This document shows positions 1-64,000 of a DNA stretch of 64,000 nucleotides, in pieces. Origin of the DNA: Planctomycetota bacterium (GTDB taxonomy: Bacteria > Planctomycetota > Phycisphaerae > Sedimentisphaerales > Anaerobacaceae). How positions within the stretch are numbered: position 1 is the first letter of the stretch; every line of letters begins with the position of its first letter. The position numbers and the translations under genes were made by a program. Below the pieces are notes generated by a model that saw only the letters and a list, made by a program, of their open reading frames with translations, was not told where the DNA came from and ran no database searches. Location of the stretch: NCBI GenBank assembly GCA_014384025.1, contig JACNGQ010000092.1, positions 1 to 64,000 on the forward strand, given 5' to 3'.

Positions 1-1709
1 GGGTTAGCGTAACCGACGACAGAGCCGTTCGCAGCCGGGTTATCAAATCCATCTATCCAGGCCAGATATATTCTGTTAGAAGCCGGGTCACTTTCATCAA
101 GGTCGTTGTAGCTCTCCATATCATCAATGATAAGGAAGTTGGCCGTAGTGAAGCTCCAGAGTGGACCTGTCCAGGGGCTGTCTGCGTTGGTGCCATTGGC
201 CTCATCGACACGCCAGTAGTAGGTAGTATCCCACTCAAGCTGTCCGGGGTCATAGCTCTCGGAGCCAAGATTGCCGCTGCTTTTTAATTCCAGAGAGGCT
301 GCATCGGCGCCAAAATAGACTTCATGTGAAGCCCCAAATCCCGGTGCCCATGTGAGAACAGGTGTTTGTGTTACATCCACAGCACCATTAGCCGGGTTGA
401 GAGCCGCAACAGCGCCTTCGGTAGTAAAGCTCCAGATGTCACCTTTATGCGTTTCTGCAATATCGAACTCATCGACGCGCCAGTAATAAGTCCTGGCCAT
501 TTTAAGTGTGCCGGGAGAATAGGTTGCAACTCCCTGAGGAAGACCACCGGCTGCATTGCTGACATCATCAATGTTGTCGCCGAAGTACACAGTATGTAAC
601 TTCGCACCGTAACCTGGTGTCCAGCTAAGCTTTGCGTCCAGAGCTACAGACTCGGCACTATCAGCCGGGTTGGGTAAGTAGGCTGTTTTGGGAGGAATAC
701 TAAAGCTCCAGATATCGCCTTTCCACGGGCTGTTCGGCTCGGTGTCGTTGACTTCATCAATCCGCCAGTAGTAAGTTGTTCCGGGAGTAAGGCCGTCCGG
801 AAAAGCAAAACCAGGGAAGCCGGCAACAATAAAGGTTGCTGCCTGGTTGCCGATGAACGTGCCTTCGGCGCCTTCGCTGACAGCATCGAAATTGTCACCT
901 ATGTACACATCGTGCGAGGCGGCAAAATCCCCGGCACGCCAGCCAAGGCTTATCCATGTGTCCTCGTGAAGTGTACCGCTGCTCGGATCGGCTCCATAGG
1001 CCTTGACGATGGCGCCGCCCTGGTTCTCCATGCTCGCCCTGACATCACCTTCGCTCATCACGTGATTGTAAATGCGCAAGTCGTCGACCATACCCGTATA
1101 GGACTCACCAAAATTCATATCACCTCCAATGTAATAAGTCTCGTTATCGCCATCTGTTGTCTGAAAGGCTGATTCCTGCGTGAGGGCCCCGTTGACGAAG
1201 ATGCGAAAGTTCGTACCATCCCCAGTCACTGCGACGTGTGTCCATTGGTTGGCGGGAACAACACCCGGGGCTGTCTCACACATACCTCCCGCCCAAGCTG
1301 TGCCAACGCGACCACGCCATGAAAGCCTCCCATCGTTGTTAAGGAACAGCGTGTCATTTGTGTCAGACGCTCTAACCGACCGAAAAATCTGCTGCCACGT
1401 GTTGCCGGTTCGCGAAGGGTTAATCCAGGCAGTCAGCGTAAATGATCCCTGGAACAGGTTGGCGGTTAACGAATCAGAGGCGCCGATTACGACGCGACTT
1501 CCATCAAATGCGAGCGCTTGTCCGAATTGCCCTTCGACAACTGTCGGATTGTCTTCCAGTGTTCCGTCGTTGCCATTGCCCGTTGCATCCAGTGCGGTCG
1601 TGCCGGCACCGTCATCGAGCTTCCATTGTGCAACAAGCTCTGCCGAAGCATTACTAACCAGCCCCAGAACCAAAACAACAGCAGCTAAATAAATCATTTT
1701 TTTACACAT
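1..1709 (-). CDS. Secreted LamG-domain protein with repeated Fn3-like modules (partial, C-terminus outside window)
   Basis: The frame is open from an ATG at 1709 to the window edge, so the C-terminus is missing (569 codons seen). GGAGG at 1717-1721 precedes the start. An N-terminal signal peptide (MCKKMIYLAAVVLVLGLVSN, cut after ASA) is followed by a LamG/concanavalin-like domain at about residues 25-235: it starts VAQWKLDDGAG, has FTLTAWINP and NQWTHVAVTGDGTNFRIFVNG, and ends YTGMVDDLRIYNHVMSEGDV. Three tandem modules follow, each with a TYYWR[VI]DE motif and a [DP][IL]WSF[ST] end. The last visible part, IDDMESYND then YLAWIDG, resembles the jelly-roll region that ends such planctomycete proteins. 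Probably an exported carbohydrate-binding or adhesion protein. The exact ligand cannot be told. Confidence 0.85.
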   Translation of the reverse strand, partial: MCKKMIYLAAVVLVLGLVSNASAELVAQWKLDDGAGTTALDATGNGNDGTLEDNPTVVEGQFGQALAFDGSRVVIGASDSLTANLFQGSFTLTAWINPSRTGNTWQQIFRSVRASDTNDTLFLNNDGRLSWRGRVGTAWAGGMCETAPGVVPANQWTHVAVTGDGTNFRIFVNGALTQESAFQTTDGDNETYYIGGDMNFGESYTGMVDDLRIYNHVMSEGDVRASMENQGGAIVKAYGADPSSGTLHEDTWISLGWRAGDFAASHDVYIGDNFDAVSEGAEGTFIGNQAATFIVAGFPGFAFPDGLTPGTTYYWRIDEVNDTEPNSPWKGDIWSFSIPPKTAYLPNPADSAESVALDAKLSWTPGYGAKLHTVYFGDNIDDVSNAAGGLPQGVATYSPGTLKMARTYYWRVDEFDIAETHKGDIWSFTTEGAVAALNPANGAVDVTQTPVLTWAPGFGASHEVYFGADAASLELKSSGNLGSESYDPGQLEWDTTYYWRVDEANGTNADSPWTGPLWSFTTANFLIIDDMESYNDLDESDPASNRIYLAWIDGFDNPAANGSVVGYAN

Positions 1710-2124
1710 AATTAGTCCTCCAGAAAAAAGTTAAAATAACTTTGCTTTGTTGACGCACGAAAACACGCATTGTTTTGAAAAAGATAAATTGCTGATTGAA
1801 GAGATATATGAATTTAAATTCGCCGAATGAAATACAAAGCTCTGACCTGGAATTTTATGCCTTGCATAACACACGATACATCCTCCTCTACTTGGAACAC
1901 TACAGGAATTGTACCCACAGGAAGAACAAAATCAACAGATATCCACCTGTGCGGGCACAAACTTCACTAATATTATCTATACCAAATTACCTGCCTATCC
2001 GTCAAGGGAAATCCCTGCGATTATTGGTATGTTCAGGGAGTATCTCAAAGTGATATAAATATATTATTGACCTGATTTTGTTTTGATGATACTCTATCAC
2101 CGGCATAATTAAGGAAGCTAACTT
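1710..2124. other. Intergenic gap, divergent promoters expected
   Basis: This AT-rich spacer lies between the divergent LamG gene and the membrane protein gene. An 85-codon open frame at 1796-2053 has no recognisable domain and no good ribosome site. No convincing promoter hexamers or RNA structure were found. Confidence 0.5.
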
Positions 2125-3024
2125 ATGGAATTATCTGTGGTAATGAGGTTACGAATTGCTGCTGCGGCCGCGATAGGGGTGGTTTTGATAGGTATCCTTG
2201 CCTGGCCGTTAGCTTCATCAAACGGGCCCATCAATGCTGTGCGAGCCAGCGATATAAGTACTGGCGGAGCGATAACATTGGTGGTTCTGGCGTTTCTAAC
2301 CGGTCTTCTTGCCTATTTTGTTTCCTGGCCGCACGGCAGAGAAATCGGCATCCTGGCTGTACCATCGGGATTGACAATTTGGGCTGTGCGCTCCGGCAGC
2401 ATGACTTCTTTGATGCAGCTTTATCCATCCGCCGAACAGCGCCAGGCAATTTTTACGGCTTTTAAATGGGATTCTGTTTTCTGGCTTGTTCTTGTTGCCG
2501 CCGGTTTCATCGGCGTGCTGTTAGGTCAGAAAATCATTTCAAGTCCCAGGTCTCGGGCAAAACAAAAAACATCTAACTCTAAACCTACTCAGTACCTAAG
2601 CGCAATAATTGCTCTGGCCGGTTCAGTTTTCATAGCCCAATTTTGTATTGGAATGTTTGCCCAGGACGTTTCGCTGACAGATCCCAAACTGGGTGCGATT
2701 ATGGCTCAGCCGTCCGTAGGGCAGATTGTCTTTGCTGTATTTATCTCGTTCGGAGTTGCAGCTTTTATTGTCAAGAAATTTCTCGATGTCAGCTATATAT
2801 GGCCGGCAATTGCCACTGTTTTTCTAACTATCTTTGCAGTAAGTAATTATGCCAGACAGGATGTGTTGCAGTATTTTGTTCAGGAGTGGCCCTCAGCTTT
2901 TTTTGTTAATTCGGTTATTTCCATATTGCCCGTGCAGATAGTGGCTTTGGGTACATTAGGCTCAATTGCCGGCTATTGGATGGCTATTCGTTACAACTAT
3001 TGGCGCAAACATGAGATGAAATAG
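2125..3024 (+). CDS. Multi-pass membrane protein of unknown function
   Basis: The 299-residue protein starts at ATG 2125 behind AAGGAAG. About six to seven hydrophobic segments are visible: near residues 10-28, 48-68, 76-92, 115-135, 158-178, 194-215 and 265-285. A basic cytoplasmic-looking linker (SPRSRAKQKTSNSKPTQ) lies near residues 138-156. No catalytic motif is recognised. It stands alone between a divergent surface protein and csrA, so context gives no function. Planctomycete genomes carry many lineage-specific membrane proteins of this kind; that is general knowledge, not evidence for a role. Confidence 0.75.
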   Translation: MELSVVMRLRIAAAAAIGVVLIGILAWPLASSNGPINAVRASDISTGGAITLVVLAFLTGLLAYFVSWPHGREIGILAVPSGLTIWAVRSGSMTSLMQLYPSAEQRQAIFTAFKWDSVFWLVLVAAGFIGVLLGQKIISSPRSRAKQKTSNSKPTQYLSAIIALAGSVFIAQFCIGMFAQDVSLTDPKLGAIMAQPSVGQIVFAVFISFGVAAFIVKKFLDVSYIWPAIATVFLTIFAVSNYARQDVLQYFVQEWPSAFFVNSVISILPVQIVALGTLGSIAGYWMAIRYNYWRKHEMK

Positions 3025-3345
3025 TAGAATTTCCCGCATATGGAAAATACAATACATCATTTTTTTAACCCTTTGTACTTCTATAAGCTCATATAGCATA
3101 AGACTTTATGGGTATTTAGTCCTATATCGCGTCATCATTCCACAAACAAAATCAAAAATGGTTATTTATAGGCTGTAAATTAGCCGAAATATATTGTGTT
3201 AAGATTTTGGCCAAATGTGGTTTTTAGGCTAAGGAAAAAGAAAAGTTAGAGAAATTAAAGCTGTGTTAATAAGCAATTGGATGAACACTTGAATTGAAAT
3301 GACGTAATATACGGTAGTAAAACCAGTCGACAAAAGGAGTTAGCA
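3025..3345. other. Intergenic gap upstream of csrA
   Basis: The 321-base AT-rich spacer carries the csrA leader. AAAAGGAG just before the csrA start is the only clear signal. No sigma-70 hexamer pair with acceptable spacing was found. Confidence 0.4.
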
Positions 3346-3582
3346 ATGTTGGTTCTAAGCAGGCAAAGAGATGAATCGATTATGATCGGTGATGATGTTG
3401 AGATTATTATCGTCGATGTACGGGGTGATAAGGTCCGTTTGGGTATAACGGCCCCGAAGGAGATACCGGTTCATCGAAGAGAAATATACGACGCGATTCA
3501 ACGCGAAAAAGGCCTGAAAAAGGAACCTCAGTCAGAGCATCCGGAAAAACCCCAGACGCCGGAGTCCACGAAAGATTCCTAA
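3346..3582 (+). CDS. csrA: Carbon storage regulator CsrA
   Basis: The 78-residue protein begins MLVLSRQRDESIMIGDD and contains VRLGITAPKEIPVHRREIYDAI, the full CsrA beta-strand and helix core with the conserved RNA-binding residues near R44 (VHRREI). CsrA is a homodimer that binds GGA motifs in mRNA leaders and controls their translation and stability. The C-terminal 17 residues are a charged, proline-rich tail beyond the usual 60-65 residue family length. The start follows AAAAGGAG at ordinary spacing. It is a single-gene unit with a hairpin over its stop codon. In other bacteria CsrA tunes motility, biofilm and carbon flow; its targets here are unknown. Confidence 0.95.
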   Translation: MLVLSRQRDESIMIGDDVEIIIVDVRGDKVRLGITAPKEIPVHRREIYDAIQREKGLKKEPQSEHPEKPQTPESTKDS

Positions 3583-3595
3583 TAGTTGGAATCTT
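3572..3595 (+). terminator. Hairpin over the csrA stop codon
   Basis: AAGATTCC (3572-3579) pairs perfectly with GGAATCTT (3588-3595) across an eight-base loop that includes the csrA stop codon. No clear U-run follows, so it may be a weak terminator or an mRNA end-protecting stem. Confidence 0.4.
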
Positions 3596-3933
3596 CCCAC
3601 AACGTTTTCATTTCATACTTCTACCATAGTTTCTACGATATTATCATTGTTTCGGTGGATTATTTTAATTTACCATAATTTGTGTTGTTATAGACTTTTA
3701 TAAAAGAACCAGACAAAACCACGACCATCGAAATATTGCTCACGAAAATTTCTCCTTGCCTTTCCCCCCTCCCACATCTTAACATACCCTCGGCATGCGG
3801 ATGTTCTTTGATTTTAGCCACCAAGGAAGTAATGTAGATTGTGAACCGTACACCTTTGTTCTTATACGAAAAACAAATAAACAGTTCTTATGCTTTCCAA
3901 ACTGAACCGGATTAAAAAAAGGAGGATAATTTT
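3596..3933. other. Intergenic gap between csrA and the isomerase-like gene
   Basis: No gene, clear promoter or repeat seen. AAAAAGGAGG just before the next start is a strong ribosome site. A minus-strand open frame (3862-4266) overlaps the real gene and has no recognisable features. Confidence 0.4.
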
Positions 3934-4968
3934 ATGAAAGAAGGCATTGAAATTAATCGAAGACAATTTATGGGCGCTTCGCTGGCCGCCACTGCTGGAT
4001 TTCTGGCAAATGTCAACGGCACTTCTCAGGGGGCTCAAAAGAAAAAGTCGAATATGAAGGTTGGTTTGTACAGCATCACATTTCTTGGGATTTGGTATCG
4101 CGGAGAGGCCCTTTCCTTGGAAGAGATGATTAAACGAGCAAAAAGTTATGGTTATGAAGGGATTGAGATTGATGGAAAGCGTCCTCATGGCAATCCACTC
4201 GACTGGCCAAAAAAACGCTGCAGGGAACTTCGCTCTTTCTCTGACGGAGAAGGTATTGAAATTCATGGAGTTGCGGCCAATAACGATTTCAGCAGTCCGA
4301 TCCCGGAATACCGAGAGTGTCAGATTGCTTATGTTAAAGAGCTGATTCGAATGACATCGGATTTGGGTGCGAGGACTTTACGGATGTTTCTGGCCTGGCC
4401 GGGTGTTACAAAACATCCGCAACTGGCGCAATACACCATCGCAAAGGATAACTGGAAATATAACCATAAGAAATTTACCGAAGAAGAAATATGGACCTGG
4501 TGTCGCGAAGGCATGGCTGAATGTGCACGATATGCCGAAGATGCTGGCGTTATCTTGGCATTACAGAATCATGCTCCTGTTATCTGGAGTTACCAAGACG
4601 TGCTGCGGATGGTCAAACAAGTCAATTCCACAAGCCTGAAAGTCTCATTGGATGTTCCGATTATGGTGGATAAACGTCCTGAAAATATCCGGAAAGCTGC
4701 CCAAGCCGTAGGTAATTTACAGGTCCTGTCCCATTTCGGTGGTGAATACGATAGGGATAAAAATGGCAAAATAAAAGGCGCTGAATTCTATACACCTTTC
4801 ATTCGGGCAATGCATGAGATTGGATATTCCGGCTATCTAAGTTATGAATTGTGTCATCCGCTGCCGAAAGTAAATGGCCAAACAGTAGGCATCGAATTTG
4901 CAGAAAAAAATGCTCAATTAGCCGCCGAATTTATGCGTGGGATCATTAACGAAGCTACAAAGGCATAA
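3934..4968 (+). CDS. Tat-exported sugar phosphate isomerase/epimerase-like TIM-barrel protein
   Basis: The 344-residue protein begins with a Tat leader (NRRQFMGASLAATAGFLAN), then about 290 residues of an AP-endonuclease-2/xylose isomerase-like TIM barrel. Features seen: EEMIKRAKSYGYEGIEIDG early in the barrel; LALQNHAPVIW, where Glu is often found but here is replaced by Gln; SLDVPIM; VLSHFGGEYDRD; and SGYLSYELCHP near the C-terminus. In this family His, Glu and Asp bind a divalent metal. Planctomycetes carry many exported members thought to act on sugars in the periplasm. The substrate is unknown. The start at 3934 follows a near-perfect ribosome site. Confidence 0.85.
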   Translation: MKEGIEINRRQFMGASLAATAGFLANVNGTSQGAQKKKSNMKVGLYSITFLGIWYRGEALSLEEMIKRAKSYGYEGIEIDGKRPHGNPLDWPKKRCRELRSFSDGEGIEIHGVAANNDFSSPIPEYRECQIAYVKELIRMTSDLGARTLRMFLAWPGVTKHPQLAQYTIAKDNWKYNHKKFTEEEIWTWCREGMAECARYAEDAGVILALQNHAPVIWSYQDVLRMVKQVNSTSLKVSLDVPIMVDKRPENIRKAAQAVGNLQVLSHFGGEYDRDKNGKIKGAEFYTPFIRAMHEIGYSGYLSYELCHPLPKVNGQTVGIEFAEKNAQLAAEFMRGIINEATKA

Positions 4969-5118
4969 AAATAGAAAAATACAGAAGAAGAGATAGAATG
5001 GATTTGCTGCTCTACGAAGTAGATCTTCACTACATAGCACGAGTCAGCCCATAATGATTATATTTTATTAGGAAACCATATAAATTTGAACACTAATTGC
5101 ATGTAATAAATTCTAAAA

Positions 5119-5421
5119 ATGATGGCGAATAGAAATCTTAATTCTTGGTCGCGAAAAATATTTCGTAATTTTATTTGCGGCTTTTTTTTAGGCATAGTCA
5201 TTGGAATACTTGGCATTGCCAAAGGAGGAAGATATGTCCCACCTATTTCAGTAATAATTATCTTTGGTTTAATCTTCGGGACAATTTCGGCAATCTTCGG
5301 TCGGTCTTTCTGGCAGTTCGGTAGTAAACGCAAAACATCTGGATTCCCGGAACAAACGGATCAAAGCATTGATGACACCTCTAAAGATAATTCTGTTCAG
5401 CAAGATAGTATAATTCCATAA
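5119..5421 (+). CDS. Small two-helix membrane protein of unknown function
   Basis: The 100-residue frame has two hydrophobic segments (near residues 18-34 and 40-62, the second GGRYVPPISVIIIFGLIFG) and a polar, Asp/Gln/Ser-rich C-terminal tail. No Shine-Dalgarno sequence precedes the start, and the stretch is AT-rich. The hydrophobic segments and coherent composition argue for a real gene, but the evidence is modest. It lies just before another small membrane-anchored gene that is frameshifted. Confidence 0.55.
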   Translation: MMANRNLNSWSRKIFRNFICGFFLGIVIGILGIAKGGRYVPPISVIIIFGLIFGTISAIFGRSFWQFGSKRKTSGFPEQTDQSIDDTSKDNSVQQDSIIP

Positions 5422-5462
5422 TAATACCCTTATACTAATAAACATTAAATATGTATCACAAA

Positions 5463-5940
5463 ATGAAAAAAAAACTGTATCATCCTACTCGCTTTTATTA
5501 TTTTAATTCTAATATTTCCTTTCATATTCTCATTCATACATCCCTGGACAAATATTCAGTGCAGGAAAGAGTATATCGATATCAACACCGGAATATCTAG
5601 AACCCAAAAGTATTATTGGTTTCTGAAATATTCGGATAAGACTGAACCGACATATCTTTCAAAGCTTCATGGCATTGCTTCAACAGAAAATCCGCAGTGG
5701 CACATAGTAAATACTCTTTCATTTGGACATGGACACTCTCCTCATTACATTTTCCACAGCGCATTTGGCCAGATAAAAAATTTGAAACTGTTGATTTCTC
5801 TCTACAATATTAAAGAAAAAGACTCAAAAGCAATCGCCCGTCAAATAATCGAACTCTGGAAAGAAAACCGGTCTGACGATAAAGCAGGTGAATACCTTCA
5901 TGAAATTAATATGCAATATGGAAAAGACTTCAAATATTAA
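5463..5940 (+). pseudogene. Membrane-anchored protein gene frameshifted at a run of nine A after the start codon
   Basis: ATG at 5463 is followed by nine A (5466-5474). Read literally, translation stops at TAG 5598-5600 after 45 codons. One A fewer puts the ATG in frame with a coherent frame ending at TAA 5938-5940. That frame gives an N-terminal hydrophobic anchor (CIILLAFIILILIFPFIFS), then CRKEYIDINTG and a soluble domain containing HGHSPHYIFH, about 157 residues in all. The long frame has no in-frame start of its own because TGA 5464-5466 precedes it. Either a sequencing or slippage error, a young pseudogene, or a gene read through slippage at A9. Function unknown. Confidence 0.65.
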
Positions 5941-6031
5941 GCAATCATATTGTCTTTTGCCGACATTTAATTAAGTTCCCAAAAACCATATAGGATTATA
6001 ATTAGATGGATATATAAGAAGGAGTCGAGTT

Positions 6032-6793
6032 GTGAGTGACAACGACCAGCTCAAATTATCCGGCGATGATTTGATACAAAAAACATCCAAAAAGCAATGG
6101 ATTAGCTTTAGTATTGTATTTTTAATATCCTGGAGTATCTCGCTTTTTCTGTGGTTTCAGGTTGAAGCGGACAGGCATATTTTATTTGCCTTAAACAATT
6201 CTAATTTTGGTAACGGCCTGCTTATCATTAATCGGCTCTCTTCACAATACGGGATGCCTGTCATTGTGTTTATATATATGTTGTATCTGGCACTGTCTTT
6301 GAAATATACCCATTTGAAAAAGTCAAGACAGGTGTTCCTGTTGATAATCTTTTCTTTCGCCGTCGCGGGTATTTCCGGCGACATACTAAAAGAAATATTC
6401 AATCGCACCCGTCCGATTCATGAATATGCTAATGAGCTAAGCTTCTTTACTCGTTCGGGCTCTCCATCGATGCCTTCCGGCCACTCAACTAAAAGCATGG
6501 CACTTGCCCTGCCCTTTCTTTTTTATGCAGAATATAAAGGACGATTCCATACCCTGGTGAAATGTATTTTAGTCTTCGTGGCGTTAATGGTTTGTTTTTC
6601 GCGAATATTTTTAGGGGCACATTATTTAAGCGACGTTTTGGCCGGGATAGGCTGGGTATTTTTATGCTTACCTGTTTCTGTTATGCTAAGTAACAAATTA
6701 TTAAGGAAAATGACATATCAAAAATTCGAGCGTGCCGCAAAAATATGGATTTTGGTTTATCTTGGTTTTATGATTTATCTGGTATTTGTATAA
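6032..6793 (+). CDS. PAP2-superfamily membrane phosphatase
   Basis: The 253-residue protein starts at GTG 6032 behind AAGGAG. It has five to six membrane helices and the three PAP2 motifs in order: KEIFNRTRP (near 126-134), PSGHS (near 149-153) and SRIFLGAHYLSDV (near 190-202). These make up the phosphatase site, with the His of motif 3 as nucleophile. Such enzymes hydrolyse lipid phosphates, for example undecaprenyl pyrophosphate or phosphatidic acid derivatives, at the outer face of the inner membrane. The exact substrate cannot be read from the sequence. It is a single-gene unit. Confidence 0.88.
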   Translation: MSDNDQLKLSGDDLIQKTSKKQWISFSIVFLISWSISLFLWFQVEADRHILFALNNSNFGNGLLIINRLSSQYGMPVIVFIYMLYLALSLKYTHLKKSRQVFLLIIFSFAVAGISGDILKEIFNRTRPIHEYANELSFFTRSGSPSMPSGHSTKSMALALPFLFYAEYKGRFHTLVKCILVFVALMVCFSRIFLGAHYLSDVLAGIGWVFLCLPVSVMLSNKLLRKMTYQKFERAAKIWILVYLGFMIYLVFV

Positions 6794-7067
6794 GGAATTT
6801 CATACCACTGGGCCTGTCTGCTAAACACAAAACACTAAGTGCTATCACCATCATTAGTCTGAATTACCAAATGTCCAATTAGCCACAAATGCGTTTTAAC
6901 AGCATTAAAAACGGCTTTTTGCCGGCCGACTTGACTTTTGGCCGATTATGACTATATTTAGGTAGTTGGATGGTAATTATTTATCAGTTTTAGAAGGAGT
7001 ACCCATTGTAATCGGGTTTTCGGAGGGGTATCACAAACCGCCTGTTACCTGGCGGAGCCAAAGCTTT

Positions 7068-8867
7068 ATGGCAGGGATGTTTGATAATAGTACGGTTATT
7101 CAGGTTCAGCAGGCCAATGACATCGTAGATGTCATAAGTGAACATGTGAGCTTAAAGAGAAAGGGCCGGGAGATGGTCGGGCTCTGCCCATTCCACGATG
7201 ACAATCGCCCGAGTATGAACGTCAACGCCGTCAAGCAGATATTCAAATGCTTCGCCTGCGGCGCCGGCGGCGATGTCTTCAAATTTCTCCAGATGCGGGA
7301 GAACCTTACTTTCCCTCAGGCCATAGAGAGGCTGGCCGAGCGTGCAGGCATAAAGCTAAAACCTGTCCAATCTTCCCAAAGGCCGGGCCGGGCCCAAACA
7401 CCCTCGCAGGAAATCGACCCGAACAAACTGGCACAGGTCAACGCCTGGGCCGCTAACTACTTCCGGCAAAACCTACAGGATGAAAAAAAGGGTAAGTATG
7501 CCCGCGACTACCTCGCCCAGAGGCAGATAACCTCCGAAAGCATAAACAATTGGCAGCTCGGCCTGGCAATAGCTTCGCCCGATGATTTACTCAGCACCGC
7601 AAGGGAAAAAAATGCACAGATCAAGCTCCTGGAACCCGCGGGCCTCGTCACCGCCCAAAATCAGGACAAGTTCATAAATCGCCTGATGTTTACAATTACC
7701 GATGTGACCGGCCGGGTCATCGGCTTTGGCGGACGGACTTTGGACGATTCAGGTGCAAAATACATAAACTCCCCGGCGACCCCACTGTTCGACAAAAGCA
7801 ATTCGCTCTACGGCCTCGAGCAGGCACGCCATCAGATTGTCTCGACCGGAACCGCTGTTGTCGTCGAAGGTTACACCGACTGCATAATGGCGCACCAATT
7901 CGGCTGTACCAACATTGTAGCAACCCTGGGAACAAGTTTCACTGCCGGCCACGGACGCATCCTCCGCCGCTATGCTAAAAAAGTAATTTTGCTTTTCGAT
8001 AGCGACGTCGCCGGCCTTGAAGCCGCAAACAGGGCTTTGGATGTCTGTCTGGCACAGCGCATAGATATAAGGCTTGCCTCGGTCCCCGAAGGTAAAGACC
8101 CGTGCGATTTTCTTTTGGCCGCCGGCAAAGAACGCTTCGAACAGCTCTTGAACGATGCTGTCGATGTCTTCCAGTTCAAGTGGAACAGATTAACGGCCGG
8201 TATCGGCAGCGAAGATACCCTTGCCGGCAAAAGGTCGGCGATTGAAGAGTACTTGCAGACCATAGCAACCGCGCTGTGGGCGGGCAATGTCTCACCGATA
8301 GACCGTGGTTTGATAGTTAACCGGGTTTCGAAGATCATCGGCCTTGATACCAGGCAAATTAATGATGAGCTGAAAAGAAGGCTCAGGCAGGCCCAGAGAT
8401 CCTCAAGCTATAATACCGAAAAGCAAACAACCCAACCAATAGATTATGGCCGCGGCCTCTTCGCCACTGCCCAGCGAGAGGTCCTGGAAGTATTGCTCAA
8501 CGAACCCAATCTCTTTGAGATTTTTAAACAAAAAATTACGCCGGACATCTTCGATGTGCCGATATTAAAACAAATCGCAGAGATATTGTTTGAAGCGCTC
8601 AATACCGATGTCAATACTTCGCTTGCAGAGATATTGGCCAAAACCGAATCCGTTGAGCTTGGCAATTCTCTTGTCGAATTAAGCCAGACCGGACAGGAAA
8701 AAGGAAACTTCCAGGCCCGCCTTAAAGGCGCCCTCGATGCTATTGAGCGCCACCGGGAGCAGAAACAAAACAGTTTCATTAAAACAATAGATGACCAGAA
8801 GCAATTTCTGCGCAAAGTCTATGAAAATACCGGAAAGGAAAACCCGCACAATGTGGGTATGGTATAG
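7068..8867 (+). CDS. dnaG: DNA primase DnaG
   Basis: The primase makes RNA primers for replication. From the chosen ATG (7068, 599 residues) the CHC2 zinc ribbon is complete (C40, H43, C61, C64 in GLCPFHDDNRPSM and KCFACGAGGD). The Toprim core follows, with VVVEGYTDCIMA near 262 and ILLFDSDVAGLEAA near 307, the metal-binding DxD. The C-terminal helicase-binding region is the usual divergent helical part. The frame is open upstream to 6966, but those 34 residues do not fit the family, so 7068 (or 7077) is preferred. It lies 137 bases before rpoD, the classic macromolecular-synthesis pairing without rpsU. Confidence 0.93.
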   Translation: MAGMFDNSTVIQVQQANDIVDVISEHVSLKRKGREMVGLCPFHDDNRPSMNVNAVKQIFKCFACGAGGDVFKFLQMRENLTFPQAIERLAERAGIKLKPVQSSQRPGRAQTPSQEIDPNKLAQVNAWAANYFRQNLQDEKKGKYARDYLAQRQITSESINNWQLGLAIASPDDLLSTAREKNAQIKLLEPAGLVTAQNQDKFINRLMFTITDVTGRVIGFGGRTLDDSGAKYINSPATPLFDKSNSLYGLEQARHQIVSTGTAVVVEGYTDCIMAHQFGCTNIVATLGTSFTAGHGRILRRYAKKVILLFDSDVAGLEAANRALDVCLAQRIDIRLASVPEGKDPCDFLLAAGKERFEQLLNDAVDVFQFKWNRLTAGIGSEDTLAGKRSAIEEYLQTIATALWAGNVSPIDRGLIVNRVSKIIGLDTRQINDELKRRLRQAQRSSSYNTEKQTTQPIDYGRGLFATAQREVLEVLLNEPNLFEIFKQKITPDIFDVPILKQIAEILFEALNTDVNTSLAEILAKTESVELGNSLVELSQTGQEKGNFQARLKGALDAIERHREQKQNSFIKTIDDQKQFLRKVYENTGKENPHNVGMV

Positions 8868-9004
8868 TGAACAAACATCGGCAAAGAGCCGTAAAAATAA
8901 TATACATAGCAAAGTGTCCGGATTCCATCAGGAGTGAGGACGATTTGAATTTGCGTTCTATGTGATTATTGATTGATTTTCAAAACATATACAAAGGTGC
9001 AATT

Positions 9005-10834
9005 GTGACAAAAAAACGAAGTGTGACAAAAAAAAGAACAAAGAGAGCTAAAAAAGCCACCTCCAATAAAAAAAATAAAGACATTGAAGTCGAAATCGAC
9101 GAGCCTCTCCCGGGCAGCGGCAATATCAAAGACACAGAGCAGCAGATAAAATTGCTGATCGAAAAGGGCAAGAAAAAAGGCTTTCTCACTTATGAGGAGA
9201 TGAACGACGACCTGCCCGACGATGCCATCAGCGCCAGCCGTCTCGACCGCCTCCTGGCAAGCCTCGATGAAATGGGTGTCAGGCTGTTCGATGAAGATGA
9301 TGTAGAATCCTATCAGGCCGCTAAAGCCCATGAAGAAGGGGAATTCGATACGGCCGATGAAGATAAAGAGGAAGACGAGCACGAAGATGACAAAGATCAG
9401 CATCTAAAAGAAGACGTGTTGCTCGAACAGCAACTGGTCGGCGAAGACAACTCTCGCAGAATTGACGACCCTATTCGCATGTATTTGACTCAAATGGGCC
9501 AGATACCCCTGCTGACGAGAAAGTCCGAAATTGCTCTCGCGCGAAAAATTGAAATAGCGAGAATGACCTTTAGAAGGAAAATGCTTCAATGCGACTACTG
9601 CTCCCGGAACTCTCTCGATTTATTACAACAGGTACAGAACGGCACCATGTCGTTCGACAGAACAATCAAAGTCGGCACGGCATATAGTCTCACCAAAAGT
9701 GTAATAAAAAAGCGGCTCCTCGTGAACATCAGTACCGTAGATAAGCTGCTTAAAATCAACCAGGACCTGTTTAAGAAAACTCTCACTCACCAAAGCAGCA
9801 AGGAAGCCAGGGCCACATTTAAATGGATACGTCGAAACAAACGAAAAATCGCAACACTGCTCGAAGAGCTAAGCCTGCGAACCAGCAGAATCCAGCCGGT
9901 CAAAAATAAACTCCACGGCATCTGCAGTAAAATGCACCAGTTAGAGCAGGCTATTGCAGCAGGCCCGAACAGCCAGATAACCGAAGAAGATATATTTTCG
10001 ATGAAGCAGGAGCTGTCCGGCCTGATCGAGCTGGTTATGGAAAGGCCGAAACAGCTCAACAAAAACCTGAACGTCCTGGACAGGGTCTTCAGCCAGTATG
10101 AGAACACCAAGCGGGAACTCTCCAGCGCAAACCTCAGACTGGTCGTTTCCATCGCCAAGAAATATCGCAATCGGGGCCTTAGCTTTCTGGATTTAATCCA
10201 GGAAGGCAACACCGGGCTGATGAGAGCCGTGGACAAATACGAGTATCGCAGGGGATACAAATTCAGCACCTATGCGACATGGTGGATTCGACAAGCGATA
10301 ACCCGTGCGATTGCCGACCATGCACGAACGATTCGTATTCCGGTCCATATGATAGAGACGATGAGCCGTCTGAGAACCGCCGGAAAAGTCCTGCACCAGA
10401 AGCTGGGCAGAGAAGCAACTATCGAAGAAATCGCCGAGGAAGCCAATATGACTGTCGATGAGACCCGCAGGGTCCTTAAAATATCCAAGCACCCAATCAG
10501 TCTCGACAGGCCGATAGGCGAAAGCGAGGACAGCTACTTCGGAGATTTTATCGAAGATAACGAAATCGACTCACCCGTGGCCTCGGCCACCCAGGAAATG
10601 CTCAAAGACAGGATCGATGTCGTCCTAAAAACACTTTCATATCGCGAACGCGAAATTATCAAGCTGCGATACGGAATCGGTGACGGCTATACTTATACCC
10701 TGGAGGAAGTCGGCAGAATCTTCAAAGTTACCCGCGAGCGCGTCAGGCAGGTCGAGGCAAAGGCAATACGAAAACTCCAGCACCCCGTCCGCGCCCGCAA
10801 GCTCGAAGGCTTCATGGACCACAAAAGCGCCTGA
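9005..10834 (+). CDS. rpoD: Housekeeping RNA polymerase sigma-70 factor RpoD
   Basis: From GTG 9005 the protein has 609 residues. AAAGGTG (8994-8999) gives a ribosome site five bases ahead, so this start is preferred over TTG 8969. The order is a Lys-rich N-terminus, an acidic region-1.1-like segment, region 1.2 ([12 protein letters not shown], near 152), a long non-conserved insert, region 2 ([19 protein letters not shown] near 374, then [14 protein letters not shown] near 418), region 3 with SLDRPIG, and region 4 ([14 protein letters not shown] near 545, then [18 protein letters not shown]). It recognises -35/-10 promoters. A terminator follows. Confidence 0.94.
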
Positions 10835-10912
10835 GCAGGCAATACAAATTATAGATGAAACATTAGAGAATTTTTCAAGATTTCAGAGCTTTCGACACAC
10901 CGGACACACATA

Positions 10913-10941
10913 AAAAGCCCTGTCTTTTAGACGGGGCTTTT
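10913..10941 (+). terminator. Rho-independent terminator of rpoD
   Basis: AAAAGCCC(T)G pairs with CGGGGCTTTT, followed by T residues. Near-identical arms form the terminator at 21757-21787. A run of TCAATAATCATTT-like repeats follows at about 10950-10985. Confidence 0.8.
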
Positions 10942-10998
10942 GTTCTGCAAAAATAATCAATAGTAAATCATCAATAATCATTTGGTATATTGCTTTAT

Positions 10999-12498
10999 TT
11001 ATTTGTGCTGACCCATCCCGCTCCATTCATGCGCCCCAATATCGGGCTTGCTATCGCTGATTCTATTGCCCCAGATATCCAGGCCTCCATTTTCTGGAAT
11101 AACACTCCCACTATCAATACAAGGAGAGTCTGATGCCAGCCGATATCCACGCAGGGATTCTCGGGTTCTCATATCAATACGGCTTCCTCCCTTACCCGAC
11201 GCTTCAAAAAGGGGATCCCCCACAACAGGATTCCGATCAGACTCATGCGGCGAAATGTTGAAGTACAGATTGTTGTTGAACCTCGTGTTGATTCCTCCGG
11301 CGTTTTGCCCCCAGCGTCCCGCGCCTTCGAAGTAGAATATGTTGTTTTCAAACACGGAGTTCAAAGGAGTACGATTCTCACAAAATACTTCAACATCAAG
11401 GTCCTTGCTCACATAGTGGGTATTATTGTAGATGTAAACATGGTCGGCTGACTGTTCACGTTCAAAGCCATAGAAATAAATGCCTTCCCTGTCGTTTTGG
11501 CTGATATTGTAACGAATAAACACATAACGTGTAGGTCGTTTCATAATGCCGCAAAACCAGTGATTGTCGTGGCTGTAGTTATACTGAATGTAAGTATGGG
11601 TACAGTTATAGTCCGCATCAAAGGCGCCCCGGTCTCTTCCACCTTCTCCGACATTTCCGTAAACTTCGTTATACTGGATTTTGATGCCCCGGGTGTTAAA
11701 GCAGAATATGCTGTGGCCCGTGCTGTAGCGGCTGCTGTTTGCCAGAGTATTGTACTCATATACGGCATCCTCACTAACACGCGCTATGATGCTGTTCCGG
11801 CCCGTATGGTCTATGAAATTATGTGCTACATAGACCTTGGTCCAGAAATAGTCTGCACGTTGGCCCTCTGCCTTAGTACCAAAAAGTATTTTCGCATGAG
11901 GGGAGTTATTGCCAATTCCCACGCCCCCGACTCGCTCTATCCTGTTGCCGACAATACGGACATCATGAAATTTAGCCGGCTTCTCTCCTTCCACATGGAT
12001 ATGAATGCCACCCCGGCCTTTGCCGGCAACTTTCCCATTGACATCATGGATGTGACAGTTGGTAATATGGATATGGTGGTGAGTCTCCCCTGTGTCCTGC
12101 GCCAATACATAAATGCCAAACAATGTCCCTTGATCCTCATCGGTCCCGTCTGTGTTGGTAATCTCAATCCCATCAATCTCCCAGAACTCCACATTCTTCA
12201 AAAAAATACCGGCCGTATTTTTCCCCAACGCATTGATGATTGGCTTATGGCCATCGCCGTAGGTCTTGAGACAGATGGAGGCCTTGTCCGTTCCACTTCC
12301 CCCGGGAGAAAACATGCCGTTAAAAACGGCTCCTCGCTTAAAGAGAATAGTGTCACCCGCCCTGAATTCAGCCTCTTTGTAGGCATCGAAGTCAGCCTGC
12401 GAATCAATGTGATAAACCGCTGCATCCAGAGAGGACCCGACAATCGCTATTAATATGACATACATGTAGAAGCTGATCCATACTCTATTCTGTTTCAC
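10999..12498 (-). CDS. Secreted right-handed parallel beta-helix protein (candidate polysaccharide lyase or hydrolase)
   Basis: The 499-residue protein has a signal peptide (WISFYMYVILIAIVGSSLDA). It then starts like polysaccharide-active beta-helix proteins: YHIDSQADFDAYKEA, FRAGDTILFKRGAVF. Many beta-helix coils follow, with repeated hHhxNxh patterns such as GIFLKNVEFWEIDGIEI, HHHIHITNCHIHDVNG, IQYNEVYGNVGEGG and VYIYNNTHY. The C-terminal part (DSPCIDSGS, IDMRTRESLRG, WGNRISDSKPDIGAHEW) is the typical end of this class. The fold is shared by lyases of families PL1, PL6 and PL9 and by glycoside hydrolases; no catalytic set could be assigned. It neighbours a sulfatase, so sulfated polysaccharide breakdown is a fair inference. 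Confidence 0.8.
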   Translation of the reverse strand: MKQNRVWISFYMYVILIAIVGSSLDAAVYHIDSQADFDAYKEAEFRAGDTILFKRGAVFNGMFSPGGSGTDKASICLKTYGDGHKPIINALGKNTAGIFLKNVEFWEIDGIEITNTDGTDEDQGTLFGIYVLAQDTGETHHHIHITNCHIHDVNGKVAGKGRGGIHIHVEGEKPAKFHDVRIVGNRIERVGGVGIGNNSPHAKILFGTKAEGQRADYFWTKVYVAHNFIDHTGRNSIIARVSEDAVYEYNTLANSSRYSTGHSIFCFNTRGIKIQYNEVYGNVGEGGRDRGAFDADYNCTHTYIQYNYSHDNHWFCGIMKRPTRYVFIRYNISQNDREGIYFYGFEREQSADHVYIYNNTHYVSKDLDVEVFCENRTPLNSVFENNIFYFEGAGRWGQNAGGINTRFNNNLYFNISPHESDRNPVVGDPLFEASGKGGSRIDMRTRESLRGYRLASDSPCIDSGSVIPENGGLDIWGNRISDSKPDIGAHEWSGMGQHK

Positions 12499-12539
12499 TA
12501 TATTTTACCCTCTTATATACCAGAACCACATTTGGTGTC

Positions 12540-13910
12540 CTATGGAATCCTCTCCCGGTCCCTGGAGGCTATCTGTTGTAACAAGGCTTTCCATTCCAAC
12601 ACCCGCTCGCTTTCCCGGCTGGCCAGGTCATTCTTCTCATAGGGATCGCGCACTAAATTAAACAACTCGCTACGACCATTCTTTCCCGAGACGATCAATT
12701 TCCAGTCGCCTTTGCGTACGGCCGAAGCACCGGGGGTTTTCCAGTAAAAGATTCGCTCCGAGACTTGAGTTGTCTCACCTGTAATGACCGGCCAGATGTT
12801 CTGACCGTCCCACTGCAGACTATGCTTCGGTTCAAAGCCCGTCAGATGACACAATGTCGGCATCCAATCGACAATATGGACCGGCGTCTCAATTTTTCCT
12901 GCCGAGATTGTCTGGGGCCAGTTCACGAAACCCGGCACCCGTACTCCGCCTTCATAGCAGTCACCCTTCCAGCCCCGTAAAGGCAGATTATTGCCCAGCA
13001 CCGTATGTGGCAAACTGGCATAGCGGCCCTTATATTCAGTATCACTGTGCCAGCTTTTCTGCCCACCGTTATCACTGACGAAAACAAGTAAGGTATCTTT
13101 TCTCAATCCCATTTTATCTAAGGCATTTACTATCTTCCCAATACCGTCATCCATGTGCGTCACACTGGCGGCAAACCACTTGCGAGATTCATCCTTAATC
13201 TTCGGGTACATCGCCAACCACTTTTCCGGCTCCTTCAAAGGAAAGTGCGGCACGCTATATGCGACATACAAAAAGAAAGGCTGTGTGTGCCTGGACTCGA
13301 TCACGCGCACCGCATCATCGGTAATCAGGTCCGTGGCGTGTCCTGTTTCATCCAGGTAGTCATCGTTCCGGTGCCAGGATTTTTCGCCTGTTTTATAATG
13401 ATGCGTATAGGGATCGATCTGCCCGGCAAAATATCCGTACGAAGAGGTAAAGCCATATTTCATCGGTGTAAACTCCGGCGGCGATCCCATGTGCCATTTA
13501 CCAGAGATATGCGTGGTGTAGCCGCTGCGCGTCAACGCTCCCGGCAAGGTCACTGTATCATCGTCATAGATTTTCCCATAAGCCGGCGAGAGTACACCGA
13601 ACCGGCTGGGATATCGTCCGCTCAATAATCCGACACGCGTCGGCGTGCACGTGGGCATGACATAATGTTGATCGAAGACTCGCCCCTCTTTTGCCAGGCG
13701 ATCCAGATTGGGCGTCTGGATTTCTGAGCCTTGGTAGCCGATATCCCTCCAGCCCAGATCGTCAGCGATGATAAAAACAATATTGGGCCGTTTCTGCCGT
13801 TCTACCGCCCCCGTAAAGCCACCCTGACAACCTCCCAGGCCCAATCCCACCGCCCCTGCTGCAAAAACCCGCATAAACTCACGTCGATTCAACGTGTGTA
13901 AATTCGACAT
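12540..13910 (-). CDS. Tat-exported Cys-type sulfatase
   Basis: The 456-residue protein has a Tat leader (NRREFMRVFAAGAVGLGLGG) ending in a possible lipobox Cys28. The alkaline-phosphatase-like core begins RPNIVFIIADDLGWRD, with metal ligands D50 and D51. The catalytic motif C88-T-P-T-R92 (followed by VGLLSGRYPSRFG) is the site where Cys becomes formylglycine, so an exported or cytoplasmic maturase is needed; none is in this window. FVSDNGG supplies further metal ligands. Family S1 sulfatases remove sulfate esters from glycans. It starts behind AAAGGAAAG and lies 41 bases upstream of the beta-helix gene, probably in one transcript. Confidence 0.93.
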   Translation of the reverse strand: MSNLHTLNRREFMRVFAAGAVGLGLGGCQGGFTGAVERQKRPNIVFIIADDLGWRDIGYQGSEIQTPNLDRLAKEGRVFDQHYVMPTCTPTRVGLLSGRYPSRFGVLSPAYGKIYDDDTVTLPGALTRSGYTTHISGKWHMGSPPEFTPMKYGFTSSYGYFAGQIDPYTHHYKTGEKSWHRNDDYLDETGHATDLITDDAVRVIESRHTQPFFLYVAYSVPHFPLKEPEKWLAMYPKIKDESRKWFAASVTHMDDGIGKIVNALDKMGLRKDTLLVFVSDNGGQKSWHSDTEYKGRYASLPHTVLGNNLPLRGWKGDCYEGGVRVPGFVNWPQTISAGKIETPVHIVDWMPTLCHLTGFEPKHSLQWDGQNIWPVITGETTQVSERIFYWKTPGASAVRKGDWKLIVSGKNGRSELFNLVRDPYEKNDLASRESERVLEWKALLQQIASRDRERIP

Positions 13911-14430
13911 AACTTTCCTTTCGTAATACTATGGATTTATATTTTCAACCATGCATCTTAACATCTTTTGCAATTCTTGTGTATTGTATATTGTCTGTTC
14001 AAATTAGGGCTTCTCTCAGCAATATTGTCTAACTGTACGTTTTCAGCATAAATGATAAGACAATTCCACAATCGTCCTTCAACATTGAATATATAAACAG
14101 TCACCTGGAAATCACGGTATTTTTCAGCTCATGAAAGATGTGACTTTGTGATCAATTCCAGCATATTGCAACTCAATCTGAAGCTATCTATCACACACAA
14201 ATATCGAGTAGTTCATGAGCTGTCTTGTTTTTCCCTATGTCCAAGCAAGTCAAGGACGGCGTACGTTTATTTGGCTGCCCTCATCGTTGTTATTAAGTAC
14301 TTTACAAAAAAACATTTATTTGGCATTATTGGGGGGTAATTATGAAGGAATTAAGGGAAATTAATAGTAGCATGGAATGCTCTCGTGATAAATTTCAGTC
14401 TCGTTAAATGCTTAAGCAAAGGTGGTCGTG
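13911..14430. other. Intergenic gap between divergent sulfatase genes
   Basis: AT-rich divergent promoter region. A 63-codon plus-strand frame (14148-14339) has no recognisable features. No clear operator or promoter was identified. AAAGGTGG at 14419-14425 is the ribosome site of the next gene. Confidence 0.4.
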
Positions 14431-15933
14431 ATGATAAAATCATATAAAACAACCAATCGCAGACAGTTTCTTAAATCACTGGGCCTGGCTGCAACTGCAT
14501 TTCCGTTTGCTGTCGGCTGTGCATTTGCCCGTCGTTCGTTCAATGCACGTAAAAAACTCCGAAATGTCATCTTTATTCTCAGTGACGACCATCGTTACGA
14601 TTTCATGGGCTTTCTTAACAAGCCCAAATTTCTTGAGACTCCAAACATGGATCGTATGGCTCGCGAAGGTGCTTATATCAAAAATGCCACTGTTTCAACG
14701 GCTCTATGCTCGCCCAGCCGCGCTAGTATCCTCACCGGCCAATTTGCACATAGACACGGTGTCGTTGACAATAATACACGAGTACCGGCAGGTACACGCT
14801 TCTTTCCACAGGACCTTCAGAAAGCCGGCTGGCAAACCGCCTTCATGGGCAAATGGCACATGGGTCACGCCAGCGATGAACCACGTCCCGGCTTTAACAA
14901 ATGGGTCAGCTTTAAAGGCCAGGGTGTCTATTCCAATCCTACCTTCAACGTTGACGGCAAACAAGTAAAACGCCAGGGCCACGTCTCCGATCTACTAACC
15001 GACTACGCTCTCGATTGGCTCAAGAACGACCGCGAGCAGGATAAACCTTTCTTTCTATACCTTTCTCATAAAGCCGTCCACGCAATGTTCGAGCCCGCCC
15101 AACGGCACCATGGCAAATACGATGATGTCAAACTCGAATATCCAAAGAGCATGGCAAATACCGAAGAAAACTATAAAGGCAAACCTCAATGGGTCAAAGA
15201 ACAACGCAACAGTTGGCACGGTGTTGACCATATGTATCACGGCCAGATGGACTTTGATACCTTTTACCGTCGTTATTGTGAAACTCTGCTTAGCGTCGAT
15301 GAAAGCATAGGTCGCGTTATCAAGTATCTCGAAAGCAACAATCTCGCGGAAGATACCCTCGTCATGTATATGGGTGACAACGGCTTCGTTTTTGGCGAAC
15401 ACGGACTTATCGACAAACGTCACATGTATGAAGAATCAATGCGTGTACCATTCCTGGCCTGGTGCCCCGGCATGATCAAATCTGGTTCAGTTGTTGAAGA
15501 GCTTATCCAGAACATTGACATCGCCCCAACCGTCATGGATATAGCCGGCCTTAAAATCCCCGAACGTATGGATGGACAACCATTCCTGCCCGTCCTGCAG
15601 GGCAAAAAGATTCCATGGCGTGATGCCGCTTTCTATGAATATTACTGGGAACGTAACTTTCCCCATACCCCAACCACCCACGGCGTCCGTACCAATCGTT
15701 ACAAATATATACACTATCACGGCATCTGGGATATTGATGAACTCTACGATCTGAAAAACGATCCGGATGAAATGACCAACCTCATCGATAGCCCGGAACA
15801 TCAGGACCTGATTACACAACTCAACAGCCGAATGTTTGAATGGCTTGAGAAAAGCGACGGCATGCTTATCCCACTACGCCGTGATCAGGGCTTCCGTGCA
15901 ATCGAACGGAATCCTGAAAAGATCAGAAAGTGA
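14431..15933 (+). CDS. Tat-exported Cys-type sulfatase
   Basis: From ATG 14431, behind AAAGGTGGT, the protein has 500 residues. GTG 14422 would add three residues but overlaps the ribosome site. The Tat leader is NRRQFLKSLGLAATAFPFAVG. The core starts RNVIFILSDDHRYD and has the formylglycine motif C93-S-P-S-R97 with ASILTGQFAHRHGV. MGDNGFVFGEHGLIDKRHMYEESMRVPF carries the second metal and substrate residues. It is close in layout to the sulfatase at 53355, and both resemble the iduronate- or choline-sulfatase-like branch in which LFGEHG/FLGEHG and DKRxMxE are conserved. Substrate unknown. Confidence 0.93.
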   Translation: MIKSYKTTNRRQFLKSLGLAATAFPFAVGCAFARRSFNARKKLRNVIFILSDDHRYDFMGFLNKPKFLETPNMDRMAREGAYIKNATVSTALCSPSRASILTGQFAHRHGVVDNNTRVPAGTRFFPQDLQKAGWQTAFMGKWHMGHASDEPRPGFNKWVSFKGQGVYSNPTFNVDGKQVKRQGHVSDLLTDYALDWLKNDREQDKPFFLYLSHKAVHAMFEPAQRHHGKYDDVKLEYPKSMANTEENYKGKPQWVKEQRNSWHGVDHMYHGQMDFDTFYRRYCETLLSVDESIGRVIKYLESNNLAEDTLVMYMGDNGFVFGEHGLIDKRHMYEESMRVPFLAWCPGMIKSGSVVEELIQNIDIAPTVMDIAGLKIPERMDGQPFLPVLQGKKIPWRDAAFYEYYWERNFPHTPTTHGVRTNRYKYIHYHGIWDIDELYDLKNDPDEMTNLIDSPEHQDLITQLNSRMFEWLEKSDGMLIPLRRDQGFRAIERNPEKIRK

Positions 15934-15963
15934 CGTTAAAGCAGCAAGGCGATAATAAAAATG

Positions 15964-17043
15964 TCACTTCACCGCCTTCGGCTCATTGGTGTATGCGTTG
16001 CTGAACACTTTAGTCTTACCGGACGAGCGCACGGCCTCTAAGGATCCGCTGTGTTCCATAAACCAGTTATGGCGTACTTCACACTTGTCCTCCGGTACAC
16101 CACGAATCACAATGGGAGTTTGCTGAGATCGAAACGTATTGTTATATATCTCGATCGATGTTCCAGCGATGTCCGTACCGTCCTTTCGATCACGTCCCCC
16201 GTGCATGTCAAAACAATGACTCAGCGAGATCCCAAGTTCGATGTTATGCCGAGCCACGTAACTGTTTCCGGGCCTTCCTGTGCCTGCGATTGAGTGCCGA
16301 TTCCAATTGAACAAATTGTGTTCTATCAATGACGATGCCGTGTCATGGCATACGCCATATCCCAGACCCTGGTATTGACAATGGTGGATGTAGTTATGAT
16401 GGATATGATGTCCCTCGGCTGTCATTAAGTAAATACCCGCGTGGGAGAAACCGGATATCTCACAGTTATCCACCTCAAGACGGGGATACTTGGTTGTTAT
16501 GCCGTTCGAGGTGGGGAGTTTGTAGTAGTATTTATGTCCCTCACCACCTTCGCCAAATGAGCGGCGATGATGTTCCATGTATCGCTTGGGATTAGGCCCA
16601 TGAATACGCAAGCCCGTGATGCGTACATCCGGCCCACTTGCACGAATCATAACCGGCGTCTTTAGTGCATCACTTGTGAAGAGCGCACCTTTGGAGCTGC
16701 CATGTCCGCGATTACCAGCCAGGGTAACGCCTTGGGGGACATCGAGCACGACCTCCTCGATGTAGATGCGGGCAGTCAGGTCGATTACTGTATCTGCGGG
16801 GATGAAGACAGTCTGCCCTGCTTTTGCTTTTGACAACGCTTTAAGCAATTCGTCCAGGTCTTTCACAATGTAATCACCCTTGACAATGATGTTCACATAG
16901 CCGTTTCCACCACCAATTGGTCCTCTCTCGTCAGACTTGGCTCCATATACAGTGTTTTCGATTTCCACCCATGTTGGCTGTTCGGAAGCTATACAAGGCC
17001 ATACGAGACAAAACATTGTCAGTAATGAAGAGAGATGTTTCAT
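15964..17043 (-). CDS. Secreted pectate-lyase-like parallel beta-helix protein
   Basis: The 359-residue protein has a signal peptide (MKHLSSLLTMFCLVWPCIAS). It opens with a PL1-like arrangement: IIVKGDYIVKDLDELLKALS, GQTVFIPADTVIDLT, GVTLAGNRGH. Beta-helix coils then contain VRITGLRIHG, LEVDNCEISGFSHAGIYL and HHIHHNYIHHCQYQGLGYGV. The N-terminal VKDLDELLKAL and GVTLAG parts match the pectate-lyase/pectin-lyase entry region, but the classical PL1 catalytic Arg segment could not be placed with confidence. It converges with the sulfatase at 14431-15933 (30 bases between stops) and probably cleaves or binds an acidic polysaccharide. Confidence 0.75.
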   Translation of the reverse strand: MKHLSSLLTMFCLVWPCIASEQPTWVEIENTVYGAKSDERGPIGGGNGYVNIIVKGDYIVKDLDELLKALSKAKAGQTVFIPADTVIDLTARIYIEEVVLDVPQGVTLAGNRGHGSSKGALFTSDALKTPVMIRASGPDVRITGLRIHGPNPKRYMEHHRRSFGEGGEGHKYYYKLPTSNGITTKYPRLEVDNCEISGFSHAGIYLMTAEGHHIHHNYIHHCQYQGLGYGVCHDTASSLIEHNLFNWNRHSIAGTGRPGNSYVARHNIELGISLSHCFDMHGGRDRKDGTDIAGTSIEIYNNTFRSQQTPIVIRGVPEDKCEVRHNWFMEHSGSLEAVRSSGKTKVFSNAYTNEPKAVK

Positions 17044-17514
17044 CTTGTCTATAATACCATCATCCTCACAGGGACGTGAAGCCTAAAACATTATTCTGTT
17101 TGATATATTTCTTTTCATCCGGGTACTAAATCCGATTTCAATCCGAAATTTTCAAAAAATCCTGATATTTTCGCAAAATATTGACATTTATTCGGATTCG
17201 ACTTTGGCAAAATCAACATTCGTGGTGTCATTCTGGTGAGTGCGTCGTGCTAGGAACAGAAGACAATGGTAAAGGGTGTGTCATAACATTGATAATCAAC
17301 TGCAAAATACTTATTTTTGCGATTATTGTGGTTGAAATATCCTCGAAATGAAATCAAAAATCTTTACTTTTCGAGTGGATTTGATATTCTAATGGAAATT
17401 AGGCTTAACGGCGTAGCTATGCTTTTAATATGGGAAATGTCAGTTTACAGAAATAATCTTAGACTACCCCCGGCTACTATCGTAATGACACTGATTAATT
17501 AAAGGATCGAATCA
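17044..17514. other. Intergenic gap between a divergent lyase gene and the ABC operon
   Basis: AT-rich divergent spacer. AATCCGAA near 17139 and TTCGGATT near 17191 form a widely spaced inverted pair. A TTGACA lies near 17183 but lacks a good -10 at normal spacing. AAAGGATCG precedes the TTG start at 17515. Confidence 0.35.
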
Positions 17515-18429
17515 TTGCAGACTGTTGTGGAATTAGCCAATTTGTCGGTTTGTTTGGGTAAACGTGAGATTCTCACGGACCTTACCGTCGAGCTTTCCGG
17601 ACGCACCATTGGCTTGCTCGGGCCTAATGGTGCCGGCAAGTCAACCCTGATCCTGACTCTGCTTGGTTTCTACCCGGTTACAAGGGGAACGGGCCGAGTA
17701 CTGGGACACGATATTCGACGCCACAAAAAGCAGGTTACTGCCCTGGTCGGTTATATGCCCGAAAATGACTCCTTTATCGCCGACATGACGGCAGTGGCGT
17801 TTGTACGCATGATGGGTGAGCTGTCGGGTTTGCCGGCAGAGTCGGCGCTGGAACGGGCGCATGAGGTATTGTTTTATGTGGGTCTCGGCGAAGCACGCTA
17901 CCGCAAGCTGGGTACGTATTCAGTGGGTATGAAGCAAATGGTAAAACTGGCCCAGGCCATTGTACATGGACCACGCCTGCTCATCCTTGACGAGCCGACC
18001 AATGGCCTCGATCCCAGCGCACGCCGGCGTATGCTTCGTTTGATCCGTGACATCAGAGATTCGGGCCAAATGCATGTCCTGCTGTGCTCCCATTTGCTGC
18101 GCGACGTGGAAGAGACCTGTGAAGAGGTGCTCATCCTCAAGCAGGGACGTATTGTTCATTATGCGAACCTCGCTCGGGAACGTAGCGTCAATCAGCGTTT
18201 CGTAGAAATAGAGACCTCCGACGATCATGCCGGTCTGGCTGAGGCCTTGACCGAGATCGGCTGTACATGTACTATCCACGGCAGCAGACGTCTTAAGATG
18301 GTGTTGCCGGAGAATTTTGATTTACGTGAAATCTATAGGGTGGCAGCCAAACAAGACATGCTGTTACGGCGTTTGAACTACCGACGGGATACCCTCGAAG
18401 ACATCTTTCTCACGGCGATGGAGGCCTGA
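17515..18429 (+). CDS. ABC-2 type transporter ATP-binding protein
   Basis: The 304-residue ATPase starts at TTG 17515 behind AAAGGATCG. Walker A is GPNGAGKST (near 35), the Q-loop region is VGYMPEND, the signature is [19 protein letters not shown], Walker B is [17 protein letters not shown] and the switch His is in LCSHLLRD. The C-terminal 80 residues are the regulatory extension usual in ABC-2 exporters, ending [19 protein letters not shown]. It energises export with the permease that starts two bases after its stop. The cargo is unknown. Confidence 0.9.
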
Positions 18430-18430
18430 C

Positions 18431-19291
18431 ATGGCGGTCTATAAACAAACATATAAAGACTACAGTGGCAAGCGAACAACGCCTTGGTTCCGTTTTTTCA
18501 TCTTGGCACGTTACAGTTATGCGCGTCTGTTTCAATCCAGGTTCCTGGTCCTCTTTCTGTCGGCATGTATGTTTTATCCCTTCTCGTGTGCAGTCTTCAT
18601 CTACCTCAGCCACAACAGCCCGCTGCTGGCCGCCCTGCGTTTACAATCCGCGGCCATGCCGCCGATCGATGGTCAGTTCTTTAATGTATATTGTGTAGTC
18701 CAGGGGTCCCTGGCCTTCCTGCTGACAACCTTTGTAGGGCCGAGCCTGGTTGCCCCGGACCTTGCCAATGGGGCGATGTTCCTGTATCTCAGCCGTCCCT
18801 TTTCCCGTATCCAGTACGTGGCCGGCAAAATGACGGTCCTGCTCCTGCTGCTGTCACTGATCACTTGGATTCCCGGAATGGCCCTCTACATGATTCAGAC
18901 CGGTTGCGTAGGATGGGATTGGGCGCGGACTAATGCCTGGCTGGCCGGCTCGATTGTGCTTGGACTTTGGATATGGATAGTTGTTCTCTCGCTCATCGCC
19001 CTTGCACTCTCTGCTTGGGTAAAATGGAAAATCGCAGCCGGGGCTCTTATTCTGGGCGTCTTCTTTGCCGGAGCCGGCTTTGGTGCTGCCATCAATAATG
19101 TAACAGACACAAAATACGGCGCCTTTATTAATCTGATGGAGGTGGTTCGTACCATCTGGTCGGACCTCTTCAGGAGCAGCTCCAGTACCGATCTATCGGT
19201 CAACGAGGCCTGGACGGTCCTGGGCGTGACCTGTGCACTTTGTCTGTGGCTGCTCGCAAAACGAATCCGGGCTTTTGAGGTGGTCAAATGA
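18431..19291 (+). CDS. ABC-2 type permease
   Basis: The 286-residue protein has about six membrane helices (near residues 38-58, 84-104, 130-150, 167-192, 200-222 and 263-280), as expected for an ABC-2 permease. NGAMFLYLSRPFSRIQYVAGKM is the usual cytoplasmic loop with SRP at the helix 2-3 boundary. It begins two bases after the upstream ATPase stop, and its last four bases overlap the next ATPase start (ATGA). The four genes 17515-21302 therefore read as one transcript of two ATPase/permease pairs. Confidence 0.88.
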   Translation: MAVYKQTYKDYSGKRTTPWFRFFILARYSYARLFQSRFLVLFLSACMFYPFSCAVFIYLSHNSPLLAALRLQSAAMPPIDGQFFNVYCVVQGSLAFLLTTFVGPSLVAPDLANGAMFLYLSRPFSRIQYVAGKMTVLLLLLSLITWIPGMALYMIQTGCVGWDWARTNAWLAGSIVLGLWIWIVVLSLIALALSAWVKWKIAAGALILGVFFAGAGFGAAINNVTDTKYGAFINLMEVVRTIWSDLFRSSSSTDLSVNEAWTVLGVTCALCLWLLAKRIRAFEVVK

Positions 19292-20232
19292 AAAACGATC
19301 TGATTACCTTAGATAATGTGTCACGGTTTTACGGCGAAGTCCTGGGTGTTAATAGGGTGACACTTTCCCTGCCGCCCGGAATTACAAGCATGGTCGGTCC
19401 CAACGGTGCAGGCAAAACCACGCTTATGAATCTTATGACCGGTCTCCTGCGTCCCACCCGGGGCCGAATCCGAATCTTGGGGATAGCCCCAACCCAATCC
19501 CATAAGCTCTTTGGATTAGTAGGTTACGCCACCCAATTCGACGCCTTTCCCAAAGGGCTAAGCGGATTTCAATTTATTTATTCCTTCCTGCGGTTGTTCG
19601 GCTATTCAAACGCTAAGTGTAAACAACTCGCCGACCAGGTCATCGAACAAGTCGGCCTCAGTGACGCTGCCGGGCGCAGGGTCGCCGGTTACAGCAAGGG
19701 CATGCGACAGCGTATCCGACTGGCACAGGCACTGGCACACGATCCCCGTGTGCTGATTCTCGACGAACCCCTGAACGGTCTTGATCCCCTGGTCCGGGCC
19801 GAAACAATCAAACTCTTTCGACGCTATGCAACCGAAGGCCGCCATGTGCTTGTATCCAGCCATGTCCTGCACGAGGTCGATATGATCTCTGATCAGGTTG
19901 TGCTCATGAGTGGGGGCTATGTGGTGGCCGAAGGACAGATACAGGGTGTTAGGAGTGAGATTCAAGAGCGCCCCGTGAAGATACTGATACACTGTAAGCA
20001 GCCCAGTGTGCTGGCCTCCAGGGCCTTTGAGCATGAATATGTCGTAGAAGCCCAGTTCCTCACGGAAGGCAGTGGTGTGCTCATAACAACGCGTGATGCC
20101 GACCGGTTTTATCGATTGTTAAATCACCTTGCCGTAAACGGCATTGATATCGAGGGCGTTACTCCGGCCGACGACAATGTCAACTCTGTATATGATTACC
20201 TCATCGGCAGCGAGGAGAAGATGTCCCTATGA
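19288..20232 (+). CDS. ABC-2 type transporter ATP-binding protein (second)
   Basis: The 314-residue ATPase has Walker A GPNGAGKTT (near 35), Q-loop VGYATQFDAF, signature YSKGMRQRIRLAQALAHDP, Walker B VLILDEPLNGLDPLVRAE and switch His in VSSHVLHEV. The 85-residue C-terminal extension contains a degenerate regulatory domain. Start and stop both overlap the neighbouring permeases by four bases, which implies translational coupling. It is a paralogue of the ATPase at 17515, so the two probably form a heterodimer driving a heterodimeric permease. Confidence 0.9.
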   Translation: MKNDLITLDNVSRFYGEVLGVNRVTLSLPPGITSMVGPNGAGKTTLMNLMTGLLRPTRGRIRILGIAPTQSHKLFGLVGYATQFDAFPKGLSGFQFIYSFLRLFGYSNAKCKQLADQVIEQVGLSDAAGRRVAGYSKGMRQRIRLAQALAHDPRVLILDEPLNGLDPLVRAETIKLFRRYATEGRHVLVSSHVLHEVDMISDQVVLMSGGYVVAEGQIQGVRSEIQERPVKILIHCKQPSVLASRAFEHEYVVEAQFLTEGSGVLITTRDADRFYRLLNHLAVNGIDIEGVTPADDNVNSVYDYLIGSEEKMSL

Positions 20233-21302
20233 TAAAGCTGTGGTTTGGACAGATTGTATCGGTCGTACGCCTGGAGCTGAAAAAGACCTTTTTCTCAAAA
20301 CGAGGCTTATGGGTCTATTTACTCGCGTTTGCTCCCGTGGTCCTCTTTGGGTTCAACTCAATCCACGGCACACATGAGCGCCAGCGCTTGGCCCGGCAAG
20401 CAGCCAGGCATCCGATATCCCAGGCTGCGTTCAATGACATCAAAAACGGACTCAGCCCCGACCAGGTCATCGAGAAGCTCGGTAAACCTTACAGGCAGTA
20501 TTCCCGATATTATCACAGAGGCGGAAAAAAACACCGTATTGTCTTTTACAGGTACACCGATGGCAAGATTGACTTTACCTATCAATTCGAAGATGACAAA
20601 CTTATCCGGACCCATCGCAGGAACCCCAATGCACTGACCCAAACCCAACTCGTATTTGCTACCAGCTTCCAGTTCTATTTTCTGCGTCTGGCCGTCTTCT
20701 TTGGCTGCGTGGGTGTCTTTGTCAACTTGTTCCGCGGAGAGATGCTCGATAAGAGCCTCCATTTCTACCTGCTTACACCCATGCGGCGTGAGGTTTTGCT
20801 CGCTGGTAAGTATTTCGCCGGACTCTTGGCAACAATAGTCATCTTTACCTCCAGCACAGCACTGCAATGGTGGGCAATGCTCTGGCAGTTCGAACGGGGC
20901 GTTATTGTTGACTTCCTGGCCAGTCCGGGGTGGTCTCAATTCGCAGCCTACTTAAGTGTCACCGCCCTCGCGTGCGTAGGCTACGGCAGCATCTTCCTGG
21001 CCGTGGGCCTGCTCTTCCGCAATCCCATTATACCTACGGCCGTGGTCTTACTGTGGGAAAGTGCCAATCCGTTCCTGCCTCCTCTTATGAAGAAAATCAG
21101 TATGATCTACTATCTGCAATCCATTTGCCCGGTGACCGCTTCCCAGGACAACTTGCCGCCACTCCTCGGCCTTTTGATTTCACCAACCCAACCGGCTACC
21201 ACACTAACCGCTGTTACTCGCATTGTGCTTTTGACACTCTTCGTACTCGTACTTGCAAGCTTCATAGCTCGAAAACTCGAAATCAATTATAGTACGGATT
21301 AA
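20229..21302 (+). CDS. ABC-2 type permease with a BamE/SmpA-like insert in its first external loop
   Basis: The 357-residue protein has a first helix near residues 20-40 (LWVYLLAFAPVVLFGFN), then a soluble insert of about 90 residues before helix 2 near 140-165. The insert reads FNDIKNGLSPDQVIEKLGKP, then IVFYRYTDGKI and FTYQFEDDKLIRTHRR, the alpha-alpha-beta-beta-beta pattern and G[LM]S/T..QV...LGKP signature of BamE/SmpA-OmlA domains. Helices 3-6 are ordinary ABC-2. In membrane topology the insert would face outside the cytoplasm. It may contact cargo or envelope partners; that is inference. Confidence 0.82.
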   Translation: MIKLWFGQIVSVVRLELKKTFFSKRGLWVYLLAFAPVVLFGFNSIHGTHERQRLARQAARHPISQAAFNDIKNGLSPDQVIEKLGKPYRQYSRYYHRGGKKHRIVFYRYTDGKIDFTYQFEDDKLIRTHRRNPNALTQTQLVFATSFQFYFLRLAVFFGCVGVFVNLFRGEMLDKSLHFYLLTPMRREVLLAGKYFAGLLATIVIFTSSTALQWWAMLWQFERGVIVDFLASPGWSQFAAYLSVTALACVGYGSIFLAVGLLFRNPIIPTAVVLLWESANPFLPPLMKKISMIYYLQSICPVTASQDNLPPLLGLLISPTQPATTLTAVTRIVLLTLFVLVLASFIARKLEINYSTD

Positions 21303-21756
21303 AGTCCATTTTAGGGAATTGGATTGGCAAAGGAACTCTTCCTTGCATTGAAGATAGCTTTCAGGACAATCACCCGTACTTTATACGATGCTAAAAAAAA
21401 ATGTGAAATCCCTCACTTCGTCATTGCGAAGGAGCCATTGAGCTTGTCCTCGATGTTAGCTTACTTGCTTTGGAGTTTACCCTCGGGTGTGCTTACTTGC
21501 TTTGGAGTTTATCCCCTATTTTTTGCTAACTTGCTTTTCTGTAGGGGACCGGGGGTCGGGGACGGCAATCTTCGTTTTTCAACTCAAAATCCAACACTCA
21601 AAACTCAAAACTAAATTACGCCTGCCACCACGTTTAGAATGCCTTGTATTCTGTGGGGGGCCTCACCGACAATATGATATATGAAACTGGAACCTCAAAT
21701 AACCAATAATCAATCATCATTAATCAATAATCATTTAAAAGGCTGTTCTTGATATT
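21303..21756. repeat. Repeat-rich spacer, left border of the AT-rich ECF island
   Basis: Two 21-base direct repeats GCTTACTTGCTTTGGAGTTTA lie at 21459-21479 and 21491-21511, 32 bases apart, separated by CCCTCGGGTGT. A GGGGGCCTCACCGACAATAT motif near 21655-21675 resembles one near 27777-27800 on the other side of the island. An AT-rich run with AATCAATAATCATTT follows at 21700-21737. A 96-codon frame at 21324-21614 runs through this material and is not believed. Confidence 0.55.
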
Positions 21757-21787
21757 AAAAGCCCTGTCTTGGGATGGGGCTTTTTTT
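21757..21787. terminator. Bidirectional terminator between the ABC-2 and ECF operons
   Basis: AAAAGCCC (21757-21764) and GGGGCTTTT (21776-21784) form a stem with a seven-T run on the plus strand. It serves the plus-strand ABC-2 operon and sits 80 bases past the stop of the minus-strand ECF operon. The arms are nearly the same as those of the rpoD terminator. Confidence 0.75.
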
Positions 21788-21867
21788 AATTTGCCGTTTT
21801 TTCTTGATTACTTAATGTTTTTCTCCATTTGGAGCATAGGATTCTTTTCGATAATCTTTATGAGATA

Positions 21868-23196
21868 TTAAATAAACAACCTTGGATCATGTGTTGCTAT
21901 TATGACAATCCCATCCTGCTCGATATGATTTTTTATTGCACCATTTAGATAATTCATTTCATTCTGTGACAAAAAAAGCGATGGTTCATCTAATATCACA
22001 ATTGGTTTGTTTCGAGCAAAAGCAGATAATACACTTGCAAGTTTTCTATCTCCGTTTTTGTTAAGTGTATTATTAATAATTTCATACTCAGTCATCCCAA
22101 TATTTAACAGCCATTTTTTTGCTTTCATCTTTGATTGTTCATTATATTTTATCTTATCCATAGCAAAGGAAATTTCATTAATTAAATTATCTTCCGTTAT
22201 ATCAATATCTGTTTCTTGCGGTGAATATGAAATCATTTCGCTTAATGGGTGCTTTTTTTGATTATGATTATATTGAATTGTTCCTGTCCAATTCGTAATT
22301 ATATTTGTTAGTGCTTCAAACAATGTTGTTTTGCCGCTTCCATTTTTACCAATAACCCAAGAAATCTGACCGGAACAAAATTCACAAGACAAATTTTCAA
22401 TGACTAGCTTATCTCCACGCCAAATATTAAGGTTTTCAATTTTTAGTGATGCAGATTTATTATCAGAAACTTTTGTCTTAGAAATGCTTAGATCGTTACT
22501 AAAAAAATCCTCATGCTTAGTTAAATAATTTTTAATTTTATGATTTACATCTACTTTTGTTTCTGACACTTTCCAGACTGCATCAAATCTTACTGAGGCC
22601 AATAATTCCGGGTAATCAATAACAATTACAAGTGTGTCAGGAAGTATTTTTTTATCATTCAAAAACCCCAAAAAACTATTTCTTGACTGGTTGTCAAGTT
22701 CATTTAAGGTTCTATCGATTATCCAGATTTTGGGCATATGTATCAAATGAGACGCCAAGATAACTTTTGCAACCTCACCCCCAGAAAGATTTAAGGGATT
22801 CCTTTTGAGTAGATGCGAAATTCCTATTTCTTGTGATACAAAATTGAGTAATTCATTAGATTCAGCTTCTAATACTTTAGTATTCAAGCCAAGAGTAACC
22901 TCTTCTTCCACAGAGGTAGAAAACCTGGATACTTCGGCACGGGGATTAGGGCTCGTATAAGCATTTTGAACGGTTTGTTTTTTCAAATTGCTAACTTTAG
23001 AATACTCTACATTATAACCGGATAATTTAATAAGAATCTTGTCAAAATTAAAGGCAGCTAAAGCTACAATTCGTGCAATCTCCAAATCATCAGCAGTAAT
23101 TAGGAGTTTATTTGTATTTGTTAAATCAACTCCTTCAAATGAAATATTTTTCTCATTTGGCGTAATTATGTTAAATGCTTGAATATTTAAATTCAT
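21868..23196 (-). CDS. ECF-type importer ATPase, two fused ATPase halves with complementary defects
   Basis: The 442-residue protein holds two ABC ATPase domains. The first (about 1-235) has no Walker A loop. It keeps the signature NLSGGEVAKVILASHLIHMP and a weakened Walker B, WIIDRTLNEL, without the catalytic Glu in the DE position. The second (about 250-442) has Walker A GKNGSGKTTL, Walker B IVILDEPSLFL and switch His IIATHDPR, but its signature is replaced by LNKNGDRKLASVLS. Together the halves can build one canonical ATP site: Walker A of half 2 with the signature of half 1. It starts four bases after the EcfT-like stop. Such CbiO/EcfA ATPases power vitamin and metal uptake. Strongly AT-rich. 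Confidence 0.85.
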   Translation of the reverse strand: MNLNIQAFNIITPNEKNISFEGVDLTNTNKLLITADDLEIARIVALAAFNFDKILIKLSGYNVEYSKVSNLKKQTVQNAYTSPNPRAEVSRFSTSVEEEVTLGLNTKVLEAESNELLNFVSQEIGISHLLKRNPLNLSGGEVAKVILASHLIHMPKIWIIDRTLNELDNQSRNSFLGFLNDKKILPDTLVIVIDYPELLASVRFDAVWKVSETKVDVNHKIKNYLTKHEDFFSNDLSISKTKVSDNKSASLKIENLNIWRGDKLVIENLSCEFCSGQISWVIGKNGSGKTTLFEALTNIITNWTGTIQYNHNQKKHPLSEMISYSPQETDIDITEDNLINEISFAMDKIKYNEQSKMKAKKWLLNIGMTEYEIINNTLNKNGDRKLASVLSAFARNKPIVILDEPSLFLSQNEMNYLNGAIKNHIEQDGIVIIATHDPRLFI

Positions 23197-23200
23197 TATT

Positions 23201-23905
23201 CTAAAATAAGAAGCTGATTGTTATAAAGAAAATACTGAGAACGACCCAAAAAATTTGACCTCGATTCCATTGTAGTCCTAACTGTTTATTCCAAATAGAT
23301 TCACACAAAAAATTACGGTAATATAAACTTCTGGCATGAATTTGCAAATGGTTAAATAATATATAAAAAACAGGAGTGATTATTCTTATATAAGCAGTCA
23401 TTTTAGCGTAAAGTGAGTTGAAAGCATATCCTTTTAATTTAAGCAATGAAACGGTTTTATTACCATAATCTTTTACAAGCATAATAGAACTAATTGACGT
23501 AAGCAGAAGATATGTTATTTTCTTAGGCACTTTTATTTTGTCAAATAAGATCATCCATTGATATGGTTTAGTTATTGCAGAAAGATATAGAACTGTAACT
23601 ATCAATGTTGAAATTAACCCAAATCGACTAACGGAATGAAGTATAGCCTCTTTATAAGGCAAACCACCAGTTGCCAATGCCAGCGCAATTACCGTCAAAA
23701 AAATTGCTGCAATAGCTAATATTCGGAGATAGAATTTTAGAATACACACGATATTCTTTTGGAATAATCCAATTATAATTAAAAGCGTTGCAGGCAAAGG
23801 CGAATAGATGTTCGGTAGACATACAAACAATGTCCACACTGCAAACAGTAATATCGCTAATATTAATAATGTAGGCTTCGCTATTATTTTAAACATTTTT
23901 AACAA
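23201..23905 (-). CDS. ECF transporter T component (EcfT/CbiQ family)
   Basis: The 234-residue membrane protein has four to five helices in its first half (for example PTLLILAILLFAVWTLFVCL and ILAIAAIFLTVIALALATG). A cytoplasmic region follows with the two coupling helices: LLKLKGYAFNSLYAKM and LQIHARSLYYRNF, where the A-R-[GS] motif of EcfT is visible. A final helix, FWVVLSIFFITISFLF, ends the protein. The start overlaps the end of the S-component gene by 17 bases. EcfT couples ATP hydrolysis to movement of the S component. It is a bit shorter than typical EcfT. Confidence 0.8.
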   Translation of the reverse strand: MLKMFKIIAKPTLLILAILLFAVWTLFVCLPNIYSPLPATLLIIIGLFQKNIVCILKFYLRILAIAAIFLTVIALALATGGLPYKEAILHSVSRFGLISTLIVTVLYLSAITKPYQWMILFDKIKVPKKITYLLLTSISSIMLVKDYGNKTVSLLKLKGYAFNSLYAKMTAYIRIITPVFYILFNHLQIHARSLYYRNFLCESIWNKQLGLQWNRGQIFWVVLSIFFITISFLF

Positions 23906-24443
23906 AAGTAGCTGGCAATCTTTTTATCAACAACATAACAATTATTGAAGTGAGTAATTTATCAATTGGATCAGAAGCAATTCCGCTTAGAACTACACTT
24001 TCAAGAACATTTTTGCCCGACGCTATCAATAGTGCTGTTATAGCATCTGTTCCAGCCAAGGACACACCTCCGTATACTATGGCCGTTATTGGCGCAGAAA
24101 CAATTGCAGAAACAACTCCAAGGCCAATGCCGCAAAATATTGTTGGTATCCACTTTTTTAGATAGCCATATCTTCTAAGAACACCAACATACAAAGCGAT
24201 AACAATAGCAGTTCCTACATAAGCAGGTAAAGTAGGCATATAAATTGCTCCAATTAAAACTGTAATCACTCCCACGATAATCCCACAAACAGGACCTAAA
24301 ACACAAGCTGCCAATACAGTACCAATGGAGTCGAGATAAAAAGGTAAACGAACAGTAGCAATAAGGAAGCCAATACCTAAATTGAGGATTACAGAGACAA
24401 CTATAAAAGCAAGTCTCTCAGGCATTATTGTAATTTTTTTCAT
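23889..24443 (-). CDS. ECF transporter S component (substrate-binding membrane protein), substrate unknown
   Basis: The 184-residue protein has about six helices and starts behind AGGAG. LPFYLDSIGTVLAACVLGP near residues 29-47, IIVGVITVLIGAIYMPTLP near 55-73 and GIASDPIDKLLTSIIV near the C-terminus fit the compact S-component pattern. The first helices probably carry the small-residue faces that bind EcfT. The family with SDP[IL]DK at the C-terminus is common but has no assigned vitamin that I can name. It sits between a methyltransferase gene and the T and A genes. The substrate may be what the linked enzymes modify; that is inference. Confidence 0.78.
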   Translation of the reverse strand: MKKITIMPERLAFIVVSVILNLGIGFLIATVRLPFYLDSIGTVLAACVLGPVCGIIVGVITVLIGAIYMPTLPAYVGTAIVIALYVGVLRRYGYLKKWIPTIFCGIGLGVVSAIVSAPITAIVYGGVSLAGTDAITALLIASGKNVLESVVLSGIASDPIDKLLTSIIVMLLIKRLPATFVKNV

Positions 24444-24468
24444 TTTTATCTCCTAATACTTAGTACAC

Positions 24469-25287
24469 CTATTTTTTCTTTATACACATCAAAACACTCG
24501 AGTTTACTCCGACGATATCTTCTTTGTAGACAGTTGTTTTGAAAATATTCCTTGCTTCTTGATTATCTGGAACTTGCAGATATTTAGTTTCAACAATACG
24601 TAAATCATACTTACTTATGATTTTTTTGTAATCCAACATTGTGCGATGAAAATATGGCAAATAAATAGTAGACGGGCTTGTAGAAATGGGATATTTTGCT
24701 GCCCAGTCCCAGTCTTTTACAAAATTAGCACCCTTGCCAATTTGTGCCATTTTAGGCTCTCTTTCAGATAAATTGCAAGCAAATTCAGGTGCTACAATTA
24801 TCGATAATAACAAATCATCTTTTTCCAATACTTCACTTATATTAGAAAAAAAACTATGGACGGAATACATCTCCTGTAAAACAAAAATATTCATGAATAT
24901 CCTTGGTGCCTCATACCCTTTTATTAATTCAGTCCAACTCTCATCATTTAAATCGTTTTTGACGACTTTTAAATTCCTAACTTTTTTTTCTAATAATTTC
25001 TTGGCAATTTTTAATTGCTTCTTAGATATATCGATTATGGCAACACAAATGTCATCGTTAAAAGGTATATTTTGATCATCAAGCAATTCATTCAATGTAT
25101 ATCCGTCGCCACACCCAAGGTCAATAATAGATGGAATCCTTGCAAGGTGACTTAATTTCTCCCTAATTGCTGGCAAAACCACCTGTTGGCGATAATAGTA
25201 GTCTTGTCCATTTCTTTTAATCCATCTATCTTCACCTGTTTTCCAAAGGTTTCGACTCCAGGAATGCCATGACTTTTCATTATTCAT
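24469..25287 (-). CDS. Class I SAM-dependent methyltransferase
   Basis: The 272-residue protein carries motif I IIDLGCGDGYTLNELL (near 51-66), motif II VAIIDISKKQLKIA (near 82-95), motif III region KVVKNDLNDESW and motif IV MNIFVLQEMYSV. The N-terminal NNEKSWHSWSRNLWKTGEDRW is Trp-rich. The C-terminal half has a variable substrate domain (PYFHRTMLDYKKIISKYDLRIVE). A small-molecule target is likely from the family type, but the target is unknown. Its ATG overlaps the stop of the upstream membrane gene (ATGA), with a 17-bp tandem repeat right before it. Removing one repeat would fuse both frames. Confidence 0.85.
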   Translation of the reverse strand: MNNEKSWHSWSRNLWKTGEDRWIKRNGQDYYYRQQVVLPAIREKLSHLARIPSIIDLGCGDGYTLNELLDDQNIPFNDDICVAIIDISKKQLKIAKKLLEKKVRNLKVVKNDLNDESWTELIKGYEAPRIFMNIFVLQEMYSVHSFFSNISEVLEKDDLLLSIIVAPEFACNLSEREPKMAQIGKGANFVKDWDWAAKYPISTSPSTIYLPYFHRTMLDYKKIISKYDLRIVETKYLQVPDNQEARNIFKTTVYKEDIVGVNSSVLMCIKKK

Positions 25288-26126
25288 TTTGTTTGATTGT
25301 GTCCTATATTTGATTGTGTCCTATATTTGTGAATTACATAAAAACAATTACCTAATATTAATATTGCTGCCGATGAACCTGCGAAAAATAATGGGTCTTT
25401 TATCTTAATTCCAGCTGTATATGCAGTAAAACTAACTAACAAAATGGCCATATCAAGAGGCAGTGTGCTTGCCAGGAAAGTCTCCAGTTTAAACTGTTTT
25501 TTCTTAATAATAAAAAATATTATGCTATCTGAGACAAAATAAAAAATGGGATAGGCAAGTAAATTAAGCTGTACTCCCCCATGTTTAGTTAATTTTGGGA
25601 GCAAGAAACCGATAACCCATAATGGTGCAAGGCAACAAATGACGCCCAAGAATATAATATAGCAACCATACTTACTAACTTTGGCTTTTTTGTGAAAAAC
25701 CAGATAAAGACCTACCGTTGTCGAAATAACACCTGCAAATAAAATATACATTAAATATTCATCTTGATTGTTAAAATTTATTTCAGAAAAAAATAATGAT
25801 AATATAAAGCTAATAAAAACAGCAAGGACTACTATCTGAAGAAAGTATATAGAAAATAAACCTTTATGTTTTTTTTCTTTATGTTCTATAATCAATTCTT
25901 CATTAATGTCAAGGAGGGCAACTAAATTTGATATACCTGTTGCAAGAAATAGTACTGATGTAATATCTAGCTTATCTGGAGAAGAAATCTTAGAAAACCA
26001 TTGAAGAATACATTTATGAATAAATGTAGAATAGATTATCATAATACATGGAAGAAAAAGAAGAAGGATTTTGGAGAAATTACCATGTATTTCTCTTCTG
26101 ATATTTTTAACTATATCAAACATCAT
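25284..26126 (-). CDS. Eight-helix integral membrane protein of unknown function in the ECF operon
   Basis: The 280-residue protein has about eight hydrophobic segments, among them ILLLFLPCIMIIYSTFIH, LFSIYFLQIVVLAVFISF, YGCYIIFLGVICCLAPLWVI and LNLLAYPIFYFVSDSIIFFI. The loops are charged: NEELIIEHKEKKHKG, which is His/Lys-rich, and LPKLTKHGGVQ. No family was recognised. It might be an integral membrane enzyme or a helper of uptake. It ends with a 17-base tandem repeat that encodes its last residues and creates the four-base overlap with the methyltransferase gene. Confidence 0.7.
   Translation of the reverse strand: MMFDIVKNIRREIHGNFSKILLLFLPCIMIIYSTFIHKCILQWFSKISSPDKLDITSVLFLATGISNLVALLDINEELIIEHKEKKHKGLFSIYFLQIVVLAVFISFILSLFFSEINFNNQDEYLMYILFAGVISTTVGLYLVFHKKAKVSKYGCYIIFLGVICCLAPLWVIGFLLPKLTKHGGVQLNLLAYPIFYFVSDSIIFFIIKKKQFKLETFLASTLPLDMAILLVSFTAYTAGIKIKDPLFFAGSSAAILILGNCFYVIHKYRTQSNIGHNQTK
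25288..25327. repeat. 17-bp tandem duplication at a gene junction
   Basis: On the minus strand AAATATAGGACACAATC occurs twice in direct succession just before AAACAAAATGA, the stop/start overlap of the membrane protein and the methyltransferase. Because 17 is not a multiple of three, one copy fewer shifts the membrane-protein frame into the methyltransferase frame, reading YRTQSNKMNNEKSW without a stop. Confidence 0.9.
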
Positions 26127-26195
26127 CTACTTTCTCTTTACAAAATTTACACTTTGAAAAAGGACTTCTCATTTCACTATAATATCGGCACAATT

Positions 26196-26768
26196 TCAAC
26201 GTCTTGCCATTTTAATATTATTAATCTCGTTATAATGCTCCGCAATCTTATCCAAAAGGACCTGATATTGCTTGTAAAATCCTATTTTGCAAATTCTTTT
26301 TGTGTCAAGTTTGAGTGTCTTGCATGCTTCCAACACAGGGCAATAATTGCTAAGCAATAACCAACCATCTATATCAAATTCTTGTTTCTCCAATCTAATA
26401 TGTATTTTGTAAAGTATTCTTGTGCCATAATCCTTTATTCTTTCATTCTCATATGGTGGATAATCTTTTATGTTAATATTAAACCAGTTTATTTTACTCT
26501 CAGAATACACCTCATTAAATGCGGTCCAATATATAGTTAGTGTAGCTTTTTTGTAACTAACATCAAAATTTGAGTTGTTAATTAAATAGACTGGATAAAG
26601 AAGTTCAATAGCTCTTTTAGTTTCTGCTGCTATGTTTTTTTTGTATATTTTTTCTAATTCATCTTGCTTTAAGGTATTATACAAATTTGAAAAAACAGTG
26701 CTATTGGGTTTCTCTTCAATTCTCTTTAAGATATCTTCTAAAAACACTTTGTAGTCTTTTTTATTCAT
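26196..26768 (-). CDS. Uncharacterised protein with a C-P-x3-A-C / C motif, first gene of the ECF operon
   Basis: The 190-residue soluble protein has an alpha-helical N-terminus (KDYKVFLEDILKRIEEKP) and a central beta-rich part (NFDVSYKKATLTIYWTAFNEV). The C-terminal motif is NYCPVLEACKTLKLDTKRIC, three Cys residues with spacing CPx4ACx8C or similar, followed by KIGFYKQYQVLLDKIAEHYN. A comparable Cys layout occurs in small hydrolase-like and metal-binding families, but I cannot assign one. Its place at the head of the ECF operon suggests a role with the imported compound. AT-rich. The promoter could lie at 26778-26806, weakly. Confidence 0.65.
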   Translation of the reverse strand: MNKKDYKVFLEDILKRIEEKPNSTVFSNLYNTLKQDELEKIYKKNIAAETKRAIELLYPVYLINNSNFDVSYKKATLTIYWTAFNEVYSESKINWFNINIKDYPPYENERIKDYGTRILYKIHIRLEKQEFDIDGWLLLSNYCPVLEACKTLKLDTKRICKIGFYKQYQVLLDKIAEHYNEINNIKMARR

Positions 26769-26827
26769 ATATTATTCCCTGTAAATATATCCCTACCCAT
26801 TGTCAAGACAAAAACTTGAGGTTTTTA

Positions 26828-26842
26828 GGTGAACTCTTCACC
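26828..26842. promoter_or_regulatory. Perfect inverted repeat upstream of the ECF operon (possible operator)
   Basis: GGTGAA-CTC-TTCACC lies 60 bases upstream of the ECF operon's first start. A TTGACA (minus strand, 26801-26806) sits between them, but no good -10 is present at 17 bases. It could be an operator, or a hairpin of the repeat-rich spacer. Confidence 0.3.
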
Positions 26843-28156
26843 ATATATTAAAGCAGTTTAAGCGGTGGGTGTCTGGAGTACCATCTTGCCGAAATTCCTC
26901 TCCCCAACAAACTTCCCTTTACTCCTGTCAATCTCATAATAACAACTGCTTTCATTCCACCTGCTTTTCCGCCCGATAATATTCCTTTCTGGCTATAATT
27001 ACTCATTTTACCCAAACCAACAACATCAACCACATTTTCGACAAAAAACGCTAAAAAACTAAAAAAAAACACCAAAAACCAGCAAAAACTTGTCCTGAGC
27101 AGAGCCGAAGGATCAACCACTTTTCTCCATTCTAAATTCTCCATTCTAAATTTGACCGAAAATCCGATGGATTTTCGGTCAAAAACGCTCACAGTTAAAA
27201 ACAAAAATCTAAATTTTCAAAATTTTTATCTCTTTTTCATATAACGACTTACGAACATCAGATACACAGTGGGGAGTCTTGGAGATTAAAACCGATTTCC
27301 CTTGTTTTTCGACCAAAATATGGTATAATACACTCTGTTGGCTAAAAAGCCAACGGAGGGTAGTTTACCCTCGATGGTAGCTCACATGCTTCCCTGTCGG
27401 GGGCATATGTTAGCCAGCAGGCTAACGAAAGCCCCCAGAAGGGGGAAGTTCAGGCCAGATAGCCAAGCCTTGTCCCGTTAGAGTGCCGTTTACTTTAATG
27501 GGATCAAAATTGTCCCCGAATGTCGTAATCGGGGATTAGCAAACCATCAATCGTAAATAGTCAATAGTAAATATTAAATCATAAGTGCTGCACACTCGTC
27601 TAATTATAGAGGGAGTATCTTGCCCCGCTAGAGTGCCGCTTGTCCCGTTAGAGAGCCTTATACTCTAATGGGATATACTCTAATGGGGTTTACTCCCCTA
27701 GTTTACCCGAGTTTATCCCCGGGTGCTGCTAACTTGGCGTGCAACAGGGGAAGTGCTGCTAACTTGGCATATAACAGGGGGCCTAAGCCCACAATATGAA
27801 ATATGAAATCTGAGATATGAAACATCCAACTTTAGCTCACTTTAGGCACTTTAGCTCACTCTTAACTCAATTTCCCTCTACAACTGTAGAGAACTCTCTA
27901 CAAATCACCCCTTTTTATGCAAAACAAACCCAATATTATGCGTTTTTCAACTGAAAACGATGATTTCACCAAAAAACAAACCCAATTCAAACCCAATTAA
28001 AGCCAAAACAAACCCAATTCAAACCCAATAAAGCCAAAAACAAACCCAAAACAAACCCAATCGCAAAAAGTATGTCCGAAACAAAACTTGTTTATTTCCA
28101 CCTGCCCCGCCAGGCATTATAATGTAGGGGACCTAAACTTTTTTGGAGGATTAAAA
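26843..28156. repeat. Repeat- and hairpin-dense spacer, right border of the ECF island
   Basis: About 1.3 kb without a believable gene. Perfect 15-bp stems lie at 27151-27165 and 27169-27183 (TTTGACCGAAAATCC, loop GAT). GTTGGCTAAAAAGCCAAC is near 27338-27355. GTTAGCC-AGCA-GGCTAAC is near 27408-27425. Two related 31-base hairpins starting TCCCGTTAGAG lie at 27473-27503 and 27643-27673. GTGCTGCTAACTTGGC occurs twice with 30-base period from 27723. Seven CAAACCCAA units lie at about 27924-28061. The frame at 26848-27204 runs through repeat text such as the TCCTGAGCAGAGCCGAAGGA segment. Confidence 0.7.
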
Positions 28157-30280
28157 ATGTTTAATTTTGCCGCCACCGCAAAAGGATTAACAAAAAAACT
28201 GACAAGCTGCGATATCCTGCATTTTAGGGTAATCAACATCGTTATTCTGATGATAATAGCCTTGCTGTATATCAGTCCGGCTCAGGCCTCGTCGTCTTCA
28301 AACAGTGATTCAATCGAGCCTCTCAATCGTTTTCCCCGGATGGTTCAGGAATATTTCGTTAAATCTGCACGCCGGGTCGAACAGCAGGCAAATCAACGGC
28401 GGGCGGCTCTGAATACCCGAGCTGACGCCCAAGCATACGTAAATGACATTCGTGAAAAGATACAGCAGAGCTTCGGACCCTGGCCGGAGAAAACACCGCT
28501 CAAGCCGCGTATTACCGGCGTTGTCGAACGGGATGAGTACAAGATAGAGAAAATAATCTTTGAAAGCCGGCCCGGTTTTCTTGTAACTGCCAACTTGTAT
28601 GTGCCGAAGGGTCGGAAATTTCCACTCCCCGCTGTTGTGGGAACCTGCGGTCATTCGACAAACGGAAAGGCGTCGGAATTTTATCAATCCTTTTCGCAGG
28701 GCCTTGCAAAACAGGGCTACGTAGTGTTAATTTATGACCCTATCGGACAAGGCGAGCGCTTGCAGTACCCGGACGAGAACTTGAAATCGAAGATTGGCGT
28801 CGGCGTTCGCGAACACCTCTACGCCGGCAACCAGCAATTTCTTGTGGGCGATTTCATCGGCTCATGGCGAGCCTGGGACGGCATACGCGCCCTGGACTAT
28901 CTGCTAACACGTAAAGAAGTCGATCCGAAACGTATCGGCGTTACCGGCAACTCCGGCGGAGGCACAATGACGACCTGGCTGTGCGGCGTCGAAAGTCGCT
29001 GGACAATGGCCGCTCCGAGCTGTTTTGTCATCACGTTCCGCCGCAACCTGGAAAACGAGCTTCCCGCCGATACCGAGCAGTGCCCACCGCGGGCGTTGGC
29101 TCTCGGGCTGGACCATTCCGATTTTCTTGCCGCGATGGCGCCTAAGCCGATTATCATTCTGGGAAAAGAAAAGGACTACTTTGATGCCCGCGGGCTTGAA
29201 GAGGCCCATAGCCGGCTGAGCCGTCTATATGATCTGTTGGGAGCCAAAGAAGATGTCGGACACTTTATCGGCCCGGGCTACCATGGCTACTCGCAGGAGA
29301 ACCGCGAGGCCATGTATAACTGGTTCAACCGTGCTACGGGCATCTCTGATTTACAGGGTGAGCCGGAACTGGTCATTGAGAAAGATGAAACTCTCTATTG
29401 CACGCCGCGAGGACAGGTCTGCGAACTGGACTCCCGGCCTATTTACTCATTTACCAAAGCCAAATCACAGGCACTGGACCAAAAGCGGCGCAGTAATCTC
29501 TCCGCACCTGCGCTACAGCGGCTTACCGTTAAGGCGCTTCGGCTTAGAAACTGGACTAATCAGGAAACACCCGAGTATCGCATTCTCCGCAACTGGAGCT
29601 CACGCAAATACCCGATGCGATTTTGGACTACTTACACTGTCGAGACTGAGCCGGGTATTCTTGCAGTCGTGTACCGCCTTTCCGATGAGCAACTGATGTC
29701 ACGACCGCCTAAGGGACATAAACGAGCTATTTTGTACGTCTCGCACCAATCCAGCGATGCCGAACTTCGCGCTGAACCGCTTGTCAAAGAGCTGCTTAAA
29801 GCCGAACCCGACTCGGCTTTCTATTCATGCGATGTGAGGGGCATCGGAGAATCACAACCGAATACATGCAACGAGAATTTTTTTCTCGATGCTTACGGCA
29901 GCGATTACTTCTACGCGATTCACTCAATCATGTTAGACAGGCCCTATCCGGGACAAAGGACTTATGATTTGCTTCGGGTACTCGACTGGCTTAAAAGCAA
30001 TGGTCACGATGAGATTCATCTGGTAGCTAAAGGCTGGGGAACAGTGCCGGCAACATTTGCTGCAGTTTTGTCTGACCAGGTCAAACAAGTTACATTGAAA
30101 AACGCCCTGACCTCATACACCGACATCGCCGAGTCGGAAAATTACGCATGGCCGCTTTCGTCTCTTGTACCTGACATATTGAAGTCGTTTGATTTGCCCG
30201 ATTGCTACAAAATTCTTCAGGATAAAAAGTTCAAGCAAATAGACCCCTGCGGAGCAAACGGTTTAAAAATCACCCAATAA
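28157..30280 (+). CDS. Large secreted alpha/beta hydrolase (acetyl-xylan-esterase-like)
   Basis: ATG 28157 follows TGGAGGATT at proper distance; upstream in-frame codons to 28088 lack family sense. The 707-residue protein has an N-terminal hydrophobic signal or anchor (VINIVILMIIALLYISPAQA). The first alpha/beta hydrolase domain includes LPAVVGTCGHSTNGK, YDPIGQGERLQY and the nucleophile elbow GNSGGGTMTTW. PKPIIILGKEKDYFDARG and GPGYHGYSQENREAM supply the likely Asp and His of the triad. The second half repeats a hydrolase-like core (AILYVSHQSSDAELR, YSCDVRGIGESQPN, LVAKGWGTVPATFAAV) that lacks a clear nucleophile Ser. Probably a carbohydrate esterase acting outside the cytoplasm. Confidence 0.8.
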   Translation: MFNFAATAKGLTKKLTSCDILHFRVINIVILMIIALLYISPAQASSSSNSDSIEPLNRFPRMVQEYFVKSARRVEQQANQRRAALNTRADAQAYVNDIREKIQQSFGPWPEKTPLKPRITGVVERDEYKIEKIIFESRPGFLVTANLYVPKGRKFPLPAVVGTCGHSTNGKASEFYQSFSQGLAKQGYVVLIYDPIGQGERLQYPDENLKSKIGVGVREHLYAGNQQFLVGDFIGSWRAWDGIRALDYLLTRKEVDPKRIGVTGNSGGGTMTTWLCGVESRWTMAAPSCFVITFRRNLENELPADTEQCPPRALALGLDHSDFLAAMAPKPIIILGKEKDYFDARGLEEAHSRLSRLYDLLGAKEDVGHFIGPGYHGYSQENREAMYNWFNRATGISDLQGEPELVIEKDETLYCTPRGQVCELDSRPIYSFTKAKSQALDQKRRSNLSAPALQRLTVKALRLRNWTNQETPEYRILRNWSSRKYPMRFWTTYTVETEPGILAVVYRLSDEQLMSRPPKGHKRAILYVSHQSSDAELRAEPLVKELLKAEPDSAFYSCDVRGIGESQPNTCNENFFLDAYGSDYFYAIHSIMLDRPYPGQRTYDLLRVLDWLKSNGHDEIHLVAKGWGTVPATFAAVLSDQVKQVTLKNALTSYTDIAESENYAWPLSSLVPDILKSFDLPDCYKILQDKKFKQIDPCGANGLKITQ

Positions 30281-30707
30281 AGTGCCGCTAACGACTATCG
30301 AAAGCACAGGTGCACCCGCAGTGGTTAGCGAATGCTATTGAGCAACTGTTGTCAAACCCGATTAAAGAAATAGTTTTTCATCACTGCTTGTATGCGCTTA
30401 TGTAACAAAGAGTTATGAATTATTAATGCGAATGATACCCACAATACCACAAAACATATATGTAGTTTGCAATCATGTGCCTACATATAAGTATTTATAT
30501 TACAGTCTTTACTTATCAAAAATAGCCTTAATAAAAAATAGAAACTCCTTTACATAATATGCTGTAACTTGTTATTTTACAAGAGTGTATGTCATTTAAC
30601 GATGATTTATTAAGGCACCATATAATACATATTTGTTTTATTTGTTTTATGAATACTACAATCACAAAGCATAATAATATCGAAGTAAAAAGATTGGGTA
30701 CTTAATT
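30281..30707. other. Intergenic gap, AT-rich
   Basis: No gene or repeat recognised. The leader of the sigma-54 activator lies here, but no promoter hexamers could be fixed. A stem involving GCTAACGACT...GTGGTTAGC just after 30281 may end the upstream transcript. Confidence 0.35.
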
Positions 30708-32285
30708 ATGTCAGCGAATAGCTATAATCTGCAAAAGAGTGAAACGCACGCCGAGCGTCACGCGCACGAATTGGAGACACTTTACAGAATAAGTCATATC
30801 CTGTCTGTTGTAAAGAACCAGCAACAATCCCTCGCCGAGGTTCTGGACGTTCTTGATAGTGAACTGGGGCTGAACAGAGGCACGGTAACACTACTGGGGC
30901 CGGATGGCAGCGAGATCCGGATTGAAGTGGCGCACAACCTCTCACAGGAAAATAGCCGAAAAATACGATATCGGATGGGTGAAGGGGTTACGGGAAAGGT
31001 GATGCAAACGGGCAAGACAATAATTGTTCCAAAGGTATCTCAGGAGCCGTTGTTCCTCAATCGTTTCGAGCGTTGGAATGTTAATAAAGAGGAAATAAGC
31101 TTTATTTGTGTTCCAATTTCGATTGGACAGGAGGTCATCGGGGCGATCTCCGTTGACAGAGCATTTGCTGAGACAAATTTGCTCGAAGAAGATATGCGTG
31201 TTCTCAGTATCATAGCAAGTATGATAGCAAACGATGTAAGGATTCGTCGCGAAATTGCCCTGCGAAAACAAAAGCTTGAGGATGAGAACCTGCGATTACG
31301 TCACGAGCTTGAAGACCGGTTCAGGCCGGAAAACATTATAGGAAATTCCAGTTCTATGCGTGATGTATATCGTCAAATCCATCAAGTCGCCGCCAGTGAC
31401 ACAATTGTTCTTATACGCGGTGAGTCGGGTACAGGCAAAGAGCTTGTAGCACATGCGATTCATTATTTAAGCCCCAGAGCAGACAAACCTTTTATAAGGG
31501 TAAACTGCGCCGCCTTAAATGAGAACCTGCTTGAAAGTGAGCTGTTTGGCCACGAAAAGGGTGCCTTTACAGGGGCATTACAGAGCCGAAAGGGACGCAT
31601 CGAAGAAGCCGAATGCGGCACATTATTTCTCGATGAAATAGGGGACTTTTCTTCAGTTACGCAAGTCAAACTCCTGCGAGTCCTTCAGGAACGTCAATTC
31701 GAACGAGTAGGCAGCAACCGCACCTTAAAGACCAACGCCAGAATTATAGTCGCAACTAATCGTGACCTGGAAAAAGCGATGGATGCAGGGACATTTCGTC
31801 AGGATTTTTACTATCGGGTAAATGTATTCCCCATTTTTCTGCCTCACTTGCGAGACCGCAAAGACGACATTCTTTTGCTGGCCGATTATTTTGTGGAGCA
31901 ATATTCAAGAAAAATGGACAAAGACGTGCGGAGAATCAGCACACCGGCTATCAATATGATGGTGGCTTATCATTGGCCTGGCAATGTAAGGGAACTGGAA
32001 AACTGTATCGAGAGAGCTGTCCTGCTGAGTACGGACGGTGTTATACATGGCCACCACCTTCCCCCGACACTGCAAACCTCCGACGCATCCGATACCATCG
32101 GCATAGGTTCACTACGGGAAAAGGTCAACCTGTTCGAACGTGATATAATTGTCGATGCGTTAAAACGCTGTAACGGCAATCTTGCCGCAACAGCCCGCGA
32201 TTTAAAAACCACCTCTCGCATTTTAGGATACAAAGTTAAGGAGCTGGAAATTGATTACAAACGATACTGCAGGAAACGAGGTTGA
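30708..32285 (+). CDS. NifA-like sigma-54-dependent transcriptional activator (GAF-AAA+-HTH)
   Basis: The 525-residue protein has a GAF domain at about residues 22-170 ([40 protein letters not shown]). The sigma-54 AAA+ domain follows at about 210-435, with Walker A GESGTGKE, the sigma-54 contact GAFTGA inside [18 protein letters not shown], Walker [12 protein letters not shown] and the sensor [33 protein letters not shown] precedes the Fis-type HTH ([26 protein letters not shown]). Such activators turn on sigma-54 promoters in response to the GAF ligand. No rpoN is in this window. The next gene starts three bases after its stop. Confidence 0.92.
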
Positions 32286-32288
32286 TTT

Positions 32289-34871
32289 ATGACTGCCTGG
32301 GCAAGTACCGGCCTTAAAGGCCTTGATGCTACACTTTGTGATTTGAAAAAGGGCGACAACGTAGTCTGGCAGGTTGACAGTATAGAAGATTACAGCCGTT
32401 TTGTGAGTCCATACGTAAAAAAAGCATTAGAAGACAAACGAAACATTGTTTACATGAGATTTGCCCAGCACAGACCTCTCATTGAAAATCAGTCGAACGT
32501 TACTGTTTACCAGCTTGACGCAAAGGGCGGCTTCGAGAGTTTTTCCTCACACGTTCATGCCATAATTTCGCAGGAAGGCACCGAGGCATACTACGTTTTT
32601 GACTGCCTTTCCGATTTGTTGGCCGCCTGGGCAACAGACCTGATGGTTGGCAACTTCTTTATGGTAACCTGCCCTTATCTTTTCGAACTGGACACCATCG
32701 CTTACTTTGCCATATTGCGAAACCATCATTCTTTTCAAACTATTGCCCGTATCCGCGAAACAACCCAGTTGCTTCTTGACGTGTATAACTTTGATGGAAA
32801 TATTTACGTTCATCCATTGAAGGTATGGAGGCGATATTCACCAACAATGTTTTTGCCTCACTTGCAGCAGGATGAAGAATTTTCGCCATTAGTAAGCAGC
32901 ATCGATGCAAGCAAATTATTGTCCCATATCTCCCAGCAGGGTCTGAACTGTTCGGCAAGAACCCTGGATTACTGGGACCGCCTTTTTATGAAGGCGGACG
33001 GCTTAATGAAATCACCTCCGGATTCAGAAGACGCCAAAGAACTGGTTCGGGAGCTTTGCAGAATAATGGTAGGTCGGGAAAAAAGAATCGCTGAACTGGC
33101 CCACAATAGCTTTACTCTCGAAGATTTGATGAATATTAAGAGCAGGCTGATTGGAAGCGGCTTCATCGGCGGTAAAGCGGCCGGCATGCTTCTGGCACAA
33201 AAAATTCTGGCAAATGACAATTCGTTCGACTGGAACCAGTATCTGGAACCCCACGATTCATTCTATATCGGCTCGGATGTTTTTTACAGCTACATAGTTG
33301 AAAACGGCTGGTGGAAACTGCTCATGAAACAAAAGACAAAGGATGGCTACTTCGAAGCAGCCCCCGAGATCAGGGAAAATCTCCTGAAAGGTAAATTCCC
33401 GGGTCTGCTTCGTGAGCGTTTTCAGGAAATAATAGATTATTTCGGCCAGTCACCGATTATTGTTCGATCGAGCAGTTTACTGGAAGATTCATTTGGCAAC
33501 GCATTTGCAGGAAAATATGAAAGCTTGTTCCTCGTAAATCAGGGTGATCCCGAACAGCGCTATCGAGAGTTCGAAGAAGCTATCAGGAGAGTTTATGCAA
33601 GTACTATGGATCAGAACGCTCTGACATACCGTCTGCAAAGAAATCTTGACCAGCAGGACGAACAAATGGCTTTACTTGTCCAGCGAGTATCGGGATCCTA
33701 CCAAAAACATTACTTTTTCCCAAGCCTGGCGGGCGTGGGCGTTTCATACAACACATTCGTCTGGAATCAGGAACTTGACCCTAAAGCAGGTATGTTGAGG
33801 CTTGTCTTTGGCCTTGGCACAAGAGCGGTTGACCGGGTTGAGGACGATTACCCACAGACTATCGCTCTGGATCAGCCGCTGTTGCGTCCATACGGTAACA
33901 GGGAAGATGCGATAAGATTTTCGCAGCATAGTGTTGACCTCCTTGATACAACCCAAAACTGCTTAAGGACGGTTCGCTTTACCGAGCTGTTGAAGGAAAA
34001 CCTTGATATGCAATTAGACCTGTTGGCCAGCCCTGACCGTCATACCGACCAAAGAATGAAAGAGATGGGCATAAAAGGCCAAAGGGCATGGGTTTTGACA
34101 TTTGAAAAATTCTTATCGAAAACAGATTTCCCACAGGTAATGCAGAAAATGCTTGGGACACTGGAAAGTTATTACAATTACCCGGTTGATGTAGAGTTCA
34201 CGGTAAATTTCGCAAACAACGGCACTTTCAAGATTAATTTAGTTCAGTGCAGACCTTTACAAACCAAGGGTTTGGAAGCAAGCGTGCAAATTCCCGAAGA
34301 CATTGCATTAGAAAAGGTCCTTTTCGCTTCCGACGGTTATACCATGGGAGGAAGCATTTCGCAGCCGATCAAACGAATTATTTATGTCGAGCCGCAAGCA
34401 TATGTAGAAGCCGGGATTTCACAGAAATACAGCATAGCAAGGCTGATAGGCAAGCTTAACGGACAGATAGCTGATAAAAAGAAGACACCGGCTCTTTTGC
34501 TCGGACCGGGCAGGTGGGGGACAACCACACCAAGTTTGGGTGTGCCCGTCAGCTTTTCTGAAATCAATAATATTTCTGTTCTTATGGAGATAGCCTACGA
34601 AGGCGGAAATTTGATGCCTGAACTTTCCTTCGGTACGCATTTCTTCCAGGACCTGGTTGAAAGTGATATTTTTTATGCAGCTCTCTTCCCACAGAAAGAA
34701 GACGTAGTATTCAACAAGGAAAAGCTTTTAGAAATGCCCAATTTGCTGAGCGATTTTGTTCCTTCTGAAAGTGAATATGAAAATGTGGTAAAAGTTTTTG
34801 ATGTAGATTCGAATTCATTACAAATCATGTCTGACATTGTCAGCCAAAAACTTATTTGCTTTTTCAAATAA
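32289..34871 (+). CDS. PEP/pyruvate-binding-domain protein with a KaiC-like N-terminus lacking the P-loop
   Basis: The 860-residue protein begins STGLKGLDATLCDLKKGDNVVWQVDSIEDY, which follows the KaiC/RecA opening STGIxGLDxxL but has VDSIEDYSR in place of the GxxGxGKT loop. VYMRFAQHRPL continues the KaiC-like strand order. From about residue 290 comes a PEP-synthase/PPDK nucleotide-binding domain: GSGFIGGKAAGMLLAQKIL, SPIIVRSSSLLEDSFGNAFAGKYESLFLVN, FEEAIRRVYAST and VEFTVNFANNGTFKINLVQCRPLQ. No phosphohistidine or PEP-site domain follows, so it is not a full PEP synthase. Its tight coupling to the sigma-54 activator suggests a regulatory partner. Confidence 0.78.
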   Translation: MTAWASTGLKGLDATLCDLKKGDNVVWQVDSIEDYSRFVSPYVKKALEDKRNIVYMRFAQHRPLIENQSNVTVYQLDAKGGFESFSSHVHAIISQEGTEAYYVFDCLSDLLAAWATDLMVGNFFMVTCPYLFELDTIAYFAILRNHHSFQTIARIRETTQLLLDVYNFDGNIYVHPLKVWRRYSPTMFLPHLQQDEEFSPLVSSIDASKLLSHISQQGLNCSARTLDYWDRLFMKADGLMKSPPDSEDAKELVRELCRIMVGREKRIAELAHNSFTLEDLMNIKSRLIGSGFIGGKAAGMLLAQKILANDNSFDWNQYLEPHDSFYIGSDVFYSYIVENGWWKLLMKQKTKDGYFEAAPEIRENLLKGKFPGLLRERFQEIIDYFGQSPIIVRSSSLLEDSFGNAFAGKYESLFLVNQGDPEQRYREFEEAIRRVYASTMDQNALTYRLQRNLDQQDEQMALLVQRVSGSYQKHYFFPSLAGVGVSYNTFVWNQELDPKAGMLRLVFGLGTRAVDRVEDDYPQTIALDQPLLRPYGNREDAIRFSQHSVDLLDTTQNCLRTVRFTELLKENLDMQLDLLASPDRHTDQRMKEMGIKGQRAWVLTFEKFLSKTDFPQVMQKMLGTLESYYNYPVDVEFTVNFANNGTFKINLVQCRPLQTKGLEASVQIPEDIALEKVLFASDGYTMGGSISQPIKRIIYVEPQAYVEAGISQKYSIARLIGKLNGQIADKKKTPALLLGPGRWGTTTPSLGVPVSFSEINNISVLMEIAYEGGNLMPELSFGTHFFQDLVESDIFYAALFPQKEDVVFNKEKLLEMPNLLSDFVPSESEYENVVKVFDVDSNSLQIMSDIVSQKLICFFK

Positions 34872-34897
34872 AATATGTTTCGTCATGGGACAGTCGT

Positions 34898-34922
34898 CGG
34901 GCGGCTTATGCCGCCTTTCTTC
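34898..34922 (+). terminator. Rho-independent terminator after the PEP-binding gene
   Basis: GGGCGGC-TTAT-GCCGCC followed by TTTCTTCT, 27 bases after the stop of the upstream gene. Confidence 0.7.
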
Positions 34923-34941
34923 TAATCAAGATATTCAATTT

Positions 34942-34999
34942 TCCACCACGCCCTTCCGGGCTTTTGCCGGACCCGTAAGGGAGGGTAAAATGGCTGGTG
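34942..34999. repeat. Structured GC-rich element between transcription units
   Basis: CCACCA...CC at the left end matches GG.TGGTGG at the right end, and nested complementary parts (CCCTT/AAGGG, CGGG/CCCG) lie inside. It stands out from the AT-rich surroundings. It may be a dispersed palindromic repeat or a structured RNA. Confidence 0.35.
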
Positions 35000-35116
35000 G
35001 AGGCAATATTTATTTAAAATAATATTTAAATAGTTTGATTGTTACCGAGTCACTTGTTAAAATGTCCCTTAAGCGGATAGCAAGCCATATTTTCGGTTAG
35101 TGTAAAAAGGAGTCAC

Positions 35117-35329
35117 ATGATGGCCAAAAAAAAGACGAAAAGAAAGAAACTCAAAAAAGGTTTGTGGACGAAAGGTGAATTGAGTCAGCTCAAGAAGCTT
35201 TTCCCGACCAATCCCACTGCCAAAATTTCCGCAACGCTGGGACGGCCTAACGACGCAGTAAAAAAGAAGGCCTCCAGAATGGGACTTCGCAAGTCAAAGA
35301 GATACCTGAAAACACTTGGCAGAGCGTAA
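35117..35329 (+). CDS. Small basic SANT/Myb-like helix-turn-helix protein
   Basis: The 70-residue protein starts at ATG 35117 behind AAAAGGAGT. A Lys/Arg-rich N-terminus (KKKTKRKKLKKG) precedes LWTKGELSQLKKLFPTNPTAKISATLGRPNDAVKKKASRMGL, the tryptophan-anchored three-helix pattern of SANT/Myb-like or GcrA-type domains in which [IV]A..LGR....V..KA.RLGL forms the recognition helix. Likely binds DNA. The target is unknown. It stands alone, upstream of the Gfo/Idh/MocA gene. Confidence 0.75.
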   Translation: MMAKKKTKRKKLKKGLWTKGELSQLKKLFPTNPTAKISATLGRPNDAVKKKASRMGLRKSKRYLKTLGRA

Positions 35330-35676
35330 ACTTTAAAAGGCTTCTTTTTGTGAAACAAACGGGGATACAGTAATTTATCTTTGAACGAGGATTCAACAGA
35401 CGACGAACATTATACAAAATTGAAGATTTCCATCGTTTTTTGCAGTTGTTGTTTTGCTTAGTTTTAGGCTGATAGTGGGCCTTTGCGCTGATAGTGTATA
35501 ATTTATGCCCCCCCTTTCGCTACACATTTTTCTTCTTTGTTATCATTTTATCTGCTCTCAAATCCGTTATCAATTGAATTGACCAAAGCATTGCACTTTG
35601 CTATCATTTTTGTTGTTAATCATACAGTTCAAATGCAGAAATATACTTTTTGTACACAAACAACAGGATCTAAACG
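35330..35676. other. Intergenic gap
   Basis: Holds GCTGATAGTG twice (35468-35477 and 35487-35496). No promoter or gene otherwise recognised. Confidence 0.35.
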
Positions 35677-37158
35677 ATGAAAAATATAACACGCCGGGAT
35701 TTAATTAAAAGTTCGATGGCCGCTGGTCTTTCCCTAACCATGCCTTTTTCCCGTGTTCGCGGGGCTAATAATGATATTCGTGCAGCCGTAGTTGGCTTTC
35801 GAGGTCACGGCAGGACACACATTAACTCGTATTTGAAAATCCCCGGCGTGCGAGTCGTGGCATTGTGCGATGCAGACAGTGATATTCTGGCTCGCGGTGT
35901 TACGGAATCCAGGGCCCGCAATCAGAAAGTTGATGCCTATACTGATATGCGTGAACTACTGGAGGATAATAGCATAGACGTTGTTTCGACCGCAACTCCC
36001 AACCACTGGCATGCGCTTGTAACCATTTGGGCATGCCAGGCGGGCAAGGATGTATGCGTCGAAAAGCCGGTTTCTCACAACATTTTTGAAGGCCGTAAAA
36101 TGGTCGAAGCGGCACGCAAGTATAATCGTATTGTTCAGGCAGACCTTGATCTGCGTTCAAATGAAGGCCTTTGTGAAGCGGTTCGCTATATTCAGCAAGG
36201 CCAACTCGGTAATATATCAGTTGTGCGTGGTTTCTGCTATAAAAGACGCAGCAGCATGGGAAAAGTATCTGGTCCGCAGAAGGTTCCTGAGTCGGTCGAT
36301 TATAATTTATGGTGCGGTCCGGCCCCCAAGGAACCATTAATGCGCAAAAATCTTCACTATGACTGGCACTGGGTTTGGTCAACAGGGTGCGGCGAAATCG
36401 GTAACAACGGCCCACATCAATTAGACGTATGTCGCTGGGTCCTGGGGCAAAGCAAATTACCTAACAGGGTAATGAGTATCGGAGGACGATTCGGATACAA
36501 TGATGACGGCCAAACGCCGAATACCCAAATTACAATTTTTGAATATGGTGACATTCCGATAATATACGAGGTAAGAGGCCTGCCAACAAAAGAAGGCGAC
36601 TCTAATATGGATATCTACCATTCGATCAGTACTGCCGGTGTAGTTATGCAAAGCGGCCGCCCAAGCCCTTCACCCAACACCGGCGTAGTAGTTCAATGTG
36701 AGGACGGATATGTTGACCTGACAAGTCTGGTAGCTTTCAATAATGTCGGAAAGGAAATAAAGCGTTTCAAATCATTCAGTCCCGGACCTCAGGTAAGTTT
36801 CATTAATGCCGTACGAAGCAGAAAAATCAGCGATATCAGGACTGATATCTTCGAAGGACACCTCTCTACAGCTCTTTGTCATATGGGGAATATTTCTTAT
36901 CGTATAGGTAAAGAATCTTCAAACGAGCAAATCAGAGAAATTATACAAGGAGACAAAGATTCATTTGAAGCTTTTTTGCGTTTCCAAAAGCATCTTTCCG
37001 CCAATTGCGTTAGTCTCAAAGAAACTCCTCCCGTACTTGGTCCATGGTTGAGAATTAATTCTAAGAAGGAAAGGTTCTTTGGTAAATTCTCAAGACAAGC
37101 TAACAAACTTTTAACAAGAGACTATCGAAAACCATTTATTGTTCCTGAGCAGATCTGA
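35677..37158 (+). CDS. Tat-exported Gfo/Idh/MocA-family oxidoreductase
   Basis: The 493-residue protein has a Tat leader (TRRDLIKSSMAAGLSLTMPF). The Rossmann fold starts IRAAVVGFRGHGRTHINSYL with an unusual GFRGHG instead of GxGxxG. VVSTATPNHWHALVTIWACQAGKDVCVEKPVSHN has the family EKP motif with the catalytic or cofactor-contacting Lys. The C-terminal domain includes YNLWCGPAPKEP, HYDWHWVWSTGCGEIGNNGPHQLD and VRGFCYKRR. The likely cofactor is NAD(P)H, carried across by Tat export in the folded state. Substrates of the exported planctomycete forms are mostly unknown sugars. A stem after the gene (CCATGTTA/TAACATGG) may end transcription. Confidence 0.87.
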   Translation: MKNITRRDLIKSSMAAGLSLTMPFSRVRGANNDIRAAVVGFRGHGRTHINSYLKIPGVRVVALCDADSDILARGVTESRARNQKVDAYTDMRELLEDNSIDVVSTATPNHWHALVTIWACQAGKDVCVEKPVSHNIFEGRKMVEAARKYNRIVQADLDLRSNEGLCEAVRYIQQGQLGNISVVRGFCYKRRSSMGKVSGPQKVPESVDYNLWCGPAPKEPLMRKNLHYDWHWVWSTGCGEIGNNGPHQLDVCRWVLGQSKLPNRVMSIGGRFGYNDDGQTPNTQITIFEYGDIPIIYEVRGLPTKEGDSNMDIYHSISTAGVVMQSGRPSPSPNTGVVVQCEDGYVDLTSLVAFNNVGKEIKRFKSFSPGPQVSFINAVRSRKISDIRTDIFEGHLSTALCHMGNISYRIGKESSNEQIREIIQGDKDSFEAFLRFQKHLSANCVSLKETPPVLGPWLRINSKKERFFGKFSRQANKLLTRDYRKPFIVPEQI

Positions 37159-37170
37159 AGAATATCATAG

Positions 37171-37215
37171 CCATGTTATGTATGTTAATATGTCAACTAA
37201 CATGGACGCTTTTTA
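37171..37215 (+). terminator. Possible terminator after the oxidoreductase gene
   Basis: CCATGTTA (37171-37178) pairs with TAACATGG (37198-37205) over a 19-base loop, with CGCTTTTTATTT after it. Confidence 0.45.
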
Positions 37216-37686
37216 TTTCAATATTATAAATTTACCCAGTTTGTATAAAGCAAATTATCTATCATTCCAACATAATTAAAGAACGGTTATTTTTCTTTAA
37301 TAAAACCTAACAATGTATTATATGTTAATATTATAACATACATGTAGTATTCTCTTATTACATTATATGACGTGTTTATCATCTCTGTTTAATAATACAT
37401 TCTTATCCCCCCACTATTAGTAAATTTTTAGGGATTAAAACATTTTCATTTTTTTGGCACAGGCTACGCCTGACCGAATTCATAAGATACTTCTTTCTAC
37501 GAGTTGAAATCCGTTGAATTACGAAGGAAGATTAAAAATATATTTTCGATATGTAAAGCTCAAGAGTTTATTTAATCGTGATATTTTCTTTTTAAATTCT
37601 GAGCAAAAAAACATTTTAATATATCCTGAAAACAACCACATTTTTCTCGTATTACAGACTACAAATTTGCATTGAACCTTATCTTG

Positions 37687-37702
37687 TGTTTCACGTGAAA
37701 CA
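37687..37702. promoter_or_regulatory. parS centromere site
   Basis: TGTTTCACGTGAAACA, the perfect 16-base palindrome bound by chromosomal ParB. It lies 503 bases upstream of parB. Confidence 0.93.
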
Positions 37703-38040
37703 TTCTCAAATATTAATGTAATTCTATTAAGCAAGACATGATCACATATAAAATTTTATTTTGATCTCCTTAATATAATAAATTAATGATAATTTGTTTT
37801 ACTATTCTTACAACTTAGCCTTTTTTTTTGGTACTTATATTTCCTTGTTATGTAATTTCTTGTAATAATATAAAATCTATATGAATCCAAATTATTGCTA
37901 TACTTTTACTGAATATGCTTATAAATTATCTTTAAAAAATGTCTCGCTTTTTTATTAATAATATTAATCTTATGTATTACAACAATCTACAAGGCAATCT
38001 TATCCTTAGATATTAACTATCCCTTATTAACCATCATGAC

Positions 38041-38056
38041 TGTTTCACGTGAAACT
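38041..38056. promoter_or_regulatory. parS centromere site (15 of 16 bases)
   Basis: TGTTTCACGTGAAACT, one base from the parS palindrome, 149 bases before the parB start codon. It could also let ParB act near its own promoter. Confidence 0.9.
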
Positions 38057-38204
38057 ATTTTTTATATATTTATGTTTTTTATCTGGCAATGCTTTAGTTT
38101 TTCCCTTATATATCCCGAAATATTATTTATGTGATTTTAAGGTCATTTATGATAATAAAACTAAGCAAATATTCTAAAAACATATTTGATGAAGGAGCAT
38201 TTAT

Positions 38205-39152
38205 ATGTCCAAAAAAGAAAAAGCAAAGCATCTCGGCAGGGGGCTTCAATCACTTCTTGGTCCTATAACCCAATTGCGTGTAGAGCCAACAGAGGCATCT
38301 CCACCAGCCTTAATAGAAGACTCTAACATGCCCCCTGATAAGGAGCTACAGGATTCCTTGAAGGAACTCAGCATTGAATCCATATCGCCTAATCCATATC
38401 AACCGAGAACGGTTTGGAATGATCAGGATTTAGCTGATTTGGCAGAATCTATCAAAGCAAATGGAGTGATCCAACCTATAATTGTCCGCCCTTCCGGTTC
38501 GAAATATCAGTTAATAGCAGGTGAACGCAGGTTTCGTGCAGCTAAATTAGCATCAATGACAACAATACCAGCCCTGGTTCGCTCTGCCAGTGACAAAGAA
38601 TTACTCGAATGGTCATTAGTCGAGAACATACATCGAGTAGGTCTTAATCCAATTGAGCGGGCTAAGGCATATCAGGATTATATTAGCACATTCTCACTAA
38701 CACAGGCAAAAGCCGCTGAAAGACTTGGTGAAGACCGTTCCGTAGTAGCTAACTATATACGTTTATTAGACTTACCACAGGAAATAAAGCAAATGTTGAC
38801 AGATGGCCAGTTAGCCATGGGTCACGCACGGGCTATACTTGCTCTGCCTACCGATGAGCTACGCCGAAAACTTGCCAATCGAGCATTAGTTGGACGGCTA
38901 AGCGTCCGCGAGGTTGAAAGACTTGCTCGAAAGTATATCACAGGATCCAGCCAGGCAAAAACAACTATCCGTACAAAACCCCCACATATTCTTGACCTGG
39001 AAAGGAAGCTCAGCAGCCAACTCGCAACAAAGGTAAATATTGATACCAGGAAAAATGGTCAAAGAGGCAGGATAACAATTGAATTTTACTCGCTTGATGA
39101 ATTCGACAGCATAACGGAAAGAATAGGCCTTGCCTGTAGCGAAGAGGTCTAA
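38205..39152 (+). CDS. parB: Chromosome partitioning protein ParB
   Basis: The 315-residue protein has LGRGLQSLLGP near the N-terminus, the short ParA-stimulating segment of chromosomal ParB. The CTP-binding ParB/Srx domain follows, with ISPNPYQPRTVW, GVIQPIIVRPSG and the GERRFRAAKLA motif near 105, then VENIHRVGLNPIERAKAYQ. The HTH is SLTQAKAAERLGEDRSVVANYIRLL near 162-186. The C-terminal dimer part is less clear. ParB loads at parS as a CTP-dependent clamp and organises origin segregation. Two parS sites lie just upstream. parA is not adjacent, unlike the usual parA-parB order. Confidence 0.95.
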   Translation: MSKKEKAKHLGRGLQSLLGPITQLRVEPTEASPPALIEDSNMPPDKELQDSLKELSIESISPNPYQPRTVWNDQDLADLAESIKANGVIQPIIVRPSGSKYQLIAGERRFRAAKLASMTTIPALVRSASDKELLEWSLVENIHRVGLNPIERAKAYQDYISTFSLTQAKAAERLGEDRSVVANYIRLLDLPQEIKQMLTDGQLAMGHARAILALPTDELRRKLANRALVGRLSVREVERLARKYITGSSQAKTTIRTKPPHILDLERKLSSQLATKVNIDTRKNGQRGRITIEFYSLDEFDSITERIGLACSEEV

Positions 39153-39322
39153 AATATTCGCTTAAAATATAGTTTTTGATACTAATAAACTTAAAAACAA
39201 AACATTTCGTTTATAAAAAAAGTAATAATGTAAAAGAGTATGATTTTGCTTATGAGTTATGTATGTATATAACTAAATGCCGATTTTTCATTATTCTTTT
39301 TAATTTTTTCTAAGGACAAACT

Positions 39323-40972
39323 ATGAAACATATTATTACATTTTCACTTTTATTGATCCTTTTTTCTTTTATAATTGAACCCGCTAATGCTGTCCAAAGT
39401 GCTATAATTGGTAAGTCGGCCCCTTCTTTTACATTACTTGATTTGAATGGTAACAAGGTCAGTTTGTCAGATTTTAAGGGGAAGGTAGTTATACTGGACT
39501 TTTGGGCAACGTGGTGCCCTCCCTGCGTTAAGGAGATTCCTCATTTCATAGAGCTTTACGATAAATATAAGGATCAGGGACTTGCTATAATTGGAATTTC
39601 AGTAGATCAGCAAGGCATCAGTATCGTAAAGGCATTTAAAGAAAAGTTTAATATTAATTATCCGATATTGATGGCGGAAAGGCAGGTTGTTATAGCATAC
39701 GGTAACATTAGAAGCATACCGACAGCCTTCGTTATTGACAAGTCTGGAAATATACAGCGTGTGTATGTTGGCTATCGGGATAAAGCTGTTTTTGAAGCAG
39801 ACATAAAAGAACTTTTACAGAGTGTCAACACAGGACAGAATTTAAAAGAGACAGAAAAAAACGAAGCTGAAACAACGCCAAACGAATATATAACAGAAAT
39901 AAATATAATCGGAATAGCAGGGCGATCTGTGAGTGATAACGCTGCTCCTTACTACCTCAAGGCAATAGAGCTTTACGTCAAAGAGCCGGATGCCTTAAAA
40001 GAAAAAACAAGAAGATTACCCGAAGAGCTTACAGCACAAGAGCAAACATTATTAAGAAAATGGGTACAGGATAACAGTAGAGCGATTGAGCAATTGCAGC
40101 TTGGCAGCGATAAACCATACTGCTGGTTTAATAAAACAGGCCCAATGATTGACGTTAATCCACACTTACAGGAAATAATAGAATTAGCTTTTGTTTTGCG
40201 GTCTCGTGCTTTTATGCAACCTGAAAAACGCAGTATCAATAGTATTATCAACGATATAGTTACAATTTATAAATTAGGAGTACATGTTGCATCAGGACCA
40301 AATCTTACAGGAGAAAAAATGGTGGGAATTGCGGTAAAGGGATTATCTGTCAGTGCGGGATTTAATATCCTCGATAGAAAAATGCTTAATACCGCTTCGA
40401 TGAAAAGTTTGGAGGATAAATTTAAACAGCTTGCGTCTGACTACAATGAAGCATTTGATATTCGAGGTGAGAAAATTAATATACGGGAAAAAATTGAAGC
40501 AATGCCCTCCAATACCTCTTACAAGAGTCATTTGAAAGTCGCTCTCGAATATTCAGATACGATGGCCGCAATGACCCCCTGGAAAATTAACACCGAAAAA
40601 TCAAATCTAACATCTACGACAAATCCCTTGATAGAAATTCTTTACCCCGCAATTAAACGTTCAATTGAAAACGAATATTGCGGCAGGGCGGAGATACAAG
40701 CCTTGATAACCACGCTTGCGGTATTGCGATACAATAATGAAAAAAAAGGGTATCCTGTATCGCTCTCGCAGCTTATCTCAGCCGGCTATCTTAATGAGCC
40801 GCCGAAAGACCCATTCAGTGATAAACCTCTTGTCTATAGGAAATCACAGGAAGGTTTTATACTATACAGTTTCGGGGGCGATTTCGATGATGATGACGGC
40901 CAGCACAGTAAATGGGGATTGGATGAAGAAGGCGGCGATCAGGTCTTCTGGCCTGTCGAAAAAAGACCTTAA
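39323..40972 (+). CDS. Secreted TlpA-like thioredoxin fused to a planctomycete C-terminal domain
   Basis: The 549-residue protein has a signal peptide (FSLLLILFSFIIEPANA). A TlpA/AhpC-type thioredoxin domain follows at about 25-172, with GKSAPSFTLLDLNGNKVSL, active site W-A-T-W-C-P-P-C near 66-73 and cis-Pro segment RSIPTAFVIDKSG. From about residue 190 comes a 350-residue region shared with the next gene, which contains AGRSVSDNAAPYYLKAIELY. It ends RYNNEKKGYPVSLSQLISAGYLNEPPKDPFSDKPL and YSFGGDFDDDDGQH, like the C-terminal part of type II secretion pseudopilin G relatives. It probably acts in the periplasm as a thiol reductase or oxidase. The partner is unknown. Confidence 0.8.
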   Translation: MKHIITFSLLLILFSFIIEPANAVQSAIIGKSAPSFTLLDLNGNKVSLSDFKGKVVILDFWATWCPPCVKEIPHFIELYDKYKDQGLAIIGISVDQQGISIVKAFKEKFNINYPILMAERQVVIAYGNIRSIPTAFVIDKSGNIQRVYVGYRDKAVFEADIKELLQSVNTGQNLKETEKNEAETTPNEYITEINIIGIAGRSVSDNAAPYYLKAIELYVKEPDALKEKTRRLPEELTAQEQTLLRKWVQDNSRAIEQLQLGSDKPYCWFNKTGPMIDVNPHLQEIIELAFVLRSRAFMQPEKRSINSIINDIVTIYKLGVHVASGPNLTGEKMVGIAVKGLSVSAGFNILDRKMLNTASMKSLEDKFKQLASDYNEAFDIRGEKINIREKIEAMPSNTSYKSHLKVALEYSDTMAAMTPWKINTEKSNLTSTTNPLIEILYPAIKRSIENEYCGRAEIQALITTLAVLRYNNEKKGYPVSLSQLISAGYLNEPPKDPFSDKPLVYRKSQEGFILYSFGGDFDDDDGQHSKWGLDEEGGDQVFWPVEKRP

Positions 40973-41139
40973 AAAGAAACGCAAAAAAGCTGATTTTCTA
41001 TAATTTTACGTTAGATTTTTAATAATATGTTGTATAATTACATTAAGAGTGTTTTTTGTGTATTTACGTTAAATAAATAGTTATTGAAAAATCGTTATTT
41101 GTTTTCGGTGTCCATACATCCTGTTTCGGAGGATATATT

Positions 41140-43881
41140 ATGAAACATCTAATTATTTCATTATTGGTTGTATTTTTGTTCACTTCTTTCAGCAGTATTG
41201 CCATGTCTGCCGGATTAAACCAGATTACTGATGTTCTAACAGTGCAGAAAGAGCTTGTCAATCCGGACAGCGAGGATACTACTGCTGCCAAAACCAATTA
41301 TGTCGCTGAACTTAATAAAATCGGAATAGCCGGACGACCTGAAAGTGATAACGCAGCACCCTACTACCAAAAGGCAATAGAACTATTCGTCAAACAGCCC
41401 GATGACTTAGAAGTATCAACAAGAAGCTGGCCCAAAGACCAGCCCGCACAACAACATGCCATGCTTAAAAAATGGGTGCAGGATAACAGCAGGGCTCTTG
41501 AGCAACTGCAGCTTGCCGGTCAAAAATCATATTATTGGCAAAAGCAAACCGGCGAGAAAATGCAATTAACAGAAATGCCCCATTTGTCAACTATGAGGCA
41601 ATTAGCTTTTGCTCTTCAGAACAGAGCAATGTTATCGGCCGAAGACGGTAATATCACAAGTGCTCTCAGCGACATAGAGACACTATATACCATTGGCGCG
41701 CAAATGTCCGTTGGCCCAAAACCTTTGGTAGAAAAATTAGTAGGAATTGCCGTAAAGAGCTTACCTATCAGAGTTGTGCTTAAAATGCTCGATAGGAAAA
41801 TGCTTGATAACAATTCGTTGAAAACTCTGGAAGATAGATTTAAACAGCTTGTGGCAGCCTCTCGAGAACCCATGGATTTGCGCGGCGAAAAAATTTATCT
41901 GCAGGAACAAGTTGAAACAGATCCTCAATACAGCGTCTTTAAGCCGTACCTTAAAAAAACGCTTGAACAGTACGACACAATGGCAAGCAAAAATCCGATG
42001 GAGCTACACAACGAACAAACACAACCAACAAACGAAACCGATCCTTTAGCAGCTTTAGCCCCGCCATTTGCCAAGATAAATGAGATTGAATATCGAATCA
42101 GGACAGATGAAGACGCTTTAATAACAACGCTTGCATTACTGCGATATAATGCCGGCAGCGATTCATATCCAAGAGAGCTTCAACAGCTTGTATCAGCAGG
42201 CTATATAAAAGAGGTACCGAAAGATCCGTTCAGTGATAATCCCCTGGTCTATAAGCAAACAAGAGATGGCTTCACTCTGTACAGTTTCGGTGCGGATTTC
42301 GATGATGACGGTGGCCAGCATAGCAGATGGGGTGCCGGTGATGAAGGCGGCGACCAGGTCTTCTGGCCGGTTGAACAAACACAAACGGCACAAGCACAAC
42401 CTCGCAGAGGCAGAGAAGGAGGACCATATGGTCGCAGAGGCTCTGAGGATGAACAGAGAAACGTCACCACACAGGAAAGCGATACATCAGATGTAACATT
42501 GCACGATGCTGTACGCAACGGTGATATTAACCAGGTCCAGTCACTGCTATCACAGGGCGCTGATGTAAATTTAAAGAACAGGATGAGCTGGACACCGCTC
42601 CACACGGCGGTACAAAACCGCCGGCAGGAAATCGTCGAATTGCTGGTTACCAAAGGAGCCGACCTTAATGCAACGAACAATCGCCAGCAGACGCCCCTGT
42701 ACGTCGCCGTAAATAACAGCCAAAAAGAGATAGTTGAGCTGTTAATTTCAAAGGGGGCCGATGTAAATATCATGGCTAGCGGTGACAATGCTCTTACGAT
42801 AGCGCAAAAGAGAAGGAATACAGAAATCATTGACATCCTGGTTAAAAACGGTGCCACAGAGCCAAGTCCCCAGGACCTGATGGGAGATAGGTATTACCAG
42901 GGAGGGGATAATCTATATTCGTCTCCTCAGGTGCAGGCAAATACCTCGTCCAGAAATACCAGAGGCTCAAGAGCTGCCATTCAGCCTGTTGAGGTGGATA
43001 TACTTGCCGACCCGAACGAGATTAAAGCCAGGATAAAGACCTTTGCCGGACTTCAAAAGGCATTGGATGATTTGGACGCCAAAAGTAAAAGTGAAACGCG
43101 TCAATGGGAGCAGACAAGAACCGATAACAGAACAACGCTGGTAAGATATGTACAAAAGCAATTCGAAGAAGAGATAAATTTAATACGAACAGTTTCTGTC
43201 AGTGAAAAAGCCCAAAAAACAACAGAGGCAATTGACAGCGCATTATCCTTAAGACAGGAACGTTTCAAAGCAACCAGCAAAGAGCTTATGACCCAGAGAA
43301 GAGAGCAGATGCAATCGCAGCAAACGTCAACCCGCACTCGCGGCCGAAGTCGAACTTCCACCAGAAGCGCAAGAGGTATGGGTTCACAAAATGAACAACA
43401 ATACGATAGCTCTGATAGCTATGGAAGAAATTCTTCAGATCCTTACGGTCGCGGCAACACTACGGGCAGATCGGCCGCAACAAGGCAGCCATCTCAGCAG
43501 CCCGCTCAGCCGGTCGACAGGGAAGCTGAAAATGAATCACGCCAATGGTTGCAGGCAAGCTTTGAGGACAAATCAGACCTTGCCGAGGCTGTGAATGAAC
43601 AAATCGAGATAGAAGTTACTTCCATAAGAGATGTTGCTGTTGAAGAAGCAGCAAAAAAGACCACTGCAGCAATTGACGGCCTTTTGCTGGCCCGACAGAT
43701 GCGGCTTAATGCTTTTTTCGTCAAAATGGAACAACTGCAGCAAACGCAACAACAGGCACAGGACCCGCGCACCCAGGGAGGATATCAACAAGGCACCCGC
43801 TCCAGCAGAGGAGCAACAAGAGGAGGCACAACAGGCGGGTATCAACAGGGCAGTCAATCCGGAACCCGCCGTCGGCGTTGA
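41140..43881 (+). CDS. Secreted multi-domain protein: paralogous domain, ankyrin repeats, duplicated coiled coil, Arg/Gly/Gln tail
   Basis: The 913-residue protein has a signal peptide (LIISLLVVFLFTSFSSIAMS). Residues about 48-425 share the domain of the upstream gene (GIAGRPESDNAAPYYQKAIELF to YSFGADFDDDGGQHSRWG), without thioredoxin. Three to four ankyrin repeats run from about 447 to 573 (LHDAVRNGDINQVQSLLSQG, TPLHTAVQNRRQEIVELLV, TPLYVAVNNSQKEIVELLI). A coiled-coil module (SETRQWEQTRTDNRTTLV onward, about 648-728) is repeated in altered form at about 795-870 (NESRQWLQASFEDKSDLAEA). The tail is RGG/GYQQ-rich. It likely scaffolds protein contacts in the envelope. Function not known. Confidence 0.78.
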   Translation: MKHLIISLLVVFLFTSFSSIAMSAGLNQITDVLTVQKELVNPDSEDTTAAKTNYVAELNKIGIAGRPESDNAAPYYQKAIELFVKQPDDLEVSTRSWPKDQPAQQHAMLKKWVQDNSRALEQLQLAGQKSYYWQKQTGEKMQLTEMPHLSTMRQLAFALQNRAMLSAEDGNITSALSDIETLYTIGAQMSVGPKPLVEKLVGIAVKSLPIRVVLKMLDRKMLDNNSLKTLEDRFKQLVAASREPMDLRGEKIYLQEQVETDPQYSVFKPYLKKTLEQYDTMASKNPMELHNEQTQPTNETDPLAALAPPFAKINEIEYRIRTDEDALITTLALLRYNAGSDSYPRELQQLVSAGYIKEVPKDPFSDNPLVYKQTRDGFTLYSFGADFDDDGGQHSRWGAGDEGGDQVFWPVEQTQTAQAQPRRGREGGPYGRRGSEDEQRNVTTQESDTSDVTLHDAVRNGDINQVQSLLSQGADVNLKNRMSWTPLHTAVQNRRQEIVELLVTKGADLNATNNRQQTPLYVAVNNSQKEIVELLISKGADVNIMASGDNALTIAQKRRNTEIIDILVKNGATEPSPQDLMGDRYYQGGDNLYSSPQVQANTSSRNTRGSRAAIQPVEVDILADPNEIKARIKTFAGLQKALDDLDAKSKSETRQWEQTRTDNRTTLVRYVQKQFEEEINLIRTVSVSEKAQKTTEAIDSALSLRQERFKATSKELMTQRREQMQSQQTSTRTRGRSRTSTRSARGMGSQNEQQYDSSDSYGRNSSDPYGRGNTTGRSAATRQPSQQPAQPVDREAENESRQWLQASFEDKSDLAEAVNEQIEIEVTSIRDVAVEEAAKKTTAAIDGLLLARQMRLNAFFVKMEQLQQTQQQAQDPRTQGGYQQGTRSSRGATRGGTTGGYQQGSQSGTRRRR

Positions 43882-43886
43882 CAAGG

Positions 43887-44615
43887 ATGCCAAAGCAATT
43901 AGCTTCAAAAGTCGCGATAGTAACAGGGGCCAGCCGGGGCATTGGCAGAGCTATCAGCATTGCATTAGCACAAGAGGCCGCGACAGTTGTCTTAGCTGCT
44001 CGCTCATTCGAGAAATTACAGGAAGTCGCTGAGAAGGTAACAAAAGCAGGTGGAAAACCGGAGATTGTCGTTACAGAGCTGACCGAAGAAGAATCCATCA
44101 AAAACCTTGTTAAAACAACAAATGAAAAGTTCAGCCGGCTCGATATTCTCATCAACAACGCAGGTGTCACTCACTCTGCAGAATTAGAGCATACTGCAAC
44201 CGAAGAATGGCAGCGATGTATCAACGTAAATGCACGTGCTCCTTTTATTCTTTGCAGAGAAGCCCTGCCGCTGTTAAAAAAATCACAAGCGGGACACATC
44301 ATCAACATAGCGTCGGTCGTAGGAGTAAAAGGTTATCCGCTTCAAAGCGCCTATACTTCCTCCAAACATGCTTTACGCGGGATGACAATATCATTAGCTG
44401 AGGAGCTTAAAGGCTCTAACATCCGTGTGCATTTACTATGTCCCGGCGGTGTGGATACTGAAATGGTAGGTTCGGTTCGGCCGGATATAAATAAGGATGA
44501 GCTGATACACCCCGAAGAAATTGCCGAATTGGTTCTCTACCTTGTTACACATAAAGGCAATGCCTTCATAGATGAGCTGCACATTCGAAGAGCTACCTCA
44601 ACACCGTGGTATTAG
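43887..44615 (+). CDS. Short-chain dehydrogenase/reductase
   Basis: ATG 43887 gives 242 residues. The cofactor motif is VTGASRGIGRA, then NNAGV, and the catalytic triad region is S in NIASVVGVKGYP plus YTSSK (Y and K). The PGG motif is LLCPGGVDTEM. These define a classical SDR, close to 3-oxoacyl-ACP reductase-like enzymes, but no fatty-acid genes are nearby. It lies just after the ankyrin gene. TTG 43878, overlapping the upstream stop, is a possible alternative start. Substrate unknown. Confidence 0.9.
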   Translation: MPKQLASKVAIVTGASRGIGRAISIALAQEAATVVLAARSFEKLQEVAEKVTKAGGKPEIVVTELTEEESIKNLVKTTNEKFSRLDILINNAGVTHSAELEHTATEEWQRCINVNARAPFILCREALPLLKKSQAGHIINIASVVGVKGYPLQSAYTSSKHALRGMTISLAEELKGSNIRVHLLCPGGVDTEMVGSVRPDINKDELIHPEEIAELVLYLVTHKGNAFIDELHIRRATSTPWY

Positions 44616-44627
44616 CCGGAAAATACT

Positions 44628-45077
44628 ATGAGAGCAGTGATACAACGAGTCTTACAGGCCGAGGTTACAGTAGAAGGCGGGCAAGTCGGCAAAATAGAAA
44701 AGGGCCTGCTGGTTTATCTCGGCGTCGGTAAAGAAGACACCGTAAATGACGCTCAGTTTATGGCCGACAAGCTGGTGAATCTGCGTATCTTCGCAGACGA
44801 AGCCGGCAAGATGAATCGAAGCGTGCAGGACGTTGGCGGGGCGATTTTATTAGTCAGCAATTTTACTCTTCACGGCGATTGCAGAAAGGGTCGCCGTCCC
44901 GGTTTTGACACCGCTGCTAAACCGGAATCGGCTCGGCAGCTTTATGAAAAAGCAATTGAACTGATTACCGAACAGGGCACAGCAGTTGAAAAAGGGGCAT
45001 TCGGTGAGTACATGCACGTTAGCAGCATCAACGACGGCCCTGTAACATTCTTACTTGACAGCGGTCGCTTATTTTAA
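44628..45077 (+). CDS. dtd: D-aminoacyl-tRNA deacylase
   Basis: The 149-residue protein (family usual about 145-150) begins MRAVIQRVLQAEVTVEG and carries LLVSNFTLHGDCRKGRRPGF with the SxFTL active-site Thr, and the cis Gly-Pro motif in SSINDGPVTFLLDS. It removes D-amino acids mistakenly loaded on tRNA, and Gly from tRNA-Ala, in the cytoplasm. It starts 12 bases after the SDR stop, likely in one transcript. Its stop is 21 bases from the convergent PP2C gene. Confidence 0.95.
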   Translation: MRAVIQRVLQAEVTVEGGQVGKIEKGLLVYLGVGKEDTVNDAQFMADKLVNLRIFADEAGKMNRSVQDVGGAILLVSNFTLHGDCRKGRRPGFDTAAKPESARQLYEKAIELITEQGTAVEKGAFGEYMHVSSINDGPVTFLLDSGRLF

Positions 45078-45097
45078 ATCCCACAATTATATAGAGC

Positions 45098-45901
45098 CTA
45101 TGAAAGCCCATTCCAATCGACTGTTATTACTGTAATATTGTCGTAACCCCCCGCAGCATTGGCAGCATCAACAAGCGCTTTGCAGACAGCCTGAGAATCA
45201 GGCTCCTTTTTTAGAATCGCAGCGATATCGTCATCATCTACCAGGTCCGTCAGGCCGTCGGTGCACAGAAGCAGCCGATCATTTTTTTTAAGAAGGAAAG
45301 AACGTACATACGGACGTGGTTTTTCTTCCATACCGATGTAAGACGTTATCTGTCCCCGAGCATCATGGCTCTTAGCTTCTTCAGGTCCTATCAGCCCCTC
45401 CATCACAAGGTCGGATACAACTGAATGGTCACGTGTTAGCTGAGAGAGCCGGCCTTTCCGAAAAAGATATACCCTGCTGTCACCAAGATTGGCTACAAAA
45501 CAGCGTTTGTTTCTCAGAAGGATTATAACGAGCGTTGCGCCCATATCCTTGAATCCGGTTTCGCTCGTACCCTCCAGCCATAATTGCCTGCTCTGTTCAG
45601 CAATAGCCCTGCTTAGCAAAGACTTTATTGTCTTTGTGCTGCCGACCTTCAGCTTGTCAAGGCTGGTCTCAAGCATGACCGGCAAATCTTCAATGACAAT
45701 CTTGGACGCAATTTCTCCTCCTCGATGTCCGCCCATTCCGTCCGATACCACAAACAAAGCCAACTGCGGCTCGGCCAGGAATGTATCCTGATTTTCCTCT
45801 CGTACCTTACCTATATGAGTAGCCGCCCCCCATGAAATCGGCAAAAAGGGCTTTAATGTATAGTCGAGATTTTCTGTCACTTGGAACTCCTTATTTTCCA
45901 T
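45098..45901 (-). CDS. PP2C-family serine/threonine protein phosphatase
   Basis: ATG 45901 is preferred because it lies five bases past the kinase stop; the frame is open upstream into the kinase gene. The 267-residue protein has ATHIGKVREENQDTFL (first metal site), FVVSDGMGGHRGGEIASKI (DGMGG), DMGATLVIILLRN, VANLGDSRVYLFRKG, LTRDHS and LLLCTDGLTDLVDDDDI, then GYDNITVITVDW with the last metal Asp/Asn. It dephosphorylates Ser/Thr and probably opposes the kinase encoded just upstream in the same transcript. Confidence 0.92.
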   Translation of the reverse strand: MENKEFQVTENLDYTLKPFLPISWGAATHIGKVREENQDTFLAEPQLALFVVSDGMGGHRGGEIASKIVIEDLPVMLETSLDKLKVGSTKTIKSLLSRAIAEQSRQLWLEGTSETGFKDMGATLVIILLRNKRCFVANLGDSRVYLFRKGRLSQLTRDHSVVSDLVMEGLIGPEEAKSHDARGQITSYIGMEEKPRPYVRSFLLKKNDRLLLCTDGLTDLVDDDDIAAILKKEPDSQAVCKALVDAANAAGGYDNITVITVDWNGLS

Positions 45902-45906
45902 CTTAC

Positions 45907-47241
45907 TTAGCCTGTGAGATTTTGTTTGCACCAGGGACAACAACGCCAAAAAGTTGAATCTACAGACCAGCCGCATCGACTGCATATTTCTGGAAAAGGC
46001 CGGAGCTGCCAGGATTGTCGGATTTTACGGCGGCACCAGGGGCAATACCGCATGAAACGCATAAGATTTCCTTTGCAGTATTTACACTTTGCATGGTATC
46101 GGATGCCGGTTTTTCTGTCGGAAGGCTGCGATTCAAATCCAGAACCATAGCACCAGGGACAATAATGCCATTCGTACGATATCCCTTTATGGCAGCGTGG
46201 ACAAATCCGGTTGAACTGTGTGGTTGTATCGAAACGATTTTGATTGGAACCGCACCACGGACACAGCAGCATACTTTCCGATATCGGCTCGTCGCAATTT
46301 ACACATCTAAAGACAGGATTCAAAACCTTACTGTATCGCTTCAGGAAAGCACCGCGTCGAATTTTTTGCCAATCGAGTTTTTTTCTGTCTGAGTTTTTCA
46401 AAACAAAAGCTGTTTGCAGGTTTTTGGGCAGGGACTGGGACAACGCCGTGAGCATTTTTTCCGCAGTCGCAAAACGTTTGGCAGGGTCAACCACAAGTGA
46501 CTGCTTTAAAAATTTAACTATTGATAAATTGGTTCTCTCACGCAAGCGTTCATAACCTCTTGTCGGCCAGTGAAAAGGCCATCGAGGCAAAGTTCCCGTG
46601 ATATATTCGTAAAGTATCAATCCAACTGCAAAACAGTCGCTTCGGTATGTGGGGTAGCCGTAAGCCTGTTCCGGTGCGACATATCCGGGAGTCCCGAAAT
46701 CTTCTATAGTTTTCATACGGCCTTTCAGCTTCATACAAATCCCGAAATCCCCAAGTACGGCCCGCCCGTTTGGAAACAGAAATATATTGCCGGGAGTTAC
46801 ATCACAATGTACCAGGCGATTACGATGGGCATAAGCCAGCCCGTCAAGGACCTGCATAATAATAGAGATGATTCGTCGCACAGACATGGGTTTGGAGCAA
46901 TCATCCAGAGTGCCTGCCGAAATTTCAGTTGCCAACACGGCATGGTCATCGATAATGTCTGCGTTTTTGACAGGCATGATATGTGGATGACGCAGCTTTG
47001 CAACGAGACGAATTTCTCGCAATAATTTCTGATTGTCACGCAGGCCATTAATTCCCACCAGCGGTATCTTCAAGGCCACCCAGATGCCTTCCACGCTGTC
47101 TCTTGCCTTCCAGACTTCGCAGGTTCCACCCTCACCAAGGCTTTTAATCAGACGATATTTACCCAATCGCTGGCCCTTAATCAGTCGCAAACCTGTTTTT
47201 CCAGAAGCTTGTTCTTTGTCTAAAATCCCTGAATCAGCCAT
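45907..47241 (-). CDS. Serine/threonine protein kinase with four C-terminal zinc-ribbon repeats
   Basis: The 444-residue protein has an N-terminal kinase domain (about 28-290): GEGGTCEVWKARD, VALKIP with the beta-3 Lys, catalytic loop HCDVTPGNIFLF, GDFGICMKL (DFG) and GTPGYVAPEQA. The catalytic loop has Thr where Ser/Thr kinases mostly have Lys (HRDxKPxN). The C-terminal 130 residues carry four CxxC...CPWC zinc ribbons: CVNCDE/LLCPWC, ICPRCHK/HYCPWC, KCKYCKG/RYCPWC and ICSRCGW/RCCPWC. No transmembrane segment was seen, so it may be cytoplasmic. It pairs with the PP2C gene. Confidence 0.87.
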   Translation of the reverse strand: MADSGILDKEQASGKTGLRLIKGQRLGKYRLIKSLGEGGTCEVWKARDSVEGIWVALKIPLVGINGLRDNQKLLREIRLVAKLRHPHIMPVKNADIIDDHAVLATEISAGTLDDCSKPMSVRRIISIIMQVLDGLAYAHRNRLVHCDVTPGNIFLFPNGRAVLGDFGICMKLKGRMKTIEDFGTPGYVAPEQAYGYPTYRSDCFAVGLILYEYITGTLPRWPFHWPTRGYERLRERTNLSIVKFLKQSLVVDPAKRFATAEKMLTALSQSLPKNLQTAFVLKNSDRKKLDWQKIRRGAFLKRYSKVLNPVFRCVNCDEPISESMLLCPWCGSNQNRFDTTTQFNRICPRCHKGISYEWHYCPWCYGSGFESQPSDRKTGIRYHAKCKYCKGNLMRFMRYCPWCRRKIRQSWQLRPFPEICSRCGWSVDSTFWRCCPWCKQNLTG

Positions 47242-47572
47242 TTTTTTCTCTGCAAATGCTGAAATATCCGTTCGTATCGGTAATATTCTATCGGTAACTT
47301 ACTAAACAGGGAAAAAGAAATTATAAGTAAATCGGCTAATTTCCACAAATTAATGAATAGTTCTTTTAAGTGGAAAAGGCACGTTTGGCGAATATTTGTA
47401 CGTCAACAACATCAAAAACAGCTTGGTAACATTTCTGTCAAAAAGCACCAGGCCGTTTTATTCGAAACATCTGGATCTGTGAAGTAATAACATACAAATA
47501 TCACTTGACGAATCGGCCCTACATTCATACACTCACCTCTTTGTTTAAGTATGGTTTTAAGGAATAAGACAG
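47242..47572. other. Intergenic gap between kinase and argB
   Basis: Divergent spacer. The only signal seen is the argB promoter candidate at its right end. Confidence 0.35.
47505..47533 (+). promoter_or_regulatory. Sigma-70 promoter candidate for the arg operon
   Basis: TTGACG (47505-47510), 17 bases, TACACT (47528-47533), 39 bases before the GTG start of argB. Matches are five and four of six to consensus. Confidence 0.4.
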
Positions 47573-48451
47573 GTGGAAGAAGCTATAGCAAAAGCTGGCG
47601 CATTGATTGAGGCGATGGAGTATATCCGTCAGTTCCGCGGGCGAATTGTGGTCGTTAAGCTCGGCGGAAGTGTCCTCGACGATATCGCCCTGCAAAAAGA
47701 GCTGTTGACCGACATCGCCTTTATGGCAACGGTTGGGATACGTCCTATAATTGTACACGGGGGCGGAAAGGCCATTACAAGAGCGATGAACAAAGCAGGC
47801 ATCGAGGCCTTATGGGTGCAGGGCCGACGATATACGGATGAGCGAACGCTGACAATAGCAGAGCATACGCTCGTGCATGATATCAATACTCCCATCTGCA
47901 ATATGCTAAATGAGTCAGGTTGTGAATCGATGGGACTGCATTCGCTGAGCAGTTGTGTATTATTTGCCGAGTTGCTTAGGCTAACCGGCGAAGATGGCCG
48001 AAAGCTTGATCTTGGACTGGTCGGACAAGTTAACAATGTAAACGGACAATTGTTAACAAAACTTTGCTCAGACGGGACCATACCGGTTATCGCCTCGGTA
48101 GCCAAAGATAAGGCCGGTGGAAAGCTTAATGTAAACGCCGACAGCGCAGCCGGTAAAGTCGCTGCCGAAGTTTGCGCCGAAAAGCTTGTCGTCGTAAGCG
48201 ATACGCACGGGATACGAACCAACATCAACGACCCGGACAGTTGGATTTCGAGCCTGAATGAAACACAGATTAAGGAAATGATAGATGAAGGTATTATCAC
48301 AGACGCAATGTTCCCGAAGGTCGAGGCCTGCCTGACAGCACTGGACGCAGGTGTGAAAAAGGCACATATTATCGATGGGCGAATCGCCCATTCGCTATTG
48401 CTTGAAATATATACAGCTAAAGGAATCGGGACAGAAATAATTAGGAATTGA
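47573..48451 (+). CDS. argB: Acetylglutamate kinase
   Basis: The 292-residue protein starts at GTG 47573 with AAGGAA upstream. Visible motifs: VVVKLGGSVLDD for the phosphate site, IIVHGGGKAITRAMN for acetylglutamate and ATP, VKKAHIIDGRIAHSLLLEI at the C-terminus and NVNADSAAGKVAAEV in the kinase core. It phosphorylates N-acetylglutamate, the second step of arginine synthesis. argD and argF follow. Its long N-terminus before the GGS motif (EEAIAKAGALIEAMEYIRQF) may form the helix used by arginine-inhibited hexameric enzymes; that is inference. Confidence 0.93.
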   Translation: MEEAIAKAGALIEAMEYIRQFRGRIVVVKLGGSVLDDIALQKELLTDIAFMATVGIRPIIVHGGGKAITRAMNKAGIEALWVQGRRYTDERTLTIAEHTLVHDINTPICNMLNESGCESMGLHSLSSCVLFAELLRLTGEDGRKLDLGLVGQVNNVNGQLLTKLCSDGTIPVIASVAKDKAGGKLNVNADSAAGKVAAEVCAEKLVVVSDTHGIRTNINDPDSWISSLNETQIKEMIDEGIITDAMFPKVEACLTALDAGVKKAHIIDGRIAHSLLLEIYTAKGIGTEIIRN

Positions 48452-48501
48452 GAATTAGAAATAGTGCTTTTCAACGAAGCACAATAGGTGAGATTCATAT
48501 T

Positions 48502-49683
48502 ATGACTACGCAGGAGACTATTGAATTGTTTAATAAGTATGTTATCGCTAATTACGGTCGGCTGCCTCGCGTTATCGTCAAAGGCGAAGGCTGCTACATG
48601 TATGACGTCGATGGCAATAAGATACTGGATATGTTCCCGGGCTGGGCCGTCAGCGGGATAGGACACTGTCATCCCAGGGTCGTTGAAGCGTTACGCAAAC
48701 AGGCTGGCGAGCTTCTGCATATAGATAATACATTCTATTCTGAGCAGCAGGGTGAATTAGCCAAACTATTAAGCGAACGGGCCTTCGGCGGCAAGTGCTT
48801 CTTTTGCAACAGCGGCGCCGAGGCCAACGAGGCCGCTCTGAAACTGGCACGTTTGTACACTTCACAGGAAAAATATAAATTCATCACAGCCGAGGGCAGT
48901 TTCCACGGAAGAACCTTCGCCACGGTTACCGCAACCGCTCAGCCTAAATATCACGAAGGCTTCCTGCCGTTGCTGCCGGGCTTTGTTTACGTACCTTTTA
49001 ATGATATTTCAGCACTGGAATCGGCTTTCAGTGACGAAGTAGCGGCCGTTTTAGTTGAGCCTATTCAGGGTGAGGGTGGAATAAACGTTGCTACCGCCGA
49101 ATACCTTCAGGCAATTCGCCGGCTCTGCGATGAAAAAGGTGCGGTGATGATTTTAGATGAGGTCCAGACCGGAATGGGCAGAACCGGAAAATGGTTCGGA
49201 TACCAGCATTTTGATGTCGAACCTGATATTATAACGATGGCAAAGGCACTTGGCGGTGGCGTTGCCATAGGAGCTATGATGGCAAGGGGAGAAATAGCCG
49301 CCTCGCTGGTGCCCGGCAAACACGCTTCAACATTCGGCGGTAACTGTCTGGCCTGTGCGGCCGGTGTGTCGGTCATTAAAGCAATAGAAGAAGATAATCT
49401 TCTGGAAAATGCCGCCGAGCTGGGGCAATATATTAAAGACAAGCTCGAACAGTTGAAACAAAAGCATTCTATGATAGACAGTGTTCGCGGCATCGGTCTG
49501 ATGATTGGCGTTCAACTGAACGGCCCGGGTAAAGAAATAGTCGATAAATGCCTTGAGAAGGGTTTGAGAATAAACTGCACTAATAACACTGTTTTGCGGT
49601 TAATGCCGGCGATGATAGCCACGAAAGACCAAATAGACCAGGCGATTGAAATTCTTGATACTGTCATGAAAGAGGGTGATTAA
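48502..49683 (+). CDS. argD: Acetylornithine aminotransferase
   Basis: ATG 48502, behind AGGTGAG, gives 393 residues; the frame upstream to 48448 overlaps argB and is not family-like. NSGAEANEAALKLAR and TAEGSFHGRTFATVTATAQ are hallmarks of class III aminotransferases, and the PLP lysine is in TMAKALGGGVAIGAMM. DEVQTGMGRTG contacts the cofactor. It transfers the amino group from glutamate to N-acetylglutamate semialdehyde. argF starts at its stop codon. Confidence 0.95.
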   Translation: MTTQETIELFNKYVIANYGRLPRVIVKGEGCYMYDVDGNKILDMFPGWAVSGIGHCHPRVVEALRKQAGELLHIDNTFYSEQQGELAKLLSERAFGGKCFFCNSGAEANEAALKLARLYTSQEKYKFITAEGSFHGRTFATVTATAQPKYHEGFLPLLPGFVYVPFNDISALESAFSDEVAAVLVEPIQGEGGINVATAEYLQAIRRLCDEKGAVMILDEVQTGMGRTGKWFGYQHFDVEPDIITMAKALGGGVAIGAMMARGEIAASLVPGKHASTFGGNCLACAAGVSVIKAIEEDNLLENAAELGQYIKDKLEQLKQKHSMIDSVRGIGLMIGVQLNGPGKEIVDKCLEKGLRINCTNNTVLRLMPAMIATKDQIDQAIEILDTVMKEGD

Positions 49684-50594
49684 TGAAACATTTTCTTTCC
49701 TTAGAAGATTGTCCGAAGGACTTGCTAAAAGAACTGCTGCGGTTAAGTACCAGGCTTAAAAGTTTATATAGCTGCAAAGGCGAGGACTTATGCCTTAAGG
49801 GAAAAACTTTAGCTATGCTTTTCGAGAAGCCGAGCCTGCGAACCAGAATCAGCTTCCAGGTAGCCATGTCAGACCTTGGCGGTTCTGCGATCTACGTCAA
49901 GCCCGAAGATATCGGCGGTATCGGCAAGCGCGAGCCGATCAAAGACATAGCAAGGGTCCTGAGTCGATATGTTACCGGTATAATGGCACGAACCTTCGAG
50001 CACAGCACCGTTACCGAATTAGCCGAATATGCAAAGGTCCCCGTTATAAACGCCCTGACGGACTTCTCACATCCCTGCCAGGCGATGGCCGACGTATTGA
50101 CTATCAGAGAACATTGCGAAGACGAAGATGGCAAAAAAATTGCCTTTATCGGTGACGGCAATAACGTTGCACGGTCGCTGGCCTTTGCCTGCGCAAAGCT
50201 GGGTATGAAAATGGTCGTTGCATCGCCGAGCGGTTACGAACTCGATACCGAAACAATTGAAAAGGCAAATCAGATATCAGCCGGCTGTGTGAGTCAAACA
50301 AATGACCCGGGCACCGCTGTTCTTGACGCCGACATTATCTATACTGATACATGGGTCAGTATGGGCCAGGAGGATGAAAAGCAAAAACGCCAGGCCGATT
50401 TTGCAGGTTTTCAGGTCAATGCCGAATTAGTCAAATCTGCACCGGAGAACGTCAAGATTATGCACTGTCTGCCGGCTTATCGCGGCCTTGAAATAACTGA
50501 TGAAGTTGTCGAATCGCCAAATTCTATTATGTTCGACCAGGCCGAGAACCGCATGCACTTCCAGCGGGCACTGCTGAAAAAACTCCTGAGCTAA
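49683..50594 (+). CDS. argF: Ornithine carbamoyltransferase
   Basis: The 303-residue protein overlaps argD by one base. Substrate motifs are present: FEKPSLRTRISFQ (carbamoyl phosphate, usual S-T/L-R-T), NALTDFSHPCQAMAD (HPCQ) and IMHCLPAYRG (HCLP, ornithine). It makes citrulline from ornithine and carbamoyl phosphate in the cytoplasm. The arg operon then runs into the restriction-modification pair only seven bases downstream, so those genes may be co-transcribed. Confidence 0.95.
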   Translation: MKHFLSLEDCPKDLLKELLRLSTRLKSLYSCKGEDLCLKGKTLAMLFEKPSLRTRISFQVAMSDLGGSAIYVKPEDIGGIGKREPIKDIARVLSRYVTGIMARTFEHSTVTELAEYAKVPVINALTDFSHPCQAMADVLTIREHCEDEDGKKIAFIGDGNNVARSLAFACAKLGMKMVVASPSGYELDTETIEKANQISAGCVSQTNDPGTAVLDADIIYTDTWVSMGQEDEKQKRQADFAGFQVNAELVKSAPENVKIMHCLPAYRGLEITDEVVESPNSIMFDQAENRMHFQRALLKKLLS

Positions 50595-50601
50595 TAAAAT
50601 A

Positions 50602-51888
50602 ATGACACATCATAAAATAATTATTGGTGATTCCAGATGTATGATGGAGGTACCCGAGGAATCCGTGCACCTGATTATTACCTCTCCCCCATACTGGCAG
50701 CTCAAAGATTATGGAAATGGCAGCCAAATTGGTTTTGATGATAGCTATGAAGATTACATCAATAATTTGAATGTTGTCTGGAAAGAATGCCACAGAGTCT
50801 TAAATAAGGGTTGCCGTCTATGTGTGAATATCGGCGATCAGTTTGCCCGTTCTGTTTACTACGGAAGATACAAGGTCATTCCTATAAGAACCGAGATAAT
50901 AAAGTTTTGCGAAACTATAGGCTTTGACTATATGGGGGCGGTTATTTGGCAAAAAGTTACAACCTGCAATACCACTGGTGGTGCAACAATAATGGGTTCA
51001 TTTCCTTTTCCGAGAAATGGTATCCTCAAGATTGATTATGAATTCATTTTGATTTTCAAAAAGCACGGTGTCGCACAAAGAGTAAGTAAAGAAATTAAAG
51101 AAACATCAAAGATGACAATAGAGGAATGGAACCAGTTTTTTACAGGCCACTGGAATATTCCGGGCGAAAAACAAGATAAGCATTTGGCGATGTTCCCTGA
51201 AGAGGTACCTAGGCGCCTAATCAAAATGTTCAGTTTTGTAAATGATACGGTTCTTGACCCGTTTCTCGGTAGTGGCACCACTTCTTTGGCGGCTAAAAAA
51301 CTTAATAGAAATTCCATCGGTTATGAAATTAATTCTGAATTCCTTCCATTAATGAAAGAAAAGTTGGATTTAGAACAACAAAGGATATTTGAAGAGACCG
51401 ATTTTGAAATAATCAAGCAAAAGAAATCTTATATAGATTATAAAGAAGTGATCACACAATTACCTTACATTTTCAAAGACCCAGTCGAATTTGACAAGAA
51501 AATCGACCCGAGAAAACTACAGTTTGGCTCCAAAATTAATAACCACAACTCCAAAAGAGAAAAATATTACCCTGTGAAGGATGTAATTTCTCCGGAAAAA
51601 CTGGTTATTGGAGATGGATTGAAAATAAAACTCTTAGGTATAAGAAAAAAACCCAAAATGAGCAAACAGGCGATTCAATTCTTACGGGATAAAACATGTG
51701 GACAAAAGGTTTTTATGAAGTTCGATGCAATAAAACATGATCGTGATAACAATTTACTTTGCTATTTATATCTGGAAAACAAAACTTTTCTCAACGCTCA
51801 CCTGATAAAGAGGGGCTTGGTGGATGTTGATACCTCTCTGGACTATAAGTTCAAGGAAAAGTTTCTAACTACAGTGGAAAAAAACTGA
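50602..51888 (+). CDS. DNA methyltransferase (N4-cytosine type, beta order) with an SNase-like C-terminal domain
   Basis: The 428-residue protein has catalytic motif IV TSPPYWQLKDYG near residue 27 and SAM motif I DPFLGSGTTSLAAKKL near 217, the IV-then-I order of the beta class; TSPPY is typical of N4-cytosine enzymes. From about 310 to 428 comes a domain with VIGDGLKIKLLGIRKKPK, QKVFMKFDAIKHDRDNN and LCYLYLENKTFLNAHLIKRGLVDVD, the strand order of staphylococcal-nuclease-like OB folds but without all catalytic residues. It may add DNA binding. Its stop overlaps the nuclease start by one base. AT-rich relative to the arg genes. Confidence 0.85.
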   Translation: MTHHKIIIGDSRCMMEVPEESVHLIITSPPYWQLKDYGNGSQIGFDDSYEDYINNLNVVWKECHRVLNKGCRLCVNIGDQFARSVYYGRYKVIPIRTEIIKFCETIGFDYMGAVIWQKVTTCNTTGGATIMGSFPFPRNGILKIDYEFILIFKKHGVAQRVSKEIKETSKMTIEEWNQFFTGHWNIPGEKQDKHLAMFPEEVPRRLIKMFSFVNDTVLDPFLGSGTTSLAAKKLNRNSIGYEINSEFLPLMKEKLDLEQQRIFEETDFEIIKQKKSYIDYKEVITQLPYIFKDPVEFDKKIDPRKLQFGSKINNHNSKREKYYPVKDVISPEKLVIGDGLKIKLLGIRKKPKMSKQAIQFLRDKTCGQKVFMKFDAIKHDRDNNLLCYLYLENKTFLNAHLIKRGLVDVDTSLDYKFKEKFLTTVEKN

Positions 51889-52583
51889 TGGCAAAAGAAT
51901 GGATAAAAGGCAGAGAAGGCAGAAATCTCAGATTCAAAAGGGAAAACCTGTTAAATTGGGCCACGAATCGATGGAATTTAAACTATGCTTATAGTGTCGG
52001 TCCAACATCAGAACTCATAAGGAAATGCTCTCCTAAAATCTTTGAAGATTGGGAAATATTCTATTTTGAAAATGCCTACCAAAAGAAGAAAGATGGTATA
52101 AAAGTAACAAGAGAGCACATAACTCAACTTGGTGAAAAGTTGTATATAAAGCTTTCAGAAGTTATTCAAAATGAACTGGAATCAATTCATCACCAAGAAT
52201 GTATCGATTACGTTTATAACCTTGTCTTAAATAGGACGTATGAGGGCTATCAAAAAGAAATTGGTACGATTTATGGCCAATTAGAGTCGATATTAGATGA
52301 AAAAATACAGCCAGCTCCCGATGAATGGGATAGAAGGTATAATGTGGATTTTTTCATAGAAGTAAAAGGTAAATACATAGGTCTTCAAATAAAACCAATT
52401 TCTTCTGGTCGTCCATTGGATTATTATCAATGGGAAAGGATACACGAGGAAAATCATAAAAAGTTCAAAAACAAGTTTGGTGGTCAAGTTTTTTTCATCT
52501 ATTCAACTGGGAAAAAGGAAATCTACAACTTGGAAGTTATAAATGAAATTAAGAAAGAAGTTGAAAAACTAAATATTTTATAA
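51888..52583 (+). CDS. MjaI-like type II restriction endonuclease
   Basis: The 231-residue protein resembles the MjaI family by memory of its pattern: SVGPTSELIRK early; LGEKLYIKLSEVIQNELESI mid-protein; YNLVLNRTYEGYQKEI; then QPAPDEWDRRYNVDFFIEVKG and YIGLQIKPISSG, likely the catalytic core with D...E/Q-x-K. The C-terminal GGQVFFIYSTGKKEIYN closes the fold. MjaI cuts CTAG; whether this enzyme does is not shown. It forms a pair with the overlapping methyltransferase gene. Base composition is AT-rich, unlike argF and rdgB on either side, so horizontal gain is likely. Confidence 0.75.
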   Translation: MAKEWIKGREGRNLRFKRENLLNWATNRWNLNYAYSVGPTSELIRKCSPKIFEDWEIFYFENAYQKKKDGIKVTREHITQLGEKLYIKLSEVIQNELESIHHQECIDYVYNLVLNRTYEGYQKEIGTIYGQLESILDEKIQPAPDEWDRRYNVDFFIEVKGKYIGLQIKPISSGRPLDYYQWERIHEENHKKFKNKFGGQVFFIYSTGKKEIYNLEVINEIKKEVEKLNIL

Positions 52584-52606
52584 ACCGAAGATTTTATCAT
52601 CTACCC

Positions 52607-53230
52607 ATGGAACGGAAAATTCTTGTTGCTACTACCAACATCGGCAAAATAGCCGAATTGAAAACGATGCTCGATTTAGATACTCAATGGCTTGACCTCT
52701 CGTATTACCCTGAAATAGAAGAGATAGAAGAGGACGGCCAGACGTTCATCGAAAATGCCTGTAAAAAAGCAATCGGTTACGCCCAAATCACAGGCCAGTG
52801 GACAATTGCCGACGACTCAGGCCTTCAAGTTGATGCATTGGGTGGTGAGCCGGGCGTGAAATCAGCACGTTACTCCGGCGAAAAAACAATAAACGATGAC
52901 GGGACTCTGATTGATCATCGAAATATCGCAAAGGTACTGGAGCTTCTTGAAGGCGTCCCCCAAGAGAAAAGAACGGCAAGATTCTTTTGCTCTCTGGCTC
53001 TGGCGAGCCCTGAAGAAGTCCTGATAGAAACCGAGGGAACACTGGAAGGTCTGATAACAAAAAAAGAAATCGGAAAAAATGGTTTTGGCTACGACCCGAT
53101 TTTTTTCGTGCCGCACCTTAACAAAACCATTGCCCAGCTTACCTCCGAAGAGAAAAACGCTATTTCGCACCGCGGTAATGCAATCAGAAAATTAAAACCC
53201 TTACTTGAAAAACTCCTGAACAACAGCTAA
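52607..53230 (+). CDS. rdgB: XTP/dITP diphosphatase (RdgB/HAM1)
   Basis: The 207-residue protein starts ILVATTNIGKIAELKTML (substrate loop TxNxxK) and carries EIEEDGQTFIENACKKAIGYA, DDSGLQVDALGGEPGVKSARYSG (metal and base pocket) and GFGYDPIFFVPHLNKTIAQLTSEEKNAISHRGNA. It removes non-canonical purine triphosphates. It follows the restriction nuclease by 23 bases. No clear Shine-Dalgarno sequence precedes its ATG. It probably belonged next to the arg genes before the restriction pair entered, which is inference. Confidence 0.94.
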   Translation: MERKILVATTNIGKIAELKTMLDLDTQWLDLSYYPEIEEIEEDGQTFIENACKKAIGYAQITGQWTIADDSGLQVDALGGEPGVKSARYSGEKTINDDGTLIDHRNIAKVLELLEGVPQEKRTARFFCSLALASPEEVLIETEGTLEGLITKKEIGKNGFGYDPIFFVPHLNKTIAQLTSEEKNAISHRGNAIRKLKPLLEKLLNNS

Positions 53231-53354
53231 ATATTAAAACTTCTGGAAAGTAGCTTGATATAAGTATTTAATTACGTGTATTATAGGACTCGCAAAATCC
53301 GACGCCAGCGCCGGTAAAGGCAAGACAGTAAATTACAATAAATAAGGACAAATT

Positions 53355-54878
53355 ATGAGCAGTATAAATCGCAGAAGTTTCCTGAGGAATTCTGTTGTCG
53401 CGGCTACTTCACTGGCTTTGGGACAGGAATATAGTCAGGCTAACCAGGCAAATAATCGTAGAAGCCGGAGATCCAATCGACCCAACGTGGTAGTTATAAT
53501 GACAGATGACCAGCGATGGGACTGTATGAGCTGCGAAGGACATCCCTTTTTAGAAACCCCGAATATGGACCGTATTGCCAACGAAGGCGCACGTTTTGCC
53601 AATATGTTCGTTACAACATCGCTCTGCTCGCCAAGCCGGGCATCGTTTCTGTCGGGGCTTTACGCTCATACTCACAAAGTAACAAACAACTTCACCGACT
53701 ATCCCGCCGACTTAGCCAGTTATCCTCTCAACCTGCAGCAAAGCGGTTACCAGACAGCTTACATAGGCAAATGGCACATGGGCGAACAAAGCGACGAGCG
53801 CCGCCCGGGTTTCGACTACTGGATTACTCACAAAGGGCAGGGTAATTACTACGACACAACTTTTAATGTTAACGGCAAAAGAACAGTCAAAAAAGGTTAT
53901 TACACCCATCGAGTAACCGATATGGCGATCGATTGGCTCAAGCAGGACCACAACAAGCCATACCTGTTGATAATAGGCCATAAAGCACCGCACACGCCGT
54001 TTACGCCGGAAAAGAAATACGAGAATATCTATGATAATGCGAAAATAGACTACCCTAAGACAGCTTTTAACCTCGAAAGCAAGCCCCGGTGGGTCAAGGA
54101 GAGACTGAACACCTGGCATGGCATATACGGCCCGATATTCGGATTTCGTAAAGACTTCCCCGATACCAGCCCTGAAAGTGTGCTGAAATTCGCTGAGTTT
54201 GTCCGGGCCTATACAGCTACGATTAAATCGGTAGATGACAGCGTCGGCAGGGTTTACGAGACACTTAAAGAGCTTGGTCAGTTGGATAACACACTCTTCG
54301 TATTCACCAGTGACAACGGTTTCTTTTTGGGCGAACATGGAATGACAGATAAGCGAACAATGCACGAAGCGAGCATCCGGGTGCCGCTGTTAGTCAGATA
54401 CCCTCGTCTTATAAAGCCGGGCACAATCATCAGCAATATGGTAATGAACGTTGATCTTGCACCGAGTATTCTCGATATCTGCCGGGCCAAATCACTGAAA
54501 AATATCCATGGAAAGTCGTGGAAGAAGCTTCTTGCCGGCCGAACAAGCGGCTGGCGAAAGTCATTATATTACTCATATGATTATGAAAAGCAATTTCCAT
54601 ATACACCAAATGTTCGAGGTGTAAGAACGGATGAGTGGAAATATGTTCATTATCCGAACGGCGACAGCAAACCGGATCAGTACAAAGCAGAATTGTATAA
54701 TTTGAAGAGTGACCCGCTCGAAACCAACAATCTGATAGACGAACCAAAATATGCCGATAAAGTTAGGGAGCTGAAAGCCGAACTTCACCGACTGATGGCC
54801 CAGACAGGAGCATTACCGGATAAAATGCCGCTATATTTAGGGATTAAAGCAGAACTACCGGATGAAAAGATTAGATAA
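53355..54878 (+). CDS. Tat-exported Cys-type sulfatase
   Basis: The 507-residue protein has a Tat leader ([19 protein letters not shown]). The core starts [15 protein letters not shown], with the formylglycine motif C91-S-P-S-R95 in [49 protein letters not shown] is shared with the sulfatase at 14431. The C-terminus ([31 protein letters not shown]) is typical. It removes sulfate esters from an unknown glycan outside the cytoplasm. It stands alone between rdgB and topA. ATG 53355 follows AAGGACA. Confidence 0.93.
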
Positions 54879-54944
54879 AGACTAAAGAGAATAGTGGTAT
54901 TTAACGCTCTGGTCGGTATTTTCAGTGAACCGATTCGTTTTCTC

Positions 54945-54971
54945 TTGACATTTCCGCAGTTCATCTATATT
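54945..54971 (+). promoter_or_regulatory. Weak promoter candidate for topA
   Basis: TTGACA (54945-54950) and TATATT (54966-54971) are good hexamers, but the spacer is only 15 bases. It lies 93 bases before the topA start. Confidence 0.28.
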
Positions 54972-55063
54972 TGTCCTTTTTTAAATATTGTTGTGGAAAT
55001 CACCGATAACTGATTCATGTTGACTGAATCGTAACTATTAGCAGTAATCGAATAAGTTTTATT

Positions 55064-57436
55064 ATGACAAAATCGAGTGTATCAAAAAAATCATTGGTAA
55101 TTGTTGAATCACCCGCAAAGGCAAAGACAATAAACAGGTATCTCGGTCCCGATTTTGTTGTGCAGGCCTCGATGGGACACGTACGGGACTTACCTTCAAA
55201 GGGTCTCAATGTTGATATAGAAAATGATTTCGAGCCGACTTATGATATATTGCCGGGCAAGAAACGCACGGTAACATCATTAAAAGCCGCAGCGAAAAAA
55301 TGCGATAAACTGTATCTGGCTACCGACCTTGACCGAGAGGGCGAAGCGATTGCCTGGCACCTCGCACAAATTCTTGGTATCCCCGAGGACAAAACCTACC
55401 GCGTGATATTCAATGCCATAACCAAAACGACTATACAGCGCGCATTTGCCGAGCCGGGCAAACTTAATATGGACAAGGTCATGGCTCAACAGGCCAGACG
55501 CATCCTCGACAGAATCGTCGGCTATCAGATAAGCCCGCTGCTGTGGAAAAAAGTTACCCGCGGCTTGTCCGCCGGTCGCGTCCAGTCCGTGGCGGTTAAG
55601 ATAGTCGTACTAAAAGAAAGGGAAATTCAACAGTTCAAACCCGACGAATACTGGCTTATACCCGCTGTTTTCACAACCGACCTGAAAAGCAACTATACTC
55701 AGGAATGGCTCGATTTTATTACGCCAAAAACCGAAGACGACATTCCCCCCACGATTGCCAAACAGAACAAATGGCTTACAAAACACAATGCCCTAAAAGC
55801 CGAGATGTACAAGGTTGATGGCGAAAAGTTCGATGCCTCTAATCAGGAACAGGCCAGTCGAATATTCGAGGCCATGAAGGATGCGGACTTTAAGGTTGCC
55901 GATATTGAAAAGAAGGAATCCCTTTCACGACCTTCGGCTCCTTTTATAACTTCGACTTTACAACAGGCAGCTGCAAACCGGTTAGGCTTCACCGCGAAAA
56001 AGACTATGGCAATGGCCCAGCAGTTATACGAAGGCATTGATTTAGGATCAATGGGTTCCCTGGGTCTTATTACGTACATGAGAACCGACAGCACTCACCT
56101 GTCGGACGAAGCTATCAAAGAGGTGCGAAATTATATCAGTATGCATCTCGGCCAGGACTACCTTCCCGCCAAACCAAAAGTTTATGAATCAAAGAAAGCC
56201 GCCCAGCAGGCCCATGAAGCCATCCGCCCGACCGATGTTGACCTTACACCCAACGATATAAAGCCGTTTCTTAGCGATCAGCAGTTCAAACTCTATGATT
56301 TGATATGGCGCCGATTCGTAGCCAGCCAGATGGAACCGGCCAAATGGAACATAACAAACCTGAATATCACAGCCGACACATCGGTGGGTGAATGCCGCTA
56401 TAAAAGCGCCGGACGAGTGCTCGTATTCGACGGCTTCACGAAAATATGGACGACAACGTCAAACGATCAGCAGTTACCCTCAATCGAGGTTGGCCAACAA
56501 TTACAGACGGTCGATATCAAGGCCGAGCAGCATTTCACAAAACCACCGGCTCGATATACCGAAGCATCTTTGGTAAAAGCCCTCGAAAAAGAAGGTGTCG
56601 GCAGACCAAGTACATACGCCACAATTATATCCACAATACAGGACCGCGGCTATGTAGAGAAACAGGACAAAAGATTCTTCGCCACCGACATTGGTGAAGT
56701 AGTAACCGACAAACTTAGTGAGTACTTCCCGAAGATAATGGACATTGCTTTTACCCGCTATATGGAAGAGCAGCTTGATAAGATTGAAGAACATAACGCC
56801 GATTGGCTTGGTGTCCTGAAAGACTTCTATAGTCCGTTCAAGCAAAATCTTGAGACGGCGCAGGCGGAAATGAAACACGCCAAAGCCGAAATGACCCCCA
56901 GTGAATATAAATGCCCGGATTGCGGTCAGCTACTTTCATACCGATTCGGCAAAAACGGCAAGTTCCTGAGCTGTTCGACATACCCGGAGTGCAAATTCGC
57001 TTGTCCCTGCGATAAAGAAGGCAAGATGCTCGAAGAAAAAGTAAGCGACCATAAATGCCCCCAATGCAGCAAGCCGATGATACAAAAAAACGGCCGATTC
57101 GGCCCATTCATAGGATGCAGCGGCTATCCGGAATGCAAAACAACCCTCAAAATAGACAAGGAAGGCAACGTCCTGCCGCCAAAGCCGCCGCCGGAACCAA
57201 CAGGTATAAAATGCTACAAATGTAAAGACGGCGAACTGGTAATCAGGCAAAGCAAAAAAGGGCCCTTTATGGGCTGCGGCAAGTTCCCGAAGTGCAGAAC
57301 CATAATAAGCATTAAACAACTGGATCATCTAAAAGAGTTACAGGCAGCCGGCCAATGGCCGCCCGAAACATGGGAAGAAGCCGACGAAATCCTCGGAAGG
57401 AAAAAAGCCAGGGAGCGCATAAAAGTCAAGAAATAA
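55064..57436 (+). CDS. topA: DNA topoisomerase I
   Basis: The 790-residue type IA enzyme relaxes negative supercoils. The Toprim part is VIVESPAKAKTINRYLG and LYLATDLDREGEAIAWHL (acidic triad D-x-D-x-E). The active-site Tyr is in LGLITYMRTDSTHLSDEA, near residue 337. SAGRVQSVAVKIV and GVGRPSTYATIISTIQDRGYV are core motifs. Three C-terminal zinc fingers follow: YKCPDCGQLLSY...CSTYPECK, HKCPQCSKPM...CSGYPECK and IKCYKCKDGEL...CGKFPKCR. Lys-rich ends are usual. No Shine-Dalgarno sequence is seen. Confidence 0.95.
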   Translation: MTKSSVSKKSLVIVESPAKAKTINRYLGPDFVVQASMGHVRDLPSKGLNVDIENDFEPTYDILPGKKRTVTSLKAAAKKCDKLYLATDLDREGEAIAWHLAQILGIPEDKTYRVIFNAITKTTIQRAFAEPGKLNMDKVMAQQARRILDRIVGYQISPLLWKKVTRGLSAGRVQSVAVKIVVLKEREIQQFKPDEYWLIPAVFTTDLKSNYTQEWLDFITPKTEDDIPPTIAKQNKWLTKHNALKAEMYKVDGEKFDASNQEQASRIFEAMKDADFKVADIEKKESLSRPSAPFITSTLQQAAANRLGFTAKKTMAMAQQLYEGIDLGSMGSLGLITYMRTDSTHLSDEAIKEVRNYISMHLGQDYLPAKPKVYESKKAAQQAHEAIRPTDVDLTPNDIKPFLSDQQFKLYDLIWRRFVASQMEPAKWNITNLNITADTSVGECRYKSAGRVLVFDGFTKIWTTTSNDQQLPSIEVGQQLQTVDIKAEQHFTKPPARYTEASLVKALEKEGVGRPSTYATIISTIQDRGYVEKQDKRFFATDIGEVVTDKLSEYFPKIMDIAFTRYMEEQLDKIEEHNADWLGVLKDFYSPFKQNLETAQAEMKHAKAEMTPSEYKCPDCGQLLSYRFGKNGKFLSCSTYPECKFACPCDKEGKMLEEKVSDHKCPQCSKPMIQKNGRFGPFIGCSGYPECKTTLKIDKEGNVLPPKPPPEPTGIKCYKCKDGELVIRQSKKGPFMGCGKFPKCRTIISIKQLDHLKELQAAGQWPPETWEEADEILGRKKARERIKVKK

Positions 57437-57543
57437 CGTTGTCAATAATGCAACGATGGCAATCACCGTCAAAAGCCATATAAAGGTAAACCCCGCTGGA
57501 AACCTTCCCTTTTCACGATTGGGAATTCCTGTTTCTAACGGGG
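57437..57543 (-). pseudogene. Decayed prepilin N-terminus plus conserved hairpin (copy 1)
   Basis: Read on the minus strand, the segment keeps PLETGIPNREKGRFPAG then FTFIWLLTVIAIVALL, a recognisable but eroded prepilin start (consensus GFTLIELLVVIAIIALL), without an in-frame ATG. The ends CCCCGCTGGAAAC (57491-57503) and GTTTCTAACGGGG (57531-57543) form a hairpin that could also terminate topA and the pilin gene. The part 57443-57495 aligns without gaps with 58453-58505 (36 of 53 bases by hand count). Confidence 0.65.
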
Positions 57544-57566
57544 TTTGCCCATGGCACTACCAAATT

Positions 57567-58349
57567 TTACCAGTCAAGAGGTATTGGTGCTCCACTCGGC
57601 CAGCTTAATATAAAAGTGTTGCCGGCCGGATATGCCGTGACCTGTTCGACGTGCCCATCCACAAACACTGCATTGGCGTAGCCTTCATTTATTTTCGCGG
57701 TCGAAACGTTGTGGAAGGTAGCAAAGTGGTCCTGTCCGGTGCCGGGCGTGCCGCGTAAATTGTTGTCATTGATTTGGGCACTCTGCAGTTCCGGAATAGA
57801 CCACGAATTCTCCTCAGAGAAGTTCATCACACGTGACGGATTCTTCACCTGGCTTTCATTCCGGACGTTCTCCATGTTGGTGCGATATTGCGCGGGGACC
57901 GCATTCCATGCATCACCGTTGAGATATGAATTCATACAGTAACCATATTGAGGTTCGACGGGAATTGGATTACCCCCGCAACCGCAGCCCATCATTTTGG
58001 AAATAACGGCGAAGTCGGGGCATAGATGAATATCCTTGTCCTTCAGATAAGGCCACATTGCCCCGCCGCCATTGGGTTTATTGGTCATATTATTCGCCTC
58101 ATCGTGCCATCGGCAGCCTCTGCCGCCATCTTTGTAGAGCCAGGTGAATGAATAAGGAAATTGACCATCCTCGTCATCCAGGTACAATCTCGTGGCAATA
58201 CCATACTGACTGAGGTTTTTTCTGCAGAGAATTGTACTGGCCTGTCTTTTTACCCGCTGCAGTGCCGGCATCAATATTGCCATTAATATCGCTATTATAG
58301 CGATCACTACCAGAAGCTCAATTAATGTAAAACCTTTTCGCTTGTCCAT
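57567..58349 (-). CDS. Type II secretion/pilin-like prepilin (H-x9-DG family)
   Basis: The 260-residue protein has a short leader, MDKRKG, then FTLIELLVVIAIIAILMAIL, the prepilin peptidase site (G-F with E at +5) and hydrophobic helix, and ALQRVKRQAS. The C-terminus has GYANAVFVDGHVEQVTAYP, the H-x-DGH type ending seen in many planctomycete pseudopilins. CRWHDEAN and the paired Cys of MMGCGCGGN may bind metal or form disulfides. It is close in sequence to the next upstream gene (58591-59373), a tandem duplicate. Its site of action is the inner membrane and periplasm after cleavage by a PilD-like peptidase. Confidence 0.9.
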   Translation of the reverse strand: MDKRKGFTLIELLVVIAIIAILMAILMPALQRVKRQASTILCRKNLSQYGIATRLYLDDEDGQFPYSFTWLYKDGGRGCRWHDEANNMTNKPNGGGAMWPYLKDKDIHLCPDFAVISKMMGCGCGGNPIPVEPQYGYCMNSYLNGDAWNAVPAQYRTNMENVRNESQVKNPSRVMNFSEENSWSIPELQSAQINDNNLRGTPGTGQDHFATFHNVSTAKINEGYANAVFVDGHVEQVTAYPAGNTFILSWPSGAPIPLDW

Positions 58350-58444
58350 AACATCCCCTTTATTGTACGGCTATCTCTAAAATTCCTTGAAGTTGTCTCA
58401 TCAATAAGGGCCAGTCACTGACTCTCAGCACCCCCGGCTTTTGA

Positions 58445-58554
58445 CCGGATATCAATGATACTATGATGGAAATCGACTCCAAATACTCCATTAAGCTAAG
58501 CCCCGGTAGAAACCTTCCCTATTTCCCGATTGGGAATCCCTGTTTCTAACGGGG
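58445..58554 (-). pseudogene. Decayed prepilin N-terminus plus conserved hairpin (copy 2)
   Basis: Minus-strand reading keeps PLETGIPNREIGKVSTG, then after a one-base shift GLSLMEYLESISIIVSL, an eroded version of the prepilin start. CCCCGGTAGAAAC (58501-58513) and GTTTCTAACGGGG (58542-58554) form the hairpin, with the inner stem TTCCC-GATT-GGGAA. It is the counterpart of copy 1 in the duplicated unit. Confidence 0.6.
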
Positions 58555-58590
58555 TTAAACCATTTAATTTACCCATATCGCTACTAAATT

Positions 58591-59373
58591 CTACCATTCA
58601 GGTATTGGTGGACCGCTCGGCCAGCTCAATATAAAAGTATTAGGCCTCGGATGCGCTGAGACCTCTTCGACATGGCCGTCCACAAACGACGCATTGGCAT
58701 AACCCTTTTCCAGGTCTCCGCCCGGAGCGCGATGGTAGGTAGCGAAGCAGTCTGTGTTGCCGGGAGGCGTGGAACGCAAATTGTTATCATTTACTGCAGC
58801 GCCGCTGAGGCCCGAAATAGCAAATGGATTCTCCTCAGAGAAGAAAAATACTCGTGCCGGATTCTTGACCTGTGATTCTTTTCGAACGTTCTCCATGTTG
58901 GTACGATATTGTGCGGGAACCGCACCCCATGCATCACCGTTGAGGTAGGAATTCATCTCATAACTATATTGAGGTTCGACTGGAATCGTCCTTCCCCTGC
59001 AGGAAGGGCAGCTCATCATTCTTGCTACAACGTCGAATTCCTGACACAGGTGAATATCTTTGTCCTTCAAATAGTGCCACATCGCGCCGCCAAGCTCCGG
59101 GTTTGAATCAAGATTCTTACTTGGATCGTGCCATCGGCATCCTGTGCCGCCATCTTTGTAGAGCCAGGTGAATGAATAAGGAAAAGAACCCTCATTATCA
59201 TCCAGGTACATCCTCCCCGCCAGGCCATATTGATTCAGTTTCGACCTGCAGAGAATTCCCCACACCTGCTTTTTCGCACGCTGCAGCGCCGGCATCAATA
59301 TCGCCATCAACAATGCAATAATAGCAATCACCACCAAAAGCTCAATTAATGTAAAACCTTTTCGCTTGTGCAT
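58591..59373 (-). CDS. Type II secretion/pilin-like prepilin (H-x9-DG family), tandem paralogue
   Basis: The 260-residue protein begins MHKRKG-FTLIELLVVIAIIALLMAIL and ends with GYANASFVDGHVEEVSAHP. It aligns along its full length with the 57567-58349 product, including FPYSFTWLYKDGG[TR]GCRWHD, EPQYSYEMNSYLNGDAWGAV and YRTNMENVRKESQVKNPAR. Differences cluster in the middle (GLSGAAVNDNNLRSTPP). It is a recent tandem duplicate. The pair may supply different minor pilins, or one may be redundant. Confidence 0.9.
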   Translation of the reverse strand: MHKRKGFTLIELLVVIAIIALLMAILMPALQRAKKQVWGILCRSKLNQYGLAGRMYLDDNEGSFPYSFTWLYKDGGTGCRWHDPSKNLDSNPELGGAMWHYLKDKDIHLCQEFDVVARMMSCPSCRGRTIPVEPQYSYEMNSYLNGDAWGAVPAQYRTNMENVRKESQVKNPARVFFFSEENPFAISGLSGAAVNDNNLRSTPPGNTDCFATYHRAPGGDLEKGYANASFVDGHVEEVSAHPRPNTFILSWPSGPPIPEW

Positions 59374-59415
59374 AATGTCTCCTGTCTTTTACAACTATCT
59401 CTATTACAACTATCT

Positions 59416-60183
59416 CTAAAATTCTTTGAAATTTCTCATCCATACAGGCCAGTCACTGGCAACGGCACCACCGGCTGAGGTCCAGGGGCCCTGGGTATCG
59501 AAGTTGCGGTGCCAGTTAAGTGTCCATATCTCCTTCAGGCCGAGCCTTCTTACACCAAGATCCAAAAAGACGGTATTTATATAACCCTTATGCCTGTTGA
59601 TACATACTAAGTGCATTTCATTCGGAAGTACAACAAGGCCGTCAACTTCAGGGGGCCCTTGTGTATGACTTGGCCAGGTATCCCAGACTACGCAGTCAAA
59701 AAACAGAGGTATGTTGTTTGCCTTTTTTTGCTCTCGTGTTCTCCAACAGTTTTCATCTTCCCGGTCACCGAGCCATTCATCCATTCCATAACTGCCGTAA
59801 TCTTCACCCGGTTTGCCCTCAAAGTCCGTCCAGCCTCCTCCCTCAGTTGTCCATCGCCATGCTCCGAAGGGAACCTTGCCTCCATCGGTATATGGTTTTG
59901 TTGCAGTCGGGCACAAGGTCAATTTCCCACGGTCCTTGTAAAAAGGTCGCAATTTGTTGGGCCAGTCTCCGGAAGCACCGGCACCGCTTGGAAACTTTCC
60001 CCCGGAATCCTCGAGGTACATATGCCAGCAGTATGACCATTGTTTGATGTTCGACATACAGGCAACGGCCTGAGCCTGTTTCTTTACTCGCTGCAAAGCC
60101 GGCATTAATATCGCCATCAATAAAGCGACGATGGCAATCACCACCAGGAGCTCTATTAACGTAAATCCACTTCGATTTCGCAT
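59416..60183 (-). CDS. Type II secretion/pilin-like prepilin, third paralogue
   Basis: ATG 60183, behind GAAGGAGAG, gives 255 residues. The leader is MRNRSG, then FTLIELLVVIAIVALLMAIL and PALQRVKKQAQAVACMSNIKQWSYC, the common start of this class. The C-terminal half differs from its two neighbours (WTTEGGGWTDFEGKPGEDYGSYGMDEWLGD, INTVFLDLGVRRLGLKEIWTLNWHR, with LDLGV at the DG site). It is the most divergent of the three and the first gene of the minus-strand pilin group. Confidence 0.9.
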   Translation of the reverse strand: MRNRSGFTLIELLVVIAIVALLMAILMPALQRVKKQAQAVACMSNIKQWSYCWHMYLEDSGGKFPSGAGASGDWPNKLRPFYKDRGKLTLCPTATKPYTDGGKVPFGAWRWTTEGGGWTDFEGKPGEDYGSYGMDEWLGDREDENCWRTREQKKANNIPLFFDCVVWDTWPSHTQGPPEVDGLVVLPNEMHLVCINRHKGYINTVFLDLGVRRLGLKEIWTLNWHRNFDTQGPWTSAGGAVASDWPVWMRNFKEF

Positions 60184-60361
60184 AAAAGCTCTCCTTCTTT
60201 TTTGAGAAGGCTCTTCCAAACCGAATTCCTATTTAAAATGAATATATTTCGCCGATAAGTTGGCTTACAATGATTATATCATAAATAATTGCAAAACAAC
60301 CAAAAAAATGTATAATAATTATAATATTTTAAAACAGATTTTTACTGAGAACCGGGCAAAA

Positions 60362-60682
60362 ATGGACAAAAAAAAACAAATCGAAACAAAGCCGCTCGAG
60401 ATAGTCGAGCCGATAGGCAAACGCGTACTGATTCGCAAAGACGAGGATAAAAAACAAACCAAAGGCGGTATTCAACTGCCCGACAACATTGAAATCCCCA
60501 CGATAACCGGCCGAATCATAACTATTTCCGCTGAAGTCCAAAACTCACCGGATATACCACTGCGTCAATACGATAAAGTTCTGTTCAACCCCAAGGGTGC
60601 CATTCCAGTCGATTTCGAAGGTGATAATCGCCTTTTCGTGGTCGAGGTCGAAAACGTCGTAGCAGTATTTAGAAAAGCATAA
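60362..60682 (+). CDS. GroES-like co-chaperonin, divergent and solitary
   Basis: ATG 60362 gives 106 residues; upstream in-frame codons to 60260 are AT-rich and not family-like. IVEPIGKRVLIRKDEDKKQTKGGIQLPDN matches the GroES opening and mobile loop (usual GGI[VI]LP). GRIITISAEVQNSPDIPLRQYDKVLFNPKGA and NRLFVVEVENVVAVF complete the ten-kDa beta-barrel. The mobile loop core GGIQL is kept, so GroEL binding is plausible. No groEL is adjacent. The basic N-terminal tail (MDKKKQIETKPLE) is extra. It could be a second GroES or a regulator. Confidence 0.82.
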   Translation: MDKKKQIETKPLEIVEPIGKRVLIRKDEDKKQTKGGIQLPDNIEIPTITGRIITISAEVQNSPDIPLRQYDKVLFNPKGAIPVDFEGDNRLFVVEVENVVAVFRKA

Positions 60683-60777
60683 AAACATTTCACATATAAA
60701 AACTTAAATCAGACTTAGGCTGACGAAAACTATGGACGTGCAATATTTACAAAGCAGCAAATAAAAAAGTGAACAAT

Positions 60778-62370
60778 ATGAAGTTAATTATGACCAAACA
60801 GAAAGTTTTCTTGTTTGTTCTAATCCTTGTCTCGACATGCAGGTTATTTGCGGAAGAGCAAAAAGTTTGGGAACAACTAAACCTAAGCTCTACCAGCATT
60901 GCCGGAACAACCATTTATTACGAAAAATCCCTTGAACCGAAACTGCCTGTCTTTGAAAGAAAGTACAAAGAGTTCCTTGCCGAAAAGGAAAAAGTCAAAA
61001 ATATCGAAACCAAAAAGAAACAAATCATCGCTGAAATCAATACAATCCTTGGGATAACTGAACCGGATATCGATAAGCAGGAAAAACTCTTAACGGGGTT
61101 TTTAGTGGCTTTTTCCATCGAAAAGATGACCTTCTACATTGTTCTGCAGGAAACGACAAAATATTTTTTATCCTCAGGCGGCCGATTGCCGAATTTCACC
61201 TATGATAAAGACAGCGATACCATAACCTACGACCCTGAATTCAAAACTACAGGCAAAGATGGCCCTGTTAAAAATTTAGATTTTACTTTTCTTGTCGCTT
61301 CTGAGGAGACGTTTGAGAAAAATATCGACCTTATTTTTCAAATCTTACAAAAACCCCTGGGCAGTGCCAACCTCTTTATCGCAATTCACGAAGTCGTAGA
61401 ATCGAGCTTATTGAATCGAGCCAAACCCACGGACTCATACTGGCGATGGTTCAGCGACGGTTTTGCAAACGCGATAACCTTCGAGATTTTGAAAAAGTAC
61501 GCCGGGATTGAAATCGCAGATGAATTCGCCAAAGCCTATTACATAAACGCCTATAAAGGGCTTGAGAAGGAAATCAACCTGCGTTACTGGATGGGATTGA
61601 ATTTCTGTATTAAAACACCGCTGGAATACGAAAACAATCTCTCTCTCGCACGATATGCCTACGCGACCCAGGAAGCTCAACGGTTGATCGAACAAAACGG
61701 CATTGAATGTGTTCGTAAGATTATAGATAAGATACTCACAAAAAAAACTCGAACTGCCCAGGATATGCTGCAGGCTGTGAATGAAGTTACCGGTGAAAAT
61801 ATGCAGCAGCGATTTGACCATTACCAAACCTTTGAAACCCGCGAGGATGGAATGGCCCAATACGGAAGCTTGTTCAATACCGCATTAGAAAAAAAAGATT
61901 ATGAACAAATGCTTGTCAATTTACTGCGCACTCTGGAATTACAGGAAAGCCAATTATCCCCGACCGGACTGCGATGTTACAGAGAAATATCCTTATTGCT
62001 GTTTAAGCTTGGACATGAACAGGCCGGCGATGAAGCAATGCACAATTGCGTAGAGCTTTTTAAAAATACCGGAATGCCTATAGCCCATGAGGCGGCGATG
62101 GAAGCGTTCATAATCTATGCCTTCAACTGCAAAAACGCCACAAAGGCCCGGGAAATTGCAGAAGAACTCCTGAAGAGCAAACCCAACCACTTGCTTGCCC
62201 TTACAGTTCAGATGGTTGTGCACGCAGAAGCCGGAAGACTTTCCGAAGCAAAGCAAATAGCAAAAAAAGTTATAAATTTAGATAAAAACGAACAATCACC
62301 TTCTTATAGAACAGCAACCCAAATCCTGGCAACAAATGCAGATCAACAGGATCCGGATAAAGAACCCTAA
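60778..62370 (+). CDS. Secreted TPR-like protein with an HEVVE metallopeptidase-like segment
   Basis: From ATG 60778 (530 residues; GTG 60769 is an alternative) the protein has a signal peptide (VFLFVLILVSTCRLFA). The middle carries FIAIHEVVESSLLNRAKPTD and then WRWFSDGFANAITFEIL. This recalls peptidase MA-like proteins, where HExxH is followed by [WF].EG.A, but the second His is Glu here, so activity is doubtful. From about residue 370 TPR-like helices follow (YEQMLVNLLRTLELQ, GHEQAGDEAMHNCVELFKN, ATKAREIAEELLKSKPNHLLALT). It looks like a periplasmic protein. Function unknown. Confidence 0.72.
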   Translation: MKLIMTKQKVFLFVLILVSTCRLFAEEQKVWEQLNLSSTSIAGTTIYYEKSLEPKLPVFERKYKEFLAEKEKVKNIETKKKQIIAEINTILGITEPDIDKQEKLLTGFLVAFSIEKMTFYIVLQETTKYFLSSGGRLPNFTYDKDSDTITYDPEFKTTGKDGPVKNLDFTFLVASEETFEKNIDLIFQILQKPLGSANLFIAIHEVVESSLLNRAKPTDSYWRWFSDGFANAITFEILKKYAGIEIADEFAKAYYINAYKGLEKEINLRYWMGLNFCIKTPLEYENNLSLARYAYATQEAQRLIEQNGIECVRKIIDKILTKKTRTAQDMLQAVNEVTGENMQQRFDHYQTFETREDGMAQYGSLFNTALEKKDYEQMLVNLLRTLELQESQLSPTGLRCYREISLLLFKLGHEQAGDEAMHNCVELFKNTGMPIAHEAAMEAFIIYAFNCKNATKAREIAEELLKSKPNHLLALTVQMVVHAEAGRLSEAKQIAKKVINLDKNEQSPSYRTATQILATNADQQDPDKEP

Positions 62371-62436
62371 AAAATACGGAAATAATTTCATTGAGTATGA
62401 ACCTTCTTGACGTTGTTGATGTAAACATAAAGGATT

Positions 62437-62703
62437 ATGGCTAATAAAAAATTAAATACCTGGTCGGCTAAAACAAAGAGGACTTTCACTTCGGTATTAC
62501 CTGTCTCACAAAAACGCCAAGGTCAATGTATAAGTTGTGGGGAATGTTGCAAGCTGCCGATTACCTGCTCGTTTCTAAAGTATAAACCGGACGGTACATC
62601 TTACTGTTCCATCTATATAATTCGACCCTTGAATTGCAGAAAATATCCCCGAACAGAATCTGAGTTTATTACCGAAGATACGTGCGGCCACAAGTTTGAC
62701 TAA
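62437..62703 (+). CDS. YkgJ-like cysteine-cluster protein
   Basis: The 88-residue protein has QCISCGECCKLPITC, then CSIYIIRPLNCRKYPRTE, and a last Cys in TEDTCGHKFD: the C-x2-C-G-x-C-C, later C and C layout of the YkgJ-type zinc/iron-chelating family. The N-terminus (NKKLNTWSAKTKRTF) is basic. No clear ribosome site, but the domain is clear. Its TAA stop overlaps the stop of the convergent PEP-CTERM gene. Confidence 0.82.
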   Translation: MANKKLNTWSAKTKRTFTSVLPVSQKRQGQCISCGECCKLPITCSFLKYKPDGTSYCSIYIIRPLNCRKYPRTESEFITEDTCGHKFD

Positions 62704-63287
62704 GGCCTGCTTTTAGCTCTGCGTCTTACAAAGGCAAACAAACTGCCAAAGCCCAACAACAAACATGTAGCAGGCTCCGGTATCACTTCACTTTTGGGAT
62801 AGGCGGACTTATATATTTTCGGTTTTACACCCCCGGCAACGCCACTTATGCTGCCGGCCTGCCCAAAGGTCATAGCAGGACTAACAAAACCGCTTCCTCC
62901 TCCGCCGCCACCACCTCCGCCGCCGGAGATGCCCTTTTCCGCAGCCGGCACACCATTTCCGCCCTGCTCGAACACCGCTATTATGATTTTCGGTTTATCA
63001 AGGTAAACCATCGTGCTGATTGCCGCCGGATCGCTCACATCACCAATCCAGTAAGCGAATTGATATCCCGGTTTTGGCGCCGCGGTTACAATAACCTCTG
63101 AATTCTGCTTATAATGATAAACACCTGCATCCGGTGTAATTGCGCCGCCTTTATTCGGTGTCTGCTGAAGCAGAAGCGCAACATCGGAAGTTTGGCAGTA
63201 TGCGGGCACAAACAGCCAGCCGACAATTATAGCAAGGGCTGATATTAAACTTTTAGACCTTAAGAATGGTGAACCCCCCGGTTTCAT
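62700..63287 (-). CDS. PEP-CTERM-anchored secreted protein with an InlB B-repeat-like domain
   Basis: ATG 63287 gives 195 residues. A signal peptide (LISALAIIVGWLFVPAYC) precedes a single bacterial repeat (NKGGAITPDAGVYHYKQNSE, VIVTAAPKPGYQFAYWIGDV). A glycine run (ten G) and a flexible linker follow, then the exosortase sorting signal VIPEPATCLLLGFGSLFAFVRRRAKS, with PEP, a hydrophobic helix and basic tail. Such proteins are processed by an exosortase (not in the window) and tied to the cell surface or exopolysaccharide. The gene ends on a CTA/TAG overlap with the YkgJ-like gene. Confidence 0.87.
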   Translation of the reverse strand: MKPGGSPFLRSKSLISALAIIVGWLFVPAYCQTSDVALLLQQTPNKGGAITPDAGVYHYKQNSEVIVTAAPKPGYQFAYWIGDVSDPAAISTMVYLDKPKIIIAVFEQGGNGVPAAEKGISGGGGGGGGGGSGFVSPAMTFGQAGSISGVAGGVKPKIYKSAYPKSEVIPEPATCLLLGFGSLFAFVRRRAKSRP

Positions 63288-63373
63288 CACACTGCCCCCA
63301 GTGACATAATTCAGCTATGCACTTAATTTACACTTTTTTTTCAAGGGTAAATTTGCAAGCTTTATATAGTACT

Positions 63374-63402
63374 ATTAAACCATATTTTGGTCAAAAAGTC
63401 AA
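63374..63402 (-). promoter_or_regulatory. Sigma-70 promoter candidate for the PEP-CTERM gene
   Basis: On the minus strand TTGACT (63397-63402), 17 bases, TTTAAT (63374-63379); each hexamer matches five of six consensus bases. It lies about 85 bases upstream of ATG 63287. Confidence 0.5.
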
Positions 63403-63505
63403 GGTTTTTTTCGCTTCGGCAAACTATTACAGCCCTAAATAAACTACCTATGGTAAGCCGGCCGGGATGATTAGCTCCCTTTTTTTAGCCTGTCTTAGTG
63501 GTTTA

Positions 63506-64000
63506 TTATAGGTCTTTACGCACATACCGGCCTATATTGCGAATCGCCTGTCGCAGACGCTGCTCGTTTTCCACAAGAGCTATTCGCATATAATCCTCGC
63601 CCCCCTCGCCAAAAGCCCTGCCCGGAGCGATTGCAACTTCGGCATACTCCATAAGGTCCAGTGCGTAATCGATACTGCCCTTGCCTTTGGAATGTTCCTT
63701 GGGCACTTTTGCCCATACGAACATCGAAGCGCGCGGTTTTTCCACTTCCCAGCCGAGCCTTGTGAGACCTTCGCAAACGACGTCCCGCCGGGACTGGTAC
63801 TTCAGGTTCTGGTCGATTATATCCTGCTCGCAGTGCCGCATCGCAATAATGCTGGCTATCTGTATCGCCTGAAATATGCCGTAATCGTAATAGCCCTTTA
63901 TTGTGGCGAGATAATCAATCATATCTTTATTGCCCGCGACAAAACCCGTTCGAAAGCCGGCCATATTGTAGGGCTTGCTCATCGTGGTAAATTCAACCCC
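63506..64000 (-). CDS. Class I aminotransferase (C-terminal part, truncated by window edge)
   Basis: The frame is open to the edge: the last codons read [23 protein letters not shown], where the Lys in SKPYN is the PLP-binding lysine of class I aminotransferases and AGFR contacts the cofactor phosphate. The C-terminal domain has [43 protein letters not shown], as in alanine transaminase or LL-diaminopimelate aminotransferase-like enzymes. About 165 residues are visible of a likely 390. Which substrate it takes cannot be decided from this part. Confidence 0.9.

Follow-up and report, generated by a model that had tools for sequence, protein, structure and literature searches.

ECF importers provide cells with scarce nutrients, vitamins among them, and no cargo is yet known for many of their S components, so far as we are aware. 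Group I importers are encoded in dedicated S-T-A-A' operons, and the locus described here resembles them in bringing together an S component, a T component and two ATPase domains, with asymmetric ATPase sites. It differs in that both ATPases lie in one chain with one site degenerate, and in that a SAM-dependent methyltransferase (MT) is a near-constant partner, in four genomes as part of the ATPase chain itself. The closest curated S component family, CD3073 (NF045596), has an accessory enzyme of its own, a TudS-related desulfidase, and no assigned cargo either; the S component found here scores below the cut-off of that family, and its accessory enzyme is instead an MT. A precedent for cargo modification linked to an ECF-type uptake protein is BtuM (PMC6072759), a B12 transporter resembling ECF S components, which decyanates the B12 that it takes up. 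BtuM employs its own cysteine for the chemistry; here there is a SAM enzyme, either free-standing or fused.

An ORF check of the window, by which we mean the whole 64-kb stretch of DNA that was analyzed, recovered all six genes that an earlier note on this DNA had placed on the minus strand within 21868-26768. In the direction of transcription, these encode a Cys-motif protein of 190 residues, assigned as an ORF within the same AT-rich island (26196..26768; CPVLEACKTLKLDTKRIC); a membrane protein of 280 residues with eight predicted helices (25284..26126); a class I SAM-dependent MT of 272 residues (24469..25287); an ECF S component, the substrate-binding membrane subunit, of 184 residues (23889..24443); a divergent ECF T component, the coupling membrane subunit, of 234 residues (23201..23905); and a fused double ECF ATPase of 442 residues (21868..23196). 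The successive junctions are a 69 nt gap, a 4 nt overlap, a 25 nt gap, a 17 nt overlap, and a 4 nt gap. Just beyond the last gene is a terminator-like stem-loop (21757..21784, scored on the plus strand by pattern match only), and upstream of the first gene is a weak promoter-like match (26784..26811, minus strand) in a region where the count of such matches equals chance. No Rfam RNA, and hence no riboswitch that might reveal the cargo, reached threshold anywhere in the 64-kb window. The AT-rich island that the note had described was also recovered, the operon having 31.4% GC versus 44% for the window, and GC3 values of 0.22-0.30 for its genes versus 0.47-0.62 for the flanking genes tested. 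The spacer upstream of the operon is rich in repeats, and the neighboring genes in the window encode sulfatases, pectate-lyase-like proteins, a primase and a sigma factor; together with the kin groups they point to a planctomycete host, probably one of the Sedimentisphaerales.

The S, T and double ATPase genes make up a complete ECF importer, in agreement with the earlier note. The S component matched the Pfam family ECF_trnsprt with an E value of 2e-6 and 28.3 bits, just below the cut-off of 30.7. Its NCBIfam match to the CD3073 S family was far stronger in E value (2.7e-27), yet at about 95.5 bits against a cut-off of 180 it is not a member. The protein has homologues among the annotated S components of complete operons, which identifies it as an ECF S component, and against the folate family FolT (TIGR04518) it scored 21.9 bits versus a cut-off of 60. 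The earlier note had allowed that S homologues might already be tied to a known vitamin; no S relative examined is so annotated.

A small S alignment was used to query 85,000 species genomes, yielding 80 loci. The closest of these, L016, is found in a MAG titled Proteobacteria and has an S component 69% identical to that of the window. The T component of the window has no family above cut-off (Pfam CbiQ, 10.7 bits versus 25), and was assigned from its match to an annotated EcfT of Paracoccus (23% identity, E 3e-5), its 41% identity to the T component of L016, and the position of T right after S in the complete relatives. The first in-frame start codon of the gene is TTG.

The ATPase has two ABC_tran stretches by Pfam and is 44% identical to that of L016. 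The first nucleotide-binding domain (NBD1) keeps the LSGGE signature, but has lost Walker A and has its catalytic Glu replaced by Arg, while NBD2 retains both Walker motifs, A and B, as well as the Glu, but has lost the canonical signature. Since ABC nucleotide sites form between the Walker motifs of one domain and the signature of the other, exactly one composite site is complete, comprising Walker A and B of NBD2 and LSGGE of NBD1. All seven ATPases examined from relatives in the MT-linked clade lack the catalytic Glu of NBD1, retain LSGGE or LSTGE in that domain, and retain Walker A and B in NBD2; those of L016 and L031 have also lost Walker A of NBD1. On these motif patterns, the asymmetry is a coherent degeneration and not decay. 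Like ECF transporters generally, the predicted importer would be expected to use ATP to take up the substrate that S binds.

The earlier note had looked to conserved gene order in unrelated genomes as support for a system, and to a lack of MT and membrane protein together elsewhere as evidence against one. The five-gene order membrane protein-MT-S-T-A of L016 matches that of the window, and L017, a 4.1-kb contig titled Petrimonas, carries the C-terminal part of the membrane protein followed by MT and S, so that MT and membrane protein do co-occur outside the window. A transposase-like region lies immediately upstream in L017. The proposed unit of six genes did not hold as such, as the Cys-motif protein has no relative in any of the 12 sister genomes searched, which hold relatives of this S component or MT.

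In four further MAGs, three titled Deltaproteobacteria (L018, L020, L030) and one titled Syntrophobacteraceae (L021), S and T are followed by a single ORF of 764-773 residues in which the MT forms the C-terminus of the double ATPase (NBD-NBD-MT). In the fusion of L018, Pfam confirmed the MT domain as well as the two ABC_tran stretches, and a class-wide search found the fused form in 4 of 56 genomes of the class to which these four belong. This fusion is the basis for stating that the MT is able to reside on the ATPase, and it supports the combination of uptake and methylation that the earlier note had proposed as the role of the operon.

The association takes another form in the Latescibacterota, where a phylum search found the MT in 4 of 64 genomes. 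Here the MT adjoins S-T-A in L024, L107 and L104 (only the ATPase end being in view in the last), and is on the opposite strand from these genes. The constant partner of the MT in this phylum is a protein of about 370 residues with a weak cNMP-binding-like domain, which the MT precedes or to which it is fused; in L108 the pair is found on a 10-kb contig without ECF genes. A cNMP-like protein also adjoins the ECF genes of the WOR-3 locus L019. The MT of L019 was considered as a member of the family and rejected, since it scored no better than generic MTs. Nearly all carriers of the system are MAGs, with L017 and L104 being short contigs.

A tree of 88 S proteins placed the nine S components having this MT at the locus, together with that of L031, in one clade with support of 100/98. 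The presence of the MT could be mapped on the tree with 2 changes, compared to 8.7 in shuffles, and none of 500 shuffles was as low. The distances among S components and among MTs were correlated (Mantel r 0.93), with none of 5000 permutations as high. Tree and distances together show a common history of S component and MT. The MAG holding L031 yielded no MT of this family, and beside S components outside the clade the MT profile found only weak generic MTs, mostly distant from S and on the other strand.

The MT matched Methyltransf_31 and Methyltransf_25 above the Pfam cut-off, identifying it as a class I SAM MT. It forms a family of its own with invariant W10, W22, W193, W195, Y199-P200, L210-P211 and R215. 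The predicted structure has a pLDDT of 88.9, and the matches in the PDB span the whole chain. By Foldseek the closest were ToxA and 3e8s, followed by XrdM and the cap guanine-N7 MTs, while the best profile matches in the PDB were ToxA, a heterocycle N-methyltransferase, XrdM and 3e8s, followed again by the cap guanine-N7 MTs. VIA-align gave the top Z to 3e8s (21.7), with ToxA at 19.7 (15% identity) and protein N-terminal MTs at about 19-19.7. Class I MTs share one fold. ToxA, an enzyme of toxoflavin synthesis (PDB 5je1, 5je5), ranks first by Foldseek and near the top by profile, yet its likeness to the MT is at the level of the fold only, with 14-16% identity and no azapteridine synthesis genes noticed near the MT, and likeness of this kind does not show that the two have a substrate in common.

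Neither the membrane protein nor the Cys-motif protein matched any Pfam or NCBIfam family above cut-off. The eight helices that the earlier note had ascribed to the membrane protein do appear in the AF2 model, but at low model confidence (pLDDT 52). The protein is known from three sequences, including those in the neighborhoods of L016 and L017, and the model is too poor for a fold search. We read it as an accessory confined to a single branch of the system, where it may be a receptor or a second membrane partner. The Cys-motif protein has one weak relative, L116, in the same order (E 6e-5), with which it has in common the motif CPxLxxC...C...QYQ; rather than a conserved part of the system, it is probably a passenger or was added locally.

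Clues to the cargo come from the wider family of S relatives. These adjoin PPC-domain proteins (17 loci), PfkB kinases (11), IF-2B-type isomerases (8) and nucleoside hydrolases (4), as well as nucleoside 2-deoxyribosyltransferases and TudS-type desulfidases, and S relatives in Streptomyces are beside a thymidylate-synthase-like protein and a radical SAM protein. The nucleoside-linked neighbors belong to other S clades and not to the MT clade, at whose loci there was no neighbor naming a cargo. Folate was considered and rejected: the broad S family profile weakly resembles FolT structures (E 1e-6 to 4e-5), but the profile of the MT clade has no FolT structure match. The sister clade is in part beside pyruvate dehydrogenase genes (L022, L023, L025, L026, L028, L029 and L035), and thiamine or lipoate was rejected as the cargo because these neighbors are confined to that clade. 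From the neighbors of the wider S family and the fold matches of the MT, we take the likeliest cargo, at low confidence, to be a planar N-heterocycle of small size that perhaps resembles a nucleobase or nucleoside.

The gene fusion and the joint travel of importer and MT suggest that the cargo is chemically tagged on entry. In the mechanism we propose, S would bind a scarce extracellular small molecule, and T with the fused double ATPase, having its single complete composite site, would carry it into the cell. The MT, positioned on the ATPase, would methylate the cargo with SAM during or just after entry, and the methylated cargo would be trapped or turned into a usable form. We consider it an even call that the operon, gained by horizontal transfer, encodes a dedicated ECF importer and, coupled to it, an MT that methylates the cargo on entry, thereby trapping or activating it. 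A stricter version, a vectorial methylation in which transporter and docked or fused MT act as one import-and-tag machine by a logic analogous to PTS phosphorylation, is put forward more tentatively.

The main alternative is that the MT modifies the transporter or another protein in regulation or signaling, leaving the cargo unmethylated, with the membrane or cNMP-domain protein acting as a relay in a sensor-importer. Protein N-terminal MTs are near-equal structural matches, the MT partner in the Latescibacterota (with a counterpart in L019) is regulator-like, and an MT fused to the ATPase would be brought just as close to a protein target. We nonetheless regard this as unlikely, as, apart from the SAM motif, the residues conserved across the MT family are for the most part aromatic (W10, W22, W193, W195 and Y199) and are a better fit to a small planar ligand than to a peptide, an argument that is only suggestive.

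Operon partners often work in one pathway without touching, and in both the window and L016 the MT is a separate gene. It might then process a compound made or degraded elsewhere, the link to the importer being common regulation, and uptake and methylation would be distinct steps in a single pathway, such as the salvage of a methyl acceptor, with no physical coupling in the window's version. The gene fusion in four genomes speaks against such a separation, as does the finding that no other pathway gene recurs at MT-clade loci, and we judge it unlikely as well.

The horizontal gain that the earlier note had read from base composition is now well supported, because the S component and MT are nearly absent from the host's phylum and order, and the best relative, L016, belongs to a different lineage and is itself in an AT-rich patch (35.6% GC inside a 46.3% contig). 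Among 161 genomes of the order, the MT had no strong relative, the matches being generic MTs with E values from 5e-4 to 2e-7, and among 392 genomes of the phylum the S component had no true match. The sole S match in the phylum besides the window's own (G023) was spurious, being a membrane protein without relation to S, encoded at the edge of a contig. The distribution of the MT is patchy, as none of the 290 other genomes of the class of L016 has it. No match to the MT, T, membrane or Cys-motif proteins was found in 72,556 plasmids, and scans of viral contigs found no relative. That an AT-rich contaminant contig was joined in assembly to a planctomycete-like one is very hard to credit: the genome is broken into 448 contigs, with a contamination of 4.39%, and the composition break is sharp, with the repeat-rich upstream spacer a likely place for a misjoin, but ordinary higher-GC genes flank both sides within one 64-kb window, the L016 patch is likewise AT-rich, and the genes form a conserved system regardless of host.

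No description of an ECF-methyltransferase, vectorial or ECF nucleoside system was found in the open-access literature searched, and as judged against that literature and the family databases searched, an ECF importer with a coupled MT is new, as a variant of the known ECF type. The natural fusion of ATPase and MT ties a chemical step to a transport step, and it thereby opens two independent routes to the cargo, by ligand binding to S and by methyl transfer with the MT. If the cargo is methylated on entry, methylation would join the short list of covalent modifications by which imported molecules are trapped or activated.

A repeat-rich spacer (26848-28087) lies upstream of the ECF-methyltransferase operon and contains several short repeats, both tandem and inverted, as for example at 27972-28061. 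Another AT-rich insert in the window occupies 50602-52583, between a gene that resembles those for ornithine carbamoyltransferase and one that resembles those for nucleotide pyrophosphatase. The first gene of this insert encodes a DNA N6/N4 methylase and a staphylococcal-nuclease-like domain as one fused protein, an arrangement that looks unusual, and is followed by a gene for an MjaI-type restriction endonuclease.

In Latescibacterota, a methyltransferase of the operon type is paired with a conserved protein of approximately 370 residues that has a weak cNMP-binding-like domain and is either encoded next after the methyltransferase or joined to it in one chain. The pair was located at L024 8458-10467, L104 240-2232, L107 5227-7228, and L108 3767-5774, the last with no ECF genes in view. 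Locus L031, from a Hydrogenothermaceae MAG, carries an S-T-A operon of the methyltransferase-linked S clade; behind it, where the methyltransferase would be expected, comes an ORF (3348-4118) that is at least 257 residues long and belongs to no known family.

A Streptomyces plasmid (L009 715-8066) carries an ECF importer whose S component belongs to the S family of the window and has an N-terminal extension. The importer adjoins genes for a protein resembling thymidylate synthase, for a B12-binding radical SAM protein, and possibly for a methyltransferase. This region may be a natural-product cluster equipped with an importer of its own. Members of the sister S clade from Ignavibacteria and Bacteroidota (L022, L023, L025, L026, L028, L029, and L035) are encoded directly behind pyruvate dehydrogenase genes, and these neighbors suggest a possible link to a cofactor, either thiamine or lipoate.
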